DNA from: Thermus sp. CCB_US3_UF1
GTDB lineage: Bacteria; Deinococcota; Deinococci; Deinococcales; Thermaceae
Length of the DNA: 64,000 nucleotides
Assembly: GCF_000236585.1 (NCBI RefSeq)
Contig: NC_017278.1
Span: forward strand, 2,170,001 to 2,234,000
Reading direction: 5' to 3'
In this document: in pieces, positions 1 through 64,000 of the stretch
How the letters are laid out: each line of letters begins with the position of its first letter
Position numbering within the stretch: position 1 is the stretch's first letter
Notes under the pieces: model-generated
Database searches by the model: none
What the model saw: the letters and a program-made list of their open reading frames with translations, nothing else
Told to the model about the DNA's origin: nothing
Made by a program: the position numbers and the translations under genes

Positions 1-262
1 AGGGGTGGTGGGGGTGGTGGTGGCGGGGCGAAGCGGCAAGGAGGAGCTCTTCGCCGGGGAAGCGGTTTCCCTGGATTTGGCCCATCTCCTTTTGGGCCGC
101 CAGGGTTATGGGGCCTTCTATGCGGTCATGGAGAACACCGTGGTGGTCCTGAGGGCCTTGGGCCAGGGCCATGTGGGACTTCTGGCCCGCAAGGAAAGCA
201 ACATTGGCCGCCTGCTCCACGGGCTTAGGCGGCTTGCCCCCAGTGCGGAGGTCAACGGATGA
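1..262 (+). CDS. Roadblock/LC7-like protein, 5' end outside window
   Basis: The frame is open to the window edge, so this is the C-terminal ~86 residues of a longer protein. The visible part (VVVAGRSGKEELF, then GYGAFYAVMENTVVVLRAL, then SNIGRLLHGL near the end) has the alternating strand-helix pattern and the terminal SNIG...L helix of small Roadblock/LC7 (MglB-like) domain proteins, which act as dimeric regulators of small GTPases or of envelope and motility machines. Its stop overlaps the next start (ATGA), so the two genes are probably translated together. The family call is by pattern only; roughly 30 N-terminal residues are missing. Confidence 0.6.
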   Translation, partial: GVVGVVVAGRSGKEELFAGEAVSLDLAHLLLGRQGYGAFYAVMENTVVVLRALGQGHVGLLARKESNIGRLLHGLRRLAPSAEVNG

Positions 263-1950
263 AGCGGAGCCTGTTCCTGCTCTTGTTCGGGCTTTGGACC
301 TTGGCCGCCGGGCTTCCCCAGGCCTACGACCGCTTGGCGGAAGCCTTAGCCCAGGTGCGCCTGGGCAACCCCACCCAGGCCCTGGCCGCCTTGGACCGGG
401 CCCAGGGGATCCTCCGCCAGGAAGCGGAAGGCCTGCCCCCGGTCTTGCGGGATGCCGCCCTGGCCAACCTCCAGGAGGCCCGGCAGGCCGTCCTACGCCG
501 AAGCCAAGTGGACCTCGAGGCCCGCCTCCTCCTGGTGCGCCACCTGGTGGGAAAAGCCCTTTATGACGGCTTCTTCCAGGCCCCACCCCAGGAAAAGCCT
601 CCCTACCTGACCCGCCTGGCCCGGGCCACCGGCCTGCCCGCCGCCTTGGTCCAGGGGATGGGTAACCTTTCCCCCGAGGAAGCCCGGCGCAGGCTGGAGG
701 GCCACTACCTCCAGGGCATGGCCGAGGACCTGGCCCGGGCCCTGGACGCCACCTCCCGCCCCCAAGCCTACCTGGCCCTGGCCCGGGCCTACGCCCGGTA
801 CCTGGTGATCCAGGACAGCCCCCAGAGCACCCTCAAGGCCCAGGACTTCGTCCAAACCTTGGCCAAGGTTTCGGGTGGGGAGGCCTTCCGACCCGAGGTA
901 GGGGAGCTGCAAAAGAAGGTGGCCGCTTGGCGGCAGGCCCTTGTCCGCCAGACCCCCCCTGTTTCCGCCGCTCCCGCCTCCCCTACCCCCACCCCCTCCG
1001 CGTCCAACCCCACTCCGGCCTCCCCGTCCCCCAGCAGCCCCCCTGCCCCTACGCCGAGCCCCAGCCAGGTCCGGTTGGCGGAAAGCCTATTGCCTCAGGA
1101 AATCCGTGAGGAAACCAGCCTGTTGCGGCTGGACCCGGAGATCGCCACCAAGGTGGGGGAAGCCCTTCAGCGGCTGGCCATCCCCAGCCTGGTGAACTGG
1201 CTGGACCTCCTGGACGAGGTGCGGAGCAGCCTGGCCCAGGCGCAGCTCTACACCGAAACCGGCCAGTACCAGCGGGCCCGGGCCCAGCTGGCCTACGCCT
1301 ATAGCCGCTTCCGCCTCAAGGTTTATCCCGTGGTGGGGGCCTACGCTCCCGAGCTGGCGGAGCGCACGGACCGGCTCTTCCTCCGCATGCAAGAAGCCGT
1401 AGGGTTGCGCACCGTGGACTTCGCGGTTTTGTTGGGAGAAATCCAGGAAATAGAGGAACGCCTCCTAGGGGGGTCCCTGGGCTTCTGGCACGCCCTGCAG
1501 GTGCAGATTCAGCTGTTTCTTTTGGGCATCCCCCGGGCGGTGTTTTTCCTCTTGGCCGCAGCCCTGGCCTTCTTCCCCCTCTACCTGATCCGCCTGACCT
1601 TCGGCGGGCGCAACGTGTACTGGAACCTCCTGGGCCTGGCCTTCCTCTTCCTGGTCCTCCCCATCATGACCGAAGGGCTCTCCTACATGGGTTCCATCCT
1701 AGCTGAATATGGCGGCCTACCCATCCTAGGCCTTTTGGCCAACCTCTCCATTGCCCAAGCCCTGGTGGCCTACCTGGCCTGGGGGCTTTCCGCCTTCCTG
1801 GTGGTGGCCTTCGCCGGGGCAGGCCTTAGGGGCATCGCCGCCCAGTTCGGCCTCCTCAAGGAGCGGGGTGCGGAGGTGGCCGCCAGCGAGGAGCGGCCCG
1901 CCACCACCCTCACCAGCGAAACCATCGTGGAGTGGGACGAGGAGTTTTAG
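259..1950 (+). CDS. Secreted-start membrane protein of unknown function
   Basis: 563 residues. It has an N-terminal signal sequence (MKRSLFLLLFGLWTLAAG), a largely helical exported region to about residue 230, a Pro/Ser/Thr-rich linker at about 232-275, a second helical region, then three or four hydrophobic segments between about 415 and 535 and a short acidic cytoplasmic tail ending WDEEF. This suggests a protein anchored in the inner membrane by its C-terminal part with a large periplasmic domain. It starts inside the stop of the Roadblock-like gene (4-bp overlap), so a shared role in envelope or surface machinery is possible. I do not recognise a named family. It is convergent with fmt, only 4 bp apart. 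Confidence 0.8.
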   Translation: MKRSLFLLLFGLWTLAAGLPQAYDRLAEALAQVRLGNPTQALAALDRAQGILRQEAEGLPPVLRDAALANLQEARQAVLRRSQVDLEARLLLVRHLVGKALYDGFFQAPPQEKPPYLTRLARATGLPAALVQGMGNLSPEEARRRLEGHYLQGMAEDLARALDATSRPQAYLALARAYARYLVIQDSPQSTLKAQDFVQTLAKVSGGEAFRPEVGELQKKVAAWRQALVRQTPPVSAAPASPTPTPSASNPTPASPSPSSPPAPTPSPSQVRLAESLLPQEIREETSLLRLDPEIATKVGEALQRLAIPSLVNWLDLLDEVRSSLAQAQLYTETGQYQRARAQLAYAYSRFRLKVYPVVGAYAPELAERTDRLFLRMQEAVGLRTVDFAVLLGEIQEIEERLLGGSLGFWHALQVQIQLFLLGIPRAVFFLLAAALAFFPLYLIRLTFGGRNVYWNLLGLAFLFLVLPIMTEGLSYMGSILAEYGGLPILGLLANLSIAQALVAYLAWGLSAFLVVAFAGAGLRGIAAQFGLLKERGAEVAASEERPATTLTSETIVEWDEEF

Positions 1951-1954
1951 GGCC

Positions 1955-2869
1955 TCACCCAAGACGCGTCCCCGGAACCACCCCGTACCCCCGGGCCCAG
2001 TCGGCGGCCGGCATGGGGCGGCGGCCCTCGGGTTGGACCTCGAGGAGGCGGATAAGCCCCTCCCCCACCCCCACCAAAACCCCCTCCCGGTCCACCCCCT
2101 GGACCACGCCCGGCTCCCCCTTCCCGGGCTCGGGACGCATCCGGAGCACCTTCACCCGCTTCCCCACGTGGAAAAAGTAGCTTCCCGGCCAGGGCTGCAC
2201 CCCCCGATGGCGGTTGAAGATGGCCTCGGCGGGATCCTCAAAGCGGATCCGCCCCTCCTCCTTGGTGAGGAGAGGGGCATAGCTGGCCTCCCCCTCCTGG
2301 GGGGTGGGGGTGAGGTGGGGCAGGTTTTGCAGCACCCAGAGGAGGAGCTCTATGCCCTTGTCCCGCAGGCGCTCGGCGAGGGCCTGGGCATCCTCCTCGG
2401 GGCCGATCTCCGTGCGCCACACCGCGTACAAGGGACCGGTATCCAGCCCTTCCTCGGTCTTCATGATGGCCACCCCGGTTTCCTTCTCCCCCCGGATGAG
2501 GGCCCAAGGCACCGGGGCCGGGCCGCGGTACTTGGGGAGCAGGGAGGGGTGGAGGTTGAGGAAACCATAGGGGGGAACCTCGAGGACCTCCTTGGGCAGG
2601 ATCTTGCCGTAAGCCGCGGTGACGGCCACCTCCGGGGCTGCCTCCCTAAAGGCTTGGACAAAGGCCTCGTTCCCCTTGAGCCTCTTGGGCTTGAGGAGGG
2701 GCAGGCCCCGGGCCTCGGCGTACTGGGCCACGGGGCTGGGGGCTGGCCTCAGGCCCCGGCCCTGGGGCTTGTCGGGCTGGGTGACCACCAGCACCACCTG
2801 GTGGTGGCGGTCCAGGGCTTGCAAAACCGGCACCGCCCAGCGGGGCGTGCCAAAGAAGGCCACCCTCAT
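1955..2869 (-). CDS. fmt: Methionyl-tRNA formyltransferase
   Basis: 304 residues. It transfers a formyl group from 10-formyltetrahydrofolate to Met-tRNAfMet so that translation can initiate. The start MRVAFFGTPRWAVPVL is the typical Rossmann-like N-terminus. The catalytic Asn/His lie in NLHPSLLPKYRG and the catalytic Asp in the EEGLDTGPLY segment. The C-terminal RNA-binding barrel follows from about residue 205. The length is normal for the family. The start ATG overlaps the def stop by 4 bp, so the classic def-fmt pair is preserved and translation is probably coupled. Confidence 0.97.
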   Translation of the reverse strand: MRVAFFGTPRWAVPVLQALDRHHQVVLVVTQPDKPQGRGLRPAPSPVAQYAEARGLPLLKPKRLKGNEAFVQAFREAAPEVAVTAAYGKILPKEVLEVPPYGFLNLHPSLLPKYRGPAPVPWALIRGEKETGVAIMKTEEGLDTGPLYAVWRTEIGPEEDAQALAERLRDKGIELLLWVLQNLPHLTPTPQEGEASYAPLLTKEEGRIRFEDPAEAIFNRHRGVQPWPGSYFFHVGKRVKVLRMRPEPGKGEPGVVQGVDREGVLVGVGEGLIRLLEVQPEGRRPMPAADWARGYGVVPGTRLG

Positions 2870-3441
2870 CGTCCAGAAAGCTCCTTGAGCAGGGCCTTGG
2901 CCTCCCTTTGCAGCCGGGCCAACTCCAGCCGGTTGGCCTCCAGGAAGGCTTCCCGCTTGGGCTGAGGGAGGCGCTCAAAGAAAAAGACCCCGTCCAGGTG
3001 GTCAATCTCGTGCTGAAAGACCCGGGCCATGTACCCCTCGAGCTCCACCGTCCGCTCCACCCCCTCCTCGTCCTGGTAGGCCACGCGGATCCGCTCCGCC
3101 CGGGGCACCTCCTCGGAGTAAAGGCCCGGGAGGGAGAGGCAGCCCTCCGTACCCTCCACCTCCCCTTCCCGGTGCAGGACCACCGGGTTGGCCACCACGT
3201 AGACCCGGCGCACCAGGTCCCTCAGGGGCCTCTCCTCCCCCTCGGGCTCGTCCGCGTACTCCACGGCCACAAAAAGCCGCTGGGAAAGCCCGATCTGTGG
3301 GGCCGCCAGGCCCACGCCGTGGGCCTCCAACATGGTTTCCAGCATGTCCTCGGCTAGACGGGGTAGTCCGGAGAAGTCCCGCACGGGAAGGGCCTTCTTG
3401 CGGAGCACCGGGTCGCCGTAGAGGCGGATGGGGTAGATCAT
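2866..3441 (-). CDS. def: Peptide deformylase
   Basis: 191 residues. This metalloenzyme removes the formyl group from nascent proteins, the counterpart of fmt downstream. All three family motifs are visible: GVGLAAPQIG (residues 42-51), EGCLSLPG with metal ligand Cys101, and HEIDH with His144, Glu145 and His148. The charged C-terminal helix is somewhat long. The ATG lies 7 bases after a TAGAAT box, so the gene can be transcribed as a leaderless mRNA separately from the upstream cda genes. Confidence 0.97.
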   Translation of the reverse strand: MIYPIRLYGDPVLRKKALPVRDFSGLPRLAEDMLETMLEAHGVGLAAPQIGLSQRLFVAVEYADEPEGEERPLRDLVRRVYVVANPVVLHREGEVEGTEGCLSLPGLYSEEVPRAERIRVAYQDEEGVERTVELEGYMARVFQHEIDHLDGVFFFERLPQPKREAFLEANRLELARLQREAKALLKELSGR

Positions 3442-3446
3442 CCTGG

Positions 3447-4262
3447 CTATTCTAGCGCAAGCCGCACCCTTCCGGAAACCGGCCCCAGGGTCCGCACCCC
3501 TGGGGGCAGGGCCAGGCGGAAGGGCCCCGCCACCTCCCCCGGGCGGAACCCCCCTTGGGGGGAGGCCTCCACCCCTTCCAGGGCTTCCAAAGCCTCCCTC
3601 GGCCCTACCACCTCCACGGAACGGGGGGTATACTCCAGAACCCGGAGGCCCGCCGGAGGCTTGAGGACCAAGGGCACCTCCTTGCGGAAAAGGGGGGTTT
3701 CCCGGGCCAGGATGCGCACGGCCTTGGGGAAAAGCTCCACCCCAGGGAGGGGCCCCCGGGGGCCGAAGGCACTGAGGGCCACGCTCTCCCCTCCCAGGTC
3801 CAGGCCCACCGCGGCCACCGCCTCCTCCACCTGGCTCCTAGGCCCCCTGGCCTGCACAAGGGCGGGCTCGAGGCGCACCCAGGCCCCTTGGGAGAGGACC
3901 TCCACGGGCAGGGTGCGGGTGAGGATGGCCTCCACCCGGCCCTCCACCCGGGCCGGGCGCACCTCCCGCACCTCCACCCCCTGGGGCACGGCCACCCGTA
4001 CCTCCCGGGCAAAGGGGCCCTCCACCCCGGAAAGGTCCAGGTAGGCGGAAACCGGGGGGGTTCCCTCCACCAGGTGGGCGGGGCCGCGGAGGCGGAGGAG
4101 GACCTCCTTGGGAACCCCTTCCGCCAGCCACTCCCCTTCCAGGCCCACCACCCGCAGGGGCACGCTCACCACCCGCTCCACCACCGGGGCCCGCTCCCTG
4201 AGGGAGTACCAAAGGCCTAGGGCCGCCAGAAGGGCCAGGAGGAAGCCGCCCCACTCACGCAC
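3447..4262 (-). CDS. cdaR: YbbR-domain protein, CdaR-like regulator of CdaA
   Basis: 271 residues. One N-terminal membrane segment (GGFLLALLAALGLWYSL) is followed by repeated all-beta YbbR domains, recognisable by phrases such as VEVVGP and VQARGP followed by a hydrophobic helix. CdaR-type proteins sit outside the membrane, bind the diadenylate cyclase CdaA and tune c-di-AMP output. The gene follows cdaA directly, with an 8-bp overlap and a GTG start, as in Firmicutes, which supports the role. glmM, the usual third partner, is not in this window. Confidence 0.88.
   Translation of the reverse strand: MREWGGFLLALLAALGLWYSLRERAPVVERVVSVPLRVVGLEGEWLAEGVPKEVLLRLRGPAHLVEGTPPVSAYLDLSGVEGPFAREVRVAVPQGVEVREVRPARVEGRVEAILTRTLPVEVLSQGAWVRLEPALVQARGPRSQVEEAVAAVGLDLGGESVALSAFGPRGPLPGVELFPKAVRILARETPLFRKEVPLVLKPPAGLRVLEYTPRSVEVVGPREALEALEGVEASPQGGFRPGEVAGPFRLALPPGVRTLGPVSGRVRLALE
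3449..3454 (-). promoter_or_regulatory. -10 box of leaderless def promoter
   Basis: TAGAAT on the minus strand ends 7 bases before the def ATG. Its last T is also the first base of the TAG stop of the upstream ybbR-type gene (TAGAATAG), so stop codon and promoter are fused. Confidence 0.65.
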
Positions 4263-4968
4263 GGAGCACCTCCTTGAGCTTTTCCCGCAGGGCCTCGAGG
4301 GCCAGGGGCGGGGAAAGCCGCCCCGCCTCGGCCACGCGGATGGTCCCCGTTTCCTCGCTCACCACCAGGACCAGGGCATCGGAAACCTCGGAAAGGCCCA
4401 AGGCCGCCCGGTGGCGGGTGCCCAGGCCCAGGTGGGCTTCGGAAAGGGGAAAGACGCACCCGGCGGCAAAAAGCCGGTCCCCCCGCAGGATGGCCCCCCC
4501 GTCGTGCAGGGGGGTCCCGGGGTGGAAGACCGTCTGCAGAAGCCGGGCGGAAAGCCGGGCCTCCAGCACCTCCCCCGTGGCCGCGTACTCCCCCAAGGGG
4601 GTGCGCCGCTCCAGGGCGATGAGGGCTCCATAGCGCCGCTCGGAAAGGCGGGCAAGGCCGAGGAGAAGCTCCTCCAGGGCCAAGGAGGGCGCCCTGGGCC
4701 CCTGGGCACGGCCCAGCCGTTCCAAAAGCCCCCGCAACTCCGGCTGGAAGACCACGATGAGGGCGAAGGCCCCCAGGGTAGCGGCGTTGCCGAGCAGCCA
4801 GGACAGGGTGGAAAGCCCCAGGAGGCTGGCCAAAAACCAGACCAGCAGGTAGACCAAGACCCCCCGGACCAGGTTCAGGGCCCGGGTGCCGGCCATGAGG
4901 CGCCAGAGGTAGTAGAAGAGGACGGCCACCAGAAGGATGTCCAGGAGGTCGCGCCAGGTGAGGGGCAT
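4255..4968 (-). CDS. cdaA: Diadenylate cyclase CdaA
   Basis: 237 residues. It makes the second messenger c-di-AMP from two ATP. There are two or three N-terminal membrane helices (residues about 8-75), then a DAC (DisA_N) domain. The two signature motifs are present: the DGA-type motif as DGGAI (D156-I160) and the GTRHR motif (G183-R187). Placement directly before a YbbR/CdaR gene is the standard arrangement for membrane-type cyclases. c-di-AMP generally controls potassium and osmotic balance and cell-wall growth. No c-di-AMP riboswitch was recognised in the window. Confidence 0.96.
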   Translation of the reverse strand: MPLTWRDLLDILLVAVLFYYLWRLMAGTRALNLVRGVLVYLLVWFLASLLGLSTLSWLLGNAATLGAFALIVVFQPELRGLLERLGRAQGPRAPSLALEELLLGLARLSERRYGALIALERRTPLGEYAATGEVLEARLSARLLQTVFHPGTPLHDGGAILRGDRLFAAGCVFPLSEAHLGLGTRHRAALGLSEVSDALVLVVSEETGTIRVAEAGRLSPPLALEALREKLKEVLRA

Positions 4969-4971
4969 GGC

Positions 4972-6117
4972 CTAAAGGAGGCTCTTTCCGGAGCCATCCC
5001 AGGGAAGCCCAAACAGCCTAGCCCAGGTGGCCCCCAGGTCGGCGAAGCTCTCCCGGGTGCCGAGATCCCCCTCCACCCCCGGGCCCACCCAGAGGAGCAT
5101 CCCGTACTCCCGGGTGTGGTCGGTGCCGAAGAAGGTGGGGTCGTTGCCGTGGTCGGAGACCAGGAAGAGGTGGTCTTCAGGCCCCAAGGCCCCAAGGAGG
5201 CGGGGAAGGAAGGCATCCACCTGCGCCAGGGCCTGGGCGTAACCCTGGGGGTCGCGGCGGTGGCCGTACTTGGCGTCAAAGTCCACCAGGTTGGTGAAGA
5301 CCAGGCCGGAGAAGGGCTCCCCCAGGAGGGCCAGGGTCTTCTCCAGGCCGTCTTGGTTGTCCCGGCTCTTCACCTCGCGGGTGAAACCCCGGTGGGCGTA
5401 GATGTCGGGGATCTTCCCCACCCCCACCACCTCGAGGCCCCCCTCCTTGAGCACGTCCAGGACGTTGCGGGGCGGCTCCAAGGCGAAGTCCTTGCGCAGG
5501 TCCTCCCGGCGGTAAAACCCCCCCGGGGGCCCGGCAAAGGGCCGGGCGATGACCCGGGCCACCTGGTGCTCTTCAAGGAGCATCGCCCGGGCCACCTGGC
5601 ACCAGCGGTAAAGCTCCTCCAGGGGAACGCGCTCCAGGTGGGCCGCCACCTGGAAGACGGAGTCGGCGGAGGTGTAGACGATGGGGTAGCCGGTTTCCAG
5701 GTGGGCCTCGCCGAAGTCCCGGATGGCCTCGGTGCCGGAGTAGGGGCGGTTCAGGAGCCACCCCCCCACCCCGATGGCCTCGGCCCAGGCGCGAAGGAGT
5801 TCCTCAGGGAAGCCCTCGGGGTAGGTGCGGAAGGGCTTTTCCAGGTACACCCCCACGAACTCCCAGTGCCCGGTGGTGGTGTCCTTGCCGGGGTTCACCT
5901 CCCGCATGCGGCCAAAGGCCCCCTTGAGGGCCTTGGGCCGGGGCAGGGTGTGGACCCCGGGCACCCAGCCCAGGCCGAGCCCGGCCAAGTGGGGAAGCTC
6001 CACTCCCGTTTTCAAGAGGGTGTGGTCCAGGGTGTCCGCCCCCTCGTCGCCGAAGCGGGGGGCGTCGGGCAGGTACCCCAGGCCCACGGAGTCCAGGACC
6101 AGGACGATGGCCTTCAT
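4972..6117 (-). CDS. deoB: Phosphopentomutase
   Basis: 381 residues. It interconverts ribose-1-phosphate (or deoxyribose-1-phosphate) and the 5-phosphate, feeding salvaged nucleosides into the pentose phosphate route. It belongs to the alkaline-phosphatase-like superfamily. Metal and phosphate site motifs are visible: [13 protein letters not shown] at the N-terminus, [10 protein letters not shown] with the phosphorylatable Thr, and [15 protein letters not shown] and SDHGNDPT in the C-terminal half. Length is typical. It starts one base after the stop of the upstream small gene (TAGGATG), so it is probably translationally coupled. Confidence 0.97.
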
Positions 6118-6118
6118 C

Positions 6119-6376
6119 CTACGAGCGCAAGCCCCCTTCCTCCTCCTCGTCCCCCTCCGCTAGGGCCGCAAGCTCCCCGGGGGTCATCTCCGCAAGGGCC
6201 CGCACCGCCTGGAACTCCTCCACCAGGCCCTGGATCTCCTCCATGGCCTCCTTTAGGGAAAGCTCCCCGTCTTGGTACTCGTCCAGGACCTCCTCTATGG
6301 CCTCGAGGATCCCCACCGCGGCGCTGGCCTGGGAGAGGGCCTGGGCCAGCTCGGAAAGCCGTTCGGCTAGGTCCAT
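6119..6376 (-). CDS. Small acidic helical protein, unknown
   Basis: 85 residues, rich in Glu, Ala and Leu, predicted all-helical, with an acidic stretch EGDEEEE near the C-terminus. No family recognised. It is supported as a real gene by a TAGCAT box 6 bases before the ATG, by sitting tightly between zapE and deoB on the same strand, and by GC-rich third codon positions. It resembles a small adaptor or a helical-bundle partner protein, but no function can be assigned. Confidence 0.7.
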
Positions 6377-6382
6377 GCCCCC

Positions 6383-6388
6383 ATGCTA
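6383..6388 (-). promoter_or_regulatory. -10 box of leaderless promoter, 85-aa gene
   Basis: TAGCAT, 6 bases before the ATG. The TAG is at the same time the stop codon of zapE. Confidence 0.65.
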
Positions 6389-7357
6389 CCCCAAAAGCTC
6401 CGCCAGCCGGGAAAGGGCCCGGCCATACTTTTTGGCGAAGGCCCCATGGCGGTAGCTCTCGGGGAAGAGGGCGGAAAGGGGGGCCCCGGAGGCCCGGAGG
6501 GCCAGGCCAAGGTTATAAACCTGGTCCACAAAATGCACAAAGCGCAGGGCGTCGTTCTGGTCTTGGATGGGCTCCAGGCCCTCCAGGTACACCGCCTCCA
6601 CCCCGGTGAGGAGGTAGCGGTAGCGGATGGGGTGGAGGGTGCGCAGGTGGGCCAGAAGCTCGGGGAAGCGGTCCAGGGTCTTGGGCCTATGGTCCTCCCG
6701 GTAACGGGCCCAAAGGACCTCGGGGGAAAGGGGCTCAGGGAAGCGGTCGGGGTCACGGTGGCGGTAGTCCTCCCCCTCGATGCGCTCCACGGCAAAGCGC
6801 CGGGCCAGGCTCTGGATCTGGTGGCGGAACTGCTCGGCGTTGAACCGCCCTTCCCCCAAGGCCCCGGGGGGGGTGTTGGAGGTGGTGGCCACCCGCAGCC
6901 CCCGCTCCATGGTGAGGGCCAGGAAGTGGGTGATCATCTGGGCGTTGCCGGGGTCGTCCAGCTCAAACTCGTCCAGGAAGAGGTAGCGCAGCGCGCCAAA
7001 GCGCCTGGCCCCCTCCTTGAGGCCCATGAGGCCCAGGGCATAGGTGAGTTCCTCAAAGGTCAGGAAGGCCTTGGGCGCGGGGGCCTCGAGGTAGGCGGCC
7101 ACCAGGAGATGGGTCTTCCCCACCCCAAACCCCCCATCCAGATAGATCCCCTGGGGGCCCGGCATCCGGGGGCGGAGGAAGCCCTGGGGACGGTCCTTAA
7201 CCCATCGCCACAGGCGCTCCTTGGCCAGGGCCTGGGAGGGGTAGCGGGGGTCCGGGAGGTAGGTGGCGAAGGTAGCCCCCCGGAAGCGGGGTGGGGGGGC
7301 AAAATCCCCTAGGAGCCTCTCCAGGTCCACCTCGGGATGGCGGTCCACCAAGCGCAT
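6386..7357 (-). CDS. zapE: ZapE/AFG1-family AAA+ ATPase
   Basis: 323 residues from the chosen start. P-loop GFGVGKTH (76-83) and Walker B LFLDEFELDD are intact, followed by the family's sensor segment (VATTSNTPP) and the long helical C-terminal domain. AFG1/ZapE proteins are peripheral ATPases linked to cell division under stress in Escherichia coli and to protein turnover in mitochondria. The frame is open upstream, but the ATG at 7357 lies 6 bases after a TACAAT box and the residues before it look like shadow coding, so this start is preferred. Confidence 0.92.
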   Translation of the reverse strand: MRLVDRHPEVDLERLLGDFAPPPRFRGATFATYLPDPRYPSQALAKERLWRWVKDRPQGFLRPRMPGPQGIYLDGGFGVGKTHLLVAAYLEAPAPKAFLTFEELTYALGLMGLKEGARRFGALRYLFLDEFELDDPGNAQMITHFLALTMERGLRVATTSNTPPGALGEGRFNAEQFRHQIQSLARRFAVERIEGEDYRHRDPDRFPEPLSPEVLWARYREDHRPKTLDRFPELLAHLRTLHPIRYRYLLTGVEAVYLEGLEPIQDQNDALRFVHFVDQVYNLGLALRASGAPLSALFPESYRHGAFAKKYGRALSRLAELLG

Positions 7358-7363
7358 GGGGGC

Positions 7364-7369
7364 ATTGTA
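7364..7369 (-). promoter_or_regulatory. -10 box of leaderless zapE promoter
   Basis: TACAAT on the minus strand, 6 bases before the ATG. It decides the zapE start against longer in-frame alternatives. Confidence 0.65.
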
Positions 7370-7486
7370 TTCGCGCGCCACCCCTATGGGTACGCCTAGA
7401 GAAGAGGTTCCCACCCGGGCCAAAAGTGGGTTTTTACGGGTTCGTGCCCCATCCCCCCAGGATGAGCCTATCGAACCCCCCTGGGG

Positions 7487-7492
7487 TACCAT
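7487..7492 (+). promoter_or_regulatory. -10 box of leaderless promoter, glutaredoxin-like gene
   Basis: TACCAT, 6 bases before the ATG at 7499, divergent from the zapE promoter. Confidence 0.65.
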
Positions 7493-7498
7493 AAGGGC

Positions 7499-7762
7499 AT
7501 GGTGCGGCTCTACGGCATCCCGGGCTGCGGCCCCTGCGAGATCGTGAAGATGTTTCTGGCCCAGAAGGGCGTGCCCTTCACCTTTGTAAACGCCCGCGAG
7601 GACCAAGAGGCGGCCCAAAGGATCACGGAGCTTGTGGGAAGCCCCACCGCCGGCGTGGTCCTGGAGTGGGGTGGGCGGGTGGAGGTCATCCGGGGGGTAT
7701 CCCCGGCCACCCTCCAGGCCTGGTACGCCCGCTACCAGGAGTCCTCAAGTGGGGGAGGCTAA
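7499..7762 (+). CDS. Glutaredoxin-like thioredoxin-fold protein
   Basis: 87 residues. The N-terminal strand MVRLYGIPGCGPC carries a CGPC redox motif (Cys10, Cys13) at the start of the first helix. The ArsC/Spx-like phrase about VPFTFVNARED and a cis-Pro-like turn (GSPTAGVV) follow. This is the size and order of a small glutaredoxin or NrdH-type protein that reduces disulfides in the cytoplasm. CGPC is a thioredoxin-like rather than classical CPYC motif, so its electron donor could be thioredoxin reductase. It stands alone under its own leaderless promoter. Confidence 0.85.
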   Translation: MVRLYGIPGCGPCEIVKMFLAQKGVPFTFVNAREDQEAAQRITELVGSPTAGVVLEWGGRVEVIRGVSPATLQAWYARYQESSSGGG

Positions 7763-7794
7763 CCCCTCGGTGCGGGGCGGAAGCCCCCCTAGGC

Positions 7795-8030
7795 CTTAGG
7801 CTTAGCGTTTCGTTGAGCGAGGCCAAAAGCCGCCTCTCCGAACTTTTGCGCCGCGTGCAAGCCGGGGACCTGGATCGGAGGGTGCCTGTAGCCCGGCTGA
7901 CCCCGGCTTCGGGAGTGCGGGGAAGCCGTGGTCCGCTTGGAACGCTTGGGCCTCCTGCGCCGGGGGACGGGAAAGCCCCGCCTGGAAGAGCTACCCTTGC
8001 CCCTACCCCGGGCCAGCGTCTTAGGAGCCA
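7795..8030 (+). pseudogene. Remnant of a Phd/YefM-type antitoxin gene
   Basis: Frame 1 reads SVSLSEAKSRLSELLRRVQAG and then DLDRRVPVARLTP, the N-terminus of a Phd-family antitoxin. The usual VVITRRGRP strand is shortened by a small deletion. Near 7905-7920 the reading moves by one base, and the continuation (EAVVRLERLGLLRRGTGKP, then LEELPLPLPRASVLG) lies in the next frame. With a frameshift, a deletion and no clear start codon the gene cannot make an intact antitoxin. Confidence 0.7.
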
Positions 8031-8041
8031 CGGGAGGAAGG

Positions 8042-8340
8042 GTGAGGTTCTGGGATACCTCCGCCCTAAGCCGGAGGTGGCGGGAAGGCCACCTCAGCGA
8101 TGAGGAGTTCCCCATAGCCTGGGAGCGGTTGCAGCGGCTCAAGTCTGCCTGGCACGGGATCACGCCCAGCGAGGCCGTGAGGCGAAACGCCCTTAGGCTT
8201 GCGCGAACCTATCCCTTGCGCACCCTGGACGCCCCGCATCGGGCTGCCCTTCAGGTCCTGGCTGAGGACAACCCAGTAGGCGTGCCCTTGGTATGTCTGG
8301 ACCAGGGATGGCCCGGGCCGCGGCCCCAGAGGGGTTTTCC
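8042..8340 (+). pseudogene. Remnant of a PIN-domain (VapC-type) toxin gene
   Basis: VRFWDTSAL is the conserved first strand of a PIN ribonuclease, including the first catalytic Asp. It is fused directly to SRRWREGHLSDEEF and then AWERLQRL, which in intact toxins lies about 40 residues later. The tail (LRLARTYPLRTLDAPHRAAL, then LVCLDQ) matches the later acidic motifs. The internal deletion removes the second acidic region. The frame has no stop and runs into fabI, so the toxin terminus is lost. Together with the antitoxin remnant this is a dead toxin-antitoxin locus. Confidence 0.72.
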
Positions 8341-8353
8341 GCGCGCAAACCGG

Positions 8354-8359
8354 TATAAT
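8354..8359 (+). promoter_or_regulatory. -10 box of leaderless fabI promoter
   Basis: A perfect TATAAT 6 bases before the fabI ATG, lying in the tail of the toxin remnant. It rejects the longer in-frame start upstream. Confidence 0.75.
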
Positions 8360-8365
8360 CCCCCC

Positions 8366-9145
8366 ATGCTCACCCTGGACCTTTCCGGCAAAAAGGCCCT
8401 CGTGATGGGGGTCACCAACCAGCGGAGCCTGGGCTACGCCATCGCCGAAAAGCTCCGGGCGGCGGGGGCGGAGGTCGCCTTAAGCTACCAAGGGGAGCGG
8501 ATCCGCCCTGAGGCCGAAAGGCTGGCCGAGGCCCTTGGGGGGGCCCGGCTCTTTCAGGCCGACGTGACCCAGGACGCCGAGCTGGACGCCCTCTTCGCCG
8601 GGGTAGGGGAGGCTTGGAGCGGGCTGGACTACCTGGTCCACGCCATCGCCTTTGCCCCCCGGGAGGCCATGGAAGGGCGCTACCTGGACACGCGGCGGCA
8701 GGACTGGCTCCTGGCCCTGGAGGTTTCCGCCTACTCCCTGGTGGCCGTGGCCCAGCGGGCCGAGCCCCTCCTGCGGGCGGGTGGGGGGATCGTCACCCTC
8801 ACCTACTACGCCAGCGAGAAGGTGGTGCCCAAGTACAACGTGATGGCCATCGCCAAGGCGGCCCTCGAGGCCAGCGTCCGCTACCTGGCCTATGAGCTGG
8901 GTCCCAAGGGGGTACGGGTCAACGCCATCTCCGCCGGGCCCGTGCGCACCGTGGCCGCCCGCAGCATCCCCGGCTTCACCAAGATGTACGACCGGGTGGC
9001 CCAGGTGGCCCCCCTGGGGCGGAACGTGACCCAGGAGGAGGTAGGGAACCTGGGCCTTTTCCTCCTCTCCCCCCTGGCGTCGGGGATCACGGGGGAGGTG
9101 GTCTACGTGGACGCCGGCTACCACATCATGGGCATGGAGGTCTAA
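8366..9145 (+). CDS. fabI: Enoyl-[acyl-carrier-protein] reductase, NADH
   Basis: 259 residues. It performs the last reductive step of each cycle of type II fatty-acid synthesis. The SDR fold starts LTLDLSGKKALVMGVTNQRS, the family nucleotide loop. The catalytic Tyr157 and Lys164 are spaced Y-x6-K (YNVMAIAK) as in FabI. ISAGPVRTVAARSI and the terminal GYHIMGM are also typical. The start is fixed by the TATAAT box and by homology; the upstream open frame belongs to a toxin remnant. Confidence 0.97.
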   Translation: MLTLDLSGKKALVMGVTNQRSLGYAIAEKLRAAGAEVALSYQGERIRPEAERLAEALGGARLFQADVTQDAELDALFAGVGEAWSGLDYLVHAIAFAPREAMEGRYLDTRRQDWLLALEVSAYSLVAVAQRAEPLLRAGGGIVTLTYYASEKVVPKYNVMAIAKAALEASVRYLAYELGPKGVRVNAISAGPVRTVAARSIPGFTKMYDRVAQVAPLGRNVTQEEVGNLGLFLLSPLASGITGEVVYVDAGYHIMGMEV

Positions 9146-9158
9146 CCCGGGGCCAGGC

Positions 9159-9176
9159 TTACACTACATTTTGTAA
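9159..9176. promoter_or_regulatory. Inverted repeat, possible operator
   Basis: TTACA and TGTAA arms of 5 bp separated by 8 bases, just upstream of the -10 box of the dioxygenase-like gene and covering the -35 region. A dimeric repressor site is plausible. No regulator gene is adjacent. Confidence 0.4.
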
Positions 9177-9188
9177 AGCGCTAGGGTG

Positions 9189-9194
9189 TAGGCT
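9189..9194 (+). promoter_or_regulatory. -10 box of leaderless promoter, mhqO-like gene
   Basis: TAGGCT, 6 bases before the ATG at 9201, downstream of the inverted repeat at 9159-9176. Confidence 0.55.
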
Positions 9195-9200
9195 TAGGGC

Positions 9201-10124
9201 ATGGAGGGCACCCTAGGCCTTCACCACATCACCTGCATCGCCGGCGACCCCCAGGAGAACCTGGACTTTTACGCCGGGGTGCTGGGCCTGCGCCTGGTCA
9301 AGCGGAGCGTCAACCAGGACGACCCCACCACCTACCACCTCTTCTACGCCGACCGGGAAGGCACCCCGGGCACCGACCTCACCTTCTTCCCCTGGCCCCA
9401 CCTGCCCCCGGCCCGCCCGGGGGTGGGGCAGGCGGTGGAGGTGGCCCTGGCCGTTCCCGAAGGGAGCCTCCCCTACTGGGAGGCCCGCCTCGAGGGCTAC
9501 GGGATAAGGCCGGAAGGGGGCGAGCGCTTCGGCCGGCCCGCCCTCCTCTTCCAGGACCCCCACGGCCTCCCCCTGGCCCTGGCCGAGGCCCCAGGGCCCG
9601 GGAGGCCGTGGGAGGGAAGCCCCGTGTCCCAGGAACGCCAGGTCCGGGGCCTCCTGGGCGCCCGGATCCTGGAGCGGGACCCCACCCTCACCCTTTTCTT
9701 TCTGGAAGGGGTGCTAGGCTTCCGCCGGCTGGGGGAGGAAGGGGGGTGGGTGCGCCTGGTCCAGGAAGGAAGCTTTCTGGAAGTCCGGGGCCTCCCTGGG
9801 GGCCGGCGGGGGGCCTGGGGGGTAGGCGGGGTGCACCACCTGGCCTTTCGCATCCGCGACGAGGCCCACGGCCTTGGGCTTAGGGAAAGGGTCTTGTCCC
9901 TAGGCCTACGGCCCACCCCGGTGGTGGACCGCTTCTGGTTCCGCTCCATCTACTTCCTGGAGCCCGGGGGGGTCCTCCTGGAGCTGGCCACGGACGGCCC
10001 TGGCTTCGGCGTGGACGAGCCTGGGGAAAGTCTGGGGGAGCGCCTGGTCCTCCCCCCCTGGCTGGAAGGGGAACGCCGGGCCATCGAGGCCTCCTTGCCG
10101 CCCCTCCATCCCCCTAGGGGGTAA
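9201..10124 (+). CDS. Ring-cleaving dioxygenase-like protein, MhqO/YkcA family
   Basis: 307 residues with two glyoxalase-type (VOC) modules. The start GLHHITCIAGDPQENLDFY and the following LGLRLVKRSVNQDDP are the hallmark of the MhqO/YkcA group; the second module carries GVHHLAFRI and the metal-ligand Glu region near VLLELATDGPGF. Members are iron-dependent extradiol-type dioxygenases that cleave hydroquinones or protect against quinone-like electrophiles. The partner 2 bp downstream resembles MhqD, which strengthens this reading. Substrate specificity is not visible from sequence. Confidence 0.85.
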   Translation: MEGTLGLHHITCIAGDPQENLDFYAGVLGLRLVKRSVNQDDPTTYHLFYADREGTPGTDLTFFPWPHLPPARPGVGQAVEVALAVPEGSLPYWEARLEGYGIRPEGGERFGRPALLFQDPHGLPLALAEAPGPGRPWEGSPVSQERQVRGLLGARILERDPTLTLFFLEGVLGFRRLGEEGGWVRLVQEGSFLEVRGLPGGRRGAWGVGGVHHLAFRIRDEAHGLGLRERVLSLGLRPTPVVDRFWFRSIYFLEPGGVLLELATDGPGFGVDEPGESLGERLVLPPWLEGERRAIEASLPPLHPPRG

Positions 10125-10126
10125 GG

Positions 10127-10747
10127 GTGCGCTTCCGCTACCGGGTGGAAGGGGGGCAGGAGCCCCTCACCCTTCTCCTCCTCCACGGCACCGGGGGGGA
10201 TGAGACCAGCCTCCTGCCCCTGGCCCGAGCCCTCCGCCCCCAGGCCCACCTCCTGAGCCCCCGGGGCCAGAGCGTGGAGGAAGGGGTCCCCCGCTTCTTC
10301 CGCCGCCTGGGGGAAGGGGTACTGGACCTGGAAGATCTGCAAAGGAGGGCTCGGGAACTGGCGGAGTTCGTGGAGCATAGCCTTCACGCCCACGCCCTGC
10401 CCAGGCCCCTGGTGGCCGTGGGCTACTCCAACGGGGCCAACATGGCCTTGGGCCTCCTCTTCCACCACCCTAGCCTTCTGGATGGCGCCCTCCTCCTCCG
10501 GCCCATGGAGCCCTTCGGAGCCCCCTACCCTCCCCTTCCGGGAAAGCCCATCCTGGTCCTGGCGGGGCTACGGGACCCCCTGGTGCCCCAGGAAGCCTTT
10601 CAGGCCCTCCTCGCGAGGCTCCAGGAGGCCGGGGCCAGGGTCCAGGCCCACCTTCTCCCCACCGGCCACGCCTTGGTCCAGGGGGAAATGGCCTTAGCCC
10701 AGGCTTGGTTGGAAGAAGAGGTTTCCTCCCAGTCTGGCGCAGCCTAG
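10127..10747 (+). CDS. Alpha/beta hydrolase, MhqD-like carboxylesterase
   Basis: 206 residues with a GTG start 2 bp after the previous stop. LLLLHGTGGDE gives the oxyanion region, VGYSNGAN holds the nucleophile Ser in a G-x-S-x-G elbow, LRDPLVP contains the acid region and the final His is in PTGHALVQGE. It belongs to the phospholipase/carboxylesterase group that includes MhqD, encoded next to MhqO-like dioxygenases in Bacillus. The pair is inferred to degrade or detoxify (hydro)quinone compounds in the cytoplasm. Confidence 0.85.
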   Translation: MRFRYRVEGGQEPLTLLLLHGTGGDETSLLPLARALRPQAHLLSPRGQSVEEGVPRFFRRLGEGVLDLEDLQRRARELAEFVEHSLHAHALPRPLVAVGYSNGANMALGLLFHHPSLLDGALLLRPMEPFGAPYPPLPGKPILVLAGLRDPLVPQEAFQALLARLQEAGARVQAHLLPTGHALVQGEMALAQAWLEEEVSSQSGAA

Positions 10748-10824
10748 GAAGGCCTGGAGACTCAGATGCCTTGCAGGCCCCCTGGACTTCGGGTTCGTGT
10801 TACCCTCAAAAGGGGAGGTTTAAG

Positions 10825-12144
10825 ATGCGCAGACTTTTGTTTGGATTTCTTTTTACCTTGATCCCCGTCCTAGCTCAGGTGGACGAACCTGCCGCTCCTT
10901 GGGCCCGCGAGGCAGTGGAGCTTCTGGTGAGCAAAGGGGTCTTCATTGGCTACCCGGACGGCACCTTCCGCTGGCGGGAACCCTTAAGCCGCCAGGAAGC
11001 AGCCCTGGCCCTATATCGGCTCTTGGCAGCCTATGGGGTGGACAAGCTCTCTCCCCAGGAAGTCCAGAAGCTCCTCGAGGCCACCCAGGGGCTGCAAAAG
11101 GAGCTCGGATCCCAGGGTAAAGCCCTGGAGCAGCTACGCTCGGAGAAAAAGGCTCTGGAAGACCGCCTCCGCGCCCTGGAAAACCAACCCAGAACCGATA
11201 CCCGCCCCCTCGAAGAAGCCCTGAAAAACCTCCAAGAACGCATTCAGGGCCTAGAGGAAGCCCAAAAGGGGCTGCAAGCCGCCCTAAAAGCCCTAGAAAG
11301 TCGCGCTTTAGAGGATGCGCTTAAGGGCATCCAAGAAAGTCTTAGGGCACTGGAGAGTCGGCTAAAAAGCCTGGAAAACCGCCCCCAGGCTGATCCCAGC
11401 CAGGTAGAGGCCTTGCGGCGGGAGCAAGAAGCCCTAAAGGCCGCGCAGCAGACCCTAGGAGAGCGGCTCCAAGCCCTAGAGAGGGCCCGCACCGCCCAAG
11501 AGGAAACCCTTAGAGGGCTTGCCAACGAGCTCAAAGGGCTTCCTGAGGCCCGTAAGCTAGCGGAAGGCGCCCAAGCCCGGTTACAAAGCCTCGAGCCCCG
11601 AACCCGAGCCCTAGAGGAAGGGCTCCAAGCGCAAAAGGAAAGGCTAGCTACCTTGGAGGAACGCCTCAAGGCCCTCGAGGCCCGCCAGGCCCAAGATGAC
11701 GCCCGCTTGAAAGCCCTGGAAGAGGAGGTGGCCGCCCTGAAGCGCACCCTCACCCCCTTCCGCCTGCCCCTGTACCTGGGCCTTGCCGCCTACCGCGGGG
11801 ATGTAACCGGGGAGTGGTACGGCCGCTTGATGCTGGGCCACGATGCCCTTTTAGGCCCTTTGGGGTTGCGCCTGGCCTATGAGGCACCCGTATCCCAACC
11901 CGACCGTGGTTTGGGCAGCCTGGACCTTACCTTCCGCGCTTCTTACGGAGATCTGGACGGCTACTTTGGAGTGGGAGGCGGCCTCTACTTGGACCAAACC
12001 CCCTTTGGTCAGCTCCTCATCGGTGTGGGTGTGCGCTTGGTTCCAAGCCTGAGCATCTTCTTGGAAGGCCACCAGCGTTATCTTTTTGACGGCCAAGCGA
12101 GCCAACGCTCCACTTTGGCCTTCGGCTTAGCAACCCGTTTTTAG
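10825..12144 (+). CDS. SLH-domain outer-envelope protein with coiled coil and beta-barrel
   Basis: 439 residues. Signal peptide (1-18); one SLH domain (about 22-75, with GYPDGTFRWREPLSRQEAA), which binds pyruvylated cell-wall polymer; a very long Leu/Glu/Arg heptad region (about 80-320) predicted as a coiled coil; then an amphipathic beta-rich C-terminus ending in Phe, like a barrel. This is the plan of SlpA/OmpM-type proteins that tether the outer membrane to peptidoglycan in Thermus-Deinococcus. It is shorter than the main SlpA, so it is probably a paralogue. ATG chosen because of the strong site GGGGAGG 6 bases upstream; longer in-frame starts lack a signal peptide. Confidence 0.88.
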   Translation: MRRLLFGFLFTLIPVLAQVDEPAAPWAREAVELLVSKGVFIGYPDGTFRWREPLSRQEAALALYRLLAAYGVDKLSPQEVQKLLEATQGLQKELGSQGKALEQLRSEKKALEDRLRALENQPRTDTRPLEEALKNLQERIQGLEEAQKGLQAALKALESRALEDALKGIQESLRALESRLKSLENRPQADPSQVEALRREQEALKAAQQTLGERLQALERARTAQEETLRGLANELKGLPEARKLAEGAQARLQSLEPRTRALEEGLQAQKERLATLEERLKALEARQAQDDARLKALEEEVAALKRTLTPFRLPLYLGLAAYRGDVTGEWYGRLMLGHDALLGPLGLRLAYEAPVSQPDRGLGSLDLTFRASYGDLDGYFGVGGGLYLDQTPFGQLLIGVGVRLVPSLSIFLEGHQRYLFDGQASQRSTLAFGLATRF

Positions 12145-13019
12145 AAAATAAGTGGGCAGGGGGCCGAGACTCGCCACGAGAAAACCACGTCTGGAAGACC
12201 TCGGCTCCCGTCCTCTGCAAAGCTAAGCTGGCCATAGCTGAACTTCAAAATAAGCCCCTGAGCGAAGGGGCCTGCCTCCCGCAAAGGGCCCACGAAGCCA
12301 TGAACTTCCAACGCCAGAGGTCCCACCCCAAGGATCTCCCAGCGCAAAGCTCCCATGAGGGCTGGACCATAGGAAAAGGGCTCCAAGCCCAGCTGGGGTC
12401 CCAAGGGCCAAAGAACACCTCCCCAAACCCTTATTGTTTTCTCCTCCCACCCTCCCCCTAAGAGGAGGCGGGTCCCTCCTGAGCCTAGGAAACGCTCCAC
12501 CGAGCCCAAGGGAAAGGCAACGGCCCCTATAGCCTTTGTTTGTCCTAGGTTGAGGTCCAAACGTAAATAAGGGTCTCTAGGCCCCCAAACAGAACCCTCC
12601 CATCGACGTTCTTCGCCCCCCTTCCGAGCAAAGAGGAGAACTTGGCCCTGAACCAGGTTCCTAGGCAAGCCCAAAACCTGGTGCAAGGGGTCCAAAACAT
12701 AGTCCATCACGCCCCCATAGTAGAGGCTAAGCGGGAAAAAGAGCCCCAGTCCCCACGCCTCTTCTCGCAACCCTATCCCCAGCTCAGCCCTTATCTCCTC
12801 AAGGTCAAACCCCAGTTCTCCCCAGGAACCCGAGGCATAAGAGAGGTGGTTGGCAAGGGCCAATCTCAAATGAAGCCTACACCCCAAATACTCCTCAGGC
12901 GGACTCAAAGGCACTAAAAAATTGCCAGGCAAAGGGGAAAAAACCTCCTGAGCCCAACCCACACCCCCAAAAGAGCTGCTGGCAAGAAAGAACCAGAGCA
13001 GCCATGAACGCTTCAACAT
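12141..13019 (-). CDS. Predicted outer-membrane protein, DUF3187-like
   Basis: 292 residues. An N-terminal signal peptide (LLWFFLASSSFGGVGWAQ) is followed by beta-rich sequence with regularly alternating hydrophobic residues, many Gly and aromatic residues, and a final aromatic residue, as in a small outer-membrane barrel. The order (SYASGSWGELGFDLEE, YYGGVMDYVLDPLH, then VAFPLGSVERFLGSGG) recalls the DUF3187 family of uncharacterised outer-membrane proteins; that assignment is tentative. Shine-Dalgarno GGAGGGAGG precedes the ATG, unlike the leaderless neighbours. Its stop overlaps the convergent SLH gene by 4 bp. Confidence 0.72.
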   Translation of the reverse strand: MLKRSWLLWFFLASSSFGGVGWAQEVFSPLPGNFLVPLSPPEEYLGCRLHLRLALANHLSYASGSWGELGFDLEEIRAELGIGLREEAWGLGLFFPLSLYYGGVMDYVLDPLHQVLGLPRNLVQGQVLLFARKGGEERRWEGSVWGPRDPYLRLDLNLGQTKAIGAVAFPLGSVERFLGSGGTRLLLGGGWEEKTIRVWGGVLWPLGPQLGLEPFSYGPALMGALRWEILGVGPLALEVHGFVGPLREAGPFAQGLILKFSYGQLSFAEDGSRGLPDVVFSWRVSAPCPLIF

Positions 13020-13039
13020 AGCCTCCCTCCTCCTCAGCC

Positions 13040-13045
13040 ATCATA
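13040..13045 (-). promoter_or_regulatory. Possible -10 box for the DUF3187-like gene
   Basis: TATGAT on the minus strand, about 20 bases before the ATG, with a purine-rich ribosome site between. No convincing -35 was seen. Confidence 0.4.
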
Positions 13046-13453
13046 AAGATCAGGGGAAGCTAGGTTACGTTCATGGCGAAGGAAGAACATCCCCCTTCTC
13101 GGCTTAAGCCCCTTGGCCACCACTTCAAGGTGTTTTCCGGCCGTACAACCCTCCTCCTCCATTATCCTGCACCACTTAAGCATCCACCTCCAAACGCAGC
13201 CCCCTTCTCTGTTTGGTCCGGCCCCACCAGGACCAGACCGCCGCCAGGCTCTGCCGTCCCCTGGGCAAGCTCCACCCGAGGGCTCATTCCCAGGGTTATT
13301 CCTCTTGGGATCGCCGGCCAGCATGGGACCAAAGGGGGCTAACCGATCAAAGGGGCCAGGTTGAGCCGCCTCCCCATCTCCCCCCAGGAAAACCCTTCCA
13401 CGTCTTCTCTTTGCGGAGGTCGCCATGGAAAGAGGGAAGGGCAAAAGGTTAAA
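13046..13453. other. 408 bp without a convincing gene
   Basis: Open frames of 89 and 136 codons exist here but have unnatural composition, no promoter or ribosome site, and no recognisable fold. On the minus strand pieces such as GEMGRRLNLAPLIG and RVELAQGTAEPGGG look more protein-like but are separated by stops, so a decayed gene is possible. It has less GC than the surroundings. No repeats or stable RNA structures were seen. Confidence 0.4.
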
Positions 13454-13479
13454 CCCGCACCCCGCCCTTGGGGTGCGGG
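13454..13479 (-). terminator. Rho-independent terminator of the 799-aa lipoprotein gene
   Basis: A perfect 10-bp stem (CCCGCACCCC paired with GGGGTGCGGG) with a 6-base loop, 18 bp beyond the stop, followed on the minus strand by TTTAACCTTTT. Confidence 0.85.
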
Positions 13480-13496
13480 CTTCGGCTTATTAGGCT

Positions 13497-15896
13497 CTAC
13501 TGAGTAGGCACCGCCTCCATGTGGCCGTAGTTGTTGAAGAGGACGCCGAAGACCCCAGCAGGGTTAGGCAGCACCAGCTTGTAAGGCAGGGTATTGACCA
13601 CCTGGAGCAGATTGTAGACCGTGGCGTTGGCAGGAGCAGCCAGATAGGACGGGAGGTCGTAGGGGTTGTTGGGATCGTCGTAGGGGAGAAGAGTGTTGTC
13701 CTGCCCATAGAAGCCGGCGTACTTCACAAGGTTGGGAAGGGTGGTGGAGCGAGCAGCCGTACGGAAAGCCCCGCTGAAGGTGGCATCCGAAATGGGCACA
13801 GGCTGGATTTCATGCTCGCCGGCGATGGGGAAGTTAACACGGAGGCGAGCAGCCGATCCGTCCACACCATTGTCCAGCTCGTCCGTGTGGCGTACTTGGA
13901 CGCGGCGGAAGGAGGCATTGGCGTTGCCTGCACGGTCGGAAACGATGACGAGGATGTCGGCAGGGGAGTTGGGAGCAACGGTGCTTTCGTTGGTAGGATC
14001 CAGCACGGGGACCAGGACATCCCCCACACCACCCCTGATCTCGGCAGTGTAGGTGTTGTTGTTGCCCTGGATGGGGAGCTGGATAAGCCCTATGGTACCC
14101 AGGTTTGCGTTCCAGAAGGGCAGGCGAACAGTATTAGTACGAGCCTGTGCGTCGGAACCCATGTAGAAGCGCACGAAGCGCACGCCGCTCAGGGTGTCGG
14201 TAGCGGCCACCCGAACGCCCAACTGGCTACCTGCCAGGACCACATCCGGATCGGTCTGGCTGGGTTGGCTGGGGAGGTAGAGCTTGAGGAGGTCCACCTC
14301 AGGGCGACGGTTATCTACCGTAACCTGAACCTGGGCCTGGCTCTCGTTGCCCAAGCGGTCCTTGGCCTTGAGGACAAAGGCCACGGGGCCGTTCACATCG
14401 TTGACGTTGATGTTGTAAGTGATGTTGGTGCCTCCGGGCACAAAGACGGCAGCGGCAGCCCAAGATAGCTCCGCGCTCCCGTTACCCAGACCAACGCCGG
14501 TATCCCCAGCAGAGTAGGTCACGCTGGCACAGCCGGAAACAAAGCCGCTTTCGGCCGGGAAGATGTCGATCCGACCATCTCCCCACGTGTAGGTCGGGTT
14601 GTCGCAGAGGTAGTAACCAAGCCCAGACTGGTTGGTATTGAAGGCCCGGCCAACGTCACCGACACCCCTATCCTGCACCCTGATGAGATCAATGCTAGGG
14701 GCAGTGTTGTCTACGTTGACGTAGAAGCCGGCCAGAGGGGCTGCACCCAGCGTACCGGGATGGGGATGGTAGTTGCCCATCCAGTCTTCAGCCACCGCGT
14801 AGACGTAGTACTTGCCGTCGGGCCAGTTGCCATCGCGGGTGTTCCACTCCACTTGGTAGGGACGGGCACGAGCAGTGCCGATCAAACGGCCCTCGCCAAT
14901 CCTCGGTTCAGCCCGGTAACCACCCACCCTGTAGGCGAAGAAGCGGACCTCCTTGATGCCGGAAGCCAGGAGATTGGGGTTGGCAGGGTTGTCCACCAGG
15001 TCCTGGTTTTCCAGGGTGAGGGTTACCCTGTGGCTAGCGGGACCACCGATCCAGCGCTCCGGCTGAGGCCCAGGAGCTTCCACAGGGTCAATGGCGCTCA
15101 CTGGGCGGACATCGGGAACCTGAGGTGGGAGGTTGTCAGGAACGATCTCCCAGACCTGGTCCCGGATGTCGTTGCCTCCCCGCTGGTACTTCACAATCAA
15201 GCGCTGGGGCACACCCTGGATCTGCTGGTTGCGGGTGTCTAGGGTCGCTACGAAGTAGCTCCCCTGCCACCTGTGAGGGATAACCTGAGTAGCCTGGGGG
15301 TTATCGGAGCTAACCAGGATCACCTGGAGGTTGTTTTCCTCACCCTGACCCAAGTAGATGCGAAGCTCCAGCTCACCAACGGCAAAGCAGTAGGTGCCTG
15401 CCCTTTGCCCCGTGATCTGGATGCTCTTGATGCCCGCAGGTTTGCTGCCCGCAGCCGCTACCAGCTCCGTACGGTAAGAGGTATCCCCAGAGGGCCGGCA
15501 CACGCCAGGGCCAGGGGCAGGCGCCTGGGGCTGAAGCCGGATGGTACGGGTCGTCGTCTGACCAGCCACAACGGGAACCGCAACGGGTTCAGAGGGGGTG
15601 ACGAAGCCGGTGGCGCTGGCGTTGACGTTGTACGTACCAGGGGTCAGGGAAGCGCTAACCTTACCCTGGTTGTTGGTAACGCCAATCTGCGCACCATTCA
15701 CCGTGACCGTGGCTCCCTGGATGGGCTGGCCATTGGCGTCGTTCAAGACGGTAACCTCCAGGGTGCCGGTTTGGGAGCCACCCCCACCACTGCCCCCACC
15801 GTTGGAGGGGGGCGGCTGCTGGCCGCAGCTGGCGAGGAAAAGGGCCAGCGCCCCCACAATCGAGAAACCTAGCGTCCTAAGCCGATTTCCTTTCAT
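13497..15896 (-). CDS. Large surface lipoprotein with Ig-like domains
   Basis: 799 residues. Signal peptide with lipobox LASC, then a Gly/Ser-rich spacer and a carboxypeptidase-regulatory-like beta-sandwich (about residues 45-115, GQPIQGATVTVNG and KVSASLTPGTYNV). The rest looks like several Ig/cadherin-like units with repeated phrases such as RLGNESQAQVQVTVDN, DRAGNANASFRRVQV and FVRFYMGSD. No catalytic motif was found, so an adhesive or structural surface role is inferred. The ATG is preceded by GGAGGTG and a ~119-base structured leader with a strong promoter. Codon use is visibly less GC-extreme than in neighbouring housekeeping genes, suggesting later acquisition or different selection. 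Confidence 0.88.
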   Translation of the reverse strand: MKGNRLRTLGFSIVGALALFLASCGQQPPPSNGGGSGGGGSQTGTLEVTVLNDANGQPIQGATVTVNGAQIGVTNNQGKVSASLTPGTYNVNASATGFVTPSEPVAVPVVAGQTTTRTIRLQPQAPAPGPGVCRPSGDTSYRTELVAAAGSKPAGIKSIQITGQRAGTYCFAVGELELRIYLGQGEENNLQVILVSSDNPQATQVIPHRWQGSYFVATLDTRNQQIQGVPQRLIVKYQRGGNDIRDQVWEIVPDNLPPQVPDVRPVSAIDPVEAPGPQPERWIGGPASHRVTLTLENQDLVDNPANPNLLASGIKEVRFFAYRVGGYRAEPRIGEGRLIGTARARPYQVEWNTRDGNWPDGKYYVYAVAEDWMGNYHPHPGTLGAAPLAGFYVNVDNTAPSIDLIRVQDRGVGDVGRAFNTNQSGLGYYLCDNPTYTWGDGRIDIFPAESGFVSGCASVTYSAGDTGVGLGNGSAELSWAAAAVFVPGGTNITYNINVNDVNGPVAFVLKAKDRLGNESQAQVQVTVDNRRPEVDLLKLYLPSQPSQTDPDVVLAGSQLGVRVAATDTLSGVRFVRFYMGSDAQARTNTVRLPFWNANLGTIGLIQLPIQGNNNTYTAEIRGGVGDVLVPVLDPTNESTVAPNSPADILVIVSDRAGNANASFRRVQVRHTDELDNGVDGSAARLRVNFPIAGEHEIQPVPISDATFSGAFRTAARSTTLPNLVKYAGFYGQDNTLLPYDDPNNPYDLPSYLAAPANATVYNLLQVVNTLPYKLVLPNPAGVFGVLFNNYGHMEAVPTQ

Positions 15897-15926
15897 AGCC
15901 TTGCACCTCCTACATCTACTGTGCTT

Positions 15927-16008
15927 CCAAAGGGTTTCCGTGTTTCCCCTTTGGTTCGGCGCCAGGCGGTAGCTTTTCCACTTAGCTTGTGGCAAACCCT
16001 ACCGCCTG
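15927..16008 (-). promoter_or_regulatory. Structured 5' leader of the lipoprotein mRNA
   Basis: In RNA order: a perfect 10-bp stem (CAGGCGGUAG with CUACCGCCUG, 15999-16008 and 15963-15972) enclosing a small CCAC/GUGG hairpin, then a perfect 8-bp hairpin (CCAAAGGG with CCCUUUGG, 15947-15954 and 15927-15934). The ribosome site and ATG follow about 30 bases later. The promoter should start the RNA only a few bases before the first stem. It does not match a riboswitch class I know. It may be an unknown cis-regulatory RNA, a protein-binding leader or a stability element. Confidence 0.6.
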
Positions 16009-16021
16009 ACATCCGAGGCTA

Positions 16022-16050
16022 ATCTTACGCAGAAGCCCTTCTCATGTCAA
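16022..16050 (-). promoter_or_regulatory. Sigma-A promoter of the lipoprotein gene
   Basis: TTGACA (16045-16050) and TAAGAT (16022-16027) on the minus strand with an ideal 17-base spacer. Expected start near 16015, giving a leader of about 119 bases. Confidence 0.85.
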
Positions 16051-16118
16051 GCTAAGACGTGATCGCGGTAGGACTTTATCAGGGCAGGATTCCGATCCCC
16101 ACTTGAGGCTCTAAGCTT

Positions 16119-16157
16119 GATCTTAAACCACGCGTCATTTTAACGGCCTTTAAGATC
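16119..16157. repeat. 9-bp perfect inverted repeat in divergent intergenic region
   Basis: GATCTTAAA (16119-16127) and TTTAAGATC (16149-16157) separated by 21 bases, upstream of both the lipoprotein promoter and ispG. Could be a spaced operator or the stem of a small RNA. Confidence 0.55.
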
Positions 16158-16192
16158 TGCGATGGGATAGCCCTAACGAAAAATTGGGCATG

Positions 16193-16208
16193 AAAGCAAA
16201 CTTGCTTT
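16193..16208. promoter_or_regulatory. 16-bp palindrome, possible operator
   Basis: AAAGCAA and TTGCTTT separated by 2 bases, about 60 bp before the ispG start. The length and symmetry fit a dimeric repressor site. Confidence 0.45.
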
Positions 16209-16256
16209 TGTCAAGACCCTTCTAAGTACTACACAGCCAAAAATAGCGAGTAGTAA

Positions 16257-16262
16257 TATTTT
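16257..16262 (+). promoter_or_regulatory. Possible -10 box of ispG
   Basis: TATTTT, 7 bases before the ATG at 16270. TAATAT three bases upstream is an alternative. Confidence 0.45.
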
Positions 16263-16269
16263 ATAGGTG

Positions 16270-18635
<2,366 letters not shown>

Positions 18636-18648
18636 GCCCAGGAGCCCG

Positions 18649-18654
18649 TAGAAT
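18649..18654 (+). promoter_or_regulatory. -10 box of uraA promoter
   Basis: TAGAAT, 9 bases before the ATG; nearly leaderless. Confidence 0.55.
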
Positions 18655-18663
18655 GGGCCCGGT

Positions 18664-19899
18664 ATGACGCCAAGACACCTTATCCTGGGCCTACAGCACA
18701 CGGTGGCCATGTTCGGGGCCACGGTGCTGGTCCCTCTCCTCACGGGCTTGAACCCCGCGGTGGCCCTCTTCACCGCCGGGCTTGGCACCCTGGTCTTCCA
18801 CCTGGTCACGGGGCGGGTGGTGCCCGTGTTCCTGGGCTCCAGCTTTGCCTTCATCGCCCCCATCCTGGCCGCCAAGGAGGCGGGCTTCTCCCTAGCCGCG
18901 GTGGGGGGCGGGATCGCGGCGGCGGGGCTGGTCTACGCCCTCTTCGCCCTCCTGGTGCGCCTCATCGGCTCGGAAAGGGTGCGCTGGGTCTTTCCCCCCG
19001 TGGTCACCGGCCCGGTCATCGTGGTCATCGGGCTTACCCTGGCCCCGGTGGCGGTGCAGATGGCCAGCAAGGACTGGCTCCTGGCCAGCTTCACCTTCCT
19101 GAGCGCCGTGGTGAGCGCCGTCTTCTTCCGGGGGCTTTTCCAGATGATCCCCGTCCTCCTGGGGGTGGGGGCGGGCTACCTCCTGGCCCTGGCCCTGGGC
19201 CGGGTGGACCTGAAGCCCTTGGCCGAAGCCCCCTGGTGGGGCCTGCCCGCCTTCACCCCGGCCACGCTGGAGTGGGGGGCCATCCTCCTCATCGCCCCAG
19301 TGGCCTTCGTCACGGTGATGGAGCACATCGGGGACATCCTTACCAACGGCCGGGTGGTGGGCAAGGACTTCTTCCAGAAGCCTGGCCTCCACCGCACCCT
19401 CCTGGGGGATGGCCTGGCCACCAGCCTGGCCGGGCTTCTGGGGGGCCCGGCCAACACCACTTACTCCGAGAACACCGGGGTCCTGGCGGTGACCAAGGTG
19501 TACGACCCCCTGGTGCTCCGCATCGCCGCAGTTTTCGCCATCCTGCTCTCCTTCTCCCCCAAGCTGGCGGCCCTTTTGCAAACCCTGCCCCAGGGGGTCT
19601 TGGGGGGGGTTTCCATGCTCCTTTTCGGCATGATCGCCTCCATCGGCATCCGCACCCTGGCCGAGGCGGAGATCGATTTCACCCATAGCCGGAACCTCAT
19701 CGTGGTGTCCGCCATCCTGGTCCTGGGCCTGGGCGGGGCGGTGGCCCAGCTGGGCACCCTCCAGGTGGCAGGGGCCAGCGTACCCCTCAAGGTGAGCGGC
19801 ATGGCCCTGGCGGCCCTGGTGGGGGTGGTCCTGAACCTTCTCCTGCCCCGGCAGCTAGAGCCCAAGGAGCTGGCTATGGAGGAGGAGCGCCTCCCCTAG
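18664..19899 (+). CDS. uraA: Uracil/xanthine permease, NCS2 family
   Basis: 411 residues with 12 to 14 hydrophobic segments. It starts [26 protein letters not shown], the NCS2 signature of uracil transporters, and has the substrate-site motifs [10 protein letters not shown] and [19 protein letters not shown], plus [18 protein letters not shown]. The family couples uracil uptake to protons across the inner membrane. The motifs place it nearer to UraA/PyrP than to xanthine carriers. No PyrR-type leader was recognised upstream. Its stop overlaps the convergent permease by 4 bp. Confidence 0.93.
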
Positions 19900-20993
19900 C
19901 CTTCCCGGTAGAGGCGGCTTCCCTTGTAGTAGTCCTCCAGGAGGACCTTCAGGAAGGCCGCAGCCGGCACCCCCAAAAGGGCCCCCCATAGGCCCATGAG
20001 GCTTGCCCCCACCAGGATGGCGGCGATGGCCGTCACCGGGTGGAGCCGGGTGGCCCGGCCCACGATGAGGGGGCCCAGGAGGTTGCCTTCGATCTGGTTG
20101 GCCAGCCAGAGGACGAGGAGGGCCAGAACGACCTTCAGCCACCCCCCCGTGGCCGCCAGGAGGAGGGCCGGCACCCCGGAGACGATCACCCCCACGAAGG
20201 GGATGAGGTTGAAGACCCCGGCCAGGAAGCCCAGGCTGGCCGCCAGGGGCACCCCCACCAGGGAAAGCCCCACCCCCACCAGAAGGCCCACCAGAAAGGC
20301 CACCAGGAGCTGGCCCCGCACGTACCCGCCCACGCTCCGGTCCAGCTTGGCCGCCAGCTCGGCCACCAGGGGCTGGTAGGGCTCGGGGAAGAGCAAAAGG
20401 GCGGCCCGCCCCAGGCGGGGAAGATCGTAGAGGAAGTAGATGGAAAGGGTAAGGGCGGTGAGGAGCTGGAAGACCCCGCCCAGCAAGGAGGTGAAAAAGC
20501 CCAGGAGGTTCCCTCCCTGGGCCAGAAGGCCCTGGAACCAGCGCAGCAGGGTGTCCAAAAAACCCTGCAAGAGGCTTTGCAGGTTGCGGCTGGCCTCGGC
20601 CAGGACGGGCTCTAGGCCCTCGGGGATGGGCACAGCCTGCACCCGGTCGGGAAGGGCCAGGAGCCAGGCCACCAGGGGGTCCAGGAGGCGGGGAAGCTCC
20701 CGGGCCAGCTGGGAGAGCTCCCGCACCGTCTGGGCGGTGAGGAAGGAGGCCAGCCCCAGGAAAAGCCCCAGGAAGAGGTAAACGAGGCCCACCCCTAAGG
20801 CCCGGGGTAGCCTTCGCCTTTCCAGGAAGCGCACCACGGGGTGGGCCAGGTAGGCGAAGGCGAAGGCGGTGAGGAGGACGGAAAGGGCTGGCCAGGCCCG
20901 CTGGAGGAGGCGGTAGAGGAGGAAGAGGAGGAGGAGGTAGACGGCCACCCGCAGGTAGGGGTTCTCCCAAACCCGGGCGAAGGCCTCGCGCAT
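19896..20993 (-). CDS. AI-2E family permease (PerM/YdiK type)
   Basis: 365 residues, seven or eight membrane segments, with the family pattern of two N-terminal helices, a long amphipathic middle part (about 85-190) and a C-terminal bundle with [18 protein letters not shown] and [11 protein letters not shown]. These proteins are widespread exporters or antiporters. Few are shown to move AI-2 and some exchange Na+/H+, so no substrate is assigned. The ATG lies 6 bases after TAGAAT. Confidence 0.88.
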
Positions 20994-20997
20994 GGGG

Positions 20998-21693
20998 CTA
21001 TTCTAAGCGGAAGAAGGCCTTGGCCTGGCGGAGGACTTCCTCTGGGGGAAGCCCCTGGAAGAGGAAGCGGCCCCGGTCGGGCTCCCCCTCCCAGACCTCA
21101 AAGAGGAGGCGGGGGGCACCCCCTTGGAGGCCGGTGTTCCCCAGGTAGCCCAAGGGGTCCCCCCGGTGGACCCGCTGCCCCACCCTTAGGCCCCGGTAGG
21201 GGGCCTGGAGGTGGGCGTAGACCGTGGTGCGGCCATCGGGGTGGCGGAGCCAGACCTCGAGGCCCCGCAAGGCATCCATATCCTCCGGGCCCGCCCCTTG
21301 CCGCACCCGCTCCAAGAGGGCCCGGTAGGCCTCCGGGGTGGGTTCTTGGTAGTCCGCCTCCACCCGCACCACCTCCCCGGCCATGGCCGCCACCACCCCC
21401 ATCCCCTGGACCACGGGGACGCAGGCATCCCCTTGCTGGAAGACGAAGCCGGCGCTCACCCCCTTGCGGTAGGGGCGGGGGGCGTTGGGAAGGTGCTCGG
21501 GACGGGTGGGCAGGCAGGCCCCAGGGAGGGGCAGGAGGTAGCCCTCCGGGACCTTCTGGGCCTTCTGGGCTAGGGCCGCCACCTCCTGGCGCAAGGCCCA
21601 AAGCTGCCGCCCCCGGGAGGCGAAGCCCAGGGTGACCACCAGGGCGTAAAGGCCCAGGGCCAGAAGCAGGTAATGCCCCGGCTTCCAGACCAT
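20998..21693 (-). CDS. M23-type peptidase domain protein, membrane-anchored
   Basis: 231 residues. One N-terminal membrane helix (HYLLLALGLYALVVTLGFA), a short coiled region, then a LytM/M23-like beta domain with GEVVRVEADYQEPTPE, GLEVWLRHPDGRTTVYAHL and LRVGQRVHRGDPLGYLGNTG. The HxH pair is reduced: YAHL is kept, but the usual H(x)nD at the domain start is not obvious. It may therefore be a peptidoglycan-binding or regulatory variant, EnvC/NlpD-like, rather than an active hydrolase. TAGCAT 6 bases before the ATG marks the start. Confidence 0.8.
   Translation of the reverse strand: MVWKPGHYLLLALGLYALVVTLGFASRGRQLWALRQEVAALAQKAQKVPEGYLLPLPGACLPTRPEHLPNAPRPYRKGVSAGFVFQQGDACVPVVQGMGVVAAMAGEVVRVEADYQEPTPEAYRALLERVRQGAGPEDMDALRGLEVWLRHPDGRTTVYAHLQAPYRGLRVGQRVHRGDPLGYLGNTGLQGGAPRLLFEVWEGEPDRGRFLFQGLPPEEVLRQAKAFFRLE
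21000..21005 (-). promoter_or_regulatory. -10 box of leaderless AI-2E permease promoter
   Basis: TAGAAT, 6 bases before the ATG. Its final T begins the TAG stop of the upstream M23 gene. Confidence 0.65.
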
Positions 21694-21699
21694 GGGCCC

Positions 21700-21705
21700 A
21701 TGCTA
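21700..21705 (-). promoter_or_regulatory. -10 box of leaderless M23 gene promoter
   Basis: TAGCAT, 6 bases before the ATG, placed directly after the rpmB terminator. Confidence 0.65.
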
Positions 21706-21706
21706 C

Positions 21707-21730
21707 AAAAAGCCCCCCGGTCTGGGGGGC
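21707..21730 (-). terminator. Rho-independent terminator of rpmB
   Basis: GCCCCCC paired with GGGGGGC, a 5-base loop, then TTTTTG on the minus strand, 20 bp past the rpmB stop. Confidence 0.92.
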
Positions 21731-21749
21731 CCAGGGGAGCCAAGGAAGC

Positions 21750-22046
21750 CTAGAGGAGCTTCAGGAGGCGCTCCTTGATCTCCTTGGCGCTCAGGCCTTC
21801 CAGCTTCAGGCCCTTGGCCCTTTCCAGGAGCTCGTACACCTTGGGGATGTGGCTGGTGGCCACCCGGAAGGTGATCTCCTGGCCCGCCACCCGCACCCGC
21901 ACCTTCTGCAGGTTGGGGTACTGGCGGCGCTTGGAGATGCCGGTGGTCTTCCGCCCCACACCCCCTTCCCGCTTGGCCTTACCCCGCCTTTGGATGCTGT
22001 TGGCCACGATGGGCCGCTTCCCGCTGATCTCGCACACCTTGGACAT
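21750..22046 (-). CDS. rpmB: 50S ribosomal protein L28
   Basis: 98 residues, the long form usual in Thermus. The start [20 protein letters not shown] is characteristic, followed by NLQKVRVRV and a C-terminal helix ending LLKLL. L28 binds near the exit site of the large subunit. The ATG is preceded by GGGAGGG, so unlike most neighbours it uses a Shine-Dalgarno leader of about 28 bases. It is monocistronic, with its own promoter and strong terminator. Confidence 0.97.
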
Positions 22047-22080
22047 CGCACCCTCCCGTGCCCGAAGGCAAACCCTATGG

Positions 22081-22086
22081 AGTATA
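22081..22086 (-). promoter_or_regulatory. -10 box of rpmB promoter
   Basis: TATACT on the minus strand, about 35 bases before the ATG; no clear -35 hexamer. Confidence 0.5.
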
Positions 22087-22106
22087 GCACAAGGGGGAGC
22101 ATCCGG

Positions 22107-22112
22107 TAGACT
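22107..22112 (+). promoter_or_regulatory. -10 box of leaderless lspA promoter
   Basis: TAGACT, 7 bases before the ATG, divergent from rpmB. Confidence 0.6.
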
Positions 22113-22119
22113 CTTGGGG

Positions 22120-22566
22120 ATGCCCGTGGTGCTCGTTCCCCTGCTTTTGGCCCTGGACCAGATCCTCAAGCTCTGGGCCCTGGAAAACCTCTCCCCGGTG
22201 CCTAGGCCCCTGGTGGAGGGCCTCCTCTACCTGACCCTGGTGCGGAACACCGGGGCGGGGTTTGGGCTCTTAGGGGGTCAGGCCTTCCTCTTGGGCTGGC
22301 TCAGCCTCCTGGTGGGGACGGTCCTCCTCTACCTCCTGGCCCAGAAGCGCTACCCCACCGGCAAGGCCTTGGCCCTCTCCCTTCTGGCGGCGGGCGCCCT
22401 GGGCAACGGGATCGACCGCCTGGGACGGGGCTGGGTGGTGGACTACCTGGACCTGGGCACCTCCATCCCCCTCATCGCCCACTTCCCCGTCTTCAACCTG
22501 GCGGACGTGTGCGTGACCCTGGGGGCTGCCCTCCTCCTCCTTGCCCCCCGGGGAAGGCGGTACTAA
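22120..22566 (+). CDS. lspA: Lipoprotein signal peptidase (signal peptidase II)
   Basis: 148 residues with four membrane helices. It cleaves prolipoprotein signal peptides after lipidation, so it is needed for the two large lipoproteins in this window. Family motifs: [10 protein letters not shown] near the N-terminus, [15 protein letters not shown] (Asn96, Asp99), VVDYL with catalytic Asp108, and FNLADV with catalytic Asp129. The start follows a TAGACT box; an in-frame upstream extension covers the rpmB region and is rejected. Confidence 0.96.
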
Positions 22567-22569
22567 GCC

Positions 22570-23733
22570 CTAGACCTGGGCGCGGCTCAGGGCCTCGGCG
22601 AAGCGCTCCAGGGCCTTTTGCAGCTGGGCCTCGCTGGTGGCGTAGGAGAGGCGTACGTGCCCGTAGGCGGCGAAATCCGTGCCCGGGACCACCGCCACCC
22701 CCGCCTCCAGGAGGCGCTCGGCGGCCCGGATCTCGTCCGGGGCGAAGGGGGAGGTGTCCAGGAGGACGTAGAAGGCCCCGCTGGGGCGGACGGCCTTGAG
22801 CCCCAAGGAGGCCAAACCGGAAAGGAGGAGGTCCCGCCGCCTGCGGTAGGCCTCCCGGGCCATGGCGATGAAGGCCTGGCTGGACTCCCGGTTGGTGAGG
22901 GCCTCGAGGGTGGCCCACTGGGCGATGGTGTCCGGGCTGGTGGTGGACTGGCTGGAAACGTTGGCCATGGCCTGGATGACCGCCTTGGGCCCGCAGGCGT
23001 AGCCGATGCGCCAGCCGGTCATGGCGAAGGCCTTGGCGGCCCCGTTCACGGTGATGGTGTGCTCCGGGGCCAAGGTGCCCGGGGAGAAGTGTTCCCCCTC
23101 GTAGATCAGGTGCTCGTAGATCTCGTCGGAGACCAGGTAGAAATCGTGCTCCAGGGCCAGCCGGGCCAGGGCCTCCAGAACCTCCTTGGGGTAGACGGCC
23201 CCCGTGGGGTTGTTGGGGGAGTTGACCACCAGGGCCTTGGTGCGGGGGGTGATGGCCCTTTGCACCCGCTCGGGATCGGGGATGAAACCCTCCTCGGGAC
23301 GGGTTTCCACCTCCACCGGCACCCCGCCGGCAAAGCGCACCATCTCCGGGTAGCTCACCCAGTAGGGGGCCAGGACGATGACCTCGTCCCCAGGGTCCAG
23401 GATGGCCTGGAAAAGGTTGAACAGGGCCTGCTTCCCCCCCACGGTGACCAGGGTTTCCTCGGGCTTCACCCCTAGGCCGTTTTCCCGGCGGAACTTCTCC
23501 GCCAAGGCCTCGCGGAGCTCGGGGATGCCCGCAGGGGGGGCGTACTTGGTCTTCCCCGCCAGGAGGGCCCGCCGGGCCGCCTCCTTCACGTGCTCCGGGG
23601 TGTCAAAGTCCGGCTCCCCGGCGGTAAGGGCCACCAGGTCCACCCCCTGGCGCCGGAGCTCCAGGGCGCGGGCGTTCACCGCCACCGTGGCCGAGGGCTT
23701 CATGGCCTGGACCCGTTGGGAAAGGCCGCGCAT
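22570..23733 (-). CDS. aspC: Aspartate aminotransferase, class I (subgroup Ib)
   Basis: 387 residues. PLP enzyme interconverting aspartate and 2-oxoglutarate with oxaloacetate and glutamate. The start LSQRVQAMKPSATVAVNARA and TAGEPDFDTPEHV are typical of the bacterial/thermophile Ib group, whose Thermus member also accepts arogenate-type substrates. SPNNPTG (172-178), Asp203 and the PLP Lys234 in GAAKAFAMTGWR are in place. An ATG 6 bases after TATACT fixes the start; a longer open frame upstream is a shadow. Confidence 0.95.
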   Translation of the reverse strand: MRGLSQRVQAMKPSATVAVNARALELRRQGVDLVALTAGEPDFDTPEHVKEAARRALLAGKTKYAPPAGIPELREALAEKFRRENGLGVKPEETLVTVGGKQALFNLFQAILDPGDEVIVLAPYWVSYPEMVRFAGGVPVEVETRPEEGFIPDPERVQRAITPRTKALVVNSPNNPTGAVYPKEVLEALARLALEHDFYLVSDEIYEHLIYEGEHFSPGTLAPEHTITVNGAAKAFAMTGWRIGYACGPKAVIQAMANVSSQSTTSPDTIAQWATLEALTNRESSQAFIAMAREAYRRRRDLLLSGLASLGLKAVRPSGAFYVLLDTSPFAPDEIRAAERLLEAGVAVVPGTDFAAYGHVRLSYATSEAQLQKALERFAEALSRAQV

Positions 23734-23739
23734 GGCATA

Positions 23740-23745
23740 AGTATA
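23740..23745 (-). promoter_or_regulatory. -10 box of leaderless aspC promoter
   Basis: TATACT, 6 bases before the ATG. Confidence 0.7.
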
Positions 23746-23789
23746 CGGGAAGGGCGAGAACGGGCACCGGGCAGGGGAGCGGTCCCCGG

Positions 23790-24710
23790 CTACGAAGCCC
23801 CTGCGGGGCGCAAGAGGGGCTCCGCCCCCCGGGCCGCAGCCCGGCCCCCCACCACCTTGAGGCCCAGGGGCCGCACCTCCGCCCGGTACAGGGCCGCCTC
23901 GGGGAGGAGTTCCCCGTCGGCGTGGGCCGGCACGGGGTGGGGAAAGGCCACCTTCACCTCCCGCCCGGCGTAGGCCACCACCTGGGGGTGGGAGAGGTGC
24001 CGGCCCAGGAGGAGGCGGGGCAGGATGAGGACCACCCCGGGCCGGGTGAAGGCGCGGGCCAGGACCACGGAGAGGAGGCCGTCCCGGGGATCGGCCATGG
24101 GGGCGATGGGGATGCCCCCCCCGTAGGCGGGCCCGTTCATGGCCGCCAGGAGGAGGAGGGGCCCCCGGTGGACCTCCTCCCCGTCCACCCACACCCGCCC
24201 CTCGGGGAGGCGCAGGTCCTTGAGGACGCCGAAGAGGGCGTAAAGGTAGCGGGGCATGCCCCGCAGGAAAGGGGGGGCGGCGAAGGCCTTCTTGGCCACC
24301 AGGGCATCAAAGCCAACGCCCAAGGAGGCCCCGAAGGGCTCCCCGTTCACCAGGCCCAGGTCAATGGCCTCCTCCGGGGCGAGGAGGGCCCGTTCCAGGG
24401 CCTCCGGCCAGGGAAGCCCCCTAAGGCCCAGCATGCGGGCGAAATCGTTGCCGCTGCCGATGGGCACCACCCCCAGGACCTTGTCCGTGCCCGCCAGGCC
24501 CTTTAGGACCTCGTGCACCGTGCCGTCCCCGCCCACGGCCACCACCCGGGCCCCCTCGGGGGCGCTTTGGGCCAGCTCCGTGGCGTGGCCTGGGCCCTCG
24601 GTGAGGAAGGCCCGGGCCCCCTTCTTCCGCGCCGCCTGGAGGATGGCCCCCGAGAGCCGGCCCACCTTGCCGCGGCCCGCCGCCGGGTTCACGATCACCC
24701 ACCTTTCCAC
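23790..24710 (-). CDS. Diacylglycerol kinase-family lipid kinase (YegS/DagK type)
   Basis: 306 residues with a GTG start. The N-terminal catalytic domain has IVNPAAGRGK, then VVAVGGDGTVHEVLKGL with the ATP-binding GGDGT, and IPLGSGND-like PIGSGNDFAR. The C-terminal beta-sandwich has GASLGVGFDALVAKKA, AMNGPAYGGGIPIAP and HADGELLP. Soluble members of this family phosphorylate diacylglycerol or related lipids at the membrane. The lipid substrate cannot be told from sequence. The start is 6 bases after TAGAAT, part of a shared divergent promoter. Confidence 0.92.
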   Translation of the reverse strand: MERWVIVNPAAGRGKVGRLSGAILQAARKKGARAFLTEGPGHATELAQSAPEGARVVAVGGDGTVHEVLKGLAGTDKVLGVVPIGSGNDFARMLGLRGLPWPEALERALLAPEEAIDLGLVNGEPFGASLGVGFDALVAKKAFAAPPFLRGMPRYLYALFGVLKDLRLPEGRVWVDGEEVHRGPLLLLAAMNGPAYGGGIPIAPMADPRDGLLSVVLARAFTRPGVVLILPRLLLGRHLSHPQVVAYAGREVKVAFPHPVPAHADGELLPEAALYRAEVRPLGLKVVGGRAAARGAEPLLRPAGAS

Positions 24711-24715
24711 CCCCG

Positions 24716-24722
24716 TATTCTA
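24716..24722. promoter_or_regulatory. Shared bidirectional -10 element TATTCTA
   Basis: Plus strand: TATTCT (24716-24721), 6 bases before the ATG at 24728. Minus strand: TAGAAT (24722-24717), 6 bases before the GTG at 24710. One 7-bp block provides the -10 hexamer of two divergent leaderless genes whose start codons are only 17 bases apart. Confidence 0.7.
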
Positions 24723-24727
24723 GGGGC

Positions 24728-25366
24728 ATGGGCCTCCTGGGCCACTTCCTCAAGGGGCCCCACCCCAAGACCACCCTCCTCCTCACCCGCGCCGGACCGG
24801 TGGAAAACCCCGGGCACCGCCTCTACAGCCACCCGGGCCTACCCCTGGCCGAGGAGGGCCGGCAACGCCTTAGGGCCCTGGCGGGCCTCCTCAGGCGCTA
24901 CCCGGTGGCGGCGGTCTACGCCCCGGACAGCCTGGCCGAGGCCGAGGGGGGAAGGCTTCTGGCCGGGGCCCTGGGGGTCCCCTTGCGGCTACGCCCGGAG
25001 CTGCGGGAAAGGTCCTGGGGGCTTTGGGAGGGGCTTTCCTTCGCCGAGGTGGAGGCCCGGTTTCCCCAGGAGGTGGCGGCCTGGGTGGCGGACGAGGCGG
25101 GCTTTGCCCCTCCGGGGGGGGAGAGCGTGCGGGAGGCCTGGGCAAGGGGAAAGGAGGCGGTGCAGTCCCTCCTTAAGGCCCACCTGGGGCAGGCGGTCCT
25201 GGTGGTGGGGAACTGCACCCTGAACCGGGCCGCCCTCAGCCTGGCCCTGCCCCTACCCCCCGAGGAGGGCCTAAGGCTGGAACAGGACTACGCCCGGCTC
25301 ACGGTGCTGGACTTCTACGGGGGAGAAGGGGTGGTGAAGGCCCTGAACCTGGACCCTTGTCCCTAG
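24728..25366 (+). CDS. Histidine-phosphatase-fold protein lacking catalytic histidines
   Basis: 212 residues aligned by eye over the whole phosphoglycerate-mutase/histidine-phosphatase fold. The phosphohistidine motif RHG is RAG (Arg21-Ala22-Gly23). The second His (usually in SHGG or GHG) is Asn162 in VVGNCTLNRAAL. The SSDLxRA segment is APDSLAEAEG, losing its Arg, while ELRERSWGLWEGLS and PPGGES are well kept. The gene is not decayed: it is full length, in frame and has a good promoter. It should be a non-catalytic binding or regulatory relative. Partner and ligand unknown; it is divergently paired with a lipid kinase. Confidence 0.82.
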   Translation: MGLLGHFLKGPHPKTTLLLTRAGPVENPGHRLYSHPGLPLAEEGRQRLRALAGLLRRYPVAAVYAPDSLAEAEGGRLLAGALGVPLRLRPELRERSWGLWEGLSFAEVEARFPQEVAAWVADEAGFAPPGGESVREAWARGKEAVQSLLKAHLGQAVLVVGNCTLNRAALSLALPLPPEEGLRLEQDYARLTVLDFYGGEGVVKALNLDPCP

Positions 25367-25387
25367 CGGCGGGCGGGGCTTCCGGCG

Positions 25388-25393
25388 TACACT
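25388..25393 (+). promoter_or_regulatory. -10 box of leaderless GNAT gene promoter
   Basis: TACACT, 6 bases before the ATG at 25400. Confidence 0.65.
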
Positions 25394-25399
25394 TAGGGC

Positions 25400-26254
25400 A
25401 TGATCCGGCCCGTGGCCCGCAAGGACCTTCCGGGGCTTCTCAAGCTCCTCCGCCACATGGACGAGAGCCCCGCCCGCGGGGTCCTGGCCCCGGAGGCCCG
25501 GGACCTGGAAGGCCTGGCCGAGGAGCTGGAGGACGGGCTGGTCCTCCTGCGCGAGGGGGAGGTGGTGGGGTACGTGGGCCTCTACCCCTTCTGGGACGGG
25601 GCCGCCCTGGAAGGCCCCCTGGCCTACCAGGCGGAGGACCTGCCCCACCTCCTTCTGGCGGCGGAGGCCCGGGGGAAGGAGCTCTCGGTGGAAAGGCTTT
25701 ACGCCTTCCCCCGGGAGGAGAACCGCACCCTGCGCCGGGCCCTCGAGGCCGCCGACTTTGGCCTCCTCCACCTCACCTACTTCTTCGTCAAGAACCCGGA
25801 GGGCCTGGACTACCCGCCCCCCGAGGGGGTGGTGGTCCGGAAGGGCTTCCCCGGAGCCCAGGTCTACCGGGAGGTCTACCGGGAAAGCGAGGAGGGCTGG
25901 GCCCTCCGCCTCAAGTGGACGGACGAGGAACTGCTGGAACACTTCCAGGACCCCCAGGTCCACCTCCTGGTGGCCTACCGGGGGGAGGTCCCCGTGGGCA
26001 TGGCCGAGGTGGAGCTGGAAGGGGGGGAGGCCAGCGTGGCCTACATCGGGGTCATCCCCGAGGCCCGGGGCAAGGGCATTGGCCGGGCCCTCCTGGCCGA
26101 GGCCGCCCGCCTGGCCAAGGCCAAGGGGGCCCACCTCCTCCGGGTGCGGGCCCACGACCACGAGACCGGGGCCCTGGAACTCTACCGCGCCCTGGGCTTC
26201 AGCCTGGAGGAGGCGGTGGCCACCTACGCCAAGGAGCTCACGGCCAGGCGGTAG
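25400..26254 (+). CDS. GNAT acetyltransferase, probably two tandem domains
   Basis: 284 residues. The C-terminal half (about 145-284) is a clear GNAT domain with the acetyl-CoA loop in VIPEARGKGIGRALLAEAARL and the closing LYRALGFSLEEAVATYAKEL. The N-terminal half has similar secondary structure (VGYVGLYPFWDGAALEG, then VERLYAFPREENRTLRRALE) but a weak loop, so it is probably a degenerate copy. Substrate unknown. The 3' end overlaps the convergent HDAC-like gene by 31 bp. Confidence 0.88.
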   Translation: MIRPVARKDLPGLLKLLRHMDESPARGVLAPEARDLEGLAEELEDGLVLLREGEVVGYVGLYPFWDGAALEGPLAYQAEDLPHLLLAAEARGKELSVERLYAFPREENRTLRRALEAADFGLLHLTYFFVKNPEGLDYPPPEGVVVRKGFPGAQVYREVYRESEEGWALRLKWTDEELLEHFQDPQVHLLVAYRGEVPVGMAEVELEGGEASVAYIGVIPEARGKGIGRALLAEAARLAKAKGAHLLRVRAHDHETGALELYRALGFSLEEAVATYAKELTARR

Positions 26255-27108
26255 GTCTCCGCGTGGGCGGCCACGGTGAGGGCGGGGTCGCGGTTGTACC
26301 CTCCCCCCATGACCACCACCAGGGGCACCCCCAGGGCCTTCACGAAGCGGTAAACCCGCAGGTCCCGCGCCCTTACCCCCTCTGGGGAAAGGGCCAGGCG
26401 GCCAAACCGGTCCCCCCGGAGGACGTCCACCCCGGCGTTGTAGAAGACGAGCTCTGGCCGGAAGGCCTGGGCCACCTCCAGGGCTTCCTCGAGGGCCCGC
26501 AGGTAGGCCCCATCCTCGGTGCCGTCGGGGAGGCCCACGTCTAGGTCGCTCCGCTCCTTTTTCAGAGGATAGTTCCGCTCCCCGTGCAGGGAGAGGGTGA
26601 AGACCGTGGGGTCTTCCCCGAAGAAGACCGCGGTGCCGTTGCCCTGGTGGGCGTCCAGGTCCAGGACCAAGGCCCGGCCCCCAAACCCCCTCTTGGCCCG
26701 CAGCCAGGCCAGGGCCACGGCCACGTCGTTGAAGAGGCTGTACCCCTCGGCCCGGTCGGGGAAGGCGTGGTGGGTACCCCCGGAGAGGTTGAGGCCAAGG
26801 CCCGTGTCCAGGGCGTCCTCCGCCGCGGCCAGGGTGCCGCCGGCGGCGTGGAGGGCCCGCCGCAGGAGGGCCGGGTGGAAGGGAAGGCCCAGGCGCAAGG
26901 ACTCCTCCCGGGTGAGGCCCTGGGTGAAAAGCCGCTCCAGGTAAGCCCCCTGGTGGGCCAGGTAGAGGGCCTCCCGGGGCACCTCGGGGGCGGGCAGGAT
27001 GGGCAGGAGGCCCCGGAGGGCCTCCGCCACCCCCCGGTACTTGTAAAGGGGAAAGGGGTGGCCCGGGGGCAGGTCCAGGGGGAGGTGGGCGGTGGAATAG
27101 GCCCGCAC
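26224..27108 (-). CDS. Histone deacetylase-family amidohydrolase
   Basis: 294 residues from the GTG at 27108 (VRAYSTAHLPLDLPPGHPFP). These zinc enzymes remove acetyl groups from lysines or small amides; bacterial members include AcuC and acetylpolyamine hydrolases. Visible: LSGGTHHAFPDRAEGYSLFND with the active-site His pair, LDLDAHQGNGT with zinc ligands Asp and His, YNAGVDVLRGDRFG with the second Asp, and GGGYNRD near the end. The His usually following the DxH ligand is Gln. No ribosome site was found, so the start is moderately certain. An opposite-strand GNAT gene lies next to it. Confidence 0.9.
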   Translation of the reverse strand: MRAYSTAHLPLDLPPGHPFPLYKYRGVAEALRGLLPILPAPEVPREALYLAHQGAYLERLFTQGLTREESLRLGLPFHPALLRRALHAAGGTLAAAEDALDTGLGLNLSGGTHHAFPDRAEGYSLFNDVAVALAWLRAKRGFGGRALVLDLDAHQGNGTAVFFGEDPTVFTLSLHGERNYPLKKERSDLDVGLPDGTEDGAYLRALEEALEVAQAFRPELVFYNAGVDVLRGDRFGRLALSPEGVRARDLRVYRFVKALGVPLVVVMGGGYNRDPALTVAAHAETYRLAVSSLA

Positions 27109-27136
27109 GCTTCCATCATGCCCCCTTTCTGCCACA

Positions 27137-27766
27137 ATGGAGGTGGGCTTGCGCTTCCTTCTCCTTTCCGACCAGGTCCACCCCCATGTCCACTCCCCCC
27201 GCTTCCCCCAGAACCTGCCCCCCTTTGACCTGGTCCTGGCCGCGGGGGACCTGCCGGGGGAGTACCTGGAGTACGTGGCCAGCAAGGTGGCGGTGCCCGT
27301 GCTCTTCGTGCCCGGGAACCACGGGGAGGAGTGGGTCGGGGAAGGAAACCTGAGGCAACGCCCAGGAGGGGCGGTCAACCTCCACGGAAGGCTCTTCCGC
27401 CACGGCCCCCTCCTCTTCTACGGCATCGGCGGGGTGCCCCGGTACCGGGAAGGGGAGGGGCAGCTCTCCCCGGGGGAGCTCTACCGCCTGGTCCTCAAGC
27501 CCCTGCCCCTCCTCCCCCGCAGGCTCCTCCGGGGCCACGGGGTGGACGTCCTCCTCACCCACGCCCCGCCCCCCGGGCCCACCGCGGGGGAGGACTTCGC
27601 CCACCGGGGTAGCCCGGCCTTCCTCCTCTTCCACCGCCTCTTCCGCCCCCGGCTCCACGTCCACGGCCACACCCCCCTCCTGGGGGCCAACCCCACCCGG
27701 AGGTACCGCACCCCCTTGGGGGTGGAGGTGGTGCACGCCCAGGGCTACGCCCTGGTCCACCTCTAG
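27137..27766 (+). CDS. Metallophosphoesterase
   Basis: 209 residues. Calcineurin-like motif order: FLLLSDQVHPHVHSP at the start (the usual D-x-H is altered to DQVH), LVLAAGDLPG (GD motif), FVPGNHGEEW (GNHE motif), LLTHAPPPGPTAGED (late His) and HVHGHTPLLGAN (GHxH). Dinuclear metal hydrolase of phosphoesters; substrate not predictable. GTG two codons in is an alternative start. It overlaps the convergent trmL by 4 bp. Confidence 0.87.
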   Translation: MEVGLRFLLLSDQVHPHVHSPRFPQNLPPFDLVLAAGDLPGEYLEYVASKVAVPVLFVPGNHGEEWVGEGNLRQRPGGAVNLHGRLFRHGPLLFYGIGGVPRYREGEGQLSPGELYRLVLKPLPLLPRRLLRGHGVDVLLTHAPPPGPTAGEDFAHRGSPAFLLFHRLFRPRLHVHGHTPLLGANPTRRYRTPLGVEVVHAQGYALVHL

Positions 27767-28206
27767 CGCACCTGCCGGTAGGCCTCGTAGGCCGCCACCC
27801 CCACGGCCACCGCCAGGTTCAGGGAGCGCACCGGCCCCGGCATGGGGATGCGCAGGCTGGGGAAGCGGAGGAGGATCTCTGGGGGAAGGCCCCGGGTTTC
27901 GGGGCCGAAGAGGAGGTAGTCCCCTGGCCGGAAGGAGGCCTCGTAAAGCTCCTTTGTACCCCGGGCGCTGAAGGCCCAGACCCGGGCCCCAGGGGGGAGG
28001 GCTTCCAGGAAAGCCTCCCAGGTATCCCAGACCCTGAGGTCCACGTGGGGCCAGTAGTCCAGGCCGGCCCGCTTGAGCCTGGGGTCCCCCAGGCGGAAGC
28101 CCAAGGGGCGGATGAGGTGCAGGGGAAAGCCGATGGCGGCGGCTGTGCGGGCGATGTTGCCCGCGTTTTGGGGGATTTCCGGCTGGTAAAGGACCAGGTG
28201 GAGCAT
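27763..28206 (-). CDS. trmL: tRNA 2'-O-methyltransferase TrmL (SPOUT)
   Basis: 147 residues, the minimal SPOUT size. It methylates the ribose of the wobble nucleotide 34 in leucine tRNAs. Motif 1 YQPEIPQNAGNIART, motif 2 LLFGPETRGLP and motif 3 RIPMPGPVRSLNLAVAVGVAAYEAYRQ form the trefoil-knot AdoMet site. The ATG overlaps the stop of the upstream AlbA-type gene by one base (TGATG). Confidence 0.94.
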   Translation of the reverse strand: MLHLVLYQPEIPQNAGNIARTAAAIGFPLHLIRPLGFRLGDPRLKRAGLDYWPHVDLRVWDTWEAFLEALPPGARVWAFSARGTKELYEASFRPGDYLLFGPETRGLPPEILLRFPSLRIPMPGPVRSLNLAVAVGVAAYEAYRQVR

Positions 28207-29744
28207 CAGCCCCGCCTCCGGTACCGGGTGGCCGCCCCCCGGCCCACCCGCTCCACCCGCCCCTCGAGGATCAGCCGGTTCAGGAGGGCCAGGGCGGCCC
28301 GGGGGGTAAAGCCCAAAAGCCCTTCCACCTCGCGGCGGCGCAGGGGCCGTTCCATGGCGGCAAGAAGGCGCTCAGCCAAGGGGTCGCGCCGGGCCAGGTG
28401 GTACCGCCCCCCTTCCCGGCGGAGAAGGCCCATGCGCTCCATGCGGGCCAGCACCCGGCGGGCGGCCTCCTCGGGCAGCTGCAGGGCCCGGGAGAGCTCC
28501 TCGAGGGAGGCCTCCCCCACCCGCCGGAGGTGGGCCACGGCGATGAGGTGGTCCAGGCTGAAGGCCCCGAAGCGCTCCTGGACCTCGGCCAGTTCCCGCA
28601 CAAAGGCCTCGTCCAGCTCGGGGTTGTAGAGGACCAGGGTGAGGGCTTCGGGAAAGAGGCGGTACTCCGGGGGCTCCTTGCCGTACTTGAGGAGGAGGCG
28701 GTACATCTTGTCCACCCCGCTCCCCGCCCGCTCCACATACCCCAGGCGGTAGAGGGCCTCGGCCAGCCGGGGGTTGCGCCGCTTGGGGGGATGGCGGAGG
28801 ACGTTTTCTGGGGTGATCCCGGGAGGGAAGCCCCCGGGGTTGGACACCTCCAGGCGGTCGCGGTAGTGGTGGACCTGGATGGCGTCCTGGCTGGCCCAGT
28901 CCCGGTGCACCAAGGCGTTCAGGAGGGCCTCCCGGTAGACCTCCTGGTCAAAGTCCCAGACCTCGAGGCGGAAAAGCCCCACCGTGAGGTAGCGCACCCG
29001 GTTCCGGGCCTGGATGAGGTCCCTAAGCCTCTCCAAAAGGGCAGGGATGGGCCGCAGGAGGTCCTCGCGGAAGGCATACCCCTCCTCGGCCTCGTGGAAG
29101 TAGTAGCTCACCTCCGCCTGGGGCAGAAGCCGCCGCAAGGCCAAGGGGGTGCCCGCCAGGAGGAGGCCGGCCACCGTGGGCCTTTCCTCCCCCTCCACCC
29201 GCTGCAAAAGCCCCAGGGCAAAGAGGAGCTCCAGGTCGGGCAAGGCGGCAAGGCCGCTTCCCCGCTCCTCCAGGATGCGCCTTAGGCGCAGCACCTCCAC
29301 GGGGTCCAGGTCGGAGAGGCTGGCCGCGGGCAGGACCTGGGCGGTGAAGTCGGGCTCGGGCCGGGCCTGGGCCACCTTGAGCTCGGTCAGGCGCCGCCCA
29401 TCCCAAAAGGGCACCCGCCCCGCCCCCACGGCGATGGCCGCGGGGCTTTGCGGCACGTAGAGGGCCAGGACCCTTCCCTCAGGCCCCTCCACCGCCTCCA
29501 CATAGGGCAGGAGGAGCCCCTGGGTGAGCTGGAAGAGGGCGTGGGTGATCTGCAAGGGGTGGATCTCCGCTGCCCCTAGCACCCGCCCCCCGGGGTCCAC
29601 CCCCAGGAAGAGGGTGCCCCCCTGGTGGTTGGCCAGGCCGGCGGCGTAGCGGGCCAGCTCCTCAGGGGAAAGGTCGGGGGGCAGGAAGAGGGTGCGCTCG
29701 TCCTGCCCCTGGGCCAGGCGTTCTTTCAGCTCCTCCCACGTCAC
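28206..29744 (-). CDS. AlbA_2/Schlafen-type putative DNA-binding regulator
   Basis: 512 residues from the chosen GTG. The N-terminus has the AlbA_2 (divergent AAA-4) domain (FLPPDLSPEELARYAAGLAN, GGTLFLGVDPGGRVLGA). The middle has the HATPase_c_4-like block (YREALLNALVHRDW, RLEVSNPGGFPPG, RNPRLAEALYRLGYVERAGSG). The C-terminus has helix-turn-helix-like units. Such proteins are annotated as transcriptional regulators or helicase-related; function is uncertain. Start chosen at GTG 29744 because TAAACT ends 7 bases upstream; a TTG six codons earlier is the alternative. Confidence 0.82.
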   Translation of the reverse strand: MTWEELKERLAQGQDERTLFLPPDLSPEELARYAAGLANHQGGTLFLGVDPGGRVLGAAEIHPLQITHALFQLTQGLLLPYVEAVEGPEGRVLALYVPQSPAAIAVGAGRVPFWDGRRLTELKVAQARPEPDFTAQVLPAASLSDLDPVEVLRLRRILEERGSGLAALPDLELLFALGLLQRVEGEERPTVAGLLLAGTPLALRRLLPQAEVSYYFHEAEEGYAFREDLLRPIPALLERLRDLIQARNRVRYLTVGLFRLEVWDFDQEVYREALLNALVHRDWASQDAIQVHHYRDRLEVSNPGGFPPGITPENVLRHPPKRRNPRLAEALYRLGYVERAGSGVDKMYRLLLKYGKEPPEYRLFPEALTLVLYNPELDEAFVRELAEVQERFGAFSLDHLIAVAHLRRVGEASLEELSRALQLPEEAARRVLARMERMGLLRREGGRYHLARRDPLAERLLAAMERPLRRREVEGLLGFTPRAALALLNRLILEGRVERVGRGAATRYRRRG

Positions 29745-29751
29745 GGGGTCC

Positions 29752-29757
29752 AGTTTA
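29752..29757 (-). promoter_or_regulatory. -10 box of leaderless AlbA-type gene promoter
   Basis: TAAACT on the minus strand, 7 bases before the GTG. Confidence 0.5.
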
Positions 29758-29795
29758 CGCAACCCCGGGGAAGGGGGGCACCAAAGGGCCTCGTG

Positions 29796-29877
29796 CGTTT
29801 TGTAAGTGTTTAGTTGCGCATTTTGCCAGCTTATGCCTGACGATTTGCCGTAAATGCGGGCGTTTTTGTGAAAGTGT
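29796..29877. repeat. Two similar direct repeats upstream of amtB
   Basis: CGTTTTGTAAGTGT (29796-29809) and CGTTTTTGTGAAAGTGT (29861-29877), about six helical turns apart. The second ends 33 bp before the amtB -35. They may be sites for a nitrogen-responsive activator or repressor. Confidence 0.4.
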
Positions 29878-29910
29878 ACCGATAGCTATGGCATAGTGTT
29901 AGGGAAAATA

Positions 29911-29939
29911 TTGACATTTCGCCTCATCCCCTCTACCCT
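29911..29939 (+). promoter_or_regulatory. Sigma-A promoter of amtB-glnK
   Basis: TTGACA (29911-29916) and TACCCT (29934-29939), 17-base spacer. Start expected about 29946, with GGGGGTGGG as the ribosome site before the ATG at 29959. Confidence 0.85.
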
Positions 29940-29958
29940 GGGCCCTAAGGGGGTGGGT

Positions 29959-31293
29959 ATGCGGAACCTGAAAACCCTAAAAGGCGTTGCGGCGGTAGGG
30001 CTTTCTGGGCTGGCCCTGGCGGGGGAGGTGAACGGGGCGGCCACGGCCTGGGTGCTGGTCTCCACGGCCCTGGTCTTCCTCATGACCCCAGCCTTGGCCT
30101 TCTTCTACGGGGGGCTGGTGCGCTCCAAAAACGCCTTGAACACCATGATGATGAGCTTCGCCGCCCTGGGCTTCGTGGGGGTGGGTTGGGCCCTTTTGGG
30201 CTACAGCCTGGCTTTCGCCGAGGGGACGCCCTGGCTTGGGGGGCTGGGGCACGCCCTTCTCAAGGGGGTGGGCCTCGAGGCCAAGGGGGAGATCCCCCAC
30301 CTGCTCTTCATGGCCTTCCAGGGCACCTTCGCCATCATCACCGCCGCCCTCCTCACCGGGGCCCTGGTGGAACGCATGCGCTTTCCCGCCCTCCTCCTCT
30401 TCCTGAGCCTCTGGGGGCTTCTGGTCTACGCCCCCATCGCCCACTGGGTCTGGGGCGGGGGGTTCTTGGGGGCCCTGGGGGCCTTGGACTTCGCCGGGGG
30501 AACGGTGGTGCACATCAACGCCGGCATCGCCGCCCTGGTGGGGGCCCTGGTCCTGGGGGCCAGGAAGGACTATGGCCGCCAGGCCATCCTGCCCCATAAC
30601 GTCCCCTTCACCCTCCTGGGGGCGGCCCTCCTCTGGCTGGGCTGGTTCGGCTTCAACGGGGGGAGCGCCCTAAGCAGCGGGGGGCTTGCCGCCTTGGCCT
30701 TCGTGAACACCCTCCTGGCCCCTGCGGCCACCCTGGTGGTCTGGGCCCTCCTGGACCTCCTGCGCACCGGCAAGGCCACGGCGGTGGGCCTGGCCACGGC
30801 CATCATCGTGGGCCTGGTGGCCATCACCCCGGCGGCGGGCTTCGTCTCCCCCCTCTCCGCCCTGGTCCTGGGGGCAGTAAGCGCCTTCCCCAGCTACTTC
30901 TTCCTCCTGTGGCGCCCCAGGACCAAGCTGGACGATTCCCTGGACGTCTTCGGGGCCCACGGCCTGGCGGGGATCACCGGGGCCCTCCTCACCGGGGTCC
31001 TGGCCGAGGAGGCCTGGGGTGGGGCCAAGGGCCTCCTCTTCGGCAACCCCGGCCAGCTTGGGGTGCAGGCCCTGGCGGTGGCGGTGGCGGTGGTTTACTC
31101 CGCCTTGGGCACCTTCCTCCTCCTGAAGCTCACCGGCCTCTTCACCCCCTTGCGGGCCCATCCCAAGGAGGAGGGGCTGGGCCTGGACGTGAGCCAGCAC
31201 GGGGAGGAGGCCTACGCCAGCGGGGAGGGGGCCATCCTGGTCCTCTCCGAGGCCACCCCCCCCGCCTTCAAGCCCCTGGGAGGTAAGGCATGA
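29959..31293 (+). CDS. amtB: Ammonium transporter
   Basis: 444 residues. An N-terminal signal-like helix is followed by 11 membrane segments with family motifs ALAFFYGGLVRSKNALNTMM, GTVVHINAGIAALVGAL (first pore His), FNGGSALSSG and DVFGAHGLAGITGALLTG (second His region). It conducts ammonia/ammonium inward across the inner membrane and is gated by PII. glnK overlaps the stop (ATGA), the near-universal amtB-glnK arrangement. ATG chosen from the ribosome site; the upstream in-frame extension covers the promoter. Confidence 0.97.
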   Translation: MRNLKTLKGVAAVGLSGLALAGEVNGAATAWVLVSTALVFLMTPALAFFYGGLVRSKNALNTMMMSFAALGFVGVGWALLGYSLAFAEGTPWLGGLGHALLKGVGLEAKGEIPHLLFMAFQGTFAIITAALLTGALVERMRFPALLLFLSLWGLLVYAPIAHWVWGGGFLGALGALDFAGGTVVHINAGIAALVGALVLGARKDYGRQAILPHNVPFTLLGAALLWLGWFGFNGGSALSSGGLAALAFVNTLLAPAATLVVWALLDLLRTGKATAVGLATAIIVGLVAITPAAGFVSPLSALVLGAVSAFPSYFFLLWRPRTKLDDSLDVFGAHGLAGITGALLTGVLAEEAWGGAKGLLFGNPGQLGVQALAVAVAVVYSALGTFLLLKLTGLFTPLRAHPKEEGLGLDVSQHGEEAYASGEGAILVLSEATPPAFKPLGGKA

Positions 31294-31640
31294 AGCTCAT
31301 CGTGGCCATCATCCGTCCGGAGAAGCTGGGGGATGTGCTGGAGGCCCTCTTCCGGGCCGAGGTGCGGGGGCTTTCCATCAGCCGGGTCCAGGGCCACGGG
31401 GGGGAGACGGAGAAGGTGGAAACCTACCGGGGCACCACGGTGAAGATGGAGCTCCACGAGAAGGTGCGGCTGGAGATCGGGGTTTCCGAGCCCTTCGTCA
31501 AGCCCACGGTGGAGGCCATCCTCAAGGCGGCCCGCACCGGGGAGGTGGGGGACGGGAAGGTCTTCGTCCTGCCGGTGGAGAAGGTCTACCGCATCCGCAC
31601 CGGGGAGGAGGACGAGGCCGCGGTGACCCCGGTACAATAG
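31290..31640 (+). CDS. glnK: PII nitrogen-signal protein
   Basis: 116 residues. It senses 2-oxoglutarate and ATP/ADP and blocks AmtB by inserting its T-loop. Trimeric PII features: MKLIVAIIRPEKLGDVLEAL, the T-loop segment GGETEKVETYRGTTVKME, and TGEVGDGKVFVLPVEKVYRI. Tyr46 is kept, but residue 51, uridylylated in enteric PII, is Val, so control should be by ligands rather than uridylylation. A second promoter for hrcA starts inside its stop codon. Confidence 0.96.
   Translation: MKLIVAIIRPEKLGDVLEALFRAEVRGLSISRVQGHGGETEKVETYRGTTVKMELHEKVRLEIGVSEPFVKPTVEAILKAARTGEVGDGKVFVLPVEKVYRIRTGEEDEAAVTPVQ
31633..31638 (+). promoter_or_regulatory. -10 box of leaderless hrcA promoter
   Basis: TACAAT, 6 bases before the GTG at 31645; its last T begins the glnK TAG stop. 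Confidence 0.65.
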
Positions 31641-31644
31641 GGGT

Positions 31645-32547
31645 GTGACGGCGCGGCAGCGGGCCCTCCTCCACCTGCTGGTGGAAGAGCACATCAAGAC
31701 CAAGGCCCCGGTGCCCTCGGCCAGGCTGGCCGAGGGCCTGGGGCTTTCCCCCGCCCTGTGCCGTTACGAGCTCATCGCCCTGGAGGAGATGGGCTACCTC
31801 ACCAAGCCCCACGCCTCCGCGGGCCGGGTGCCCACCCGGTTGGGCTTCCGCCAGTACTCCCTCTCCCTCCTCCCCCCCAGGCCCCTGCCCGAGGCCACCC
31901 GGGAGCGGCTGGAGCGGGCCTTGGAGGGAGCCAAGGAGCCCGAGGCCTTCCTGGTCAAGATGGCCGTGGGGCTTTCCGGCTACCCCGCCCTCCTGCGCCT
32001 TAGGCCCCGCCGCTCCCCCAGGGTCCTCCAGGTCCACCTCTCCCCCCTCCCCGGGGGTACCCTGGCGGTCTTCGTCCTCGAGGGGGGCCGGGTCAAGGAG
32101 GCCCGGCTCCCCCTGGCCCTCCCCCCAGAACGCCTAAGGCAGGCCGAGGAAGCCCTTTTGGGCCCCTTTGCCGCCCTGCCCCCGGCCCCACGGGGCCTGG
32201 AGGAGCTCTTCGCCCACCTGGGCCGGGCCCTGGCCCCCGGGCTTTCCCTCACCTACCGCGAGGGGCTTTCCGAGGCCCTGAAGGAGCCCGAGGCCAAGGA
32301 CCCCGCCTTTTTGGAGCGCCTGGTGGGCCTCTACGAGGCCGGGGGGGAGGAGGTCCTCACCCCTCCGGGCCGGGTGGACGTGCGGGTGGGGGAGGTGGAG
32401 GGGCTGGCCCAGGTGCAGGCGGGGTTCACCAAGGGGGAGTGGCTGGGGGAGATCGTCCTCCTAGGGCCCATGCGCATGCGCTACCTCGAGGCCCTCTCCG
32501 TGGCCCTGGGGCTTTCCCAGGTCTATACTGGGCAGCATGCGGGTTGA
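31645..32547 (+). CDS. hrcA: HrcA-type heat-inducible repressor
   Basis: 300 residues with a GTG start. The N-terminal winged helix (RQRALLHLLVEEHIKTKAPVP, then GLGLSPALCRYELIALEEMG and TKPHASAGRVPTRLGFR) is diagnostic of HrcA, including HASAGRVPT. The middle and C-terminal GAF-like dimer domain is recognisable at the end (GEWLGEIVLLGPMRMRYLEA). HrcA represses chaperonin operons through CIRCE elements; no CIRCE repeat and no chaperone gene were found in this window, so its targets are elsewhere. Confidence 0.92.
   Translation: MTARQRALLHLLVEEHIKTKAPVPSARLAEGLGLSPALCRYELIALEEMGYLTKPHASAGRVPTRLGFRQYSLSLLPPRPLPEATRERLERALEGAKEPEAFLVKMAVGLSGYPALLRLRPRRSPRVLQVHLSPLPGGTLAVFVLEGGRVKEARLPLALPPERLRQAEEALLGPFAALPPAPRGLEELFAHLGRALAPGLSLTYREGLSEALKEPEAKDPAFLERLVGLYEAGGEEVLTPPGRVDVRVGEVEGLAQVQAGFTKGEWLGEIVLLGPMRMRYLEALSVALGLSQVYTGQHAG
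32524..32529 (+). promoter_or_regulatory. -10 box of leaderless moaD-moaE promoter
   Basis: TATACT inside the 3' end of hrcA, 7 bases before the ATG at 32537. Confidence 0.65.
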
Positions 32548-33208
32548 GGTGCGGCTCTTTGCCCTGTACCGGGAGAAGGCGGGCCAGGACCGCCTCCTCC
32601 TGGAACTCCCCGAAGGGGCCCGGGTCCGGGAGGCCCAGGCCGCTTTGGAAAGGCTCTTCCCTGGCCTGGAGCTCCGAGGGGGTATGGCCGCGGTGAACCA
32701 GGCCCTGGCCACGGGGGAAACCCCCCTGAAGGAAGGGGACGAGCTGGCCTTCCTGCCCCCGGTTTCCGGGGGCCAGGACAGCTATGGCCTCACCGAAAAC
32801 CCCCTGGACCTAAAGGCCCTGGTGGGCTGGGCCACCGCCCCCGAGTACGGGGCGGTGGTGAGCTTCCTGGGCACCACCCGGAGCCCTAACCGGGGGGAGG
32901 AGGTGGCCTTCTTGGAGTACGAGGCCTACCCGGGGATGGCGGAGAAGGTCATGGCCCAGATCATCGGCGAGATGCGGGCCCGCTGGCCCTTGGGACGGGT
33001 GGCCCTCTGGCACCGCCTGGGCCGGGTGGACCCCGGGGAGGCCTCCATCGCCATCGTGGTCTCGGCCCGGCACCGCAAGGAGGCCTTCGCCGCCTGCGAG
33101 TACGCCATCGACCGGGTCAAGCAGATCCTCCCGGTGTGGAAGAAGGAGCACCGGCAGGACGGAAGCTTCTGGGTGGAGGGCTTTACCCCGGAGGGGCACA
33201 CCCTTTGA
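32537..33208 (+). CDS. moaDE: MoaD-MoaE fusion, molybdopterin synthase
   Basis: 223 residues. Residues 1-79 are MoaD (ubiquitin fold, ending PPVSGG with Gly78-Gly79) and about 85-223 are MoaE (GAVVSFLGTTRSPNRGEE, LEYEAYPGMAEKVM, ALWHRLGRVDPGEASIAI, SARHRKEAFAACEYAIDRVK, PVWKKE). The enzyme inserts two sulfurs into precursor Z to give molybdopterin. The MoaD tail normally must be free as a thiocarboxylate, so the fusion is expected to be cleaved after Gly-Gly, as reported for the mycobacterial MoaX fusion. It overlaps hrcA by 11 bp. Confidence 0.94.
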   Translation: MRVEVRLFALYREKAGQDRLLLELPEGARVREAQAALERLFPGLELRGGMAAVNQALATGETPLKEGDELAFLPPVSGGQDSYGLTENPLDLKALVGWATAPEYGAVVSFLGTTRSPNRGEEVAFLEYEAYPGMAEKVMAQIIGEMRARWPLGRVALWHRLGRVDPGEASIAIVVSARHRKEAFAACEYAIDRVKQILPVWKKEHRQDGSFWVEGFTPEGHTL

Positions 33209-33423
33209 CCCCCTTCGCCGCCGGCCTCCTCCTCCTGGCCCTGTGGGCCCTGCCCCTCTTGTTGGGCCTCCTCTCCGGGCGGGCCTACCGCCTGGGCCGG
33301 GGGCGGGTGGCCCTGGGCCTCCTCCTCTTTGGGGCTTTCCTGGGCCTTCTGGTAAGGCCAAGACCCGTGGGGCTCCTCCTCCTCCTCCTGGGCCTTGGCC
33401 TGGGGTACGGGCGGCTCCGGTAA
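33205..33423 (+). CDS. Small hydrophobic membrane protein, unknown
   Basis: 72 residues from a TTG that overlaps the moaDE stop (TTGA), with GGAGGGG about 10 bases upstream. Three hydrophobic stretches separated by Arg-rich turns (SGRAYRLGRGR, RPRP) suggest a three-helix membrane protein. No family recognised. The very simple Leu/Gly composition leaves some doubt, but the coupled start and absence of frame breaks favour a gene. Confidence 0.5.
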   Translation: MTPFAAGLLLLALWALPLLLGLLSGRAYRLGRGRVALGLLLFGAFLGLLVRPRPVGLLLLLLGLGLGYGRLR

Positions 33424-33427
33424 GGCC

Positions 33428-33433
33428 TATAAT
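33428..33433 (+). promoter_or_regulatory. -10 box of leaderless rlmN promoter
   Basis: A perfect TATAAT, 6 bases (all G) before the ATG at 33440. It selects this start over a methionine 9 codons downstream. Confidence 0.75.
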
Positions 33434-33439
33434 GGGGGG

Positions 33440-34516
33440 ATGGCCGAGGGGCTCGGCCACAGGACGATGAAGCCCATCCTGGAACTCCTCCCCGAGGAAC
33501 TGCCCGGCGAAGGCTTCCGCAAGGCCCAGATCGCCCACTGGCTCTACGCCCGGGGGGCCTTGGACTTCGCCGAGATGACCGACCTGCCCAGGGCCCTAAG
33601 GGAGGCCCTGGCCAGGGAGTGGCGCATCTCCGAGTTCGCCCTGGCGGAAGCCTACCCCAGCCAGGACGGCAGCGTGAAGTACCTCTTCACCCTCCTGGAC
33701 GGGAAGAAGACCGAGGCCGTCTACATGCCCTACGAGAACCGCAAAACGGTCTGCCTCTCCAGCATGGTGGGCTGTCCGGCGGGGTGCACCTTCTGCGCCA
33801 CCGGGGCCTTGGGCTTTGGCCGCAACCTCACCGCCGCCGAGATCCTCTCCCAGCTCCTGGCCATCGCCCACCACCAGGGGATCTCCCCCCGGGAGATCCG
33901 CAACGCGGTGCTGATGGGCATGGGGGAGCCCCTCCTCAACCTCACCCAGGTCCTTAAGGCCGTGCGCCTCATGCTCCACCCCAAGGGCCTGGCCATGAGC
34001 CCTAGGCGGATCACCCTCTCCACGGTGGGCATCCCCCGGGGGATTTACCGGCTTGCGGAGGAGGACCTGGGGGTGCGCCTGGCCCTCTCCCTGCACGCCC
34101 CCGACGACGAGACCAGGCGGCGCATCATCCCCACCGCCCACCGCTACCCCATGGCGGAGATCCTCGAGGCCGTCCGCCACTACTACGCCAAGACCAAGCG
34201 CCGCATAACCTTTGAGTACACCCTCCTCCAAGGGGTGAACGACCACCCCTGGCAGGCCCGGCTCCTGGCCAGGCTCCTCCAGGGGATCAGCGCCCACGTG
34301 AACCTCATCCCCTTCAACCCCTGGGAGGGGGCCCCGGTGAAGGGGACCCCCAGGGCGGGGATCCTGGCCTTCGCCCAGGAACTCCGGCGCCTGGGGGTGC
34401 CCACCTCCATCCGCTGGAGCCGGGGGCGGGACGTGGGGGCGGCCTGCGGCCAGCTGGCCCTGAAGGCCCCCCTGGCCCTGGACTTCAGGCCATCTCTAGA
34501 AGACGCCGGGCGATGA
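33440..34516 (+). CDS. rlmN: 23S rRNA/tRNA adenine C2-methyltransferase, radical SAM
   Basis: 358 residues. It methylates A2503 of 23S rRNA (and A37 in some tRNAs) using two AdoMet. The radical SAM cluster motif CxxxCxxC is Cys112, Cys116, Cys119 ([12 protein letters not shown]). [40 protein letters not shown] and the methyl-carrier Cys near the C-terminus (GAACGQL) are present. The 3' end overlaps the convergent acyl-CoA dehydrogenase by 32 bp. Confidence 0.96.
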
Positions 34517-35648
34517 CCAGCTTGAGGATCTCGCTGGTCCCCTCGCCGATCCGGGTCAGGCGGGCATCCCGCCAGTAGCGCTCCACGGGGTAGTCCTTCA
34601 CGTAGCCGTACCCGCCCAGGACCTGGATGGCCTCGTCGCAGGCCTTGACCGCCGCCTCGCTGGCGAAGAGCTTGGCCTGGGCGGCCTCCAGGGTGTAGGG
34701 CCGGCCCGCGTCCCTTAGGGCCGCGGCCTTGAGGTAGAGGAGCCGGGCGGCCTCCAGCTCCGTGGCCGCCTCGGCCAGCTTGAAGGAAACCCCCTGGTAC
34801 TCGGCGATGGGCCGGCCAAAGGCCTCCCGCCCCTTGGCGTAGCCCAGGGCGAAGTCCAAGGCGGCCCGCCCCAGGCCCACGGCCATGGCGGCGATGCCGA
34901 TCCGCCCCCCGTCCAGCACCCGGAGCACGTCGTAAAACCCCTTCCCCCGCTCCCCCAAAAGGGCCTCCTCGGGGAGGAAGAGGTCTTCCAGGAGGAGCTG
35001 GGCGGTATCGGAGGCCGAAAGCCCCAGCTTCTCCTCCTTGCGCCCCACCCTCAGGCCCCGCTCCGGGCGGAAGAAGGCGAAGGCGGAGATGCCCATGTGC
35101 TTCCGCTCCGGGCTTGGGGCCGGGTCGGTGCGGGCCACGATCACGTAGACCCCGGCCACGCTCCCCTGGGTGATGAACTGCTTGCTGCCGTTAAGGGCCC
35201 ACCCTCCGGCCACCTTTTCCGCCCTGGTCCTCAGCGCGGCGGCGTCCGAGCCGGAGCCGGGCTCGGTGAGGCCCCAGGCCCCCAGGGCCTCCCCTGAGGC
35301 CAGCTTGGGCAAGAAGGCCTCTTTTTGGGCCTCGTTCCCCGCGAGAAGGATATGCCCGGTGGCCAGGGAGTTGTGGCTGGCCACGGTGAGGGCCAGGGCC
35401 CCGTCCACGTAGGCGATCTCCTCCACCATGCGGGCGAAGAGCCGGGTGGAAAGCCCCGCCCCCCCGTAGGCCTCGGGCACCGTGGCCCCGAAAACGCCGA
35501 ACTCGGCCAGCTTGCGCACCAGTTCCCAGGGAAAGTTCCCGGTCCGGTCCCGCTCCCCTGCCCCTGGGGCCACCTCGGCCTTCAGGAACTCCCGCAATGG
35601 CCCCAAGACCTGCCGCTCCTCCCTGCTCTCCTCAAACCACAGCTCCAT
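34485..35648 (-). CDS. Acyl-CoA dehydrogenase
   Basis: 387 residues. FAD enzyme of beta-oxidation or amino-acid degradation. N-terminal helical domain ([20 protein letters not shown]), central strands ([33 protein letters not shown]) and C-terminal helices ([55 protein letters not shown] with the likely catalytic Glu). Chain-length specificity is not clear. Start chosen at the ATG 9 bases after TATACT; an upstream extension is promoter sequence. Divergent from the Clp1-like gene. Confidence 0.95.
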
Positions 35649-35657
35649 GATGGGGTC

Positions 35658-35685
35658 AGTATAACACTTTCCTTCCGATACGCAA
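35658..35685 (-). promoter_or_regulatory. Promoter of the acyl-CoA dehydrogenase gene
   Basis: TTGCGT (35680-35685) and TATACT (35658-35663), 16-base spacer, minus strand. The -35 lies in one arm of the palindrome at 35680-35693. Confidence 0.65.
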
Positions 35686-35693
35686 AAATGCGT
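35680..35693. promoter_or_regulatory. Palindrome overlapping the -35, possible operator
   Basis: ACGCA and TGCGT separated by AAAA. It sits over the -35 of the acyl-CoA dehydrogenase and just upstream of the divergent Clp1-like promoter. A TetR-type fatty-acid regulator would be a natural binder, but no such gene is nearby. Confidence 0.45.
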
Positions 35694-35708
35694 TAGGCCA
35701 CAAGGTGC

Positions 35709-35714
35709 TAAAGT
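35709..35714 (+). promoter_or_regulatory. -10 box of leaderless Clp1-like gene promoter
   Basis: TAAAGT, 7 bases before the ATG at 35722. Confidence 0.55.
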
Positions 35715-35721
35715 CAAGGGG

Positions 35722-36423
35722 ATGCTCCTCCTGGTGGGCCCCACCGATGCGGGCAAGACCACCTTGGCCCATAGGCTTCTGGCCCAGGCGGGGGAAGCCT
35801 ACCTCCTGGACCTGGACCCCGGGCAGGGGGCTTTGCCCGGGGCCTTCACCCTCTTCCACTACCGGGAAGGGGGACTTACCCCCGTGCGCCGGGCCCTCCT
35901 GGGCGGCCTCTCCCCGGCGGGCCTCGAGGCCCAGGCGGTGGTGGCGGCCCTCCGCCTGGCCCGCCTCATCCCCCGGGGAAGCCCCGCCATCGCCGACACG
36001 GACGGCTACCTGGACCCAGGCTTCCGCCTGCTGCAGATGGAGGCCCTCGCCCCCACCGAGGTCCTCCTCCTGGGGGCTGAGGGGCTCTACCGGGCCCTGG
36101 CCTGGCGAAAAGACCTCCGGCTCCGCCTGGCCCCGCCCCTTCCCGGGGCCCGGAGGAAGACCCCCGGCGAAAGGCGGAGAAACCGCCTTGAAAGGCTTTT
36201 GGCCCACTTCCAAGGGGCAAGGCCCAGGAGCCTGCCCCTGGAGGCCTTGGGGGAGGCGGGAGGCCTCTACGGCCTCCTGGACGGGGAGGGCTTCCTCCTG
36301 GGCTACGGGCGGCTTTTGGCCTTCGCCGGCGGGGAGGGCCTCTTCCTCACCCCTGTGGGGGAGGAGGTGGCCAAGGCGGTGCCCACCCGGCTCCGCCTCC
36401 TTACCCCCGCACTACCAGGTTGA
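35722..36423 (+). CDS. Clp1/Grc3-type polynucleotide 5'-kinase
   Basis: 233 residues. The P-loop [15 protein letters not shown] (G6-T13) has the GPTDxGKTT form typical of Clp1/Grc3 kinases, and [13 protein letters not shown] matches the family's DxDxGQ motif. Further family-like features are the Arg-rich lid ([14 protein letters not shown]) and a C-terminal beta domain. Clp1 proteins phosphorylate RNA or DNA 5'-OH ends; they are known mainly from eukaryotes and archaea, with a few bacterial members, including I believe one studied from Thermus scotoductus. This one lacks the extra N-terminal domain of eukaryotic Clp1. An RNA-repair or tRNA-end role is inferred. It overlaps the convergent leuS by 23 bp. 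Confidence 0.82.
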
Positions 36424-39037
36424 GGATCTTCCCCGGCACGTAGATCTCCTTGAGGACCTCCTTGCCCTCCAGGTGGGCCTGGACGTTTCGCACCTTGCGG
36501 GCCTCGGCCAGGGCCACCTCCAGGGGAGCGTCCTTGGGGATCTGGATCGTCCCCCGCACCCGGCCGTTCACCTGCACCGCCACCTCCACCAGCTCCCTTT
36601 CCAGGGCCTTCTCGTCCAGCTCGGGCCAGCCCGCCTGGAAGAGGCTATCAGGCCAGAACCAGTGCCAAAGCTCCTCCGCCAGGTGGGGGGCGAAGGGGAA
36701 GAGCATCTGCAGGTAGTAGCGGATGGCCGTGCGGTACACCGGGGTCACGGGGGCCACCTTGCGGTAGTCGTAAAGGGCGTTCAGGAACTCCATGAGGGCG
36801 GCGATGGCGGTGTTGAAGCGCAGGGCCTCGAGGTCCTCCGTGACCTTTTTCAAGGTGGCGTGGAGCTTTCCATAAAGCTCCTTGTCTGCCCCCTCCAGGG
36901 CCTCGGCCTGGAAGCGGCCCGAGGTGGCCAAGAGGGCCTCCTTGTCCTCGGCCACCCGGCGCCAGACCCGGTTGAGGAAGCGCCAGGCCCCCTGCACCCC
37001 CTCCTCGGTCCAGACCATCTCGTTCTCCGGAGGGGCGGCGAAGAGGATGGTGATGCGGGCGATGTCCGCCCCCTCCTCCCGCACAAAAGGTCCCACCATG
37101 ACCCCGTTGCCCTTGGACTTGCTCATCACCGCCGGCTTCCAGAGGTGGAGGGAGCCGTCGGCATGGGGCCTAAGCTCCGCCCCCATCTTCCGCACATCCT
37201 CCAGGGAAAGCTCCCCCTGGGCCATCTCCAGCTGGATGCGGGTGGGCTCGGGAAGGCGCACCCGTTCCCCCTCCACCTCCACGGGGCCGAAGTCCGTCCA
37301 GGCCAGGACCATGCCCTGGGTGAAAAGCCCCAAGAAGGGCTCTTCCACCTCCACCAGACCCAGGTCGTGGAGGAACTTGGTGAAGAAGCGGCTGTAGAGG
37401 AGGTGGAGCACCGCGTGCTCCACCCCGCCGATGTACTGGTCCACGGGCATCCAGAAGCGGGCCTTCTCCGGGTCAAAGGGGAGGCGCCCGTTCTTGGGGT
37501 CGGTGTAGCGCAGGTAGTACCAGGAGCTGTCAAAGAAGGTGTCCATGGTGTCGGTGTCCCGCTTGGCGGGGCCGCCGCACCGGGGGCAGGTGGTCTCGTA
37601 AAACTCCGGATGGGCCTCCAGGGGGCTTTTGCCCTTGGGGCGGATGTCCTCCACGTCCTTGAGATCGGGAAGGAGGACGGGAAGCTCCTCCTCGGGGACG
37701 GGCACCACCCCGCAGGCAGGGCAGTGGACCATGGGGATGGGGGTGCCCCAGTAGCGCTGCCGGCTGATGAGCCAGTCCCGCAGGCGGTAGGTGATGCGGC
37801 GCTTGCCCAGGCCCCTTTCCTCCAACCAGGCCACCACCCGCCCCTTCCCCTCCTCGCTGGGGGTGCCGTCAAAGGGGCCGGAGTTGACCATGACCCCCGG
37901 CTCCTCGTAGGCCCTCTCCAGGGGTTCGGGGAGGGGTTCTCCGGGCCGCTCGATTACCTTCTTGATGGGGAGGCCAAACTTCTTGGCGAACTCAAAGTCC
38001 CGCTGGTCGTGCCCCGGCACCCCCATGATGGCCCCGGTGCCATAGCCAAAGAGCACGTAGTCCGCGGTCCAGATGGGGATCCTTGCCCCCGTGGCCGGGT
38101 TGAGGGCGTAGGCCCCCAGGAAGACCCCGGTCTTCTCCCGTCCCTCCGCCTGGCGCTCGATCTCCGTCTTACGCTTGGCGGCCTCCACGTAGGCCTGGAC
38201 CTCCGCCCGCCGTTCAGGGGCGGCCAGGCGCAGGGTCAGGGGGTGCTCGGGGGCCAGGACCAGGAAGGTGGCCCCGAAGAGGGTGTCGGGCCGGGTGGTG
38301 AAGACGGGGATCCTCTCCTCCCCCTCGGCCACGGGGAAGTGGATCTCCGCCCCCTCCGAGCGGCCAATCCAGGCCCTTTGCATGGCCTTCACCTTTTCCG
38401 GCCAGCGGAGGCCCTCCAGGTCCTCAAGGAGCCGGTCTGCGTAGGCGGTGATGCGCAGGTACCATTGCTCCAGCTCCCGCTTCTCCACCGGGGTGTCCTC
38501 GTGCCGCCAGCACCGCCCCTCCACCACCTGCTCGTTGGCCAAGACGGTCTGGCACTTGGGACACCAGTTGACCAGGCCCTTGGCCCGGTAGGCCAGGCCC
38601 TTTTCCCACATCTTCAGGAAGATCCACTGGTTGAAGCGGTAGTAGTCGGGCTCGCAGGTGGTCACCTCCCGGTCCCAGTCGTAGAGGATGCCCATGAGCT
38701 CCAGGCTCTCCTTGGCCTGGCGGATGTTCTGGTAGGTCCAGTCCCGGGGATGAAGGCCAAACTTGAGGGCGGCGTTCTCCGCGGGCAGGCCGAAGGCGTC
38801 CCAGCCCATGGGGTGGAGGACCTGGTAGCCCTGGACCCGGCGGAAACGGGCCAGGACATCCCCCATGGTGTAGTTCTTCAGGTGGCCCATGTGCAGGTCC
38901 CCCGAGGGGTAGGGGAACATGACCAGCACGTACTGCTTGCCCTTGGCCCCAGGTACCTCCTGGGCCTTCATGAAACCCTTTTCCTTCCAAAAGCGTTGCC
39001 ACTTGGGCTCAATGGCGTGGGGGTTGTACTTCTCCAT
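36401..39037 (-). CDS. leuS: Leucyl-tRNA synthetase
   Basis: 878 residues. Class Ia synthetase. HIGH motif as HMGH (49-52) in [20 protein letters not shown] as VMSKS (637-641), the zinc segment [10 protein letters not shown], the CP1 editing domain with [20 protein letters not shown], and a second Cys cluster TTCPRCGGP. The start ([11 protein letters not shown]) follows GGAGGAG with normal spacing. Expression appears to be controlled by an attenuator between 39051 and 39139 (see separate entries). Confidence 0.98.
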
Positions 39038-39050
39038 GGCGCTCCTCCTC

Positions 39051-39078
39051 AAAAAAACCCTTCCCCTTGGGGGAAGGG
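39051..39078 (-). terminator. Intrinsic terminator in the leuS leader (attenuator)
   Basis: On the minus strand: CCCTTCCCC (39078-39070), a 3-base loop, GGGGAAGGG (39066-39058), then seven T (39057-39051). It stands directly before the leuS ribosome site, so it terminates before the gene rather than after one. A competing 8-bp pairing is possible: the 5' arm with GGGAAGGG at 39096-39089. Confidence 0.88.
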
Positions 39079-39079
39079 A

Positions 39080-39120
39080 CGGCCAGGCCCCTTCCCGCCT
39101 TCAGGGGGCTAGCCTGGCCG
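39080..39120 (-). promoter_or_regulatory. Anti-antiterminator stem and antiterminator segment of the leuS leader
   Basis: A 9-bp perfect inverted repeat: CGGCCAGGC (minus strand 39120-39112) with GCCTGGCCG (39088-39080). Its loop holds GGGAAGGG (39096-39089), which can instead pair with CCCTTCCC of the terminator. The 5' arm lies inside the leader ORF, at codons Ser3 to Leu6, so a ribosome there would open the stem. Confidence 0.75.
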
Positions 39121-39127
39121 AGCTCAT
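39101..39127 (-). CDS. leuS leader peptide, 8 residues
   Basis: ATG AGC TCG GCC AGG CTA GCC CCC TGA encodes MSSARLAP. The ATG is 6 bases after TATGAT, the same leaderless geometry as full genes here. It contains one leucine codon, CTA, a little-used codon in this genome. The stop is 4 bases before the antiterminator strand GGGAAGGG, so a ribosome finishing the peptide would cover that strand. This fits a leader peptide that senses charged tRNA-Leu. Confidence 0.65.
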   Translation of the reverse strand: MSSARLAP

Positions 39128-39133
39128 GGCACC

Positions 39134-39139
39134 ATCATA
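39134..39139 (-). promoter_or_regulatory. -10 box of the leuS leader transcript
   Basis: TATGAT, 6 bases before the leader-peptide ATG and a few bases after the stop of the upstream YihY gene. Confidence 0.65.
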
Positions 39140-39144
39140 GCGCC

Positions 39145-39936
39145 CTAGCCCCCTTCCTCTTCGAGGATCCGGGCCAGCAAGGCCCCAAGGAGAAGGGCCA
39201 GGAGCAGGAGGTAAAGCCCCAAGAGGGCCAGGACAAACCCCGCCAGGGGGCCGTAGAGGAGCTCATAGGGAGAGCGGGGCAGGAGCCAGGGCAGGCCGAA
39301 ACGCACCCCCTCAAAGAGGAGGGTGGCCGCCCCAGCCCCCGCGCTCAAGGGGAGGAGGTCCCTAAGGCGCCCCACCCCGCGGAAAAAGGCGTAGGTAAGC
39401 AGGAAAAGGAGGAAAGCCGCCAGGAGGGGAAGGAGGCGCTCTAGGGGGGTGAAAAGGCCCCGCCACTCGGGGGGGAGGTAGCGGAGGAGGAAACCCAAGG
39501 CCAGCCCCAAAAGGGCAAGGAGGATGAGGCCAAGCCCCAAGGCGAAGGGCATGAGGAGGCCCAAAAGGCGGTGGCGAAACCCCCGGGGCCGGCCAAAGAT
39601 GAGCCCCAAGGCGTAGCTCAAGGCGGCGAAGAAGTTGCTCCCCGACCAGAGGAGGAGGAGGCCGCTGGCCAAGGTGAGGGGAAAGGCGGTGCGGGTGAGG
39701 AAGCGGAGGAGGTCCTGGGCCAGCTCGGGCCGGGCGGGAAAAAGGGCCTGGGTCAAGGCCGCCACCCCCTGCAGGAACTCGGCCTGCAACCCGCCCTTCC
39801 CCGCAAGGAGAAGGCCAAAGACCCCGAGGAGGAGGAGGAGAAGGGGGGTGAGGGAGAGGAGGGCGTAGTAGGCCAAGGCGGCGGCGAAGAAGGGAACGTG
39901 GGCCTCGGCGTAAAGGGCCCAAAGCCGCTTAAGCAA
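39145..39936 (-). CDS. YihY/BrkB-family membrane protein
   Basis: 263 residues with six membrane segments. FAAALAYYALLSLTPLLLLLLGV near the N-terminus is the family signature; the middle has SGLLLLWSGSNFFAALSYALGLIFGRPR and the end GPLAGFVLALLGLYLLLLALLLGALLARI-like helices. Function unknown; once mislabelled RNase BN. A TTG start at 39936 fits GGGAGGGGG about 8 bases upstream. It lies on the same strand after proA with an 81-bp gap. Confidence 0.88.
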   Translation of the reverse strand: MLKRLWALYAEAHVPFFAAALAYYALLSLTPLLLLLLGVFGLLLAGKGGLQAEFLQGVAALTQALFPARPELAQDLLRFLTRTAFPLTLASGLLLLWSGSNFFAALSYALGLIFGRPRGFRHRLLGLLMPFALGLGLILLALLGLALGFLLRYLPPEWRGLFTPLERLLPLLAAFLLFLLTYAFFRGVGRLRDLLPLSAGAGAATLLFEGVRFGLPWLLPRSPYELLYGPLAGFVLALLGLYLLLLALLLGALLARILEEEGG

Positions 39937-40017
39937 GGGCAGCCCCCTCCCCTTTCAGGTCCCCCGCCTCCCGGTGGACCGGGGGGCCTCCCCTAAGCTT
40001 CCCCTGGCCATGGCAAG

Positions 40018-41256
40018 CTAGGCCCGCTCCTGCCCCTCCCCCAGGGCCACCCATTTGCAGGTGGTGAGCTCCAGGGGGCCCATGGGGCCGTAGGCGTGGA
40101 GCTTGGAAGTGCTGATGCCGATCTCGGCCCCCAGGCCCAGCTGGAAGCCGTCGTTGAAGCGGGTGGAGGCGTTCCAGAGCACCAGGCTGGCGTCCACCTC
40201 CTCCAGGAAGCGCCAGGCCGCCTGGGGGTCCTCGGTGCAGATGGCCTCGGTGTGGCGGGAACCGAAGCGGGCGATGTGGTCCAGGGCCTCCTCCAGGCCG
40301 GAAACCACCTTGACCCGAAGGATGAGGTCCAAGTATTCCCGGTCCCACTCGTCCTCCTGGGCGGGCACCGCCTCCCGGAGGAGGGGAAGGGCCCGGGGGC
40401 AGGCCCTAAGCTCCACGCCCTTTTCCCGCATGGCCGCTTCCAGCCGGGGCAGGAAGGCCTCGGCCACCTTCTCGTGGACCAAGACGGCCTCGAGGGCGTT
40501 GCACACCGCCGGGCGCTGGGTCTTGCCGTTCAGGGCCAGGCGCAAGGCCATGGAGAGATCGGCCTTCTGGTCCACGTAGAGGTGGTTCACCCCCTTGGCG
40601 TGGGCCAGGACGGGCACCCGGGCCTCCTGCTGCACCAGACGGATGAGCTCCTCCCCTCCCCGGGGGATGAGGAGGTCCAAAAGTTCCAAGCGGCACATCT
40701 CCAGGATGGCCTCCCGGTCCGTGGTGGGCACCAGGCCCACCGCCTCCTCCGGCAAGCCGGCCTCCCTAAGGGCCTCGCGCCACAGGGCCACCAGGGCCTG
40801 GTTGGAGCGGAAGGCCTCCTTTCCCCCCCGGAGGAGCATGGCGTTGCCCGCCTTGAGGGCCACGGCCACCGCCTCCACCGTGGCCCCGGGCCGAGCCTCG
40901 TACACGAAACCGATGAGGCCCAAGGGAACCCGCATCCGCCCCACCCTTAGGCCGTTGGGCCGCTTGGTGAGGCCCTCGATCCGCCCCAAGGGGTCGGGGA
41001 GGGCAGCGATCTGGCGGAGCCCCTCGGTAAGGGCGGAAAGGTCCTTCTCCCTCAAGGCCAGGCGGTCCAGCTTGGCTCGGGAAAGCCCGGCCCCTTCCGC
41101 CTCCAAGAGGTCCAGCCGATTGGCCTCCCGTACCTCTTCCCAGCGGGCCTCCAAGAGCCGGGCCATGGCCAGAAGGGCCCCATCCCGGTTCCCCTTGGCC
41201 AGAAGGGGCAGCTTGGCCCTGGCCTTCCTCGCCATCTCCTGCAAAAGCAGCCTCAT
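40018..41256 (-). CDS. proA: Gamma-glutamyl phosphate reductase
   Basis: 412 residues. Second step of proline synthesis, NADPH reduction of glutamyl-5-phosphate to the semialdehyde. Aldehyde dehydrogenase-like fold with VPLGLIGFVYEARPGATVEA, ALKAGNAMLLRGGKEAFRSN, the catalytic Cys in TQRPAVCNALEAVLVHE, and STRFNDGFQLGLGAEIGIST. Start overlaps the proB stop (ATGA), so the two enzymes of the labile intermediate are co-translated. Confidence 0.97.
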   Translation of the reverse strand: MRLLLQEMARKARAKLPLLAKGNRDGALLAMARLLEARWEEVREANRLDLLEAEGAGLSRAKLDRLALREKDLSALTEGLRQIAALPDPLGRIEGLTKRPNGLRVGRMRVPLGLIGFVYEARPGATVEAVAVALKAGNAMLLRGGKEAFRSNQALVALWREALREAGLPEEAVGLVPTTDREAILEMCRLELLDLLIPRGGEELIRLVQQEARVPVLAHAKGVNHLYVDQKADLSMALRLALNGKTQRPAVCNALEAVLVHEKVAEAFLPRLEAAMREKGVELRACPRALPLLREAVPAQEDEWDREYLDLILRVKVVSGLEEALDHIARFGSRHTEAICTEDPQAAWRFLEEVDASLVLWNASTRFNDGFQLGLGAEIGISTSKLHAYGPMGPLELTTCKWVALGEGQERA

Positions 41257-42356
41257 GCTTCCTCCTTCAGGACCAGGTGGTCCCGGTGGACCACCTCCTC
41301 GGTGTAGCGGTACCCCAGGATGGCCTCAATCTCCCCGCTCCGCCGCCCCCGGATCCGGGCGATCTCCTCGGCGGCGTAGTTGGCCAGGCCCACCCCCACC
41401 TCCTCCCCCCCCTCGGCAAGGAGGCGCACCGCCTCCCCCCGGCCAAACCGCCCCCGCACCTCCTTGACCCCTGCGGGGAGGAGGCTGGCCCCCCGCTCCC
41501 TTAGGGCCCGGACCGCCCCCCCGTCCAGGACGAGCTCCCCCTTGGGCCTGAGGAGGCCATAGAGCCAGGCCTTCTCCCCCCGGTAGCGCCTTTTGGCGTG
41601 GAAGTAGGTGCCCAAGGGGCTTCCTCCAAGGGCTTCCAGAACCACCCCTGGCCGCCGCCCGGGGAGGAGGAGGGTGGGGATGCCTACCCGGCCAGCCAGC
41701 CGGGCAGCGAGGAGCTTGGAGCGCATCCCCCCGCTTCCCAAGGGGTTCCCTCCCCCCGCATGGGCCAGGACGGCCTCCACCCGCTCCACCTCGGGGATGG
41801 GACGGGCTTCCGGGTTTTTCTTGGGGTCCTCCTCGTAGAGGGCCTCCACGTCGGAGAGGAGCAGCAAAAGCCCCGCCCCCACCAGCGCGGCCACCCGGGC
41901 CGAGAGCTGGTCGTTGTCGCCAAAGCGGATCTCCTCAAAGGCCACGGTGTCGTTCTCGTTGATGATGGGCACCACCCTAAGGCGCAGCAAGGCCTCGAGG
42001 GTGGCCTTGGCGTTCAGGTAGCGCGTCCTCGAGGCTAGGTCCTCGGCGGTGAGGAGGACCTGGGCCACAGGGACCGGGGCCAAGGCCTCCCGCCAAAGGG
42101 CCATGAGGAGGGGCTGGCCCACCGCGGCCAGGGCCTGCTTGAGGGGCATGTCCTGGGGTCTCGGGAGGCCTAAGGCCCCCATTCCCGCCGCCACTGCCCC
42201 CGAGGAGACCAGCACCACCTCCCGGCCTTCTTCCCGCAAGGCCAGGACCTGGCGGGCGATCTCCCCCATGGCCCCAGGGTCCAGCCCCCCAGACCCCGCC
42301 AAGACCGCGCTTCCCACCTTGAGGACGAGCCTCCTTGCCCCAAGCCCAGGCCGCAT
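41253..42356 (-). CDS. proB: Glutamate 5-kinase with PUA domain
   Basis: 367 residues. First step of proline synthesis and usual target of proline feedback. Amino-acid-kinase domain: LVLKVGSAVLAG, VLVSSGAVAAGMGALG, INENDTVAFEEIRFGDND, LLSDVEALYEEDP and GSGGMRSKLLAARLA. A C-terminal PUA domain (about 275-367, GELVLDGGAVRALRERGASL, EVGVGLANYAAEEI) is present. The ATG is 8 bases after TATCCT; six upstream residues of the open frame are rejected. Confidence 0.96.
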   Translation of the reverse strand: MRPGLGARRLVLKVGSAVLAGSGGLDPGAMGEIARQVLALREEGREVVLVSSGAVAAGMGALGLPRPQDMPLKQALAAVGQPLLMALWREALAPVPVAQVLLTAEDLASRTRYLNAKATLEALLRLRVVPIINENDTVAFEEIRFGDNDQLSARVAALVGAGLLLLLSDVEALYEEDPKKNPEARPIPEVERVEAVLAHAGGGNPLGSGGMRSKLLAARLAGRVGIPTLLLPGRRPGVVLEALGGSPLGTYFHAKRRYRGEKAWLYGLLRPKGELVLDGGAVRALRERGASLLPAGVKEVRGRFGRGEAVRLLAEGGEEVGVGLANYAAEEIARIRGRRSGEIEAILGYRYTEEVVHRDHLVLKEEA

Positions 42357-42364
42357 TAAGGCCC

Positions 42365-42370
42365 AGGATA
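42365..42370 (-). promoter_or_regulatory. -10 box of leaderless proBA promoter
   Basis: TATCCT on the minus strand, 8 bases before the ATG. Confidence 0.6.
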
Positions 42371-42402
42371 GCACCTCTCATCCCCGCACCCAGGGAAGCT
42401 GC

Positions 42403-42408
42403 TAGGGT
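42403..42408 (+). promoter_or_regulatory. -10 box of leaderless promoter, metalloprotease lipoprotein
   Basis: TAGGGT, 7 bases before the ATG at 42416, which begins the signal peptide. Confidence 0.5.
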
Positions 42409-42415
42409 GGATGGG

Positions 42416-45400
42416 ATGGGCAGGACCCCTCTTCTTCTCGCCCTTGGGTTAGCCTTGGTATTCTCCGCCTGCAACCAGATTTTCCCCAATCAGCCCCCTA
42501 GGATCGTGAGCTTTGAGGCCATTCCCCAAATGGGAGAGGCTCCCCTCGCCACCCACTTTGCCTGGAACGTCCAGGACCCCGAGGGGGATGCCCTCACCTG
42601 CACCCTGGAAACCGGGGACGGCACCCGGGTAACGGGCTGCTCGGGGGACTACACCCACACCTACGCCACCCCAGGGGAGTACACGGCCCGCCTCCGGGTA
42701 ACGGACGGCAAGGGGGCCTCAGCGCAAAGGGAAACCCGGGTCCAGGCCCGGCCCAAAAGGGGCTTCACCCTTACCCTGAGCCCCACGGGCCTCACCGTCC
42801 AGCAAGGAAGCTCAGGCACCACCACCCTTACCGTTACCCCCTCCGGGGGCTTCGCCGGCACCCTCAGCCTCTCCCTGGTAGGCGCCCCAAGCGGGGTAAC
42901 CCTCTCCCCCACAAGCCTCAACGTCCCCGGAAGCCCCGTAACCCAAACCCTCACCCTCCAGGTGGCCAGCGGCGTCACGCCCGGCACCTACAACCTCAAA
43001 GTCCGAGGCACGGGCGGGAGCATCTCCCGGGAAGCCGACCTCACCCTCACCGTCACGCCGCCCCCTGGCTTCACCCTCTCCCTCAACCCCACCAGCCTCA
43101 CCGTCCAGCAAGGACAGTCCGGGACCACGGCCCTCACCCTCACCCCGCAAGGGGGGTTCACGGGTAGCGTGGCCCTCAGCCTGGAACGCCAAGACGGCAC
43201 CCCCGCTCCCCAAGGCCTAGCCCTCTCCCCCTCGTTCCTCAGCGTGAGCGGTGCAAATCCCATAACCCAGGTCCTCACCCTGAACGTGGGGCAAAGCGTC
43301 GCTCCCAGCACCTACCCTCTCCGGGTCAAAGCCAGTTCAGGAAGCCTGACGCAAACCGCTAGCCTCACCCTCACCGTAACCCAAGGCCAGACGGGGAGCT
43401 TCAGCCTGAGCCTCGAGGGTACCTCCCTGAGCGTGGCCCAGGGGGGCACGGTCTACGTGCGCCTGGTGGCTTCGGGCAGCTACTCGGGCCAGGTGTCCTT
43501 GAGCTTGGTGGATGCCAGCAAGAACACCTTTACCGGGGCCATGCTCTCCCCCACCAGCACCCCGGTTCCCTCTGCTCCCATGCTGGCTATCACCGCCTCC
43601 CCCAATCTGGCCCCCGGTACCTACAACCTTTTCCTCCGGGGCACAGGGGGTAGCCTGGTCCAGGATGTACCTTTTGCCCTCACCGTCACCCAAGCCGCCC
43701 CACCGCCTTCCCCTGACTTTTCCCTCTCCTTGAGCCCCACGGGCCTCACCGTCCAGCAAGGAAGCTCGGGCACCACCACCCTTACCGTTACCCCCTCCGG
43801 GGGCTTCGCCGGCACCCTCAGCCTCTCCTTGGTAGGCGCCCCAAGCGGGGTAACCCTTTCCCCCACAAGCCTCAACGTCCCCGGAAGCCCCGTAACCCAA
43901 ACCCTCACCCTCCAGGTGGCCAGCGGCGTCACGCCCGGCACCTACAACCTCAAAGTCCGGGGCACGGGCGGGAGCATCTCCCGGGAAGCCGACCTCACCC
44001 TCACCGTCACGCCGCCCCCTGGCTTCACCCTCTCCCTCAACCCCACCAGCCTCACCGTCCAGCAAGGACAGTCCGGGACCACGGCCCTCACCCTCACCCC
44101 GCAAGGGGGGTTCACGGGGGCGGTGGCCCTCTCCCTGGTGGGGGCACCCCAGGGGGTGACCCTCTCCCCCACCAGCGTCCCCGTGACCGGCACAGGGCCC
44201 GTGACCCAAACCCTCACCCTGAGCGTGGGGGGCGGCGTGGCCCCTGGGACCTACCCCCTCAAGGTCCAGGCCACCGGGGGAGGGGTTTCCAAGGAGGCAG
44301 ACCTGAGCCTTGCGGTGAGCGGCACCGCCCTGGCCAACCTGCGCCTGGCCAAGGCCGAATGGGGCCAGACGGTCCTCAAAGAAGGCCTCCGCCTGGTGGC
44401 GGGCAAACCCGCCCTCCTCCGGGTCCACCTCCTGGCCAGCCCCTCCCCCATCTCCCTAAGCACCCCCCTGGCCGGGGCGGTGTACCTGAACGGAAGCTTC
44501 CAGGGCAACCTCTCCTTCTCCTGTCCCAACCCCATCCCCACGGCCACGGACCCGGGAAACCTGGCCAGCACCTGCACCGCCACCCTCCCGGCAGGCTGGG
44601 TAGCCCCTGGCCTCCGGGTGGAGCTCCGCGCCGACCCCCAGAACCAGGTGGACGAAAGCGACGAGGGCGATAACCTCCTGGCCCTCACGGCCAACGTGGG
44701 CCCGGGCACGGTCCTCCACCTCACCGTCGTCCCTGTGGTGCACGGGGGAGGGCAGGGGGCCGTGCCCGCCTTCCGCGACACCCTGTGGCGCATCTGGCCC
44801 TTGCGGGAAGTTTCCTCTTCCACCCGCGCCCCCTACACCTTCTCCGGCACCCTAACCGGCAACGACAGTAGCGGCTGGAGCCGCCTTCTGGACGAGCTTC
44901 GCCTCCTCAGGCAGGCCGACGGGAGCGGGCGCTACTACTACGGTTTCGTGCGGGTTTCCTACACCTCGGGCATCGCCGGCATCGGCTATATCGGCTTCCC
45001 CGTGGCCGTGGGTTGGGATTACCCTTCCTCAGCCCCTTCCGTGATGGCCCACGAGCTGGGGCACAACTTCGGCCGGGACCACGCCCCCTGCGGCACCTCG
45101 GGGGACCCCGGCTACCCCTACCCGGGGGGGAGGATCGGCACCTGGGGCTACGACCTGGGAAGCGGCACCCTCCGGGACCCCAGCGCCCACTACGACCTCA
45201 TGAGCTACTGCGGCCCGCAATGGATCTCGGATTACACCTACGAGGCCGCCCAGCGCTTTCTGGAAAATAACCCTCCACGGCCCCAGGCCCTGCCCGAGGA
45301 GGGGCTCCTCTTCTCTGGGCGCATCCAAGGAGGAAAGGCCGTCTTCAACCCCCCCCTCCGCCTGCAAGCGGCCCCGGAAGGGGAAGCCTCCCCCTATCGC

Positions 45401-45793
45401 CTGCGGGCGGATGGGGTAGAGGCTCCCGTGTACACCCTGCGGGACTCCGAGGGCGTCCTTCACTTCCAGGCCCGCCTCCCCTTGGGGAGCTACGCCCGGG
45501 CGGGGCTGTACCTAGGGGAAAGCCCCCTTGGGGAAATCACCCTCCCCCTCCTCCCCCAGGCCGAACCCCGGGTGGAGGCCAGGGAGGAAGGCGGGGTCCT
45601 TTGGCTCCGCGTGGGGGGCTACCCCTACTTCTCCCTTTTCCACCTGGCGGAGGACGGGACGCGCACGGGCCTCGCCCTTTGGCACCCTGCGGGGGAAAGG
45701 CGCTTCGCCCTGGAGGGCCTCCCACCTGGGGGGCAGTTTGAGGTCCAGCTCACGGATGGGCTAAGGGTCCTGGTCCTCCGCCTGCCCCGCTAG
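42416..45793 (+). CDS. Modular lipoprotein metalloprotease (HExxHxxGxxH) with PKD and Ig-like repeats
   Basis: 1125 residues. Lipoprotein signal with Cys19 (LVFSAC); a PKD domain (about 25-115, GDYTHTYATPGEYTARLRV); four or five Ig-like modules of ~95 residues starting FTLTLSPTGLTVQQG and closing APGTYPLKV or TPGTYNLKV; a CARDB-like module (about 640-765, VDESDEGDNLLALTANVG); then a zinc protease domain with HELGHNFGRDH (His879, Glu880, His883, His889), the metzincin-type motif, and LMSYCGPQWISDYTY as Met-turn. A C-terminal beta region follows. Probably a surface-attached protease. DNA of two Ig pairs is almost identical (separate entries). Confidence 0.9.
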   Translation: MGRTPLLLALGLALVFSACNQIFPNQPPRIVSFEAIPQMGEAPLATHFAWNVQDPEGDALTCTLETGDGTRVTGCSGDYTHTYATPGEYTARLRVTDGKGASAQRETRVQARPKRGFTLTLSPTGLTVQQGSSGTTTLTVTPSGGFAGTLSLSLVGAPSGVTLSPTSLNVPGSPVTQTLTLQVASGVTPGTYNLKVRGTGGSISREADLTLTVTPPPGFTLSLNPTSLTVQQGQSGTTALTLTPQGGFTGSVALSLERQDGTPAPQGLALSPSFLSVSGANPITQVLTLNVGQSVAPSTYPLRVKASSGSLTQTASLTLTVTQGQTGSFSLSLEGTSLSVAQGGTVYVRLVASGSYSGQVSLSLVDASKNTFTGAMLSPTSTPVPSAPMLAITASPNLAPGTYNLFLRGTGGSLVQDVPFALTVTQAAPPPSPDFSLSLSPTGLTVQQGSSGTTTLTVTPSGGFAGTLSLSLVGAPSGVTLSPTSLNVPGSPVTQTLTLQVASGVTPGTYNLKVRGTGGSISREADLTLTVTPPPGFTLSLNPTSLTVQQGQSGTTALTLTPQGGFTGAVALSLVGAPQGVTLSPTSVPVTGTGPVTQTLTLSVGGGVAPGTYPLKVQATGGGVSKEADLSLAVSGTALANLRLAKAEWGQTVLKEGLRLVAGKPALLRVHLLASPSPISLSTPLAGAVYLNGSFQGNLSFSCPNPIPTATDPGNLASTCTATLPAGWVAPGLRVELRADPQNQVDESDEGDNLLALTANVGPGTVLHLTVVPVVHGGGQGAVPAFRDTLWRIWPLREVSSSTRAPYTFSGTLTGNDSSGWSRLLDELRLLRQADGSGRYYYGFVRVSYTSGIAGIGYIGFPVAVGWDYPSSAPSVMAHELGHNFGRDHAPCGTSGDPGYPYPGGRIGTWGYDLGSGTLRDPSAHYDLMSYCGPQWISDYTYEAAQRFLENNPPRPQALPEEGLLFSGRIQGGKAVFNPPLRLQAAPEGEASPYRLRADGVEAPVYTLRDSEGVLHFQARLPLGSYARAGLYLGESPLGEITLPLLPQAEPRVEAREEGGVLWLRVGGYPYFSLFHLAEDGTRTGLALWHPAGERRFALEGLPPGGQFEVQLTDGLRVLVLRLPR
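42778..43164 (+). repeat. Internal 387-bp direct repeat, copy 1
   Basis: Nearly identical to 43732-44118 (offset 954 bp) with only a few single-base differences seen. It covers one whole Ig-like module and the first part of the next. Both flanks diverge. Confidence 0.85.
43732..44118 (+). repeat. Internal 387-bp direct repeat, copy 2
   Basis: Second copy of 42778-43164 within the same metalloprotease gene. Silent sites are conserved too, pointing to recent duplication or gene conversion. Confidence 0.85.
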
Positions 45794-45979
45794 GAAGCGC
45801 CCCTCCTGGTAGCGCACCTTGCCCTGCCGGCGAAGGCGCGCCAAAAGGGCGAATAGGGTGGCTTTCCTTAGGCCGGGGTAGAGGGGCTTTAGGGAAAGGT
45901 GAAGCTCCTCGAGGGAGCAAGGCTTCCGCAAAAGGGCAAGAAGTTGGGCCTCTAGACGCCTTTCCCGCACAAGGCCCAT
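45761..45979 (-). CDS. Small winged-helix-like protein
   Basis: 72 residues: RRLEAQLLALLRKPCSLEEL, HLSLKPLYPGLRKATLFALLARLRRQGKV and RYQEGRFLAG give helix, turn, recognition helix and a wing-like hairpin, as in a stand-alone winged-helix DNA-binding protein. The C-terminal 33 bp overlap the convergent metalloprotease gene. The start is assigned to the ATG at 45979, close to the divergent tRNA promoter; upstream signals are weak. Family not recognised. Confidence 0.55.
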   Translation of the reverse strand: MGLVRERRLEAQLLALLRKPCSLEELHLSLKPLYPGLRKATLFALLARLRRQGKVRYQEGRFLAGQAEDQDP

Positions 45980-45981
45980 TA

Positions 45982-46011
45982 TTGACAAGGAGGGCTTCCC
46001 CGTGCTACCTT
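45982..46011 (+). promoter_or_regulatory. Promoter of tRNA-Arg
   Basis: TTGACA (45982-45987) and TACCTT (46006-46011), 18-base spacer, 13 bp before the mature tRNA 5' end. Confidence 0.75.
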
Positions 46012-46023
46012 GAGGGTCGGCTT

Positions 46024-46100
46024 GGGCCCGTAGCTCAGTTGGATAGAGCGGCTGACTACGGATCAGCAGGTCAGGGGTTCGAATCCTCTCGGGCCCGCCA
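46024..46100 (+). tRNA. tRNA-Arg (anticodon ACG), CCA encoded
   Basis: 77 bases. Acceptor stem GGGCCCG/CGGGCCC is fully paired, D arm contains GCTCAGTTGGATAGAGC, anticodon stem GCTGA/TCAGC encloses CTACGGA with anticodon ACG (wobble A expected to become inosine, reading CGU/CGC/CGA), and the T arm has GGGGTTCGAATCCTC. The discriminator is G and CCA is encoded. The flanking promoter and terminator make it a single-gene unit. Confidence 0.97.
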
Positions 46101-46104
46101 AAGG

Positions 46105-46134
46105 CCCCGGTGCAAACCGGGGTACGTTGTTTTT
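46105..46134 (+). terminator. Rho-independent terminator of tRNA-Arg
   Basis: CCCCGGT paired with ACCGGGG around a GCAA tetraloop, followed by TACGTTGTTTTT, 4 bp after the tRNA. Confidence 0.82.
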
Positions 46135-46146
46135 GGGGCAAGCCCC

Positions 46147-46152
46147 TAGAAT
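46147..46152 (+). promoter_or_regulatory. -10 box of leaderless pduO-type gene
   Basis: TAGAAT, 7 bases before the ATG at 46160. Confidence 0.65.
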
Positions 46153-46159
46153 GGGGGGC

Positions 46160-46723
46160 ATGAAGATCTACACCAAAACCGGGGACGCTGGGGAGACGGG
46201 GCTGTACGGGGCCGAGCGGGTGGTGAAGGCCCACCCCCGGGTGGAGGCCTACGGCACCGTGGATGAGGCCAACAGCGCCCTGGGCCTGGCCCGGAGCCTC
46301 CTGCCCAAGGAACACCTGGACCTTCAAGACCTCCTGGAGCGCATCCAGAACGCCCTTTTTGACCTGGGGGCCGACCTGGCCACCCGCATGGGAAGCCCCT
46401 ACGAAAAGAACATCGCCCGCATGGAGGCCGAGGACGTGGAAGGGCTGGAGCGGGCCATTGACCGCTACATGGAGGAAAGCCCGCCCTTCCGTGGCTTCAT
46501 CCTCCCCGGGGGGCACCCCGCGGCGGCGGCTTTACACCTGGCCCGCACCGTGGTGCGCCGGGCCGAGCGCAAGGTGGTGGCCCTAAGCCGGGAGGAGCCG
46601 GTGAACCCCGAGGCCATCCGCTACCTGAACCGGCTTTCCGACCTCCTCTTCGTCCTGGCCCGGGTGGTGAACGCCCGGGAAGGCGTGCGGGAGGAGGAGT
46701 GGCTGGTGAAGAAGCGGCGCTAG
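46160..46723 (+). CDS. Cob(I)alamin adenosyltransferase, PduO type
   Basis: 187 residues. It transfers adenosyl from ATP to cob(I)alamin to give coenzyme B12. MKIYTKTGDAGETGLYGAERV is the signature N-terminal ATP loop, followed by VEAYGTVDEANSALGLARS, FILPGGHPAAAALHLARTVVRRAER and YLNRLSDLLFVLAR, together the trimeric five-helix bundle. ATG chosen after the TAGAAT box. It stands alone, not in a cobalamin operon. Confidence 0.95.
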   Translation: MKIYTKTGDAGETGLYGAERVVKAHPRVEAYGTVDEANSALGLARSLLPKEHLDLQDLLERIQNALFDLGADLATRMGSPYEKNIARMEAEDVEGLERAIDRYMEESPPFRGFILPGGHPAAAALHLARTVVRRAERKVVALSREEPVNPEAIRYLNRLSDLLFVLARVVNAREGVREEEWLVKKRR

Positions 46724-47004
46724 GGCCAGGGCTTGCCGTACACCCGCACCTCGGCCCCGGGGAAAGCGCTTTCCAGAAGTTCTTTTAAAAAGTGGGCGGC
46801 GGAGGGGAGAAGCCCCCCGCAAGGGCCTTCCATGTAGAGGAAAAGGTAGCGGGGCCGCCTGGGGGACTGGGAAAACCCCAGGCACCCTTGGTACTCGGGA
46901 AAGTATTCGTAGAAGAGCTCCAGGAGGTCCTGCACCAGATCCCTGGCCTCGGGCAGGGCCTCGAGGGAGCTCTGGGGCTTGACCCAGAAGGTCATGGCCT
47001 TCAT
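46720..47004 (-). CDS. Hypothetical protein, 94 aa
   Basis: MKAMTFWVKPQSSLEALPEA, then LVQDLLELFYEYFPEYQGCLGF, then RPRYLFLYMEGPCGGLLPSA and AEVRVYGKPWP: a small alpha/beta protein with repeated strand phrases (TFWVK, YLFLYM, VRVYG). No family recognised. A CATAAT box lies 8 bases before the ATG. It overlaps the convergent pduO-type gene by 4 bp and is divergent from the ABC exporter. Confidence 0.65.
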   Translation of the reverse strand: MKAMTFWVKPQSSLEALPEARDLVQDLLELFYEYFPEYQGCLGFSQSPRRPRYLFLYMEGPCGGLLPSAAHFLKELLESAFPGAEVRVYGKPWP

Positions 47005-47012
47005 GCAACCCC

Positions 47013-47018
47013 ATTATG
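47013..47018 (-). promoter_or_regulatory. Possible -10 box for the 94-aa gene
   Basis: CATAAT on the minus strand, 8 bases before the ATG. Confidence 0.45.
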
Positions 47019-47022
47019 GACC

Positions 47023-47058
47023 TTGCGTCAGCCGAGCGGTGTGATATCATTCAGATAT
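47023..47058 (+). promoter_or_regulatory. ABC exporter promoter with overlapping palindrome
   Basis: TTGCGT (47023-47028) and TATCAT (47045-47050), 16-base spacer, 8 bases before the ATG. A palindrome ATATC-n5-GATAT (47044-47058) covers the -10 and the initiation site, the position expected for a repressor operator. Confidence 0.6.
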
Positions 47059-47778
47059 ATGATTGAAGTCAGGGGGTTGGGCAAAGCCTACGGGCGCCAG
47101 ATGGCCCTGCGGGACCTCTCCTTCCAGGTGGCCCCCGGGGAGGTTTACGCCCTCTTGGGGCCCAACGGGGCCGGGAAGACCACCACCTTAAGGATCCTGG
47201 CCACCTTGGTGCGCCCTTCCAAGGGGGAGGCCCGGGTGGCGGGGTTTGACGTAACCCGGGAAGCCTTGGAGGTGCGCAGGCGCCTGGGCCTGGTCAACGG
47301 GGGGATGCGGGTCTACGACCGCCTCACGGGGCGGGAGGTCCTCTCCTTCTTCGCCGGGTTCTACGGCCTGGAGGGGCGGGCCTTTCGGGAGGCCCTGGAC
47401 TGGGTGGTGGGGCTTTTGCGCATGGAGGAAACCCTGGAGCGGCGGGTGATGGAGATGTCCACAGGGATGCGGCAGAAAGTGGTTATCGCCCGGGCCATCC
47501 TCCACCGTCCCCCCGTGCTCCTCCTGGACGAGGCCACGGCCGGCCTGGATGTCTTCGCCCGGCGGGCCCTTTTGGACTTCGTCAAGGCCTACCGGGACCT
47601 GGGCCATACCATCGTCTACTCCACCCATGTCATGAGCGAAGCGGAGGAGGTGGCGGACCGGGTGGGCTTCCTGCACGGGGGAAGGCTGGTCTACGAGGGC
47701 ACCAAGGCCGAGGCCCTGGCCCTGGGTGGGGGAAGCCTGGAGCGGGCGTTTGTGCAGGTGGTGCGGGAGGCGGCGTGA
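47059..47778 (+). CDS. ABC transporter ATP-binding protein, NatA-like
   Basis: 239 residues. Walker [11 protein letters not shown]-loop region [17 protein letters not shown], signature [15 protein letters not shown] (a STGMRQ variant of LSGGQ, common in NatA), Walker [13 protein letters not shown] and switch [15 protein letters not shown]. Partner of the permease that overlaps by 4 bp. NatAB-type pairs export Na+ or drugs; substrate here is unknown. The start at 47059 is supported by the promoter; upstream extension is rejected. Confidence 0.93.
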
Positions 47779-48953
47779 AAAGGGTATACCGCGTCTTCTG
47801 GAAGGAGATGGTCCAGGTCTTCCGCGACCGCAAGCTGGTCCTCTCCACCCTGGTGCTGCCGGTCCTGCTCATGCCGGTCTTCATGTTCGGACCCAGCCTC
47901 CTCCTGGACCGGCTCTTGCGGGAAACCGAGCAAAAGCGCCAGGAGGTGGCGGTGGCGGGGCTACCAGAGGAGGCGCTGCAGGCCTTGGCCAAGGCCAACC
48001 TCTCCCCTGTACCCGTCCCCGACCCGGAGGCCGCGGTGCGGGAAGGAAACTACCCCGTGGGCCTCCGCTACCAGGGGGGGACCTACCGGGTCTTCGCCCG
48101 CTTGGGCTCGGGGCTCACGGAAGGCCAGGTGGCGGCGGGAAAGGTGCAAGCCGCCCTGCAGGCCCTCAAAGAGGCCAAGGTGGCGGAGGCCCTGGCCCGG
48201 AAAGGGGTACCGGTGGAGGCGCTCACCCCCTTCCAGGTGGAGGTGGTGGACGCCTCCCCCGAGCGGGAGAAGGCAGGGGGGCTCCTCGGCTTCCTCCTCC
48301 CCTTCTTTCTGGTGGTCTTCATCCTCTCCGGGGGCCAGGTGGTGGCCGTGGACGCCACCGCCGGGGAGAAGGAGAAGGGGACCCTCGAGGCCCTGCTCAT
48401 GACCCCAGTGCCCCTTTGGCAGCTGGCCTTGGGCAAAACCCTGGCCACGGTGGCCATGGCCCTCCTCTCTGGGGTAGCGGGGCTTCTGGGCCTGGCCCTG
48501 GGCGGGGCCCTGGCCACCCGGCTGGGGGGTGGCCTCCTCCTGGAAACCGGGCAGGTGATGGCCCTGGGCGGGCGGGTGGTCCTGGATGGGGGCAGTTTTC
48601 TGGCCCTCTTCCTCTCGGCCTTCCTGCTGGCCCTCTTCATGGGGGCGGTGATGGTCAGCCTGGGGCTTTACGCCCGCAGCTTCAAGGAGGCGCAAAGCTA
48701 CATGGCCCCCCTGCAGCTTTTGGCCCTTTTACCCCTGCTTCTCCTCCAGTTCCGGGACTTCTTGGAGCTAGAGGCCTGGCACCACCTCCTGCCCCTCTTC
48801 AACGTGGCCCTCCTCATGGACGCCCTCCTCAAGGGAAGCGCCACCCCTTGGCAGGCGGGGCTCACCTGGGGTTCCACCCTGGTCTACGGGGCCTTGGCCC
48901 TCCTCTTCGCCGTACGGGTCTTCGCCCGGGAAGAGGTGGTGTTCCGCAACTGA
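47775..48953 (+). CDS. ABC-2 permease, NatB-like
   Basis: 392 residues with a GTG start overlapping the ATPase stop. [30 protein letters not shown] is the classical first helix of ABC-2 exporters, then a ~180-residue extracytoplasmic domain, then five or six helices with [20 protein letters not shown], the conserved ABC-2 coupling phrase. It builds a NatAB-type inner-membrane exporter with the preceding gene. Confidence 0.92.
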
Positions 48954-48964
48954 AAGGAGGAAGG

Positions 48965-49837
48965 ATGCGCGAGGTGAAGGAGTTTCCGGCGTGGCGTATA
49001 AGCGGCTTCTTGGGTGTTCTGGGCCTGCTTCTGGCCCTCCTCTGGCTGGGCTGGGCGGGGTACCGCTGGCTGGAGGCCAGGGAGGCGGTCTACCTCTGGC
49101 ACCTCCTGGCCGCCCTTCTGGCCACGGGGCTTTGGGCGGCGGGGCTTTTCACCGTCCAGCCCAACGAGGCCGTGGTCCTCACCTTCCTGGGGCGGTACGT
49201 GGGGAGCGTGCGGATGGAGGGGTTCCAGTATACCAACCCCCTGGCCCTGCGGAAGCGGGTTTCCCTAAGGGTCCACAACTTCTCCTCGGAAAAGCTCAAG
49301 GTGAACGACGCCCAGGGAAACCCCATTGAGATCGGCGCGGTGGTGGCCTGGCGGGTGGTGGACGCGGCCAAGGCCCTCTTCCAGGTGGAGAACTACCCCG
49401 CCTTCGTGGCGGTACAGGCGGAGGCCGCCATCCGGGCCCTGGCCAGCCGCTACCCCTACGATACGGCCACCGCCGAGGGAAAGTCCCTGCGGGCCAACCC
49501 CGAGGCCATCGCCGAGGAGCTGAAGGCCGAGGTGCAGGAAAGGCTGAGGGTGGCGGGGGTGGAGGTGCTGGAGGCCCGGCTCACCCACCTGGCCTACGCC
49601 CCCGAGGTGGCCCAGGCCATGCTCCGCCGCCAGCAGGCCCTGGCGGTGGTGGCGGCCCGGAGGCTGATCGTGGAGGCGGCGGTGGGCATGGTGCGGGAGG
49701 CCCTGGCGGGCCTCGAGGCCGAGGGCGTGGTCCTGGACGAGGAGCGGCGGGCGGCCATGGTCAACAACCTCATGGTGGCCCTGATCGCCGAGGCCCAGGC
49801 CCAGCCGGTGGTGAACGTGGGTACCCTCTACACCTGA
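48965..49837 (+). CDS. SPFH/band-7 domain membrane protein
   Basis: 290 residues. Two N-terminal membrane helices (about 12-65) then an SPFH domain beginning [23 protein letters not shown] and [18 protein letters not shown], with [21 protein letters not shown] and the terminal helical region ending [15 protein letters not shown] proteins form oligomeric membrane microdomain scaffolds. Strong AAAGGAGG ribosome site, so translation is not leaderless. First gene of a four-gene block of membrane proteins. Confidence 0.92.
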
Positions 49838-49847
49838 AGGCGGCAGG

Positions 49848-50030
49848 GTGGGCGAGAAGAAGCGGTTTCTGCTGCGGCTGGACCCCAGGCTCTACCGGGT
49901 GCTGGAACGGTGGGCCCAGGACGAGCTCCGGAGCGTGAACGCCCAGATCGAGTACCTTTTGAAGGAGGCGGCCAGGAAGGCGGGGAGGTGGAAGGATGCG
50001 GATACCCCCGAGGAGGGACGGAAACCCTAG
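49848..50030 (+). CDS. Small ribbon-helix-helix (Arc-like) protein
   Basis: 60 residues with a GTG start. [40 protein letters not shown] is the strand-helix-helix layout of Arc/MetJ-type DNA-binding proteins; [10 protein letters not shown] is very close to the Arc consensus. Such small genes often accompany SPFH genes. It overlaps the next start by 35 bp. It could regulate this operon, but no operator is obvious. Confidence 0.8.
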
Positions 50031-50505
50031 GCGCTACTTCCTGGGGCTTTTCCTCTTGGCCCTTCTGGTCACGGGGGGAAGCCTGGCCCTCCTCCTGCCA
50101 GGAAGGGGGGAGTACCTCCTGCCCCTTTTGGGCCTCCTCCTTGCGGACCTTCTTTTCCTCCTGGGCCTTTTCCTGTGGCTCGCCCGGCTTCCCGAGGAGC
50201 TTGGCTACGAGCTCCAGGGCCCCTGGCTCACCGTCCGCTTCCCCTTTGGCCAAAGGCGGGTGCACCGGCAGGAGGTGGTGGAGGTGCGGCCCCTGGCCTA
50301 CGCCCTCCCCGGGTGGACCCGCCGGGGGGAGGCGGCCATGCCCGGCTACCACCGCCGCCGGCTCCGCCTGGAGGGGCTTCCCGTGGAGGCCTTCGTGGGG
50401 ACCAGGCGGGGGGAGGGGGTGCTCCTGGTGCTCAAGGAGGGTAAGGGGCTTCTCCTGAACCCGGTAGACCCCAGGCCCTTCCTGGCCTGGAAGGAGGAAG
50501 GATGA
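49996..50505 (+). CDS. Membrane protein with PH-like C-terminal domain
   Basis: 169 residues. Two N-terminal helices (about 15-62) and a C-terminal beta domain ([59 protein letters not shown]) resembling bacterial PH domains. GGAGGTGGAAGG precedes the ATG, and the start lies inside the Arc-like gene in another frame. Function unknown. Confidence 0.75.
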
Positions 50506-51302
50506 AGGCCCTGTACTGGACGTTGGGTCTTTCCTGGGGCAGCTATGGGCTTTTCTACCTGCTTGGGGGCCGGTGGGACCTGGCCCCGGGGAGGGACCCC
50601 CTCCCCTTGGCCTTGGGCTTCCTCTACATGTGGATCCCCGGGCTTGTGGCCCTCCACTTCGCCCGCCGGGAGGGGGTGCGGATCCCCTTGGCCCTAAGGC
50701 CCAACGGCTACTGGCTCCTGGCCTGGCTTTTCCCCGTGGCCCTGACCCTCCTCTCCCTTCCCCTTAGCCTGCCCTTCGGGGCCTGGAGGGGATGGCAAGC
50801 CCTGCTCCCGCCCAATGGGGCCGACGGTTTACCGGAAGGCCTACAGGCCTTCCTTCCCCTCCTGGTCCTGCTCTCCGGCCTGGTAGCCGGGGCCACGGTG
50901 AACCTGGTGGCCGCCCTGGGGGAGGAACTCCTTTGGCGGGGGTACCTCTTTGAGAAGCTCCGGGACCGGGGCTTCTGGCCCGCCAGCCTGGAGATCGGCT
51001 TCTATTGGGGCCTTTGGCACGCGCCCTTGGTCCTGGCGGGGCACAACTACCCCCACACCCCCCTCCTGGGGGTGCCCATGATGATCCTCTTCACCCTCCT
51101 CCTCACCCCCAGCCTCCTCTGGGTGCGGGAGCGAGGGGGCTCGGTGCTGGCGGCGGCCCTCCTTCACGGCACCCTGAACGCCGTGGGGGGGCTTTCCCTC
51201 CTCCTGGTGGAAAGGACCCACGACCTCCTGGTGGGGGTGGTGGGCCTGCCGGGGCTTTTCCTCCTGGCCCTTTTCAACCTCTGGCTTAGGCGACGGGTAT
51301 AG
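50502..51302 (+). CDS. CPBP-family intramembrane metalloprotease
   Basis: 266 residues with eight membrane segments. The Abi/CPBP motifs are EELLWRGYLFEKL (EExxxR), FYWGLWHAPLVLAGH and LLHGTLNAVG, the membrane-embedded metal-binding residues of Rce1-like proteases. Known roles include prenyl-protein processing in eukaryotes and bacteriocin immunity or SPFH-linked functions in bacteria. Its ATG overlaps the preceding stop and follows AAGGAGGAAGG. Confidence 0.9.
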   Translation: MKALYWTLGLSWGSYGLFYLLGGRWDLAPGRDPLPLALGFLYMWIPGLVALHFARREGVRIPLALRPNGYWLLAWLFPVALTLLSLPLSLPFGAWRGWQALLPPNGADGLPEGLQAFLPLLVLLSGLVAGATVNLVAALGEELLWRGYLFEKLRDRGFWPASLEIGFYWGLWHAPLVLAGHNYPHTPLLGVPMMILFTLLLTPSLLWVRERGGSVLAAALLHGTLNAVGGLSLLLVERTHDLLVGVVGLPGLFLLALFNLWLRRRV

Positions 51303-51303
51303 T
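51298..51303 (+). promoter_or_regulatory. -10 box of leaderless rapZ promoter
   Basis: TATAGT, 8 bases before the ATG at 51312; it contains the TAG stop of the CPBP gene. Confidence 0.62.
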
Positions 51304-51311
51304 CAAGAGGG

Positions 51312-52133
51312 ATGCGCTTTCTGGTGCTCACGGGGCTTTCGGGGGCGGGGAAGACCACCGCCAAGGGGTTCTTGGAGGACCTGGGCTACTTCGTGGTGGA
51401 CAACCTCCCCCCAGGCCTTTGGAAACCGCTCCTGGAGGCCCTGGAAGGGAAGGGGGTGGTGCGGGCGGGGGTGGTGTTGGACGCCCGGGCCCTGGCCTTC
51501 TTTGACCGGCTGGAGGAGGCCCTGGAAGCCCTCAGGCCGGTGGTGGTCTACCTCGAGGCCCGCCCCGAGATCCTCCTAAGGCGCTACAACCTCACCCGCC
51601 GCCTCCACCCCTTAGGGGCAGGCAACCTCATGCGGGAGATCGGGGAGGAACGGAAGGCCCTCGGCCCCTTACGGGCCCGGGCCCACCTGGTGCTGGACAC
51701 CTCGGAGCTCTCCCCCAGGGCCCTCAAGGAAGCCCTGGCCCGCTTCCTGGGGGAGGAACAGGGGTTTGTCCTCCGCCTCCTCTCCTTCGGCTTCAAGTGG
51801 GGGCCACCCCAGGAAGCCGACCTGGTCCTGGACGTCCGCCCCCTGCCCAACCCCCACTACGACCCCCTCCTCAAGCCCAAAACGGGGCTGGACCCCGAGG
51901 TGCGGGCCTACGTCTTCCGGGAGGAGCACGAGGCCTACTACCGCGCCCTCCTGGCCGTGGCGGGCCTGGCGGCGGAAGGGGCAAGGCGGGAGGGCCGGGC
52001 CTTTTACACCGTGGCCGTGGGCTGCACCGGGGGGCGGCACCGGAGCGTGGCCGTGGCCGAGAGGCTGGCGGAGGAGCTTTCCGGGCGCTTCGCCGTGGAG
52101 GTGAGCCACCGGGATGTGGCCAAGGAGGCGTAA
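51312..52133 (+). CDS. rapZ: RapZ/YvcJ-type nucleotide-binding protein
   Basis: 273 residues. Walker A GLSGAGKTTA (8-17), then FLEDLGYFVVDNLPPGL, Walker B-like VVVYLEARPEILLRRYN, and the C-terminal domain with SFGFKWGPPQEADLVLDVRPLPNPH, YDPLLKPKTGLD and VAVGCTGGRHRSVAVAERL. In enteric bacteria RapZ is the adapter that delivers GlmZ RNA to RNase E and senses glucosamine-6-phosphate; outside them its role is open. Followed by yvcK, as in many Firmicutes. Confidence 0.94.
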   Translation: MRFLVLTGLSGAGKTTAKGFLEDLGYFVVDNLPPGLWKPLLEALEGKGVVRAGVVLDARALAFFDRLEEALEALRPVVVYLEARPEILLRRYNLTRRLHPLGAGNLMREIGEERKALGPLRARAHLVLDTSELSPRALKEALARFLGEEQGFVLRLLSFGFKWGPPQEADLVLDVRPLPNPHYDPLLKPKTGLDPEVRAYVFREEHEAYYRALLAVAGLAAEGARREGRAFYTVAVGCTGGRHRSVAVAERLAEELSGRFAVEVSHRDVAKEA

Positions 52134-53328
52134 CCCCCCCCACCCCTCCTGGCGCTGGCTCTACCCGGGGATGCGGGTGAAGCGCTACGCCCTCCTGGCC
52201 CTCCTGGGCGTCTTCCTCTTTGGCCTGGGCCTGGCGGAGATCCTCCCGCCCCTGGACCTGGGAAGCCCCTGGGCCTTCCTCCTCCTGGGCGGGCTCCTGG
52301 CCGTCTTGGGGGTGCGGGCCATGAACCGCAGCATGCTCTCCGCCTTCACCCAGCCGGAGGAGGTGCCGGAGAGGGTCTACGTGCGCCGCCGCCTGGAACA
52401 GGGGCCCAGGATCGTGGCCTTTGGCGGGGGCACGGGGCTATCCCGGGTCCTCCGGGGCCTCAAGGAGCACACCGCCCGGGTCACAGCCCTGGTGGCCGTG
52501 ACCGACGACGGGGGCTCCACGGGAAGGCTTAGGCTCTCCTACGGCCTCCCCGCGGTGGGGGATCTGGTGGACTGCCTCGCGGCCCTTTCCGACCACCCCG
52601 CCCTGCCCCGGCTTTTGGACCACCGCTTCGCCCGGGGGGAGCTTGCGGGGCACACCTTCGGCAACCTCTTCCTGGTAACCCTTTACGAGGCCTCGAGGGA
52701 CTTCGCCGAAGCGGTGCGCCAGGCCAACGCCATCCTGAACCTCAGGGGCCAGGCCCTGCCCGCCACCCCGGAGGCCGTCCGCCTCAAGGCCCGCTTCCAG
52801 GACGGGGAGGAGGTGGTGGGGGAGGTGGCCATCCGCCGCCGCGGGGGACGGATCCGGGAGGTCTTCCTGGTCCCCGAGGCCAAGGAGGTGATGCCGGAGG
52901 CGGTGGAGGCCATCCTGCGGGCGGACCTGGTCGTCCTGGGCCCGGGAAGCCTCTACACCAGCGTGATCCCAAGCTTTCTGCCCCAGGGGCTCAAGGAGGC
53001 CCTGGCCCGCACCCAAGCCCGCCTGGTCTACGTGGTGAACCTCATGACCGAGCCCGGGGAGACGGACGGCTACACCGCCTACGACCACTACAAGGCCATC
53101 GCCTACCACCTGGGCCGCAGGCCGGAGGCGGTCCTGGTCCACACCGCCCCCATCCCCGAAGGCGTCCTCCACCGCTACGCCCAGGAGGGGCGCCACCCCG
53201 TGGCCTTCGACCCCAAGCCCTTCGCCGTGGACGGGGTGCGGGTGGTGACGGGGGACTTTCGCGAGGAAGGCCCCTTGGCCCAGCACGACCCCGGCAAGGT
53301 GGTGCAGGCCCTCCTCCAGCTGGTATAA
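52114..53328 (+). CDS. yvcK: YvcK/CofD-like gluconeogenesis factor
   Basis: 404 residues. Two N-terminal membrane helices (about 24-70) precede a CofD-like domain with VAFGGGTGLSRVLRGLKEHT, VAVTDDGGSTGRLR, GHTFGNLFLVTLYE, VLGPGSLYTSVIPSFLPQGL, VNLMTEPGETDGYTAYDH. YvcK proteins bind UDP-sugars and are needed for growth and cell shape on gluconeogenic carbon. The start (52114, overlapping rapZ by 20 bp) is uncertain; ATG at 52171 is the alternative. WhiA, the usual third gene, is absent. Confidence 0.92.
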   Translation: MWPRRRNPPHPSWRWLYPGMRVKRYALLALLGVFLFGLGLAEILPPLDLGSPWAFLLLGGLLAVLGVRAMNRSMLSAFTQPEEVPERVYVRRRLEQGPRIVAFGGGTGLSRVLRGLKEHTARVTALVAVTDDGGSTGRLRLSYGLPAVGDLVDCLAALSDHPALPRLLDHRFARGELAGHTFGNLFLVTLYEASRDFAEAVRQANAILNLRGQALPATPEAVRLKARFQDGEEVVGEVAIRRRGGRIREVFLVPEAKEVMPEAVEAILRADLVVLGPGSLYTSVIPSFLPQGLKEALARTQARLVYVVNLMTEPGETDGYTAYDHYKAIAYHLGRRPEAVLVHTAPIPEGVLHRYAQEGRHPVAFDPKPFAVDGVRVVTGDFREEGPLAQHDPGKVVQALLQLV

Positions 53329-53336
53329 AGGGGGCC

Positions 53337-54035
53337 GTGCTCTTCCTCTTCCAAGACCCCCTGGGCGACGACCACGGCCTGGCCTACCTCTACCCCCAGG
53401 CGGCCCTCTTCCGGGAGGCGGGGGAAGGCTACGCCGACCTCCTGGCCGTAGGGGGGGAGGCCCGGCAAGGCCGTCTGGTCCTGAAGGTGCGCCTGGCCCG
53501 CTACCCCAACCCCCTGGAAGGCTCCTTAGGCTTCAGCCTGGCCACGGCGGTGCTCTGGCTGGACACGGGGGAAGGGGGGGAGGAGGAACTCCTCCCCGGC
53601 CTGCGCGCCCCTCGAGGCCAAGGATGGGAAAGGGCTTATGTCCTCACCGGCTTTGGCGGGGAGGTGCGGACCCCTGAGGGACTACGGGAGCCGGTGAAGG
53701 CCTGGCGGGAAGGGGAGTGGGTGGTGGTGGATACCGGGCTTCCCCCGGGCCCCTACGGGTACTACGGGGCGGTGGGCCTCTTTGACCCCTTCGCCCCCTG
53801 GTACTTGCGCCCCACCCGCCCCGAGGGCGGGCCCTGGACCCTGGGGGCCCCCCCGGGAAGCCCCCCGGTGGTGGACCTCCTGGCCCCCAAGGCCCTGGAC
53901 CAGGTCCAGGCCTACCAGACGGGGGTGCTCCAACCCTTGCGGCCCACCCGGTTCACCCTGCGGCGGGAAAGCCTTTGGGCCTTTGCCTTGGGAGGGGTTT
54001 CCCTCCTCCTGGCCTTCCTCCTAAGGCGGCGCTAG
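53337..54035 (+). CDS. Membrane-anchored protein with glucodextranase-C-like domain
   Basis: 232 residues with a GTG start. FLFQDPLGDDHGLAYLYPQA near the N-terminus and VLKVRLARYPNPLEGSLGFS are the pattern of the C-terminal module of glucodextranase-type proteins (carbohydrate-binding, SLH-like), here without any glycosidase. One C-terminal membrane helix (WAFALGGVSLLLAFLL) plus RRR anchors it. No signal peptide is seen, so topology is unclear. It follows yvcK by 8 bp. Confidence 0.7.
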   Translation: MLFLFQDPLGDDHGLAYLYPQAALFREAGEGYADLLAVGGEARQGRLVLKVRLARYPNPLEGSLGFSLATAVLWLDTGEGGEEELLPGLRAPRGQGWERAYVLTGFGGEVRTPEGLREPVKAWREGEWVVVDTGLPPGPYGYYGAVGLFDPFAPWYLRPTRPEGGPWTLGAPPGSPPVVDLLAPKALDQVQAYQTGVLQPLRPTRFTLRRESLWAFALGGVSLLLAFLLRRR

Positions 54036-54352
54036 AGGGGGCGGAGGTCTTCCAGGAGGAGCCAGCCCACCCCAGGGGGGAGGGCCTCGAGGAGGGGGGC
54101 CAGGGCCTGGGCCACGGCCTCGGCCCGGGGCTTCAGGGCCTCCGGGGGTTCGGGGGCGAGGAGGAGGAGGGTGAGTTGGTAGAAGCGCTGGGTGTGGGTG
54201 GGGGTGCCGTCCTGGAAGAAGGGGATAGGGGGCGGGACCTCGTCCACAAGAAGCCTGGCCCCTAGAACCTCTGGGGGCAGGAGGGCCTTGGGGTCCAGGG
54301 GGAGGTCCCTGGGGTGCCAGAGGTAGCCCTGGAAGAGGCGCACGGCCTGCAT
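54032..54352 (-). CDS. Hypothetical protein, 106 aa
   Basis: MQAVRLFQGYLWHPRDLPLD, PPEVLGARLLVDEVPPPIPF and a C-terminal helix PRAEAVAQALAPLLEALPPG. Small soluble alpha/beta protein of unknown family. TAGACT ends 6 bases before the ATG and overlaps the alr stop by one base, so it is in tandem after priA-alr but can be transcribed alone. It overlaps the convergent gene by 4 bp. Confidence 0.7.
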   Translation of the reverse strand: MQAVRLFQGYLWHPRDLPLDPKALLPPEVLGARLLVDEVPPPIPFFQDGTPTHTQRFYQLTLLLLAPEPPEALKPRAEAVAQALAPLLEALPPGVGWLLLEDLRPL

Positions 54353-54356
54353 GGGG

Positions 54357-55445
54357 CTAGTCTAGGACCTCCACCACCTCTTCGCCGTGGCGGTAGACCC
54401 GGGGAAGCCGGCGGGAAAGGTGGACGGCCACCTCGTAGGGGATGGTACCCCGGGCCTCGGCCCAGGCCAGAAGCCCTGTGGGGCCAAAATCGGCGCTCAA
54501 GACCTCAAAGACCGCCTCGAGGCCCACGGGGGCGGGGAGGAGGACCGTGGTCTGGTCCATGGAGATCCGCCCGGCCACGGGGCAGACCTCCCCCCCGGGC
54601 CCCAGGACCTGGCGCACCGCCCCCCGGGGAAGGCCGTCGGCGTAGCCCACGGGCAGGGTGGCCAGCCACTCCCCTCCCCGGGCCACGTACTCCCCCCCGT
54701 ACCCCACCCGGTCCCCGGGCCTCAGGCGCTTCACCAGGGTGGGCCGGGCCCGGAGGCGGAGGATGGGCCTCAGGCCGAGTCCGGGGATGAGGCCGTAGAG
54801 GGCAAGCCCCACCCGGACGTTGTCTCCCCCGTGCAGGAGGAGGCCATGGGAGTTCTCCAGGTGGTAGAAGTACCCGGGCCCCAGGGCCTCCCGCACCCGC
54901 TGGAAGCGGCGCCGCTGCACCTCCACGAAGCCCGGGTCCTCCCCGGCGGTGGCCAGGTGGCTATAGACCCCCTCCACCCGCACCCCCAGGGCCTCCACGG
55001 CCTCAAGGGCCGCCTTGGCCTCCTCCCAGGGGAAGCCCACCCGGTTCATCCCCGTGTCCACCTTGAGATGGGCCCGGGGGAAAAGGCCCAGGGCCCGGGC
55101 CCGGTGCGCCAGGGCCTGGGCTCCTTCCAGGGTGGAGAGGGTGGGGGTAAGCCGCCAGCGCAGGGCCTCCTCCGCCTCGGCGGGGTGGAGGCTCCCCAGG
55201 AGGAGGACCTCCCCCTCCACCCCGCCCTCCCTTAGGGCCCGGCCCTCCTTGGGATGGGCCACGGCCACCTGCCTAGCCCCCCTGGCCAGGAGGAAGCGGG
55301 CCAGGGGCAGGGCCCCGTGGCCGTAGGCATCGGCCTTGAGGACGGGGATGACCTCCCCCTTGGCCCTGGCCTGCAGGAGGTTCCAGTTGGCCTCGAGGGC
55401 CGAGAGATCCACTTCCAGCCATGCCCGGGCCTCCACAAGGGGCAT
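54357..55445 (-). CDS. alr: Alanine racemase
   Basis: 362 residues. It makes D-alanine for peptidoglycan. PLP Lys37 in VIPVLKADAYGHG, then HLKVDTGMNRVGF, GVYSHLATAGE, NSHGLLLHGGDNVRVGLALYG, VSYG-like RVGYGGEYVA with the catalytic Tyr region, and VCPVAGRISMDQTTV. Start at ATG 55445, 5 bp after the priA stop, with GGAGG 9 bases upstream inside the end of priA; the longer frame overlaps priA and is rejected. Confidence 0.96.
   Translation of the reverse strand: MPLVEARAWLEVDLSALEANWNLLQARAKGEVIPVLKADAYGHGALPLARFLLARGARQVAVAHPKEGRALREGGVEGEVLLLGSLHPAEAEEALRWRLTPTLSTLEGAQALAHRARALGLFPRAHLKVDTGMNRVGFPWEEAKAALEAVEALGVRVEGVYSHLATAGEDPGFVEVQRRRFQRVREALGPGYFYHLENSHGLLLHGGDNVRVGLALYGLIPGLGLRPILRLRARPTLVKRLRPGDRVGYGGEYVARGGEWLATLPVGYADGLPRGAVRQVLGPGGEVCPVAGRISMDQTTVLLPAPVGLEAVFEVLSADFGPTGLLAWAEARGTIPYEVAVHLSRRLPRVYRHGEEVVEVLD
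54359..54364 (-). promoter_or_regulatory. -10 box of leaderless promoter, 106-aa gene
   Basis: TAGACT on the minus strand, 6 bases before the ATG; its last T begins the alr TAG stop. Confidence 0.62.
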
Positions 55446-55449
55446 GGTA

Positions 55450-57567
55450 TCAGTCCTCCAGGAGGCCCACAAAGCGGTGGGGGTCGGGGTCCAGGCGGAA
55501 ACGGCGCCGGTCCAGGTGGGCCAGGAGGGCCCCCAGGCGCTCCGTGCTCCCCCGAAGGAGGAGGTGGTAGACGTAAACCCCCTTCACCCGGGGCACGGGG
55601 GCGGGGGCCGGGCCCAGCACCTCCCCCTCCCGGGCCAGGCCCCTCAGGGCCTCGCGCAGGGCAAAGGCCGCCTCCAGGGCCCGCTCCTCCTTGCGGTGGC
55701 TCACCTCCAGCTTCACCATGCGCACCTTGGGGGGGTAGTCCAGGGCCTCCCGCAGGGCCTTCTCCGTCCAGGGAAAGGCCTCCACGCTTCCCTCCAGGAG
55801 GCCCTGGTGGGCGGGGTGCTCGGGGGTGTAGGTCTGCAGGGCCAAAAGGGGCCGCCGCCCTGGGCGGAGCTCGGTCAGGGCCCAAAGGAGGCGGTGGTAG
55901 CGCTCGGCGGAGCGGAAGTCCGCCTCATAGAGGAAGCCCTCGGCGTAGGGCAGGAGGACGAGGGCTAGCTCCGGCAGGACCGGGGCCCGGAGAAGGGCCG
56001 TGGTGCCCACCACCACCCCGGGCTCCCCGGCAAGCAGGGGGGAGAGGTCGTCCTTGCCGTCCTTGGCGTAGCGGTAGAGGGGGATCCCCAGGTGCCTCCG
56101 CAACTCCTCTTGGAGCCACTCCAGTCCTGGCCCCCGGGGTTCCAGGAGGGGGGAGCCGCACCGGGGGCAGAGGGGTGGGGGGGGCTCGCGGTGGCCGCAC
56201 TGGTGGCAGAGGAGTTCCCCCTTGCCCCCCTTGTGGTAGCGCAAGGGGAGGGCGCAGTGGGGGCAGGTGGGCTTGTGGCCGCAGTCGGCGCAGAGGAGGA
56301 GGGCGCTATACCCCCGCCGGGGGGAGAGGACCACGGCCTGGCGGCCCCTTTCCTTCACCTGCTTCAGGAGGGCCAAGGCCCGCCCCGTAAAGGGGAAGCC
56401 CTTTTCCCGCCTCAGGTCCAAGAGGAGGAGGCGGGGCCGGGGCACGGGAAAGGTGAGGCCAGGCCGCTCCAGAACCTCCACCGCCGGCACCAGGGAGAGG
56501 TAGGTGAGGGGTACCCCCAGAAGCCGGGCCCGGAGCTCGGCCAGGGGGGGGATGAAGGCCCGCGAGCCGGCGGGGAGCTTGTAGCTCTCGCTCCCCTCCT
56601 CCACCACCACCAAGGAGCGGGGGGTGAAGGGCAGAAGAAGCCCGCCATAGGTGGCGAAGACCACCCCTGCGGGCCTGCGAAAGAGGGCCTCCCGCTCCCC
56701 AGGGGAAAGCCCCCCGTGGTAGGCCCTGGCCTGGGGAAAATGGGCCAGGAAGCGCTCCAAAAGGCCCACCTCGGGAAAGAGGACCAGGTGGTCCCCCTCG
56801 GCCACCAAGCCCGCCAAGAGGCGAAGCCTCTCCCCAAAGCGCCCCCCATTAACCCGCTCGGGGCGCTCGGGGAGGAAGAGGGGGTCCAGGGGCTTTCCCT
56901 CGCGGCGGGGCTCGGGGGGAGGGCCATAGCCGATATACCCCTCCTGCAAAAGCCGCTTCACCCGCCCCACCCCCACCCCCGCGGCCCGGGCCAGGGCGGC
57001 GAGGCTTTCCGCCTGGCCCAGGGCGTGCAAGGTCTTGAGGACCCCATCCAAAAGGGGATCGGGATGCCCCTCCCGCAAGGGGAGAAGCACGCGCCTGCCC
57101 TCGCGGAAGGCCACCTCCTCCTCCAACACCCCCGCTTCCCGTAAAAGGTCCAAAAGCTTGGGGTCAAACCCCTGGGCCTCCCGCCAGGCCACCAGGCCCT
57201 CCAGGCCCTTGGGCAGGACCTTGGGATCGGCGCCGGGGAAAAGGCGCACCCGGTGGCGGAGCTCGGGGAAGGGGGGGAGGAAATCCTGGAGGACCTGGCC
57301 CAGGGGGGCGAAAAGGTAGCGGCTGGCCTCCTCCAGGAAAAGGATCTCCTCCGGGCGCAGGTAGGGACCAGGGTCCAGGTAGGCGATGGCGTGGCGCAGG
57401 GCATGGGAGGGCCTCCCCCCCTCCCCCACCACCACCCCCACCCGCACCTCCCCCCGCCAGGGCACGGCCACCCGCCGGCCCAAGGCCTCCTCCCCCTCCT
57501 GGCCCAGGGGAGGGCGGTAGCTCATGGGGGGCAGGGGCAGGGGCAAGGCCACCTCGAGGACCCGCAT
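55450..57567 (-). CDS. priA: PriA primosome protein, helicase motifs lost
   Basis: 705 residues. It recognises stalled forks and starts replication restart. The N-terminal DNA-binding region (about 1-110), winged helix and the zinc-binding insert with all eight Cys (426, 429, 435, 438, 454, 457, 467, 470) are intact. The ATPase motifs are not: no Walker A near 239-247, DEEHDSSYK is EEGSESYK (323-330), GSATP is absent, and the GRAGR finger is missing near TELRPGRRP. It should bind DNA and partners but not unwind, as known for Deinococcus PriA. ATG 9 bases after TATCCT. Confidence 0.92.
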   Translation of the reverse strand: MRVLEVALPLPLPPMSYRPPLGQEGEEALGRRVAVPWRGEVRVGVVVGEGGRPSHALRHAIAYLDPGPYLRPEEILFLEEASRYLFAPLGQVLQDFLPPFPELRHRVRLFPGADPKVLPKGLEGLVAWREAQGFDPKLLDLLREAGVLEEEVAFREGRRVLLPLREGHPDPLLDGVLKTLHALGQAESLAALARAAGVGVGRVKRLLQEGYIGYGPPPEPRREGKPLDPLFLPERPERVNGGRFGERLRLLAGLVAEGDHLVLFPEVGLLERFLAHFPQARAYHGGLSPGEREALFRRPAGVVFATYGGLLLPFTPRSLVVVEEGSESYKLPAGSRAFIPPLAELRARLLGVPLTYLSLVPAVEVLERPGLTFPVPRPRLLLLDLRREKGFPFTGRALALLKQVKERGRQAVVLSPRRGYSALLLCADCGHKPTCPHCALPLRYHKGGKGELLCHQCGHREPPPPLCPRCGSPLLEPRGPGLEWLQEELRRHLGIPLYRYAKDGKDDLSPLLAGEPGVVVGTTALLRAPVLPELALVLLPYAEGFLYEADFRSAERYHRLLWALTELRPGRRPLLALQTYTPEHPAHQGLLEGSVEAFPWTEKALREALDYPPKVRMVKLEVSHRKEERALEAAFALREALRGLAREGEVLGPAPAPVPRVKGVYVYHLLLRGSTERLGALLAHLDRRRFRLDPDPHRFVGLLED

Positions 57568-57575
57568 GGTAGCCC

Positions 57576-57582
57576 TAGGATA
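57576..57582. promoter_or_regulatory. Shared bidirectional -10 element TAGGATA
   Basis: Plus strand: TAGGAT (57576-57581), 7 bases before the MFS ATG. Minus strand: TATCCT (57582-57577), 9 bases before the priA ATG. The two start codons are 21 bases apart, as in the block at 24716-24722. Confidence 0.62.
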
Positions 57583-57588
57583 AGGGGG

Positions 57589-58638
57589 ATGCGCCTGGCC
57601 GTGCTCCTCTCCGGGGTGGCCCTCTACAGCGCCCTCTACGCCGTGGTCCCCCTCCTGCCCCTTTTGGAAAGGCTCTTTCTTGCCCCCCCCGGGGCGGCGG
57701 GCCCGGGCATGGGCCTCCCCCTCCTCCTCCTGGTCCTCCTCTCCCCCCTGGTGCCCCGCCTGCCCTGGCCGGCGGGGAGGCTTCTGGGCGGGGGGCTGGT
57801 CCTGGTGGGGCTTGGGGGGGTATTGGGGGCCCTGAGCCCCAGCCTTGCCCTTTGGACCTTCGCCCGCCTCCTCCAGGGGGTGGGGGCGGCCCTGGTGCCC
57901 GCCTTGGCCATCGCCCTGGTGCCCCTTCTCTTTCCCCAAAGGGCCCTGGAGATGGCCGGGGTGTACATGGCGGGGAACGTCCTGGGAGGGGGCCTGGGCC
58001 GGGTGCTGGCCGGCCTTCTGGCGGAAGGGGTGGGGGTGCGGGGAGCTCTCCTCAGCCTCTCCCTCCCCGCCCTCCTCTTAGGCCTCCTCCTGGTGCGCGC
58101 CCCCGGGGGGCTTCCCCCCTTGGGCCGGCCCCAGTACGACCTCTCCGCCCTCCCCCTGTATGGCGTGGGGAGCATCCTCCTCTTCCTCAACCTCTTCCTG
58201 GCCAACCTCCTCCCCTACCGCCTCCTGGAGCTGGGTTTCCGCCCGGGAGAGGTGGGGCTTGTGTACCTGGCCTACCTCTTCGGCATCCCGGGAAGCGCCC
58301 TCTCCGGGATGCTGGCCCGGCGGCTGGGGGCGGTGGCCACCTTCCGCCTGGCCTTCCTCCTGGTCCTGTTGGGCCTGGGGCTCCTCCTCTTCCCGCCCCC
58401 CTGGCTGGTCCTGGGCTTCGTCCTGATGATGGCCGCCCTCTTCACCGCCCAGAGCCTGGCCTCGGGGGCGGCGGGACGGCGGGGGGCAGGGGTGAGCGGG
58501 ACCTACGTGGCGGGCTTCTACCTGGGAGGGACCCTGGCGGGCCTCCTTTACCCCCTTTTCCTCCACAGCTTCCCCCTGGCCGTGGGGGTGGGGGCGCTTC
58601 TGGCCCTTCTGGCCCTCCTCCTCGCCCCCGTGCGCTGA
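57589..58638 (+). CDS. MFS transporter
   Basis: 349 residues, eleven or twelve membrane helices, short for the family. The first helix MRLAVLLSGVALYSALYAVVPLLPLLERLF, a long hydrophilic gap replaced by LPWPAGRLLGGGLVL, FARLLQGVGAALVPALAIALVPL (motif C-like helix) and GVSGTYVAGFYLGGTLAGLLYP are MFS-like, similar to the YnfM/AraJ efflux group. Substrate unknown. The upstream open frame is antisense to priA and rejected. Confidence 0.85.
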   Translation: MRLAVLLSGVALYSALYAVVPLLPLLERLFLAPPGAAGPGMGLPLLLLVLLSPLVPRLPWPAGRLLGGGLVLVGLGGVLGALSPSLALWTFARLLQGVGAALVPALAIALVPLLFPQRALEMAGVYMAGNVLGGGLGRVLAGLLAEGVGVRGALLSLSLPALLLGLLLVRAPGGLPPLGRPQYDLSALPLYGVGSILLFLNLFLANLLPYRLLELGFRPGEVGLVYLAYLFGIPGSALSGMLARRLGAVATFRLAFLLVLLGLGLLLFPPPWLVLGFVLMMAALFTAQSLASGAAGRRGAGVSGTYVAGFYLGGTLAGLLYPLFLHSFPLAVGVGALLALLALLLAPVR

Positions 58639-58643
58639 GGGCG

Positions 58644-58649
58644 TAGGAT
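58644..58649 (+). promoter_or_regulatory. -10 box of leaderless promoter, glcE-like gene
   Basis: TAGGAT, 6 bases before the ATG at 58656. Confidence 0.65.
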
Positions 58650-58655
58650 GGCCCC

Positions 58656-59315
58656 ATGGACCTCCACGCCGCCGACCAGTACCTGGTGGCCCCGGCGGAA
58701 ACGGGGCTCCTAGCCGTCTACGCCCGCCTCGAGGGCACGGGGCTTTACCCGCCCTTTCCCCCGGTGGAGCTCCCCGGAGGGGTAGGGGGGCTTCTCGCCC
58801 GGGGCGGGTTCGCCCAGACCTTCTTCTTTCCCGCCGAGGTCCTGGGCCTCACCTTCCGCACCCCCAAGGGGCGGGTGGTGCGGGCCGGGGGGGTGGTGGT
58901 GAAGAACGTGCAGGGGTACGACCTGGTGCGCCCCTTCGTGGGGAGCTTCGGGCTTCTGGGGGAGGCCCTGGAGGCGGTCTTCCGCCTGCGACCAGGGCGG
59001 GCCTCGGCCTTCCTTAGGCGGCCTTTTTCCGGGACCTTTCCTGCCCTTTCCCCCACCCCCCGCTTCCTCTTCGCCCTGGAGGAGGAGGGAAGGTGGTGGC
59101 TTTACGCCTTCCACTTCGGCCCCTCTCGGGAGGTGGCCCGCTTCCGGGAAGCCTTCGCCGGGGAGGAGGCCGGGCCCTTAGACCTCCGCCCCCGCTTCCC
59201 CCGGGGCATGGGGGTGGGGGAAGGCCCCCTGAGGGACCTCCGCTTCTCCTGGCAGGACGGGGGGGAGGCCCCAAAGCCCTCCCCCTTGTTCCAGAGGCTG
59301 GCGGAGGCCCTCTAA
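58656..59315 (+). CDS. Truncated FAD-binding (GlcE-like) protein
   Basis: 219 residues. [32 protein letters not shown] and [37 protein letters not shown] follow the FAD-binding domain of glycolate oxidase subunit GlcE and related oxidases. It is about half to two thirds of the usual GlcE length and lacks the early PGGGT-type loop, so FAD binding is doubtful. No glcD or glcF is adjacent. It may be a shortened accessory subunit with partners elsewhere. Confidence 0.8.
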
Positions 59316-59335
59316 CCCCGGGCCGCCAAGCAGGG

Positions 59336-59341
59336 TATCCT
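59336..59341 (+). promoter_or_regulatory. -10 box of leaderless pheST promoter
   Basis: TATCCT, 7 bases before the pheS ATG. No attenuator or leader peptide precedes it. Confidence 0.65.
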
Positions 59342-59345
59342 CTAG

Positions 59346-62755
<3,410 letters not shown>

Positions 62756-62763
62756 ACTGGGGC

Positions 62764-63228
62764 ATGCTCACCTGGGTGGACCTTCTCGCCCTTTTTAGCC
62801 TGGCCCTGGGGCTGGCCCTGGGCTACCGGGGTGGGGTGGCCCTGGCCTTCGCCGGGGGCGGGGTCCTCCTCTACCTCCTCCTGGCCCAGGTGGGGCTTTC
62901 CGGGCCGGGCTGGGCCTTGGGGCTTGGCCTTCTCCTGGGGGTCTTGGGCAAGAGCCTGCCCTTGCCCCCCCTCTCCCGGGGCCTCGAGGCCCTCCTCGGC
63001 CTCCTGGGGGGGCTTTGCCTCGGCCTTTTCTTGGCCCTGGCCCTTTGGACCGGCTACCCCTGGGAGCGGACCGCCGCCGGGGGGCTCCGCTACCCCGCGG
63101 CCAGCCTGCCCACCCCCATCTACGAGGGGGTGGGGCAAAGCCCCTTTGCCCGGGAGGCCTTCCGCCTGGCCTGGCAGACCCCCTGGCTGCGCAAGGCCCT
63201 GGGGCTAGAGGGCCAGAACCCGCGATAG
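62764..63228 (+). CDS. CvpA-like membrane protein
   Basis: 154 residues. MLTWVDLLALFSLALGLALGYRGGVALAFAGGGVLLYLLLA and two more helices (to about 100) resemble the CvpA family of four-helix membrane proteins, which begin W-x-D-x-x and have a glycine-rich second helix. The remaining 55 residues are soluble. CvpA proteins are needed for colicin V production or envelope integrity; function here is unknown. It overlaps pfkA by 24 bp at the 3' end. Confidence 0.7.
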   Translation: MLTWVDLLALFSLALGLALGYRGGVALAFAGGGVLLYLLLAQVGLSGPGWALGLGLLLGVLGKSLPLPPLSRGLEALLGLLGGLCLGLFLALALWTGYPWERTAAGGLRYPAASLPTPIYEGVGQSPFAREAFRLAWQTPWLRKALGLEGQNPR

Positions 63229-64000
63229 GCCCAAAAGGGAGCGGCGGATGTCCTTGCGGCGCTCCACCGCCTCCTTCAGGGGGGTGAACTCCACCTCCCC
63301 CTCCACCTCCCCCACCATGACCCCGCTCGCCCCCGCGGCCAGGGCCTCCACCGCCGCCGCCCCCAGGCGGCTGGCCAGGATCCGGTCCTTGGCCGTGGGG
63401 CTTCCCCCCCGCTGGATGTGGCCCAGGACCGTGACCCGGGCCTCCACCCGCACGTGCTCCCGGATAGCGGCCAAAAGCCCCGCCGCCCCCCCGGGGTAAG
63501 CCCCTTCCGCCACCACCACGATGGAGCTGGTCTTGCCCCGGCGCTGGGACTCCAGGAGCCCCTCGGCGATGGCCTTGGGGTCCACGGGCTCCTCAGGGAG
63601 GGCGATCACCTCGGCCCCTCCCGCCAGGCCCACGTCCAGGGCGATGAAGCCCGAGTCCCGCCCCATGACCTCAATGAGGAAGACCCGCTCGTGGCTTGCG
63701 GCGGTGTCGCGGATGCGGTCAATGGCCTCCAGGGCCGTGTTCACCGCGGTGTCAAAGCCGATGGTGTAGTCGGTGCCGAAAAGGTCGTTGTCAATGGTGC
63801 CCGGCACCCCCACCACGGGAATCCGGTGCTCCTCGGCCAGGCGCATGGCCCCGCGGAAGGTGCCGTCGCCCCCGATGGCCACCAGGCCCTCAATCCCCGC
63901 CGCCCTCAGCCTCTCCGCCGCCTTGGCCCGCCCCTCCTCCGTCAAAAACTCCTGGCTCCTGGCGGTGAGGAGGATGGTGCCCCCCCGCTGCAGGATGTTG
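63205..64000 (-). CDS. pfkA: 6-phosphofructokinase, 5' end outside window
   Basis: About 265 C-terminal residues of the ~320-residue ATP-dependent glycolytic enzyme. The frame runs to the edge beginning NILQRGGTILLTARSQEF. GLVAIGGDGTFRGA (ATP site), VVGVPGTIDNDLFGTD with the catalytic TIDND, IEVMGRDSGFIALDVGLAGGAE, SSIVVVAEGAYPGG and VTVLGHIQRGGSPTAKDRILA are all present. This indicates a classical allosteric PfkA. Promoter and start lie beyond 64000. Confidence 0.97.
   Translation of the reverse strand, partial: NILQRGGTILLTARSQEFLTEEGRAKAAERLRAAGIEGLVAIGGDGTFRGAMRLAEEHRIPVVGVPGTIDNDLFGTDYTIGFDTAVNTALEAIDRIRDTAASHERVFLIEVMGRDSGFIALDVGLAGGAEVIALPEEPVDPKAIAEGLLESQRRGKTSSIVVVAEGAYPGGAAGLLAAIREHVRVEARVTVLGHIQRGGSPTAKDRILASRLGAAAVEALAAGASGVMVGEVEGEVEFTPLKEAVERRKDIRRSLLGLSRVLAL

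What the first reader, a model, noticed from the sequence alone, without database searches (positions are those of the whole stretch)
24710..24730. One 7-bp block TATTCTA serves two divergent leaderless genes
TATTCT (plus) and TAGAAT (minus) are the two readings of the same heptamer, each exactly 6 bases from a start codon (ATG 24728; GTG 24710). Start codons are 17 bases apart, so no space exists for separate core promoters. Polymerase must choose a direction and both genes compete. Bidirectional use of symmetric -10 elements is known in other bacteria; here both RNAs would also be leaderless and the product pair (lipid kinase and a phosphatase-fold pseudoenzyme) would be tied together.
Basis: partly seen in the sequence, partly recalled or inferred. 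Interest (0 to 1): 0.76.

Follow-up and report, generated by a model that had tools for sequence, protein, structure and literature searches.

The report
Shared promoter core, two leaderless genes
In Thermus, one seven-base DNA block very probably acts as the promoter core for two genes that run in opposite directions and whose messages start directly at the start codon; the block has been kept across two bacterial families, so it is a well-conserved case of a known kind of two-way promoter in an unusually compact form.

Summary
It is more than chance. TANNNT six or seven bases before the start is this genome's leaderless signature (46 and 32 of 444 genes, against 1-5 at most other offsets), and the shared block is the only TANNNT within 200 bp upstream of either start; neither start has a Shine-Dalgarno or -35 box. 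In 24 Thermus orthologues the heptamer shows 1 change in 168 cells. In three other genera of two families TA-NNN-TA stays while the middle varies; in a fourth genus the same pair has two separate -10 elements, one beside each start. This is best explained as a bidirectional promoter (18 bp, the commonest known geometry) whose two mRNAs are both leaderless. Each half is already described; the doubly leaderless, deeply conserved combination was not found in the papers searched. Competition and co-regulation are not supported by sequence, and published E. coli work predicts little competition at basal activity. No transcription-start data were available. Conservation is stronger on the kinase side, so use in the phosphatase direction is inferred.

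The parts
24716..24722 (.). Shared heptamer TATTCTA (TA-NNN-TA): -10 element TATTCT on plus (24716-24721) and TAGAAT on minus (24722-24717)
   Evidence: position fits the genome's leaderless -10 signature; 1 change in 168 cells in 24 Thermus; TA..TA kept in three other genera
24723..24727 (+). Rest of plus spacer (GGGGC) before ATG; fits the leaderless consensus G-rich -5 to -3 and C at -1
   Evidence: variable in orthologues (25 changes in 120 cells)
24711..24715 (-). Rest of minus spacer (CGGGG) before GTG; conserved
   Evidence: 3 changes in 120 cells
23790..24710 (-). YegS/Rv2252/BmrU-type lipid (diacylglycerol) kinase gene, GTG start, GGDGT motif intact, probably leaderless
24728..25366 (+). 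Histidine-phosphatase-superfamily pseudoenzyme gene (TRAG and GNC in place of RHG and THG), ATG start, probably leaderless
25400..26254 (+). GNAT acetyltransferase gene downstream of the phosphatase-fold gene; its homologue lies directly divergent from the kinase in Meiothermus and Calidithermus

Best explanation
The heptamer is a bidirectional, -10-only promoter core. RNA polymerase with the housekeeping sigma factor can bind in either orientation. With start sites at the first base of each start codon (24728 and 24710, 18 bp apart), the key -11A and -7T of one direction pair with -7T and -11A of the other. Transcripts begin at the start codons, so both mRNAs are leaderless. Shown here: sequence, geometry, genome-wide signature, absence of other signals, conservation, and the separated state in a related genus. 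Inferred: actual start sites, use in both directions, and relative strengths. The kinase direction has the better -10 core (TAGAAT) and the phosphatase direction the better spacer and +1 base, so neither is clearly dominant by sequence.
For: (1) Leaderless signature peaks at gaps 6-7 and matches the published, reporter-tested Deinococcus-Thermus -10 motif (PMC12340547). (2) The shared block is the only TANNNT within 200 bp upstream of either start; no SD; best -35 match is 3 of 6 in each direction. (3) 18 bp is the commonest bidirectional spacing and makes -7 and -11 coincide (PMC12825309, PMC10268837). (4) Heptamer 1/168 changed against 25/120 in the plus spacer, Fisher 1e-9. (5) Outside Thermus, TATTCTA, TATTTTA or TATTGTA in seven further loci of genera g5, g12, g14 and a Thermaceae MAG: TA ends kept although the kinase-side spacer varies in length and sequence. 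(6) In g13 the same gene pair has starts separated by 34-36 bp, with TANNNT six bases before the kinase start and TGN-GATAAT six or seven before the phosphatase start: each gene has its own start-adjacent -10 when they are separate. (7) Matrix score over -12 to +1: plus 12.4 (53rd percentile of 53 leaderless sites), minus 8.2 (17th).
Against: No transcription-start data. Conservation in Thermus is asymmetric: the kinase-side spacer is nearly as conserved as the heptamer (3/120), the phosphatase-side spacer is not, so kinase-promoter function alone could explain most of the Thermus conservation. Only T24716 is specific to the plus -10, and it is also the first base of the conserved kinase-side spacer. 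Plus carries T at -9, seen in 4% of gap-6 leaderless sites. Gene starts are predicted.
Confidence: 0.75

Rival explanations
1. The block is a one-way leaderless promoter for the lipid kinase (TAGAAT-ACGGGG-GTG); the plus reading is an accident of -10 symmetry, and the phosphatase-fold gene is transcribed from inside the kinase gene or only weakly.
For: Kinase side has the consensus-like -10 core and a conserved spacer; a TANNNT followed by A is bidirectional for free, and 25/110 leaderless hexamers are followed by A.
Against: No SD and no other TANNNT within 200 bp upstream of the phosphatase start; spacer length on that side stays 6-7 in all shared genomes aligned while the kinase-side spacer ranges to 9; g13 has a separate start-adjacent -10 for that gene.
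Confidence: 0.17
2. The block is conserved as an operator for an unknown regulator, or as a symmetric DNA site, rather than as a -10 element.
For: Quasi-symmetric, strongly conserved.
Against: Exact leaderless spacing on both sides, middle base free to vary while TA ends stay, and replacement by two ordinary -10 elements in g13 all fit -10 logic; no extended inverted repeat is conserved (flanks differ between species).
Confidence: 0.04
3. One gene start is mis-predicted and that mRNA has a short leader, so the coincidence of spacings is partly an annotation effect.
For: Start codons are predictions; in-frame GTG codons lie downstream of the kinase start.
Against: N-terminal residues VERWVIVNP and MGLLxHFLxGP are conserved from the proposed starts in nearly all Thermus copies, with synonymous changes inside them.
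Confidence: 0.04

Closest known systems
Bidirectional promoters with a shared symmetric -10 element (Warman, Grainger and co-workers; PMC12825309, PMC10268837)
   Same: One -10 element read both ways; start sites 18 bp apart; -7T and -11A coincide reciprocally; found widely in prokaryotes; about a quarter of E. coli cases lie between divergent genes.
   Different: The cases read in those papers are not described as leaderless ('leaderless' does not occur in PMC12825309). Here both predicted starts are the start codons. Activity here is not measured, and -18T shows no enrichment in Thermus leaderless genes (21% against 17%).
Leaderless genes with a start-adjacent -10 motif in Deinococcus-Thermus (PMC12340547; Zheng 2011, PMC3160421)
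   Same: TANNNT six or seven bases before the start codon, no SD, -35 not needed; about 30-40% of genes in the phylum by those surveys.
   Different: Those reports treat one gene at a time; PMC12340547 contains neither 'divergent' nor 'bidirectional'.
Divergent leaderless pair prpD / Rv1129c in Mycobacterium tuberculosis (PMC3898074)
   Same: Two divergently oriented genes with mapped leaderless starts; closely juxtaposed divergent promoters noted as common.
   Different: The text read does not say that a -10 element is shared.

Membership tests
Bidirectional promoter (shared symmetric -10) | One -10 sequence readable on both strands | tested here: met
   TANNNTA
Bidirectional promoter (shared symmetric -10) | Start sites about 18 (also 10 or 23) bp apart with -7 and -11 reciprocal | tested here: inconclusive
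   Met if transcription starts at both start codons (18 bp); starts not mapped
Bidirectional promoter (shared symmetric -10) | Transcription detected in both directions | not testable with these tools
   No Thermus transcription-start data found
Leaderless gene of Deinococcus-Thermus type (both genes) | TANNNT 6-7 bases before the start codon | tested here: met
Leaderless gene of Deinococcus-Thermus type (both genes) | No SD upstream of the start | tested here: met
Leaderless gene of Deinococcus-Thermus type (both genes) | RNA 5' end at the start codon | not testable with these tools
   Needs 5'-end mapping
Active histidine phosphatase (branch 1) | RHG motif and second catalytic histidine | tested here: not met
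   TRAG and GNC instead; fold family met (PF00300)
YegS/BmrU lipid kinase | DAGK catalytic domain with GGDGT motif | tested here: met
   TIGR00147 score 115.7, just below its cut-off of 118.65

The most novel reading that the evidence does not exclude
The shared block is kept by selection as a two-way, doubly leaderless start point that sets the ratio of the two proteins: promoter core, both start sites and both start codons are packed into 23 bp, so each start codon lies inside the other gene's promoter region and changes in one gene's start affect the other gene's transcription.
Probability: 0.25. Interest if true: 0.68.

Novelty: new variant of a known kind. Interest (0 to 1): 0.47.

Why it matters
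If both starts are confirmed, it joins two recently described features, bidirectional -10 elements and start-adjacent leaderless promoters, in a minimal design of 23 bp. The gene pair exists in a fused state (Thermus, g5, g12, g14) and a split state (g13), which gives a natural comparison for testing whether sharing a -10 causes interference or coupling. In a leaderless-rich compact genome such overlaps may be common: in a 464 kb sample 5 of 12 divergent pairs with both sides leaderless have overlapping -10 hexamers, two of these five lying in stretches picked for the site.

Tried and rejected
- Exact pattern TATTCTA-N6-ATG in the own genome found nothing because the spacing after the heptamer is five; replaced by the symmetric pattern.
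- Taking all genus-wide hits of the symmetric pattern as bidirectional promoters: rejected after checking ORFs; most are one-sided, and several arise where the TAG stop of an upstream gene overlaps the next gene's -10.
- A -18T rule as in E. coli: no T enrichment at -18 in gap-6 leaderless genes, although the sigma factor keeps the TIRIPVHM stretch.
- A -35 box or extended -10 in either direction: none.
Several stretches were shifted to include known hits of the symmetric pattern, so overlap counts are biased upward.
- Literature search for doubly leaderless bidirectional promoters in this phylum: none found in the library searched; subscription papers are mostly not covered.

Full report
OBSERVATION. 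The block and spacings are exactly as described: 24708-CAC CCCCG TATTCTA GGGGC ATG-24730. TATTCT (24716-24721) is followed by six bases and ATG 24728; on the other strand TAGAAT (24722-24717) is followed by six bases and GTG 24710. There are 17 bases between the start codons, 18 bp between their first bases.

GENES. Minus: 306 aa, DAGK_cat plus YegS_C, a YegS/Rv2252/BmrU-type lipid kinase with GGDGT intact. Plus: 212 aa, histidine phosphatase fold (PF00300, 2e-41). Aligned with the best PDB match it has LTRAG where that phosphatase has LTRHG and VVGNC where it has IVTHG; TRAG and (G/A)NC are kept in the Thermus copies read and in the other genera. So it is a conserved pseudoenzyme candidate. 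In nearly all Thermus copies the N termini VERWVIVNP and MGLLxHFLxGP start at the proposed codons, with synonymous changes inside them.

IS IT MORE THAN CHANCE? In 464 kb of this genome (window plus twenty 20 kb stretches) a codon-usage gene finder called 461 genes. TANNNT lies at gap 6 in 46 and gap 7 in 32 of 444 starts, against 1-5 at most other offsets. That is the leaderless -10 motif known for this phylum, found 6-7 bp upstream of ORFs and shown by reporter mutation to act as a -10 element in D. radiodurans, with transcript level rising after it in T. thermophilus (PMC12340547). At this locus it is the only TANNNT within 200 bp upstream of either start; there is no SD and no -35 box better than 3 of 6. 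The symmetric pattern at the right spacing is enriched in Thermus (158 against 4 in 27 genomes; N6/N6 70 against 10; N4/N4 8 against 19), but most hits are one-sided, so the count measures leaderless promoters in general. Genuine two-sided pairs: this one; an L-serine dehydratase-like gene with a secreted protein; and at N6/N6 a mannose-6-phosphate-isomerase-like gene with a 290 aa protein. In other genomes: a patatin-like with an indole-glycerol-phosphate-synthase-like gene, a transporter-like pair, a dephospho-CoA-kinase-like with a tRNA-nucleotidyltransferase-like gene, and a glutaminyl-tRNA-synthetase-like with a peptidase-like gene (names judged from sequence, not scanned). In the sample, 12 of 56 divergent pairs carry the leaderless motif on both sides and 5 of the 12 have overlapping hexamers (two of the five lie in stretches that were picked because they contain the site).

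CONSERVATION. In 24 Thermus genomes with the pair (22 distinct sequences) the heptamer has 1 change in 168 cells (TATTTTA in one), the kinase-side spacer 3 in 120 and the phosphatase-side spacer 25 in 120, three species having one extra base there. The heptamer is thus far more conserved than the plus spacer (Fisher 1e-9) but not distinguishable from the minus spacer (p 0.31). Related sequences count several times in such a test, so the p-value is only a guide. Conservation inside Thermus therefore fits the kinase promoter best and does not by itself prove plus-strand use. Other genera help. g5 and g12 have TATTCTA, g14 and a Thermaceae MAG have TATTTTA or TATTGTA; TA at both ends is always kept, the phosphatase-side gap is 6 or 7, and the kinase-side gap varies from 6 to 9. 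In g13 the same two genes have start codons separated by 34-36 bp, with two distinct elements: TAAAAT, TACAAT or TAGAAT six bases before the kinase start, and TGN-GATAAT six or seven before the phosphatase start. When the genes are apart, each has its own start-adjacent -10. A kinase tree places the shared state in lineages on both sides of g13 and of the Meiothermus/Calidithermus group, which lacks the phosphatase gene beside the kinase (deep forks weakly supported). The simplest reading is an old shared element, split once in g13 and lost with the gene in Meiothermus and Calidithermus. This is inference.

A NATURAL BREAK. In Thermus sp. 2.9 an element of about 8 kb with a Zot-family (PF05707) ATPase, a 428 aa protein without Pfam match and two transposases lies inside the heptamer: left end CCCCGTATTCT|TATAAACC, right end GGTTAGGT|CTAGGGCCATGGGC. 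A second genome (G021) has the same left junction. It looks like an inovirus-type prophage. After insertion neither gene keeps a clean TANNNT at gap 6.

MECHANISM. The geometry matches published bidirectional promoters: 18 bp is the most frequent spacing, and at 18 bp -7T and -11A of the two directions pair with each other (PMC12825309; PMC10268837). Here -7T and -11A are T24721 and A24717 for plus, and the complements of A24717 and T24721 for minus. A score matrix from 53 gap-6 leaderless sites puts plus at the 53rd and minus at the 17th percentile: plus has the better spacer, -1C and +1A, minus the better -10 core (plus carries T at -9, seen in 4%). Both are within the range of the predicted leaderless sites, and no strong direction can be read from sequence.

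WHAT IS KNOWN AND WHAT IS NEW. Bidirectional -10 elements and start-adjacent leaderless promoters are both published. Closely spaced divergent promoters, and one divergent pair with both mRNAs leaderless, are noted for M. tuberculosis (PMC3898074). I found no paper in the library searched that describes one -10 serving two leaderless genes. I file this as a new variant of a known kind, with the caveat that no transcript has been mapped.

Noticed in passing
L161:58-8100 (Thermus sp. 2.9, G024) and L162 left end (G021): An inovirus-like prophage (Zot-family ATPase, TSP3-repeat secreted protein, Mutator and IS110 transposases nearby) is inserted inside the shared heptamer, separating the kinase and phosphatase genes.
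   Followed up: partly
G000:C2:1459255-1459277 (L130:14255): Second pair in this genome with the same 18-bp shared TA-NNN-TA: L-serine-dehydratase-like gene and a 638 aa secreted protein; present in other Thermus (e.g. L157).
   Followed up: partly
G000:C2:1820151-1820175 (L139:2152): Pair with a shared TAGCATA block and six-base spacers: mannose-6-phosphate-isomerase-like gene and a 290 aa protein; near-identical sites listed in most Thermus genomes.
   Followed up: partly
L192:1500 (G036) and L194:600 (G043): Other doubly leaderless shared-heptamer pairs in family f4: dephospho-CoA-kinase-like with tRNA-nucleotidyltransferase-like, and glutaminyl-tRNA-synthetase-like with an M20-peptidase-like gene.
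   Followed up: no
G000:C2:1499572, 2094426, 926007: Co-directional genes in which the upstream gene's TAG stop overlaps the next gene's start-adjacent -10 element; sites at 1499572 and 2094426 recur across Thermus.
   Followed up: partly
24728-25366 and orthologues in family f4: A histidine-phosphatase-fold protein without catalytic histidines is conserved with the TRAGPVEN motif across two families; its function is unknown.
   Followed up: partly

Follow-up and report, generated by a model that had tools for sequence, protein, structure and literature searches.

Organization of the leuS upstream region

The window analysed here is a stretch of 64,000 nucleotides from Thermus sp. CCB_US3_UF1. 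Its minus strand carries the gene leuS (36401-39037, start codon ATG at 39037), which encodes a leucine--tRNA ligase. The deduced protein matches the family TIGR00396 with a score of 1062.7 bits, and its closest structure, aligned end to end, is PDB 1h3n, the T. thermophilus enzyme. The upstream gene is yihY/brkB-like and is itself preceded by proA and then by proB. A compact element is located between yihY and leuS, at positions 39139-39051 of the minus strand. It starts with the -10 box TATGAT (39134-39139), about 6 nt after the end of yihY, and six bases separate this box from the ATG (39127) of a leader ORF of eight codons (39101-39127). This ORF reads ATG AGC TCG GCC AGG CTA GCC CCC TGA and encodes the peptide MSSARLAP. 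Transcription is predicted to begin with the A of its ATG. Codon 6 (39110-39112) is the leucine codon CTA, the putative sensor of the element. This codon is little used, as the first-pass annotation of this DNA had proposed, since it represents 77 of the 2528 leucine codons (3.0%) counted in 43 genes of the window.

The leader ORF is part of a set of possible pairings. Segment A (CGGCCAGGCT, 39111-39120), lying over codons 3-6, and segment A' (GGCCTGGCCG, 39080-39089) are the two arms of a stem, named here the protector stem, which amounts to 10 bp when the outer pairs are included. The loop of this stem contains the antiterminator strand, segment B (GGGAAGGGGC, 39087-39096), with GGGAAGGGG four bases past the leader stop; the final bases of B overlap the 3' arm of the stem. 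Further downstream is an intrinsic terminator, CCCTTCCCC-CAA-GGGGAAGGG (39058-39078, -16.5 kcal/mol), a 9-bp hairpin with the arms T5 (CCCTTCCCC, 39078-39070) and T3 (GGGGAAGGG, 39066-39058), followed by a tract of seven T (39051-39057). The Shine-Dalgarno sequence of leuS, GGAGG (39044-39048), comes directly past the T tract. The order of the segments in the leader RNA is thus A-B-A'-T5-T3. The -10 box, ORF, CTA codon, stem, antiterminator, terminator and T tract had all been listed by the first-pass annotation and were found again at the positions that it gave.

Conservation of the leader in the genus Thermus

The element is present upstream of leuS in the 27 Thermus species genomes compared (27/27), where the reading frame is kept and each leader has one in-frame CTA. 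The first-pass annotation had named the lack of a conserved leader ORF or pairing across Thermus as the result that would contradict it; the comparison gave the ORF and the CTA in every genome. The box TANNAT, a spacer of 6 nt and a start codon ATG or GTG are found in 28 of 28 Thermus-type leaders, a layout by which the RNA would begin with the start codon, and CTA is present in the same 28. The ORF comprises eight codons with CTA at codon 6, except in the leaders L027 and L032, where it has seven codons with CTA at codon 5. Codons 2, 3 and 7 vary freely. AGG at codon 5 and CCC at codon 8 are conserved as well; these two lie in or near the pairing segments, which accounts for their conservation.

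The comparison shows that A and A' form 7 to 10 uninterrupted pairs in every distinct Thermus-type sequence except L027/L032, that B and T5 can form 8 to 12 bp in all of them, L027/L032 included, and that the terminator consists of 8 to 12 bp in all of them. The leaders L027 and L032, from two Thermus genomes, start with GTG and encode the peptide VRASLRP; they have no protector stem and keep CTA, antiterminator and terminator. Of the two signals for which an alignment had been suggested, the conserved leucine codon was observed (27/27 Thermus genomes) and compensatory covariation of the protector stem is weak: the substitutions in A:A' are mostly from G-C to G-U, with one clear change from A-U to C-G (L036), and the covariation score was equalled or passed by 38 of 500 shuffles.

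Distribution in the order

Leaders containing CTA were detected in 62 of the 75 genomes examined across the order, Thermus counted, and the other 13 have no leader. Outside Thermus they are found in 20 of 22 other genomes of the same family, and in 8/12, 1/2, 3/3 and 3/9 genomes of the families f4, f2, f3 and f5, respectively. The length of the ORF, Thermus and relatives taken together, ranges from 7 to 17 codons. The order-wide sequences are too diverged for an alignment; only the CTA leucine is constant and the surrounding residues vary completely, as in the peptides MRFVKRLALT, MQWFIHLELP, MQGCVQLVQT, MIWAGLART, MTRTGLPPA (L141), VKGSALPRR, MRLFIRLELP (L052), MIASALENRGDRD (L155), MIHSGLDNSGSRQA and MPVATNLLQLGGPRR. 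There is one CTA per leader in Thermus and one to three elsewhere (CTA CTA CTA in L154), and every convincing leader elsewhere in the order carries this codon. The count over all leaders, in which 62 of 80 leucine codons are CTA, is partly circular because CTA was required for collecting the leaders outside Thermus; CTA was not a criterion for the Thermus set nor for the order-wide upstream scans.

Outside Thermus, the antiterminator strand usually begins at the stop codon or just past it (GGGGAGGCC), and in the families f2 and f3 it begins within the codons that follow CTA. In both arrangements, a ribosome completing the ORF would disrupt the antiterminator. The RNA structure differs between genera and the ORF with CTA stays.

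Some genomes depart from this scheme. In L053, L056, L146, L147 and L149, leuS has no leader, and in L146 and L147 a TATACT box runs straight into the Shine-Dalgarno sequence, as if the attenuator had been deleted. A clear T tract is missing from L040 and L051, which do possess the leader ORF. In the three Meiothermus-like genomes L040, L051 and L053, a tRNA-Leu gene with the apparent anticodon TAA adjoins the leuS leader (L040, L051) or leuS itself (L053).

Occurrence of the layout and nature of the element

Both strands of the window were scanned for a -10 box, 5-7 nt, an ORF of 5-17 codons and then, within 75 nt, a strong hairpin with at least five T. This layout occurs once, at the leuS leader. 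A scan upstream of about 65 other loci for aminoacyl-tRNA synthetases and biosynthesis in four genomes, with GlnRS/GluRS, ArgRS, AlaRS, CysRS and IleRS outside its coverage, detected nothing comparable, its chance matches being tRNA genes and one ORF of five codons. As a negative control, 75 leuS loci from distant phyla gave no leader, the five ORFs found there being chance-like. The fold energy of the leader is ordinary for its composition (z = -1.2), so that the case for the element is made by conservation and layout and not by stability.

This ordinary fold energy, like the short distance between the end of yihY and the -10 box, would also fit a plain terminator of yihY followed by the promoter of leuS, with the ORF and the pairings as chance by-products of a GC-rich sequence. 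However, the terminator is downstream of the -10 box and therefore also acts on leuS transcripts. Moreover, the frame, the CTA and the spacing are conserved throughout Thermus (27/27) and beyond, and the leader remains where the upstream neighbours differ, as with the tRNA-Leu gene before L040 and L051. We regard this explanation as hardly credible.

The leader RNA could also be bound directly by LeuRS, by another protein or by a ligand, as in autogenous control or a riboswitch, with an incidental short ORF. The strong conserved structure is in line with such binding, and aminoacyl-tRNA synthetase genes can be under autogenous control, E. coli thrS being an example. No match to Rfam was obtained, however, and the covariance model of the T-box (RF00230) detected nothing in the window stretch or in eight related loci. 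Against direct binding also stand the changes of RNA structure between genera, through which the ORF with CTA persists, and the leaders L027/L032, where the protector stem is missing and the ORF, CTA and B:T5 are kept. Such direct binding appears very improbable. Arrest by the nascent peptide was considered and rejected, the peptide being very short and its non-leucine residues unconserved across the order.

Pairing of the leader RNA as a function of ribosome position

The exclusion of the terminator by the antiterminator was modelled on 24 distinct Thermus-type leaders. The nascent RNA was folded up to T5, with the footprint of a ribosome forced to be single-stranded; the model is thermodynamic and not kinetic. 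At 70 C, the median probability that T5 is bound by B is 0.07 with no ribosome and 0.89 when the A site of a ribosome is placed on CTA; with the A site on the stop codon it is 0.04. The value at CTA is above the value at the stop in 24 of 24 leaders, at 37 as well as at 70 C, and this order holds for footprint edges from +8 to +15 (24/24). These values, together with the pairings present in all distinct Thermus-type sequences, agree with what had been proposed from the single sequence, namely that terminator and antiterminator are mutually exclusive and that a ribosome at CUA would lead to antitermination and a ribosome at the stop to termination. Nascent RNA ending at T5 was chosen because equilibrium folding of the complete transcript is a poor test: for many species it gives the terminator as the preferred fold, also when a ribosome is placed at CTA. 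Since the finished terminator usually wins at equilibrium, the switch would have to be decided during transcription.

When the ribosome is moved along the ORF, codons 2-6 are permissive and the probability falls to 0.76 at codon 7, 0.44 at codon 8 and 0.04 at the stop. CTA at codon 6 is thus the last codon that leaves the antiterminator fully free in the model. It follows that any pause at codons 2-6 antiterminates in the model, and the specificity for leucine is deduced from the conservation of CTA. The permissive codons 2-6, along with the conservation of codons 5 AGG and 8 CCC in Thermus, leave room for a translation-dependent attenuator with no leucine specificity, which would report the general speed of translation or the initiation on the leader, with CTA as a slow codon setting the basal level. 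Its inputs could be an antibiotic, the arginine codon AGG, the proline codons or tRNA modification. Yet CTA alone is constant across the order, where the neighbouring residues vary completely, and the product of the regulated gene charges tRNA-Leu; a sensor of translation in general is therefore judged unlikely.

The masking model discriminates poorly between the ribosome states in genera other than Thermus. A pooled test owes its P value (4e-10) to Thermus and is set aside; in this test, the terminator was mis-called for some leaders outside Thermus (L049, L057 and L150 among them) and not found for L036, L044 and L143.

Proposed mechanism

Our favoured interpretation, to which we attribute a probability of about 0.85 from the sequences and the folding model, is that the element is a ribosome-mediated transcription attenuator of leuS, sensing the charging of the tRNA-Leu that reads CUA. 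The anatomy and the conservation of the element are observed and the pairings shift as required in the thermodynamic model, and from there we infer the start site, the stalling of the ribosome, the termination and the response to leucine as follows. Transcription would begin at or beside the leader AUG, so that the RNA would be leaderless and a ribosome would initiate at its 5' end. In the absence of a ribosome, A:A' would form, B would be trapped in the loop, and the terminator would fold and stop transcription. When the CUA-reading tRNA-Leu is poorly charged, a ribosome would wait at codon 6, covering A and freeing B, which would pair with T5 before the 3' arm of the terminator is made, and RNA polymerase would continue into leuS. 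With well-charged tRNA-Leu, the ribosome would get to the stop and cover B, and the terminator would form. More LeuS would restore charging, which makes the circuit a negative feedback.

Of the features by which such attenuators are recognized, the leader has a short ORF with a codon cognate to the downstream gene (CTA before leuS), an intrinsic terminator between this ORF and leuS and, in computation and less clearly outside Thermus, an antiterminator that would be switched by the position of the ribosome. A run of regulatory codons is absent, Thermus having one CTA; such a run is usual and not strictly defining, given the single Trp codon of S. lividans trpL2. What sets the element apart is its single CUA, kept over a whole order, together with its small size and an antiterminator enclosed by the protector stem. 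A broader reading, to which we give slightly less than an even chance, is that an attenuator exists throughout this order of Deinococcota with one rare synonymous CUA as its constant element and a single tRNA-Leu isoacceptor as its sensor, that its RNA structures have been rebuilt several times, and that the Thermus leader is a minimal form of 77 nt with a loop-trapped antiterminator.

Relation to known attenuators

The leuL leader of Salmonella and E. coli has several control codons, is preceded by a Shine-Dalgarno sequence and controls leucine biosynthesis, not leuS. It has in common with the Thermus leader the CUA leucine codons as control. In the Salmonella leu leader, CUA is the sensitive choice, and theory designates it as the most suitable leucine control codon in E. 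coli and predicts weak or costly sensitivity for one control codon (PMC1183508). According to Carter 1986, as cited in PMC1183508, the replacement of three CUA by CUG reduced the sensitivity. A leader-peptide attenuator has been predicted before leuS in Streptomyces (Seliverstov 2005, PMC1262725), and in S. lividans RNA-seq indicates that leuL2 (MRAVRLLLSEPR) before leuS is transcribed leaderless, as is trpL2 before trpS, which has one Trp codon (PMC8079986). The Streptomyces leuL2 resembles the Thermus element as a leaderless leader-peptide attenuator before leuS, with a hairpin and a U tract; it differs by its run of three leucine codons and belongs to a different phylum. The single control codon of Thermus is paralleled by that of trpL2. 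The first-pass annotation had called the element unusual and compact; the small size stands, and "unusual" was partly wrong because leaderless leuS and trpS leaders in S. lividans and CUA control codons in Salmonella leu had been described.

As in the enterobacterial trp and his attenuators, the antiterminator and the terminator exclude each other according to the position of the ribosome, with termination by default when translation is absent. Those attenuators pair the segments 1:2, 2:3 and 3:4, whereas in Thermus A:A' encloses B in its loop and, short overlap aside, the exclusion between A:A' and B:T5 is by crossing and not by strand sharing. Canestrari is said to have described, in 2020, mycobacterial leaderless short polycysteine ORFs acting as attenuators in cis. 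These are similar in being leaderless short ORFs with sensor codons; they differ by runs of Cys codons and by a response to cysteine. The T-box likewise controls aminoacyl-tRNA synthetase genes through uncharged tRNA and antitermination; unlike it, the Thermus leader needs no specifier loop nor tRNA-pairing bulge, the sensing being left to the ribosome. In Deinococcus, T-boxes have been reported for ile and gly only (PMC2494555). Leaderless genes are predicted to represent about 39% in Deinococcus-Thermus (PMC3160421). According to a statement of 2010 (PMC2965389), leader-peptide systems had been demonstrated in Proteobacteria and Actinobacteria only, apart from new hisS cases in Firmicutes.

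A literature search, with subscription papers mostly outside its reach, gave no description of the Thermus leuS element or of its order-wide version, no leader-peptide case in this phylum and no attenuator topology with a loop-trapped antiterminator. The principle of attenuation was already known and, as far as we found, the leuS version of this order is a new case in its phylum. If the proposed attenuator is real, leader-peptide attenuation of aminoacyl-tRNA synthetase genes would have an ancient origin and a wide distribution in the Thermus-Deinococcus lineage. With its single conserved CUA, the element offers a test of the theory that leucine is best sensed through a rare isoacceptor, and of the sufficiency of one control codon. 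Since the ribosomes and RNA polymerase of Thermus are structural workhorses, a leaderless attenuator of 77 nt would lend itself well to in-vitro studies of how transcription and translation are coupled.

Other leaders

Elsewhere in the window, pheS seems to be leaderless (59335-59352; TATCCT, six bases, ATG), with no attenuator upstream. Before metS of the same genome (L164), a TANNNT box and 6-8 nt precede the ORF ATG/GTG AAG GGC ATG CC... TAG, encoding MKGMPxx, then a GC hairpin and the terminator CGGGGCGCATGCCCCGG with a T tract. This leader is present in its own genome and in 18 of 20 other Thermus genomes (L174-L193). It may sense initiator Met-tRNA. Its codons 3-6 repeat the 3' arm of the terminator, so that the untranslated leader RNA may antiterminate. 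Upstream of ilvB (L250-L253), the leader MRSVLALSLALVLIVGPAGGRV contains the codons CTA, CTA, CTA, ATC and GTA and is followed by the terminator CCCCCCGG/CCGGGGGG. With recognisable counterparts in four genomes, it appears to be a CTA-rich branched-chain attenuator of the classical type.
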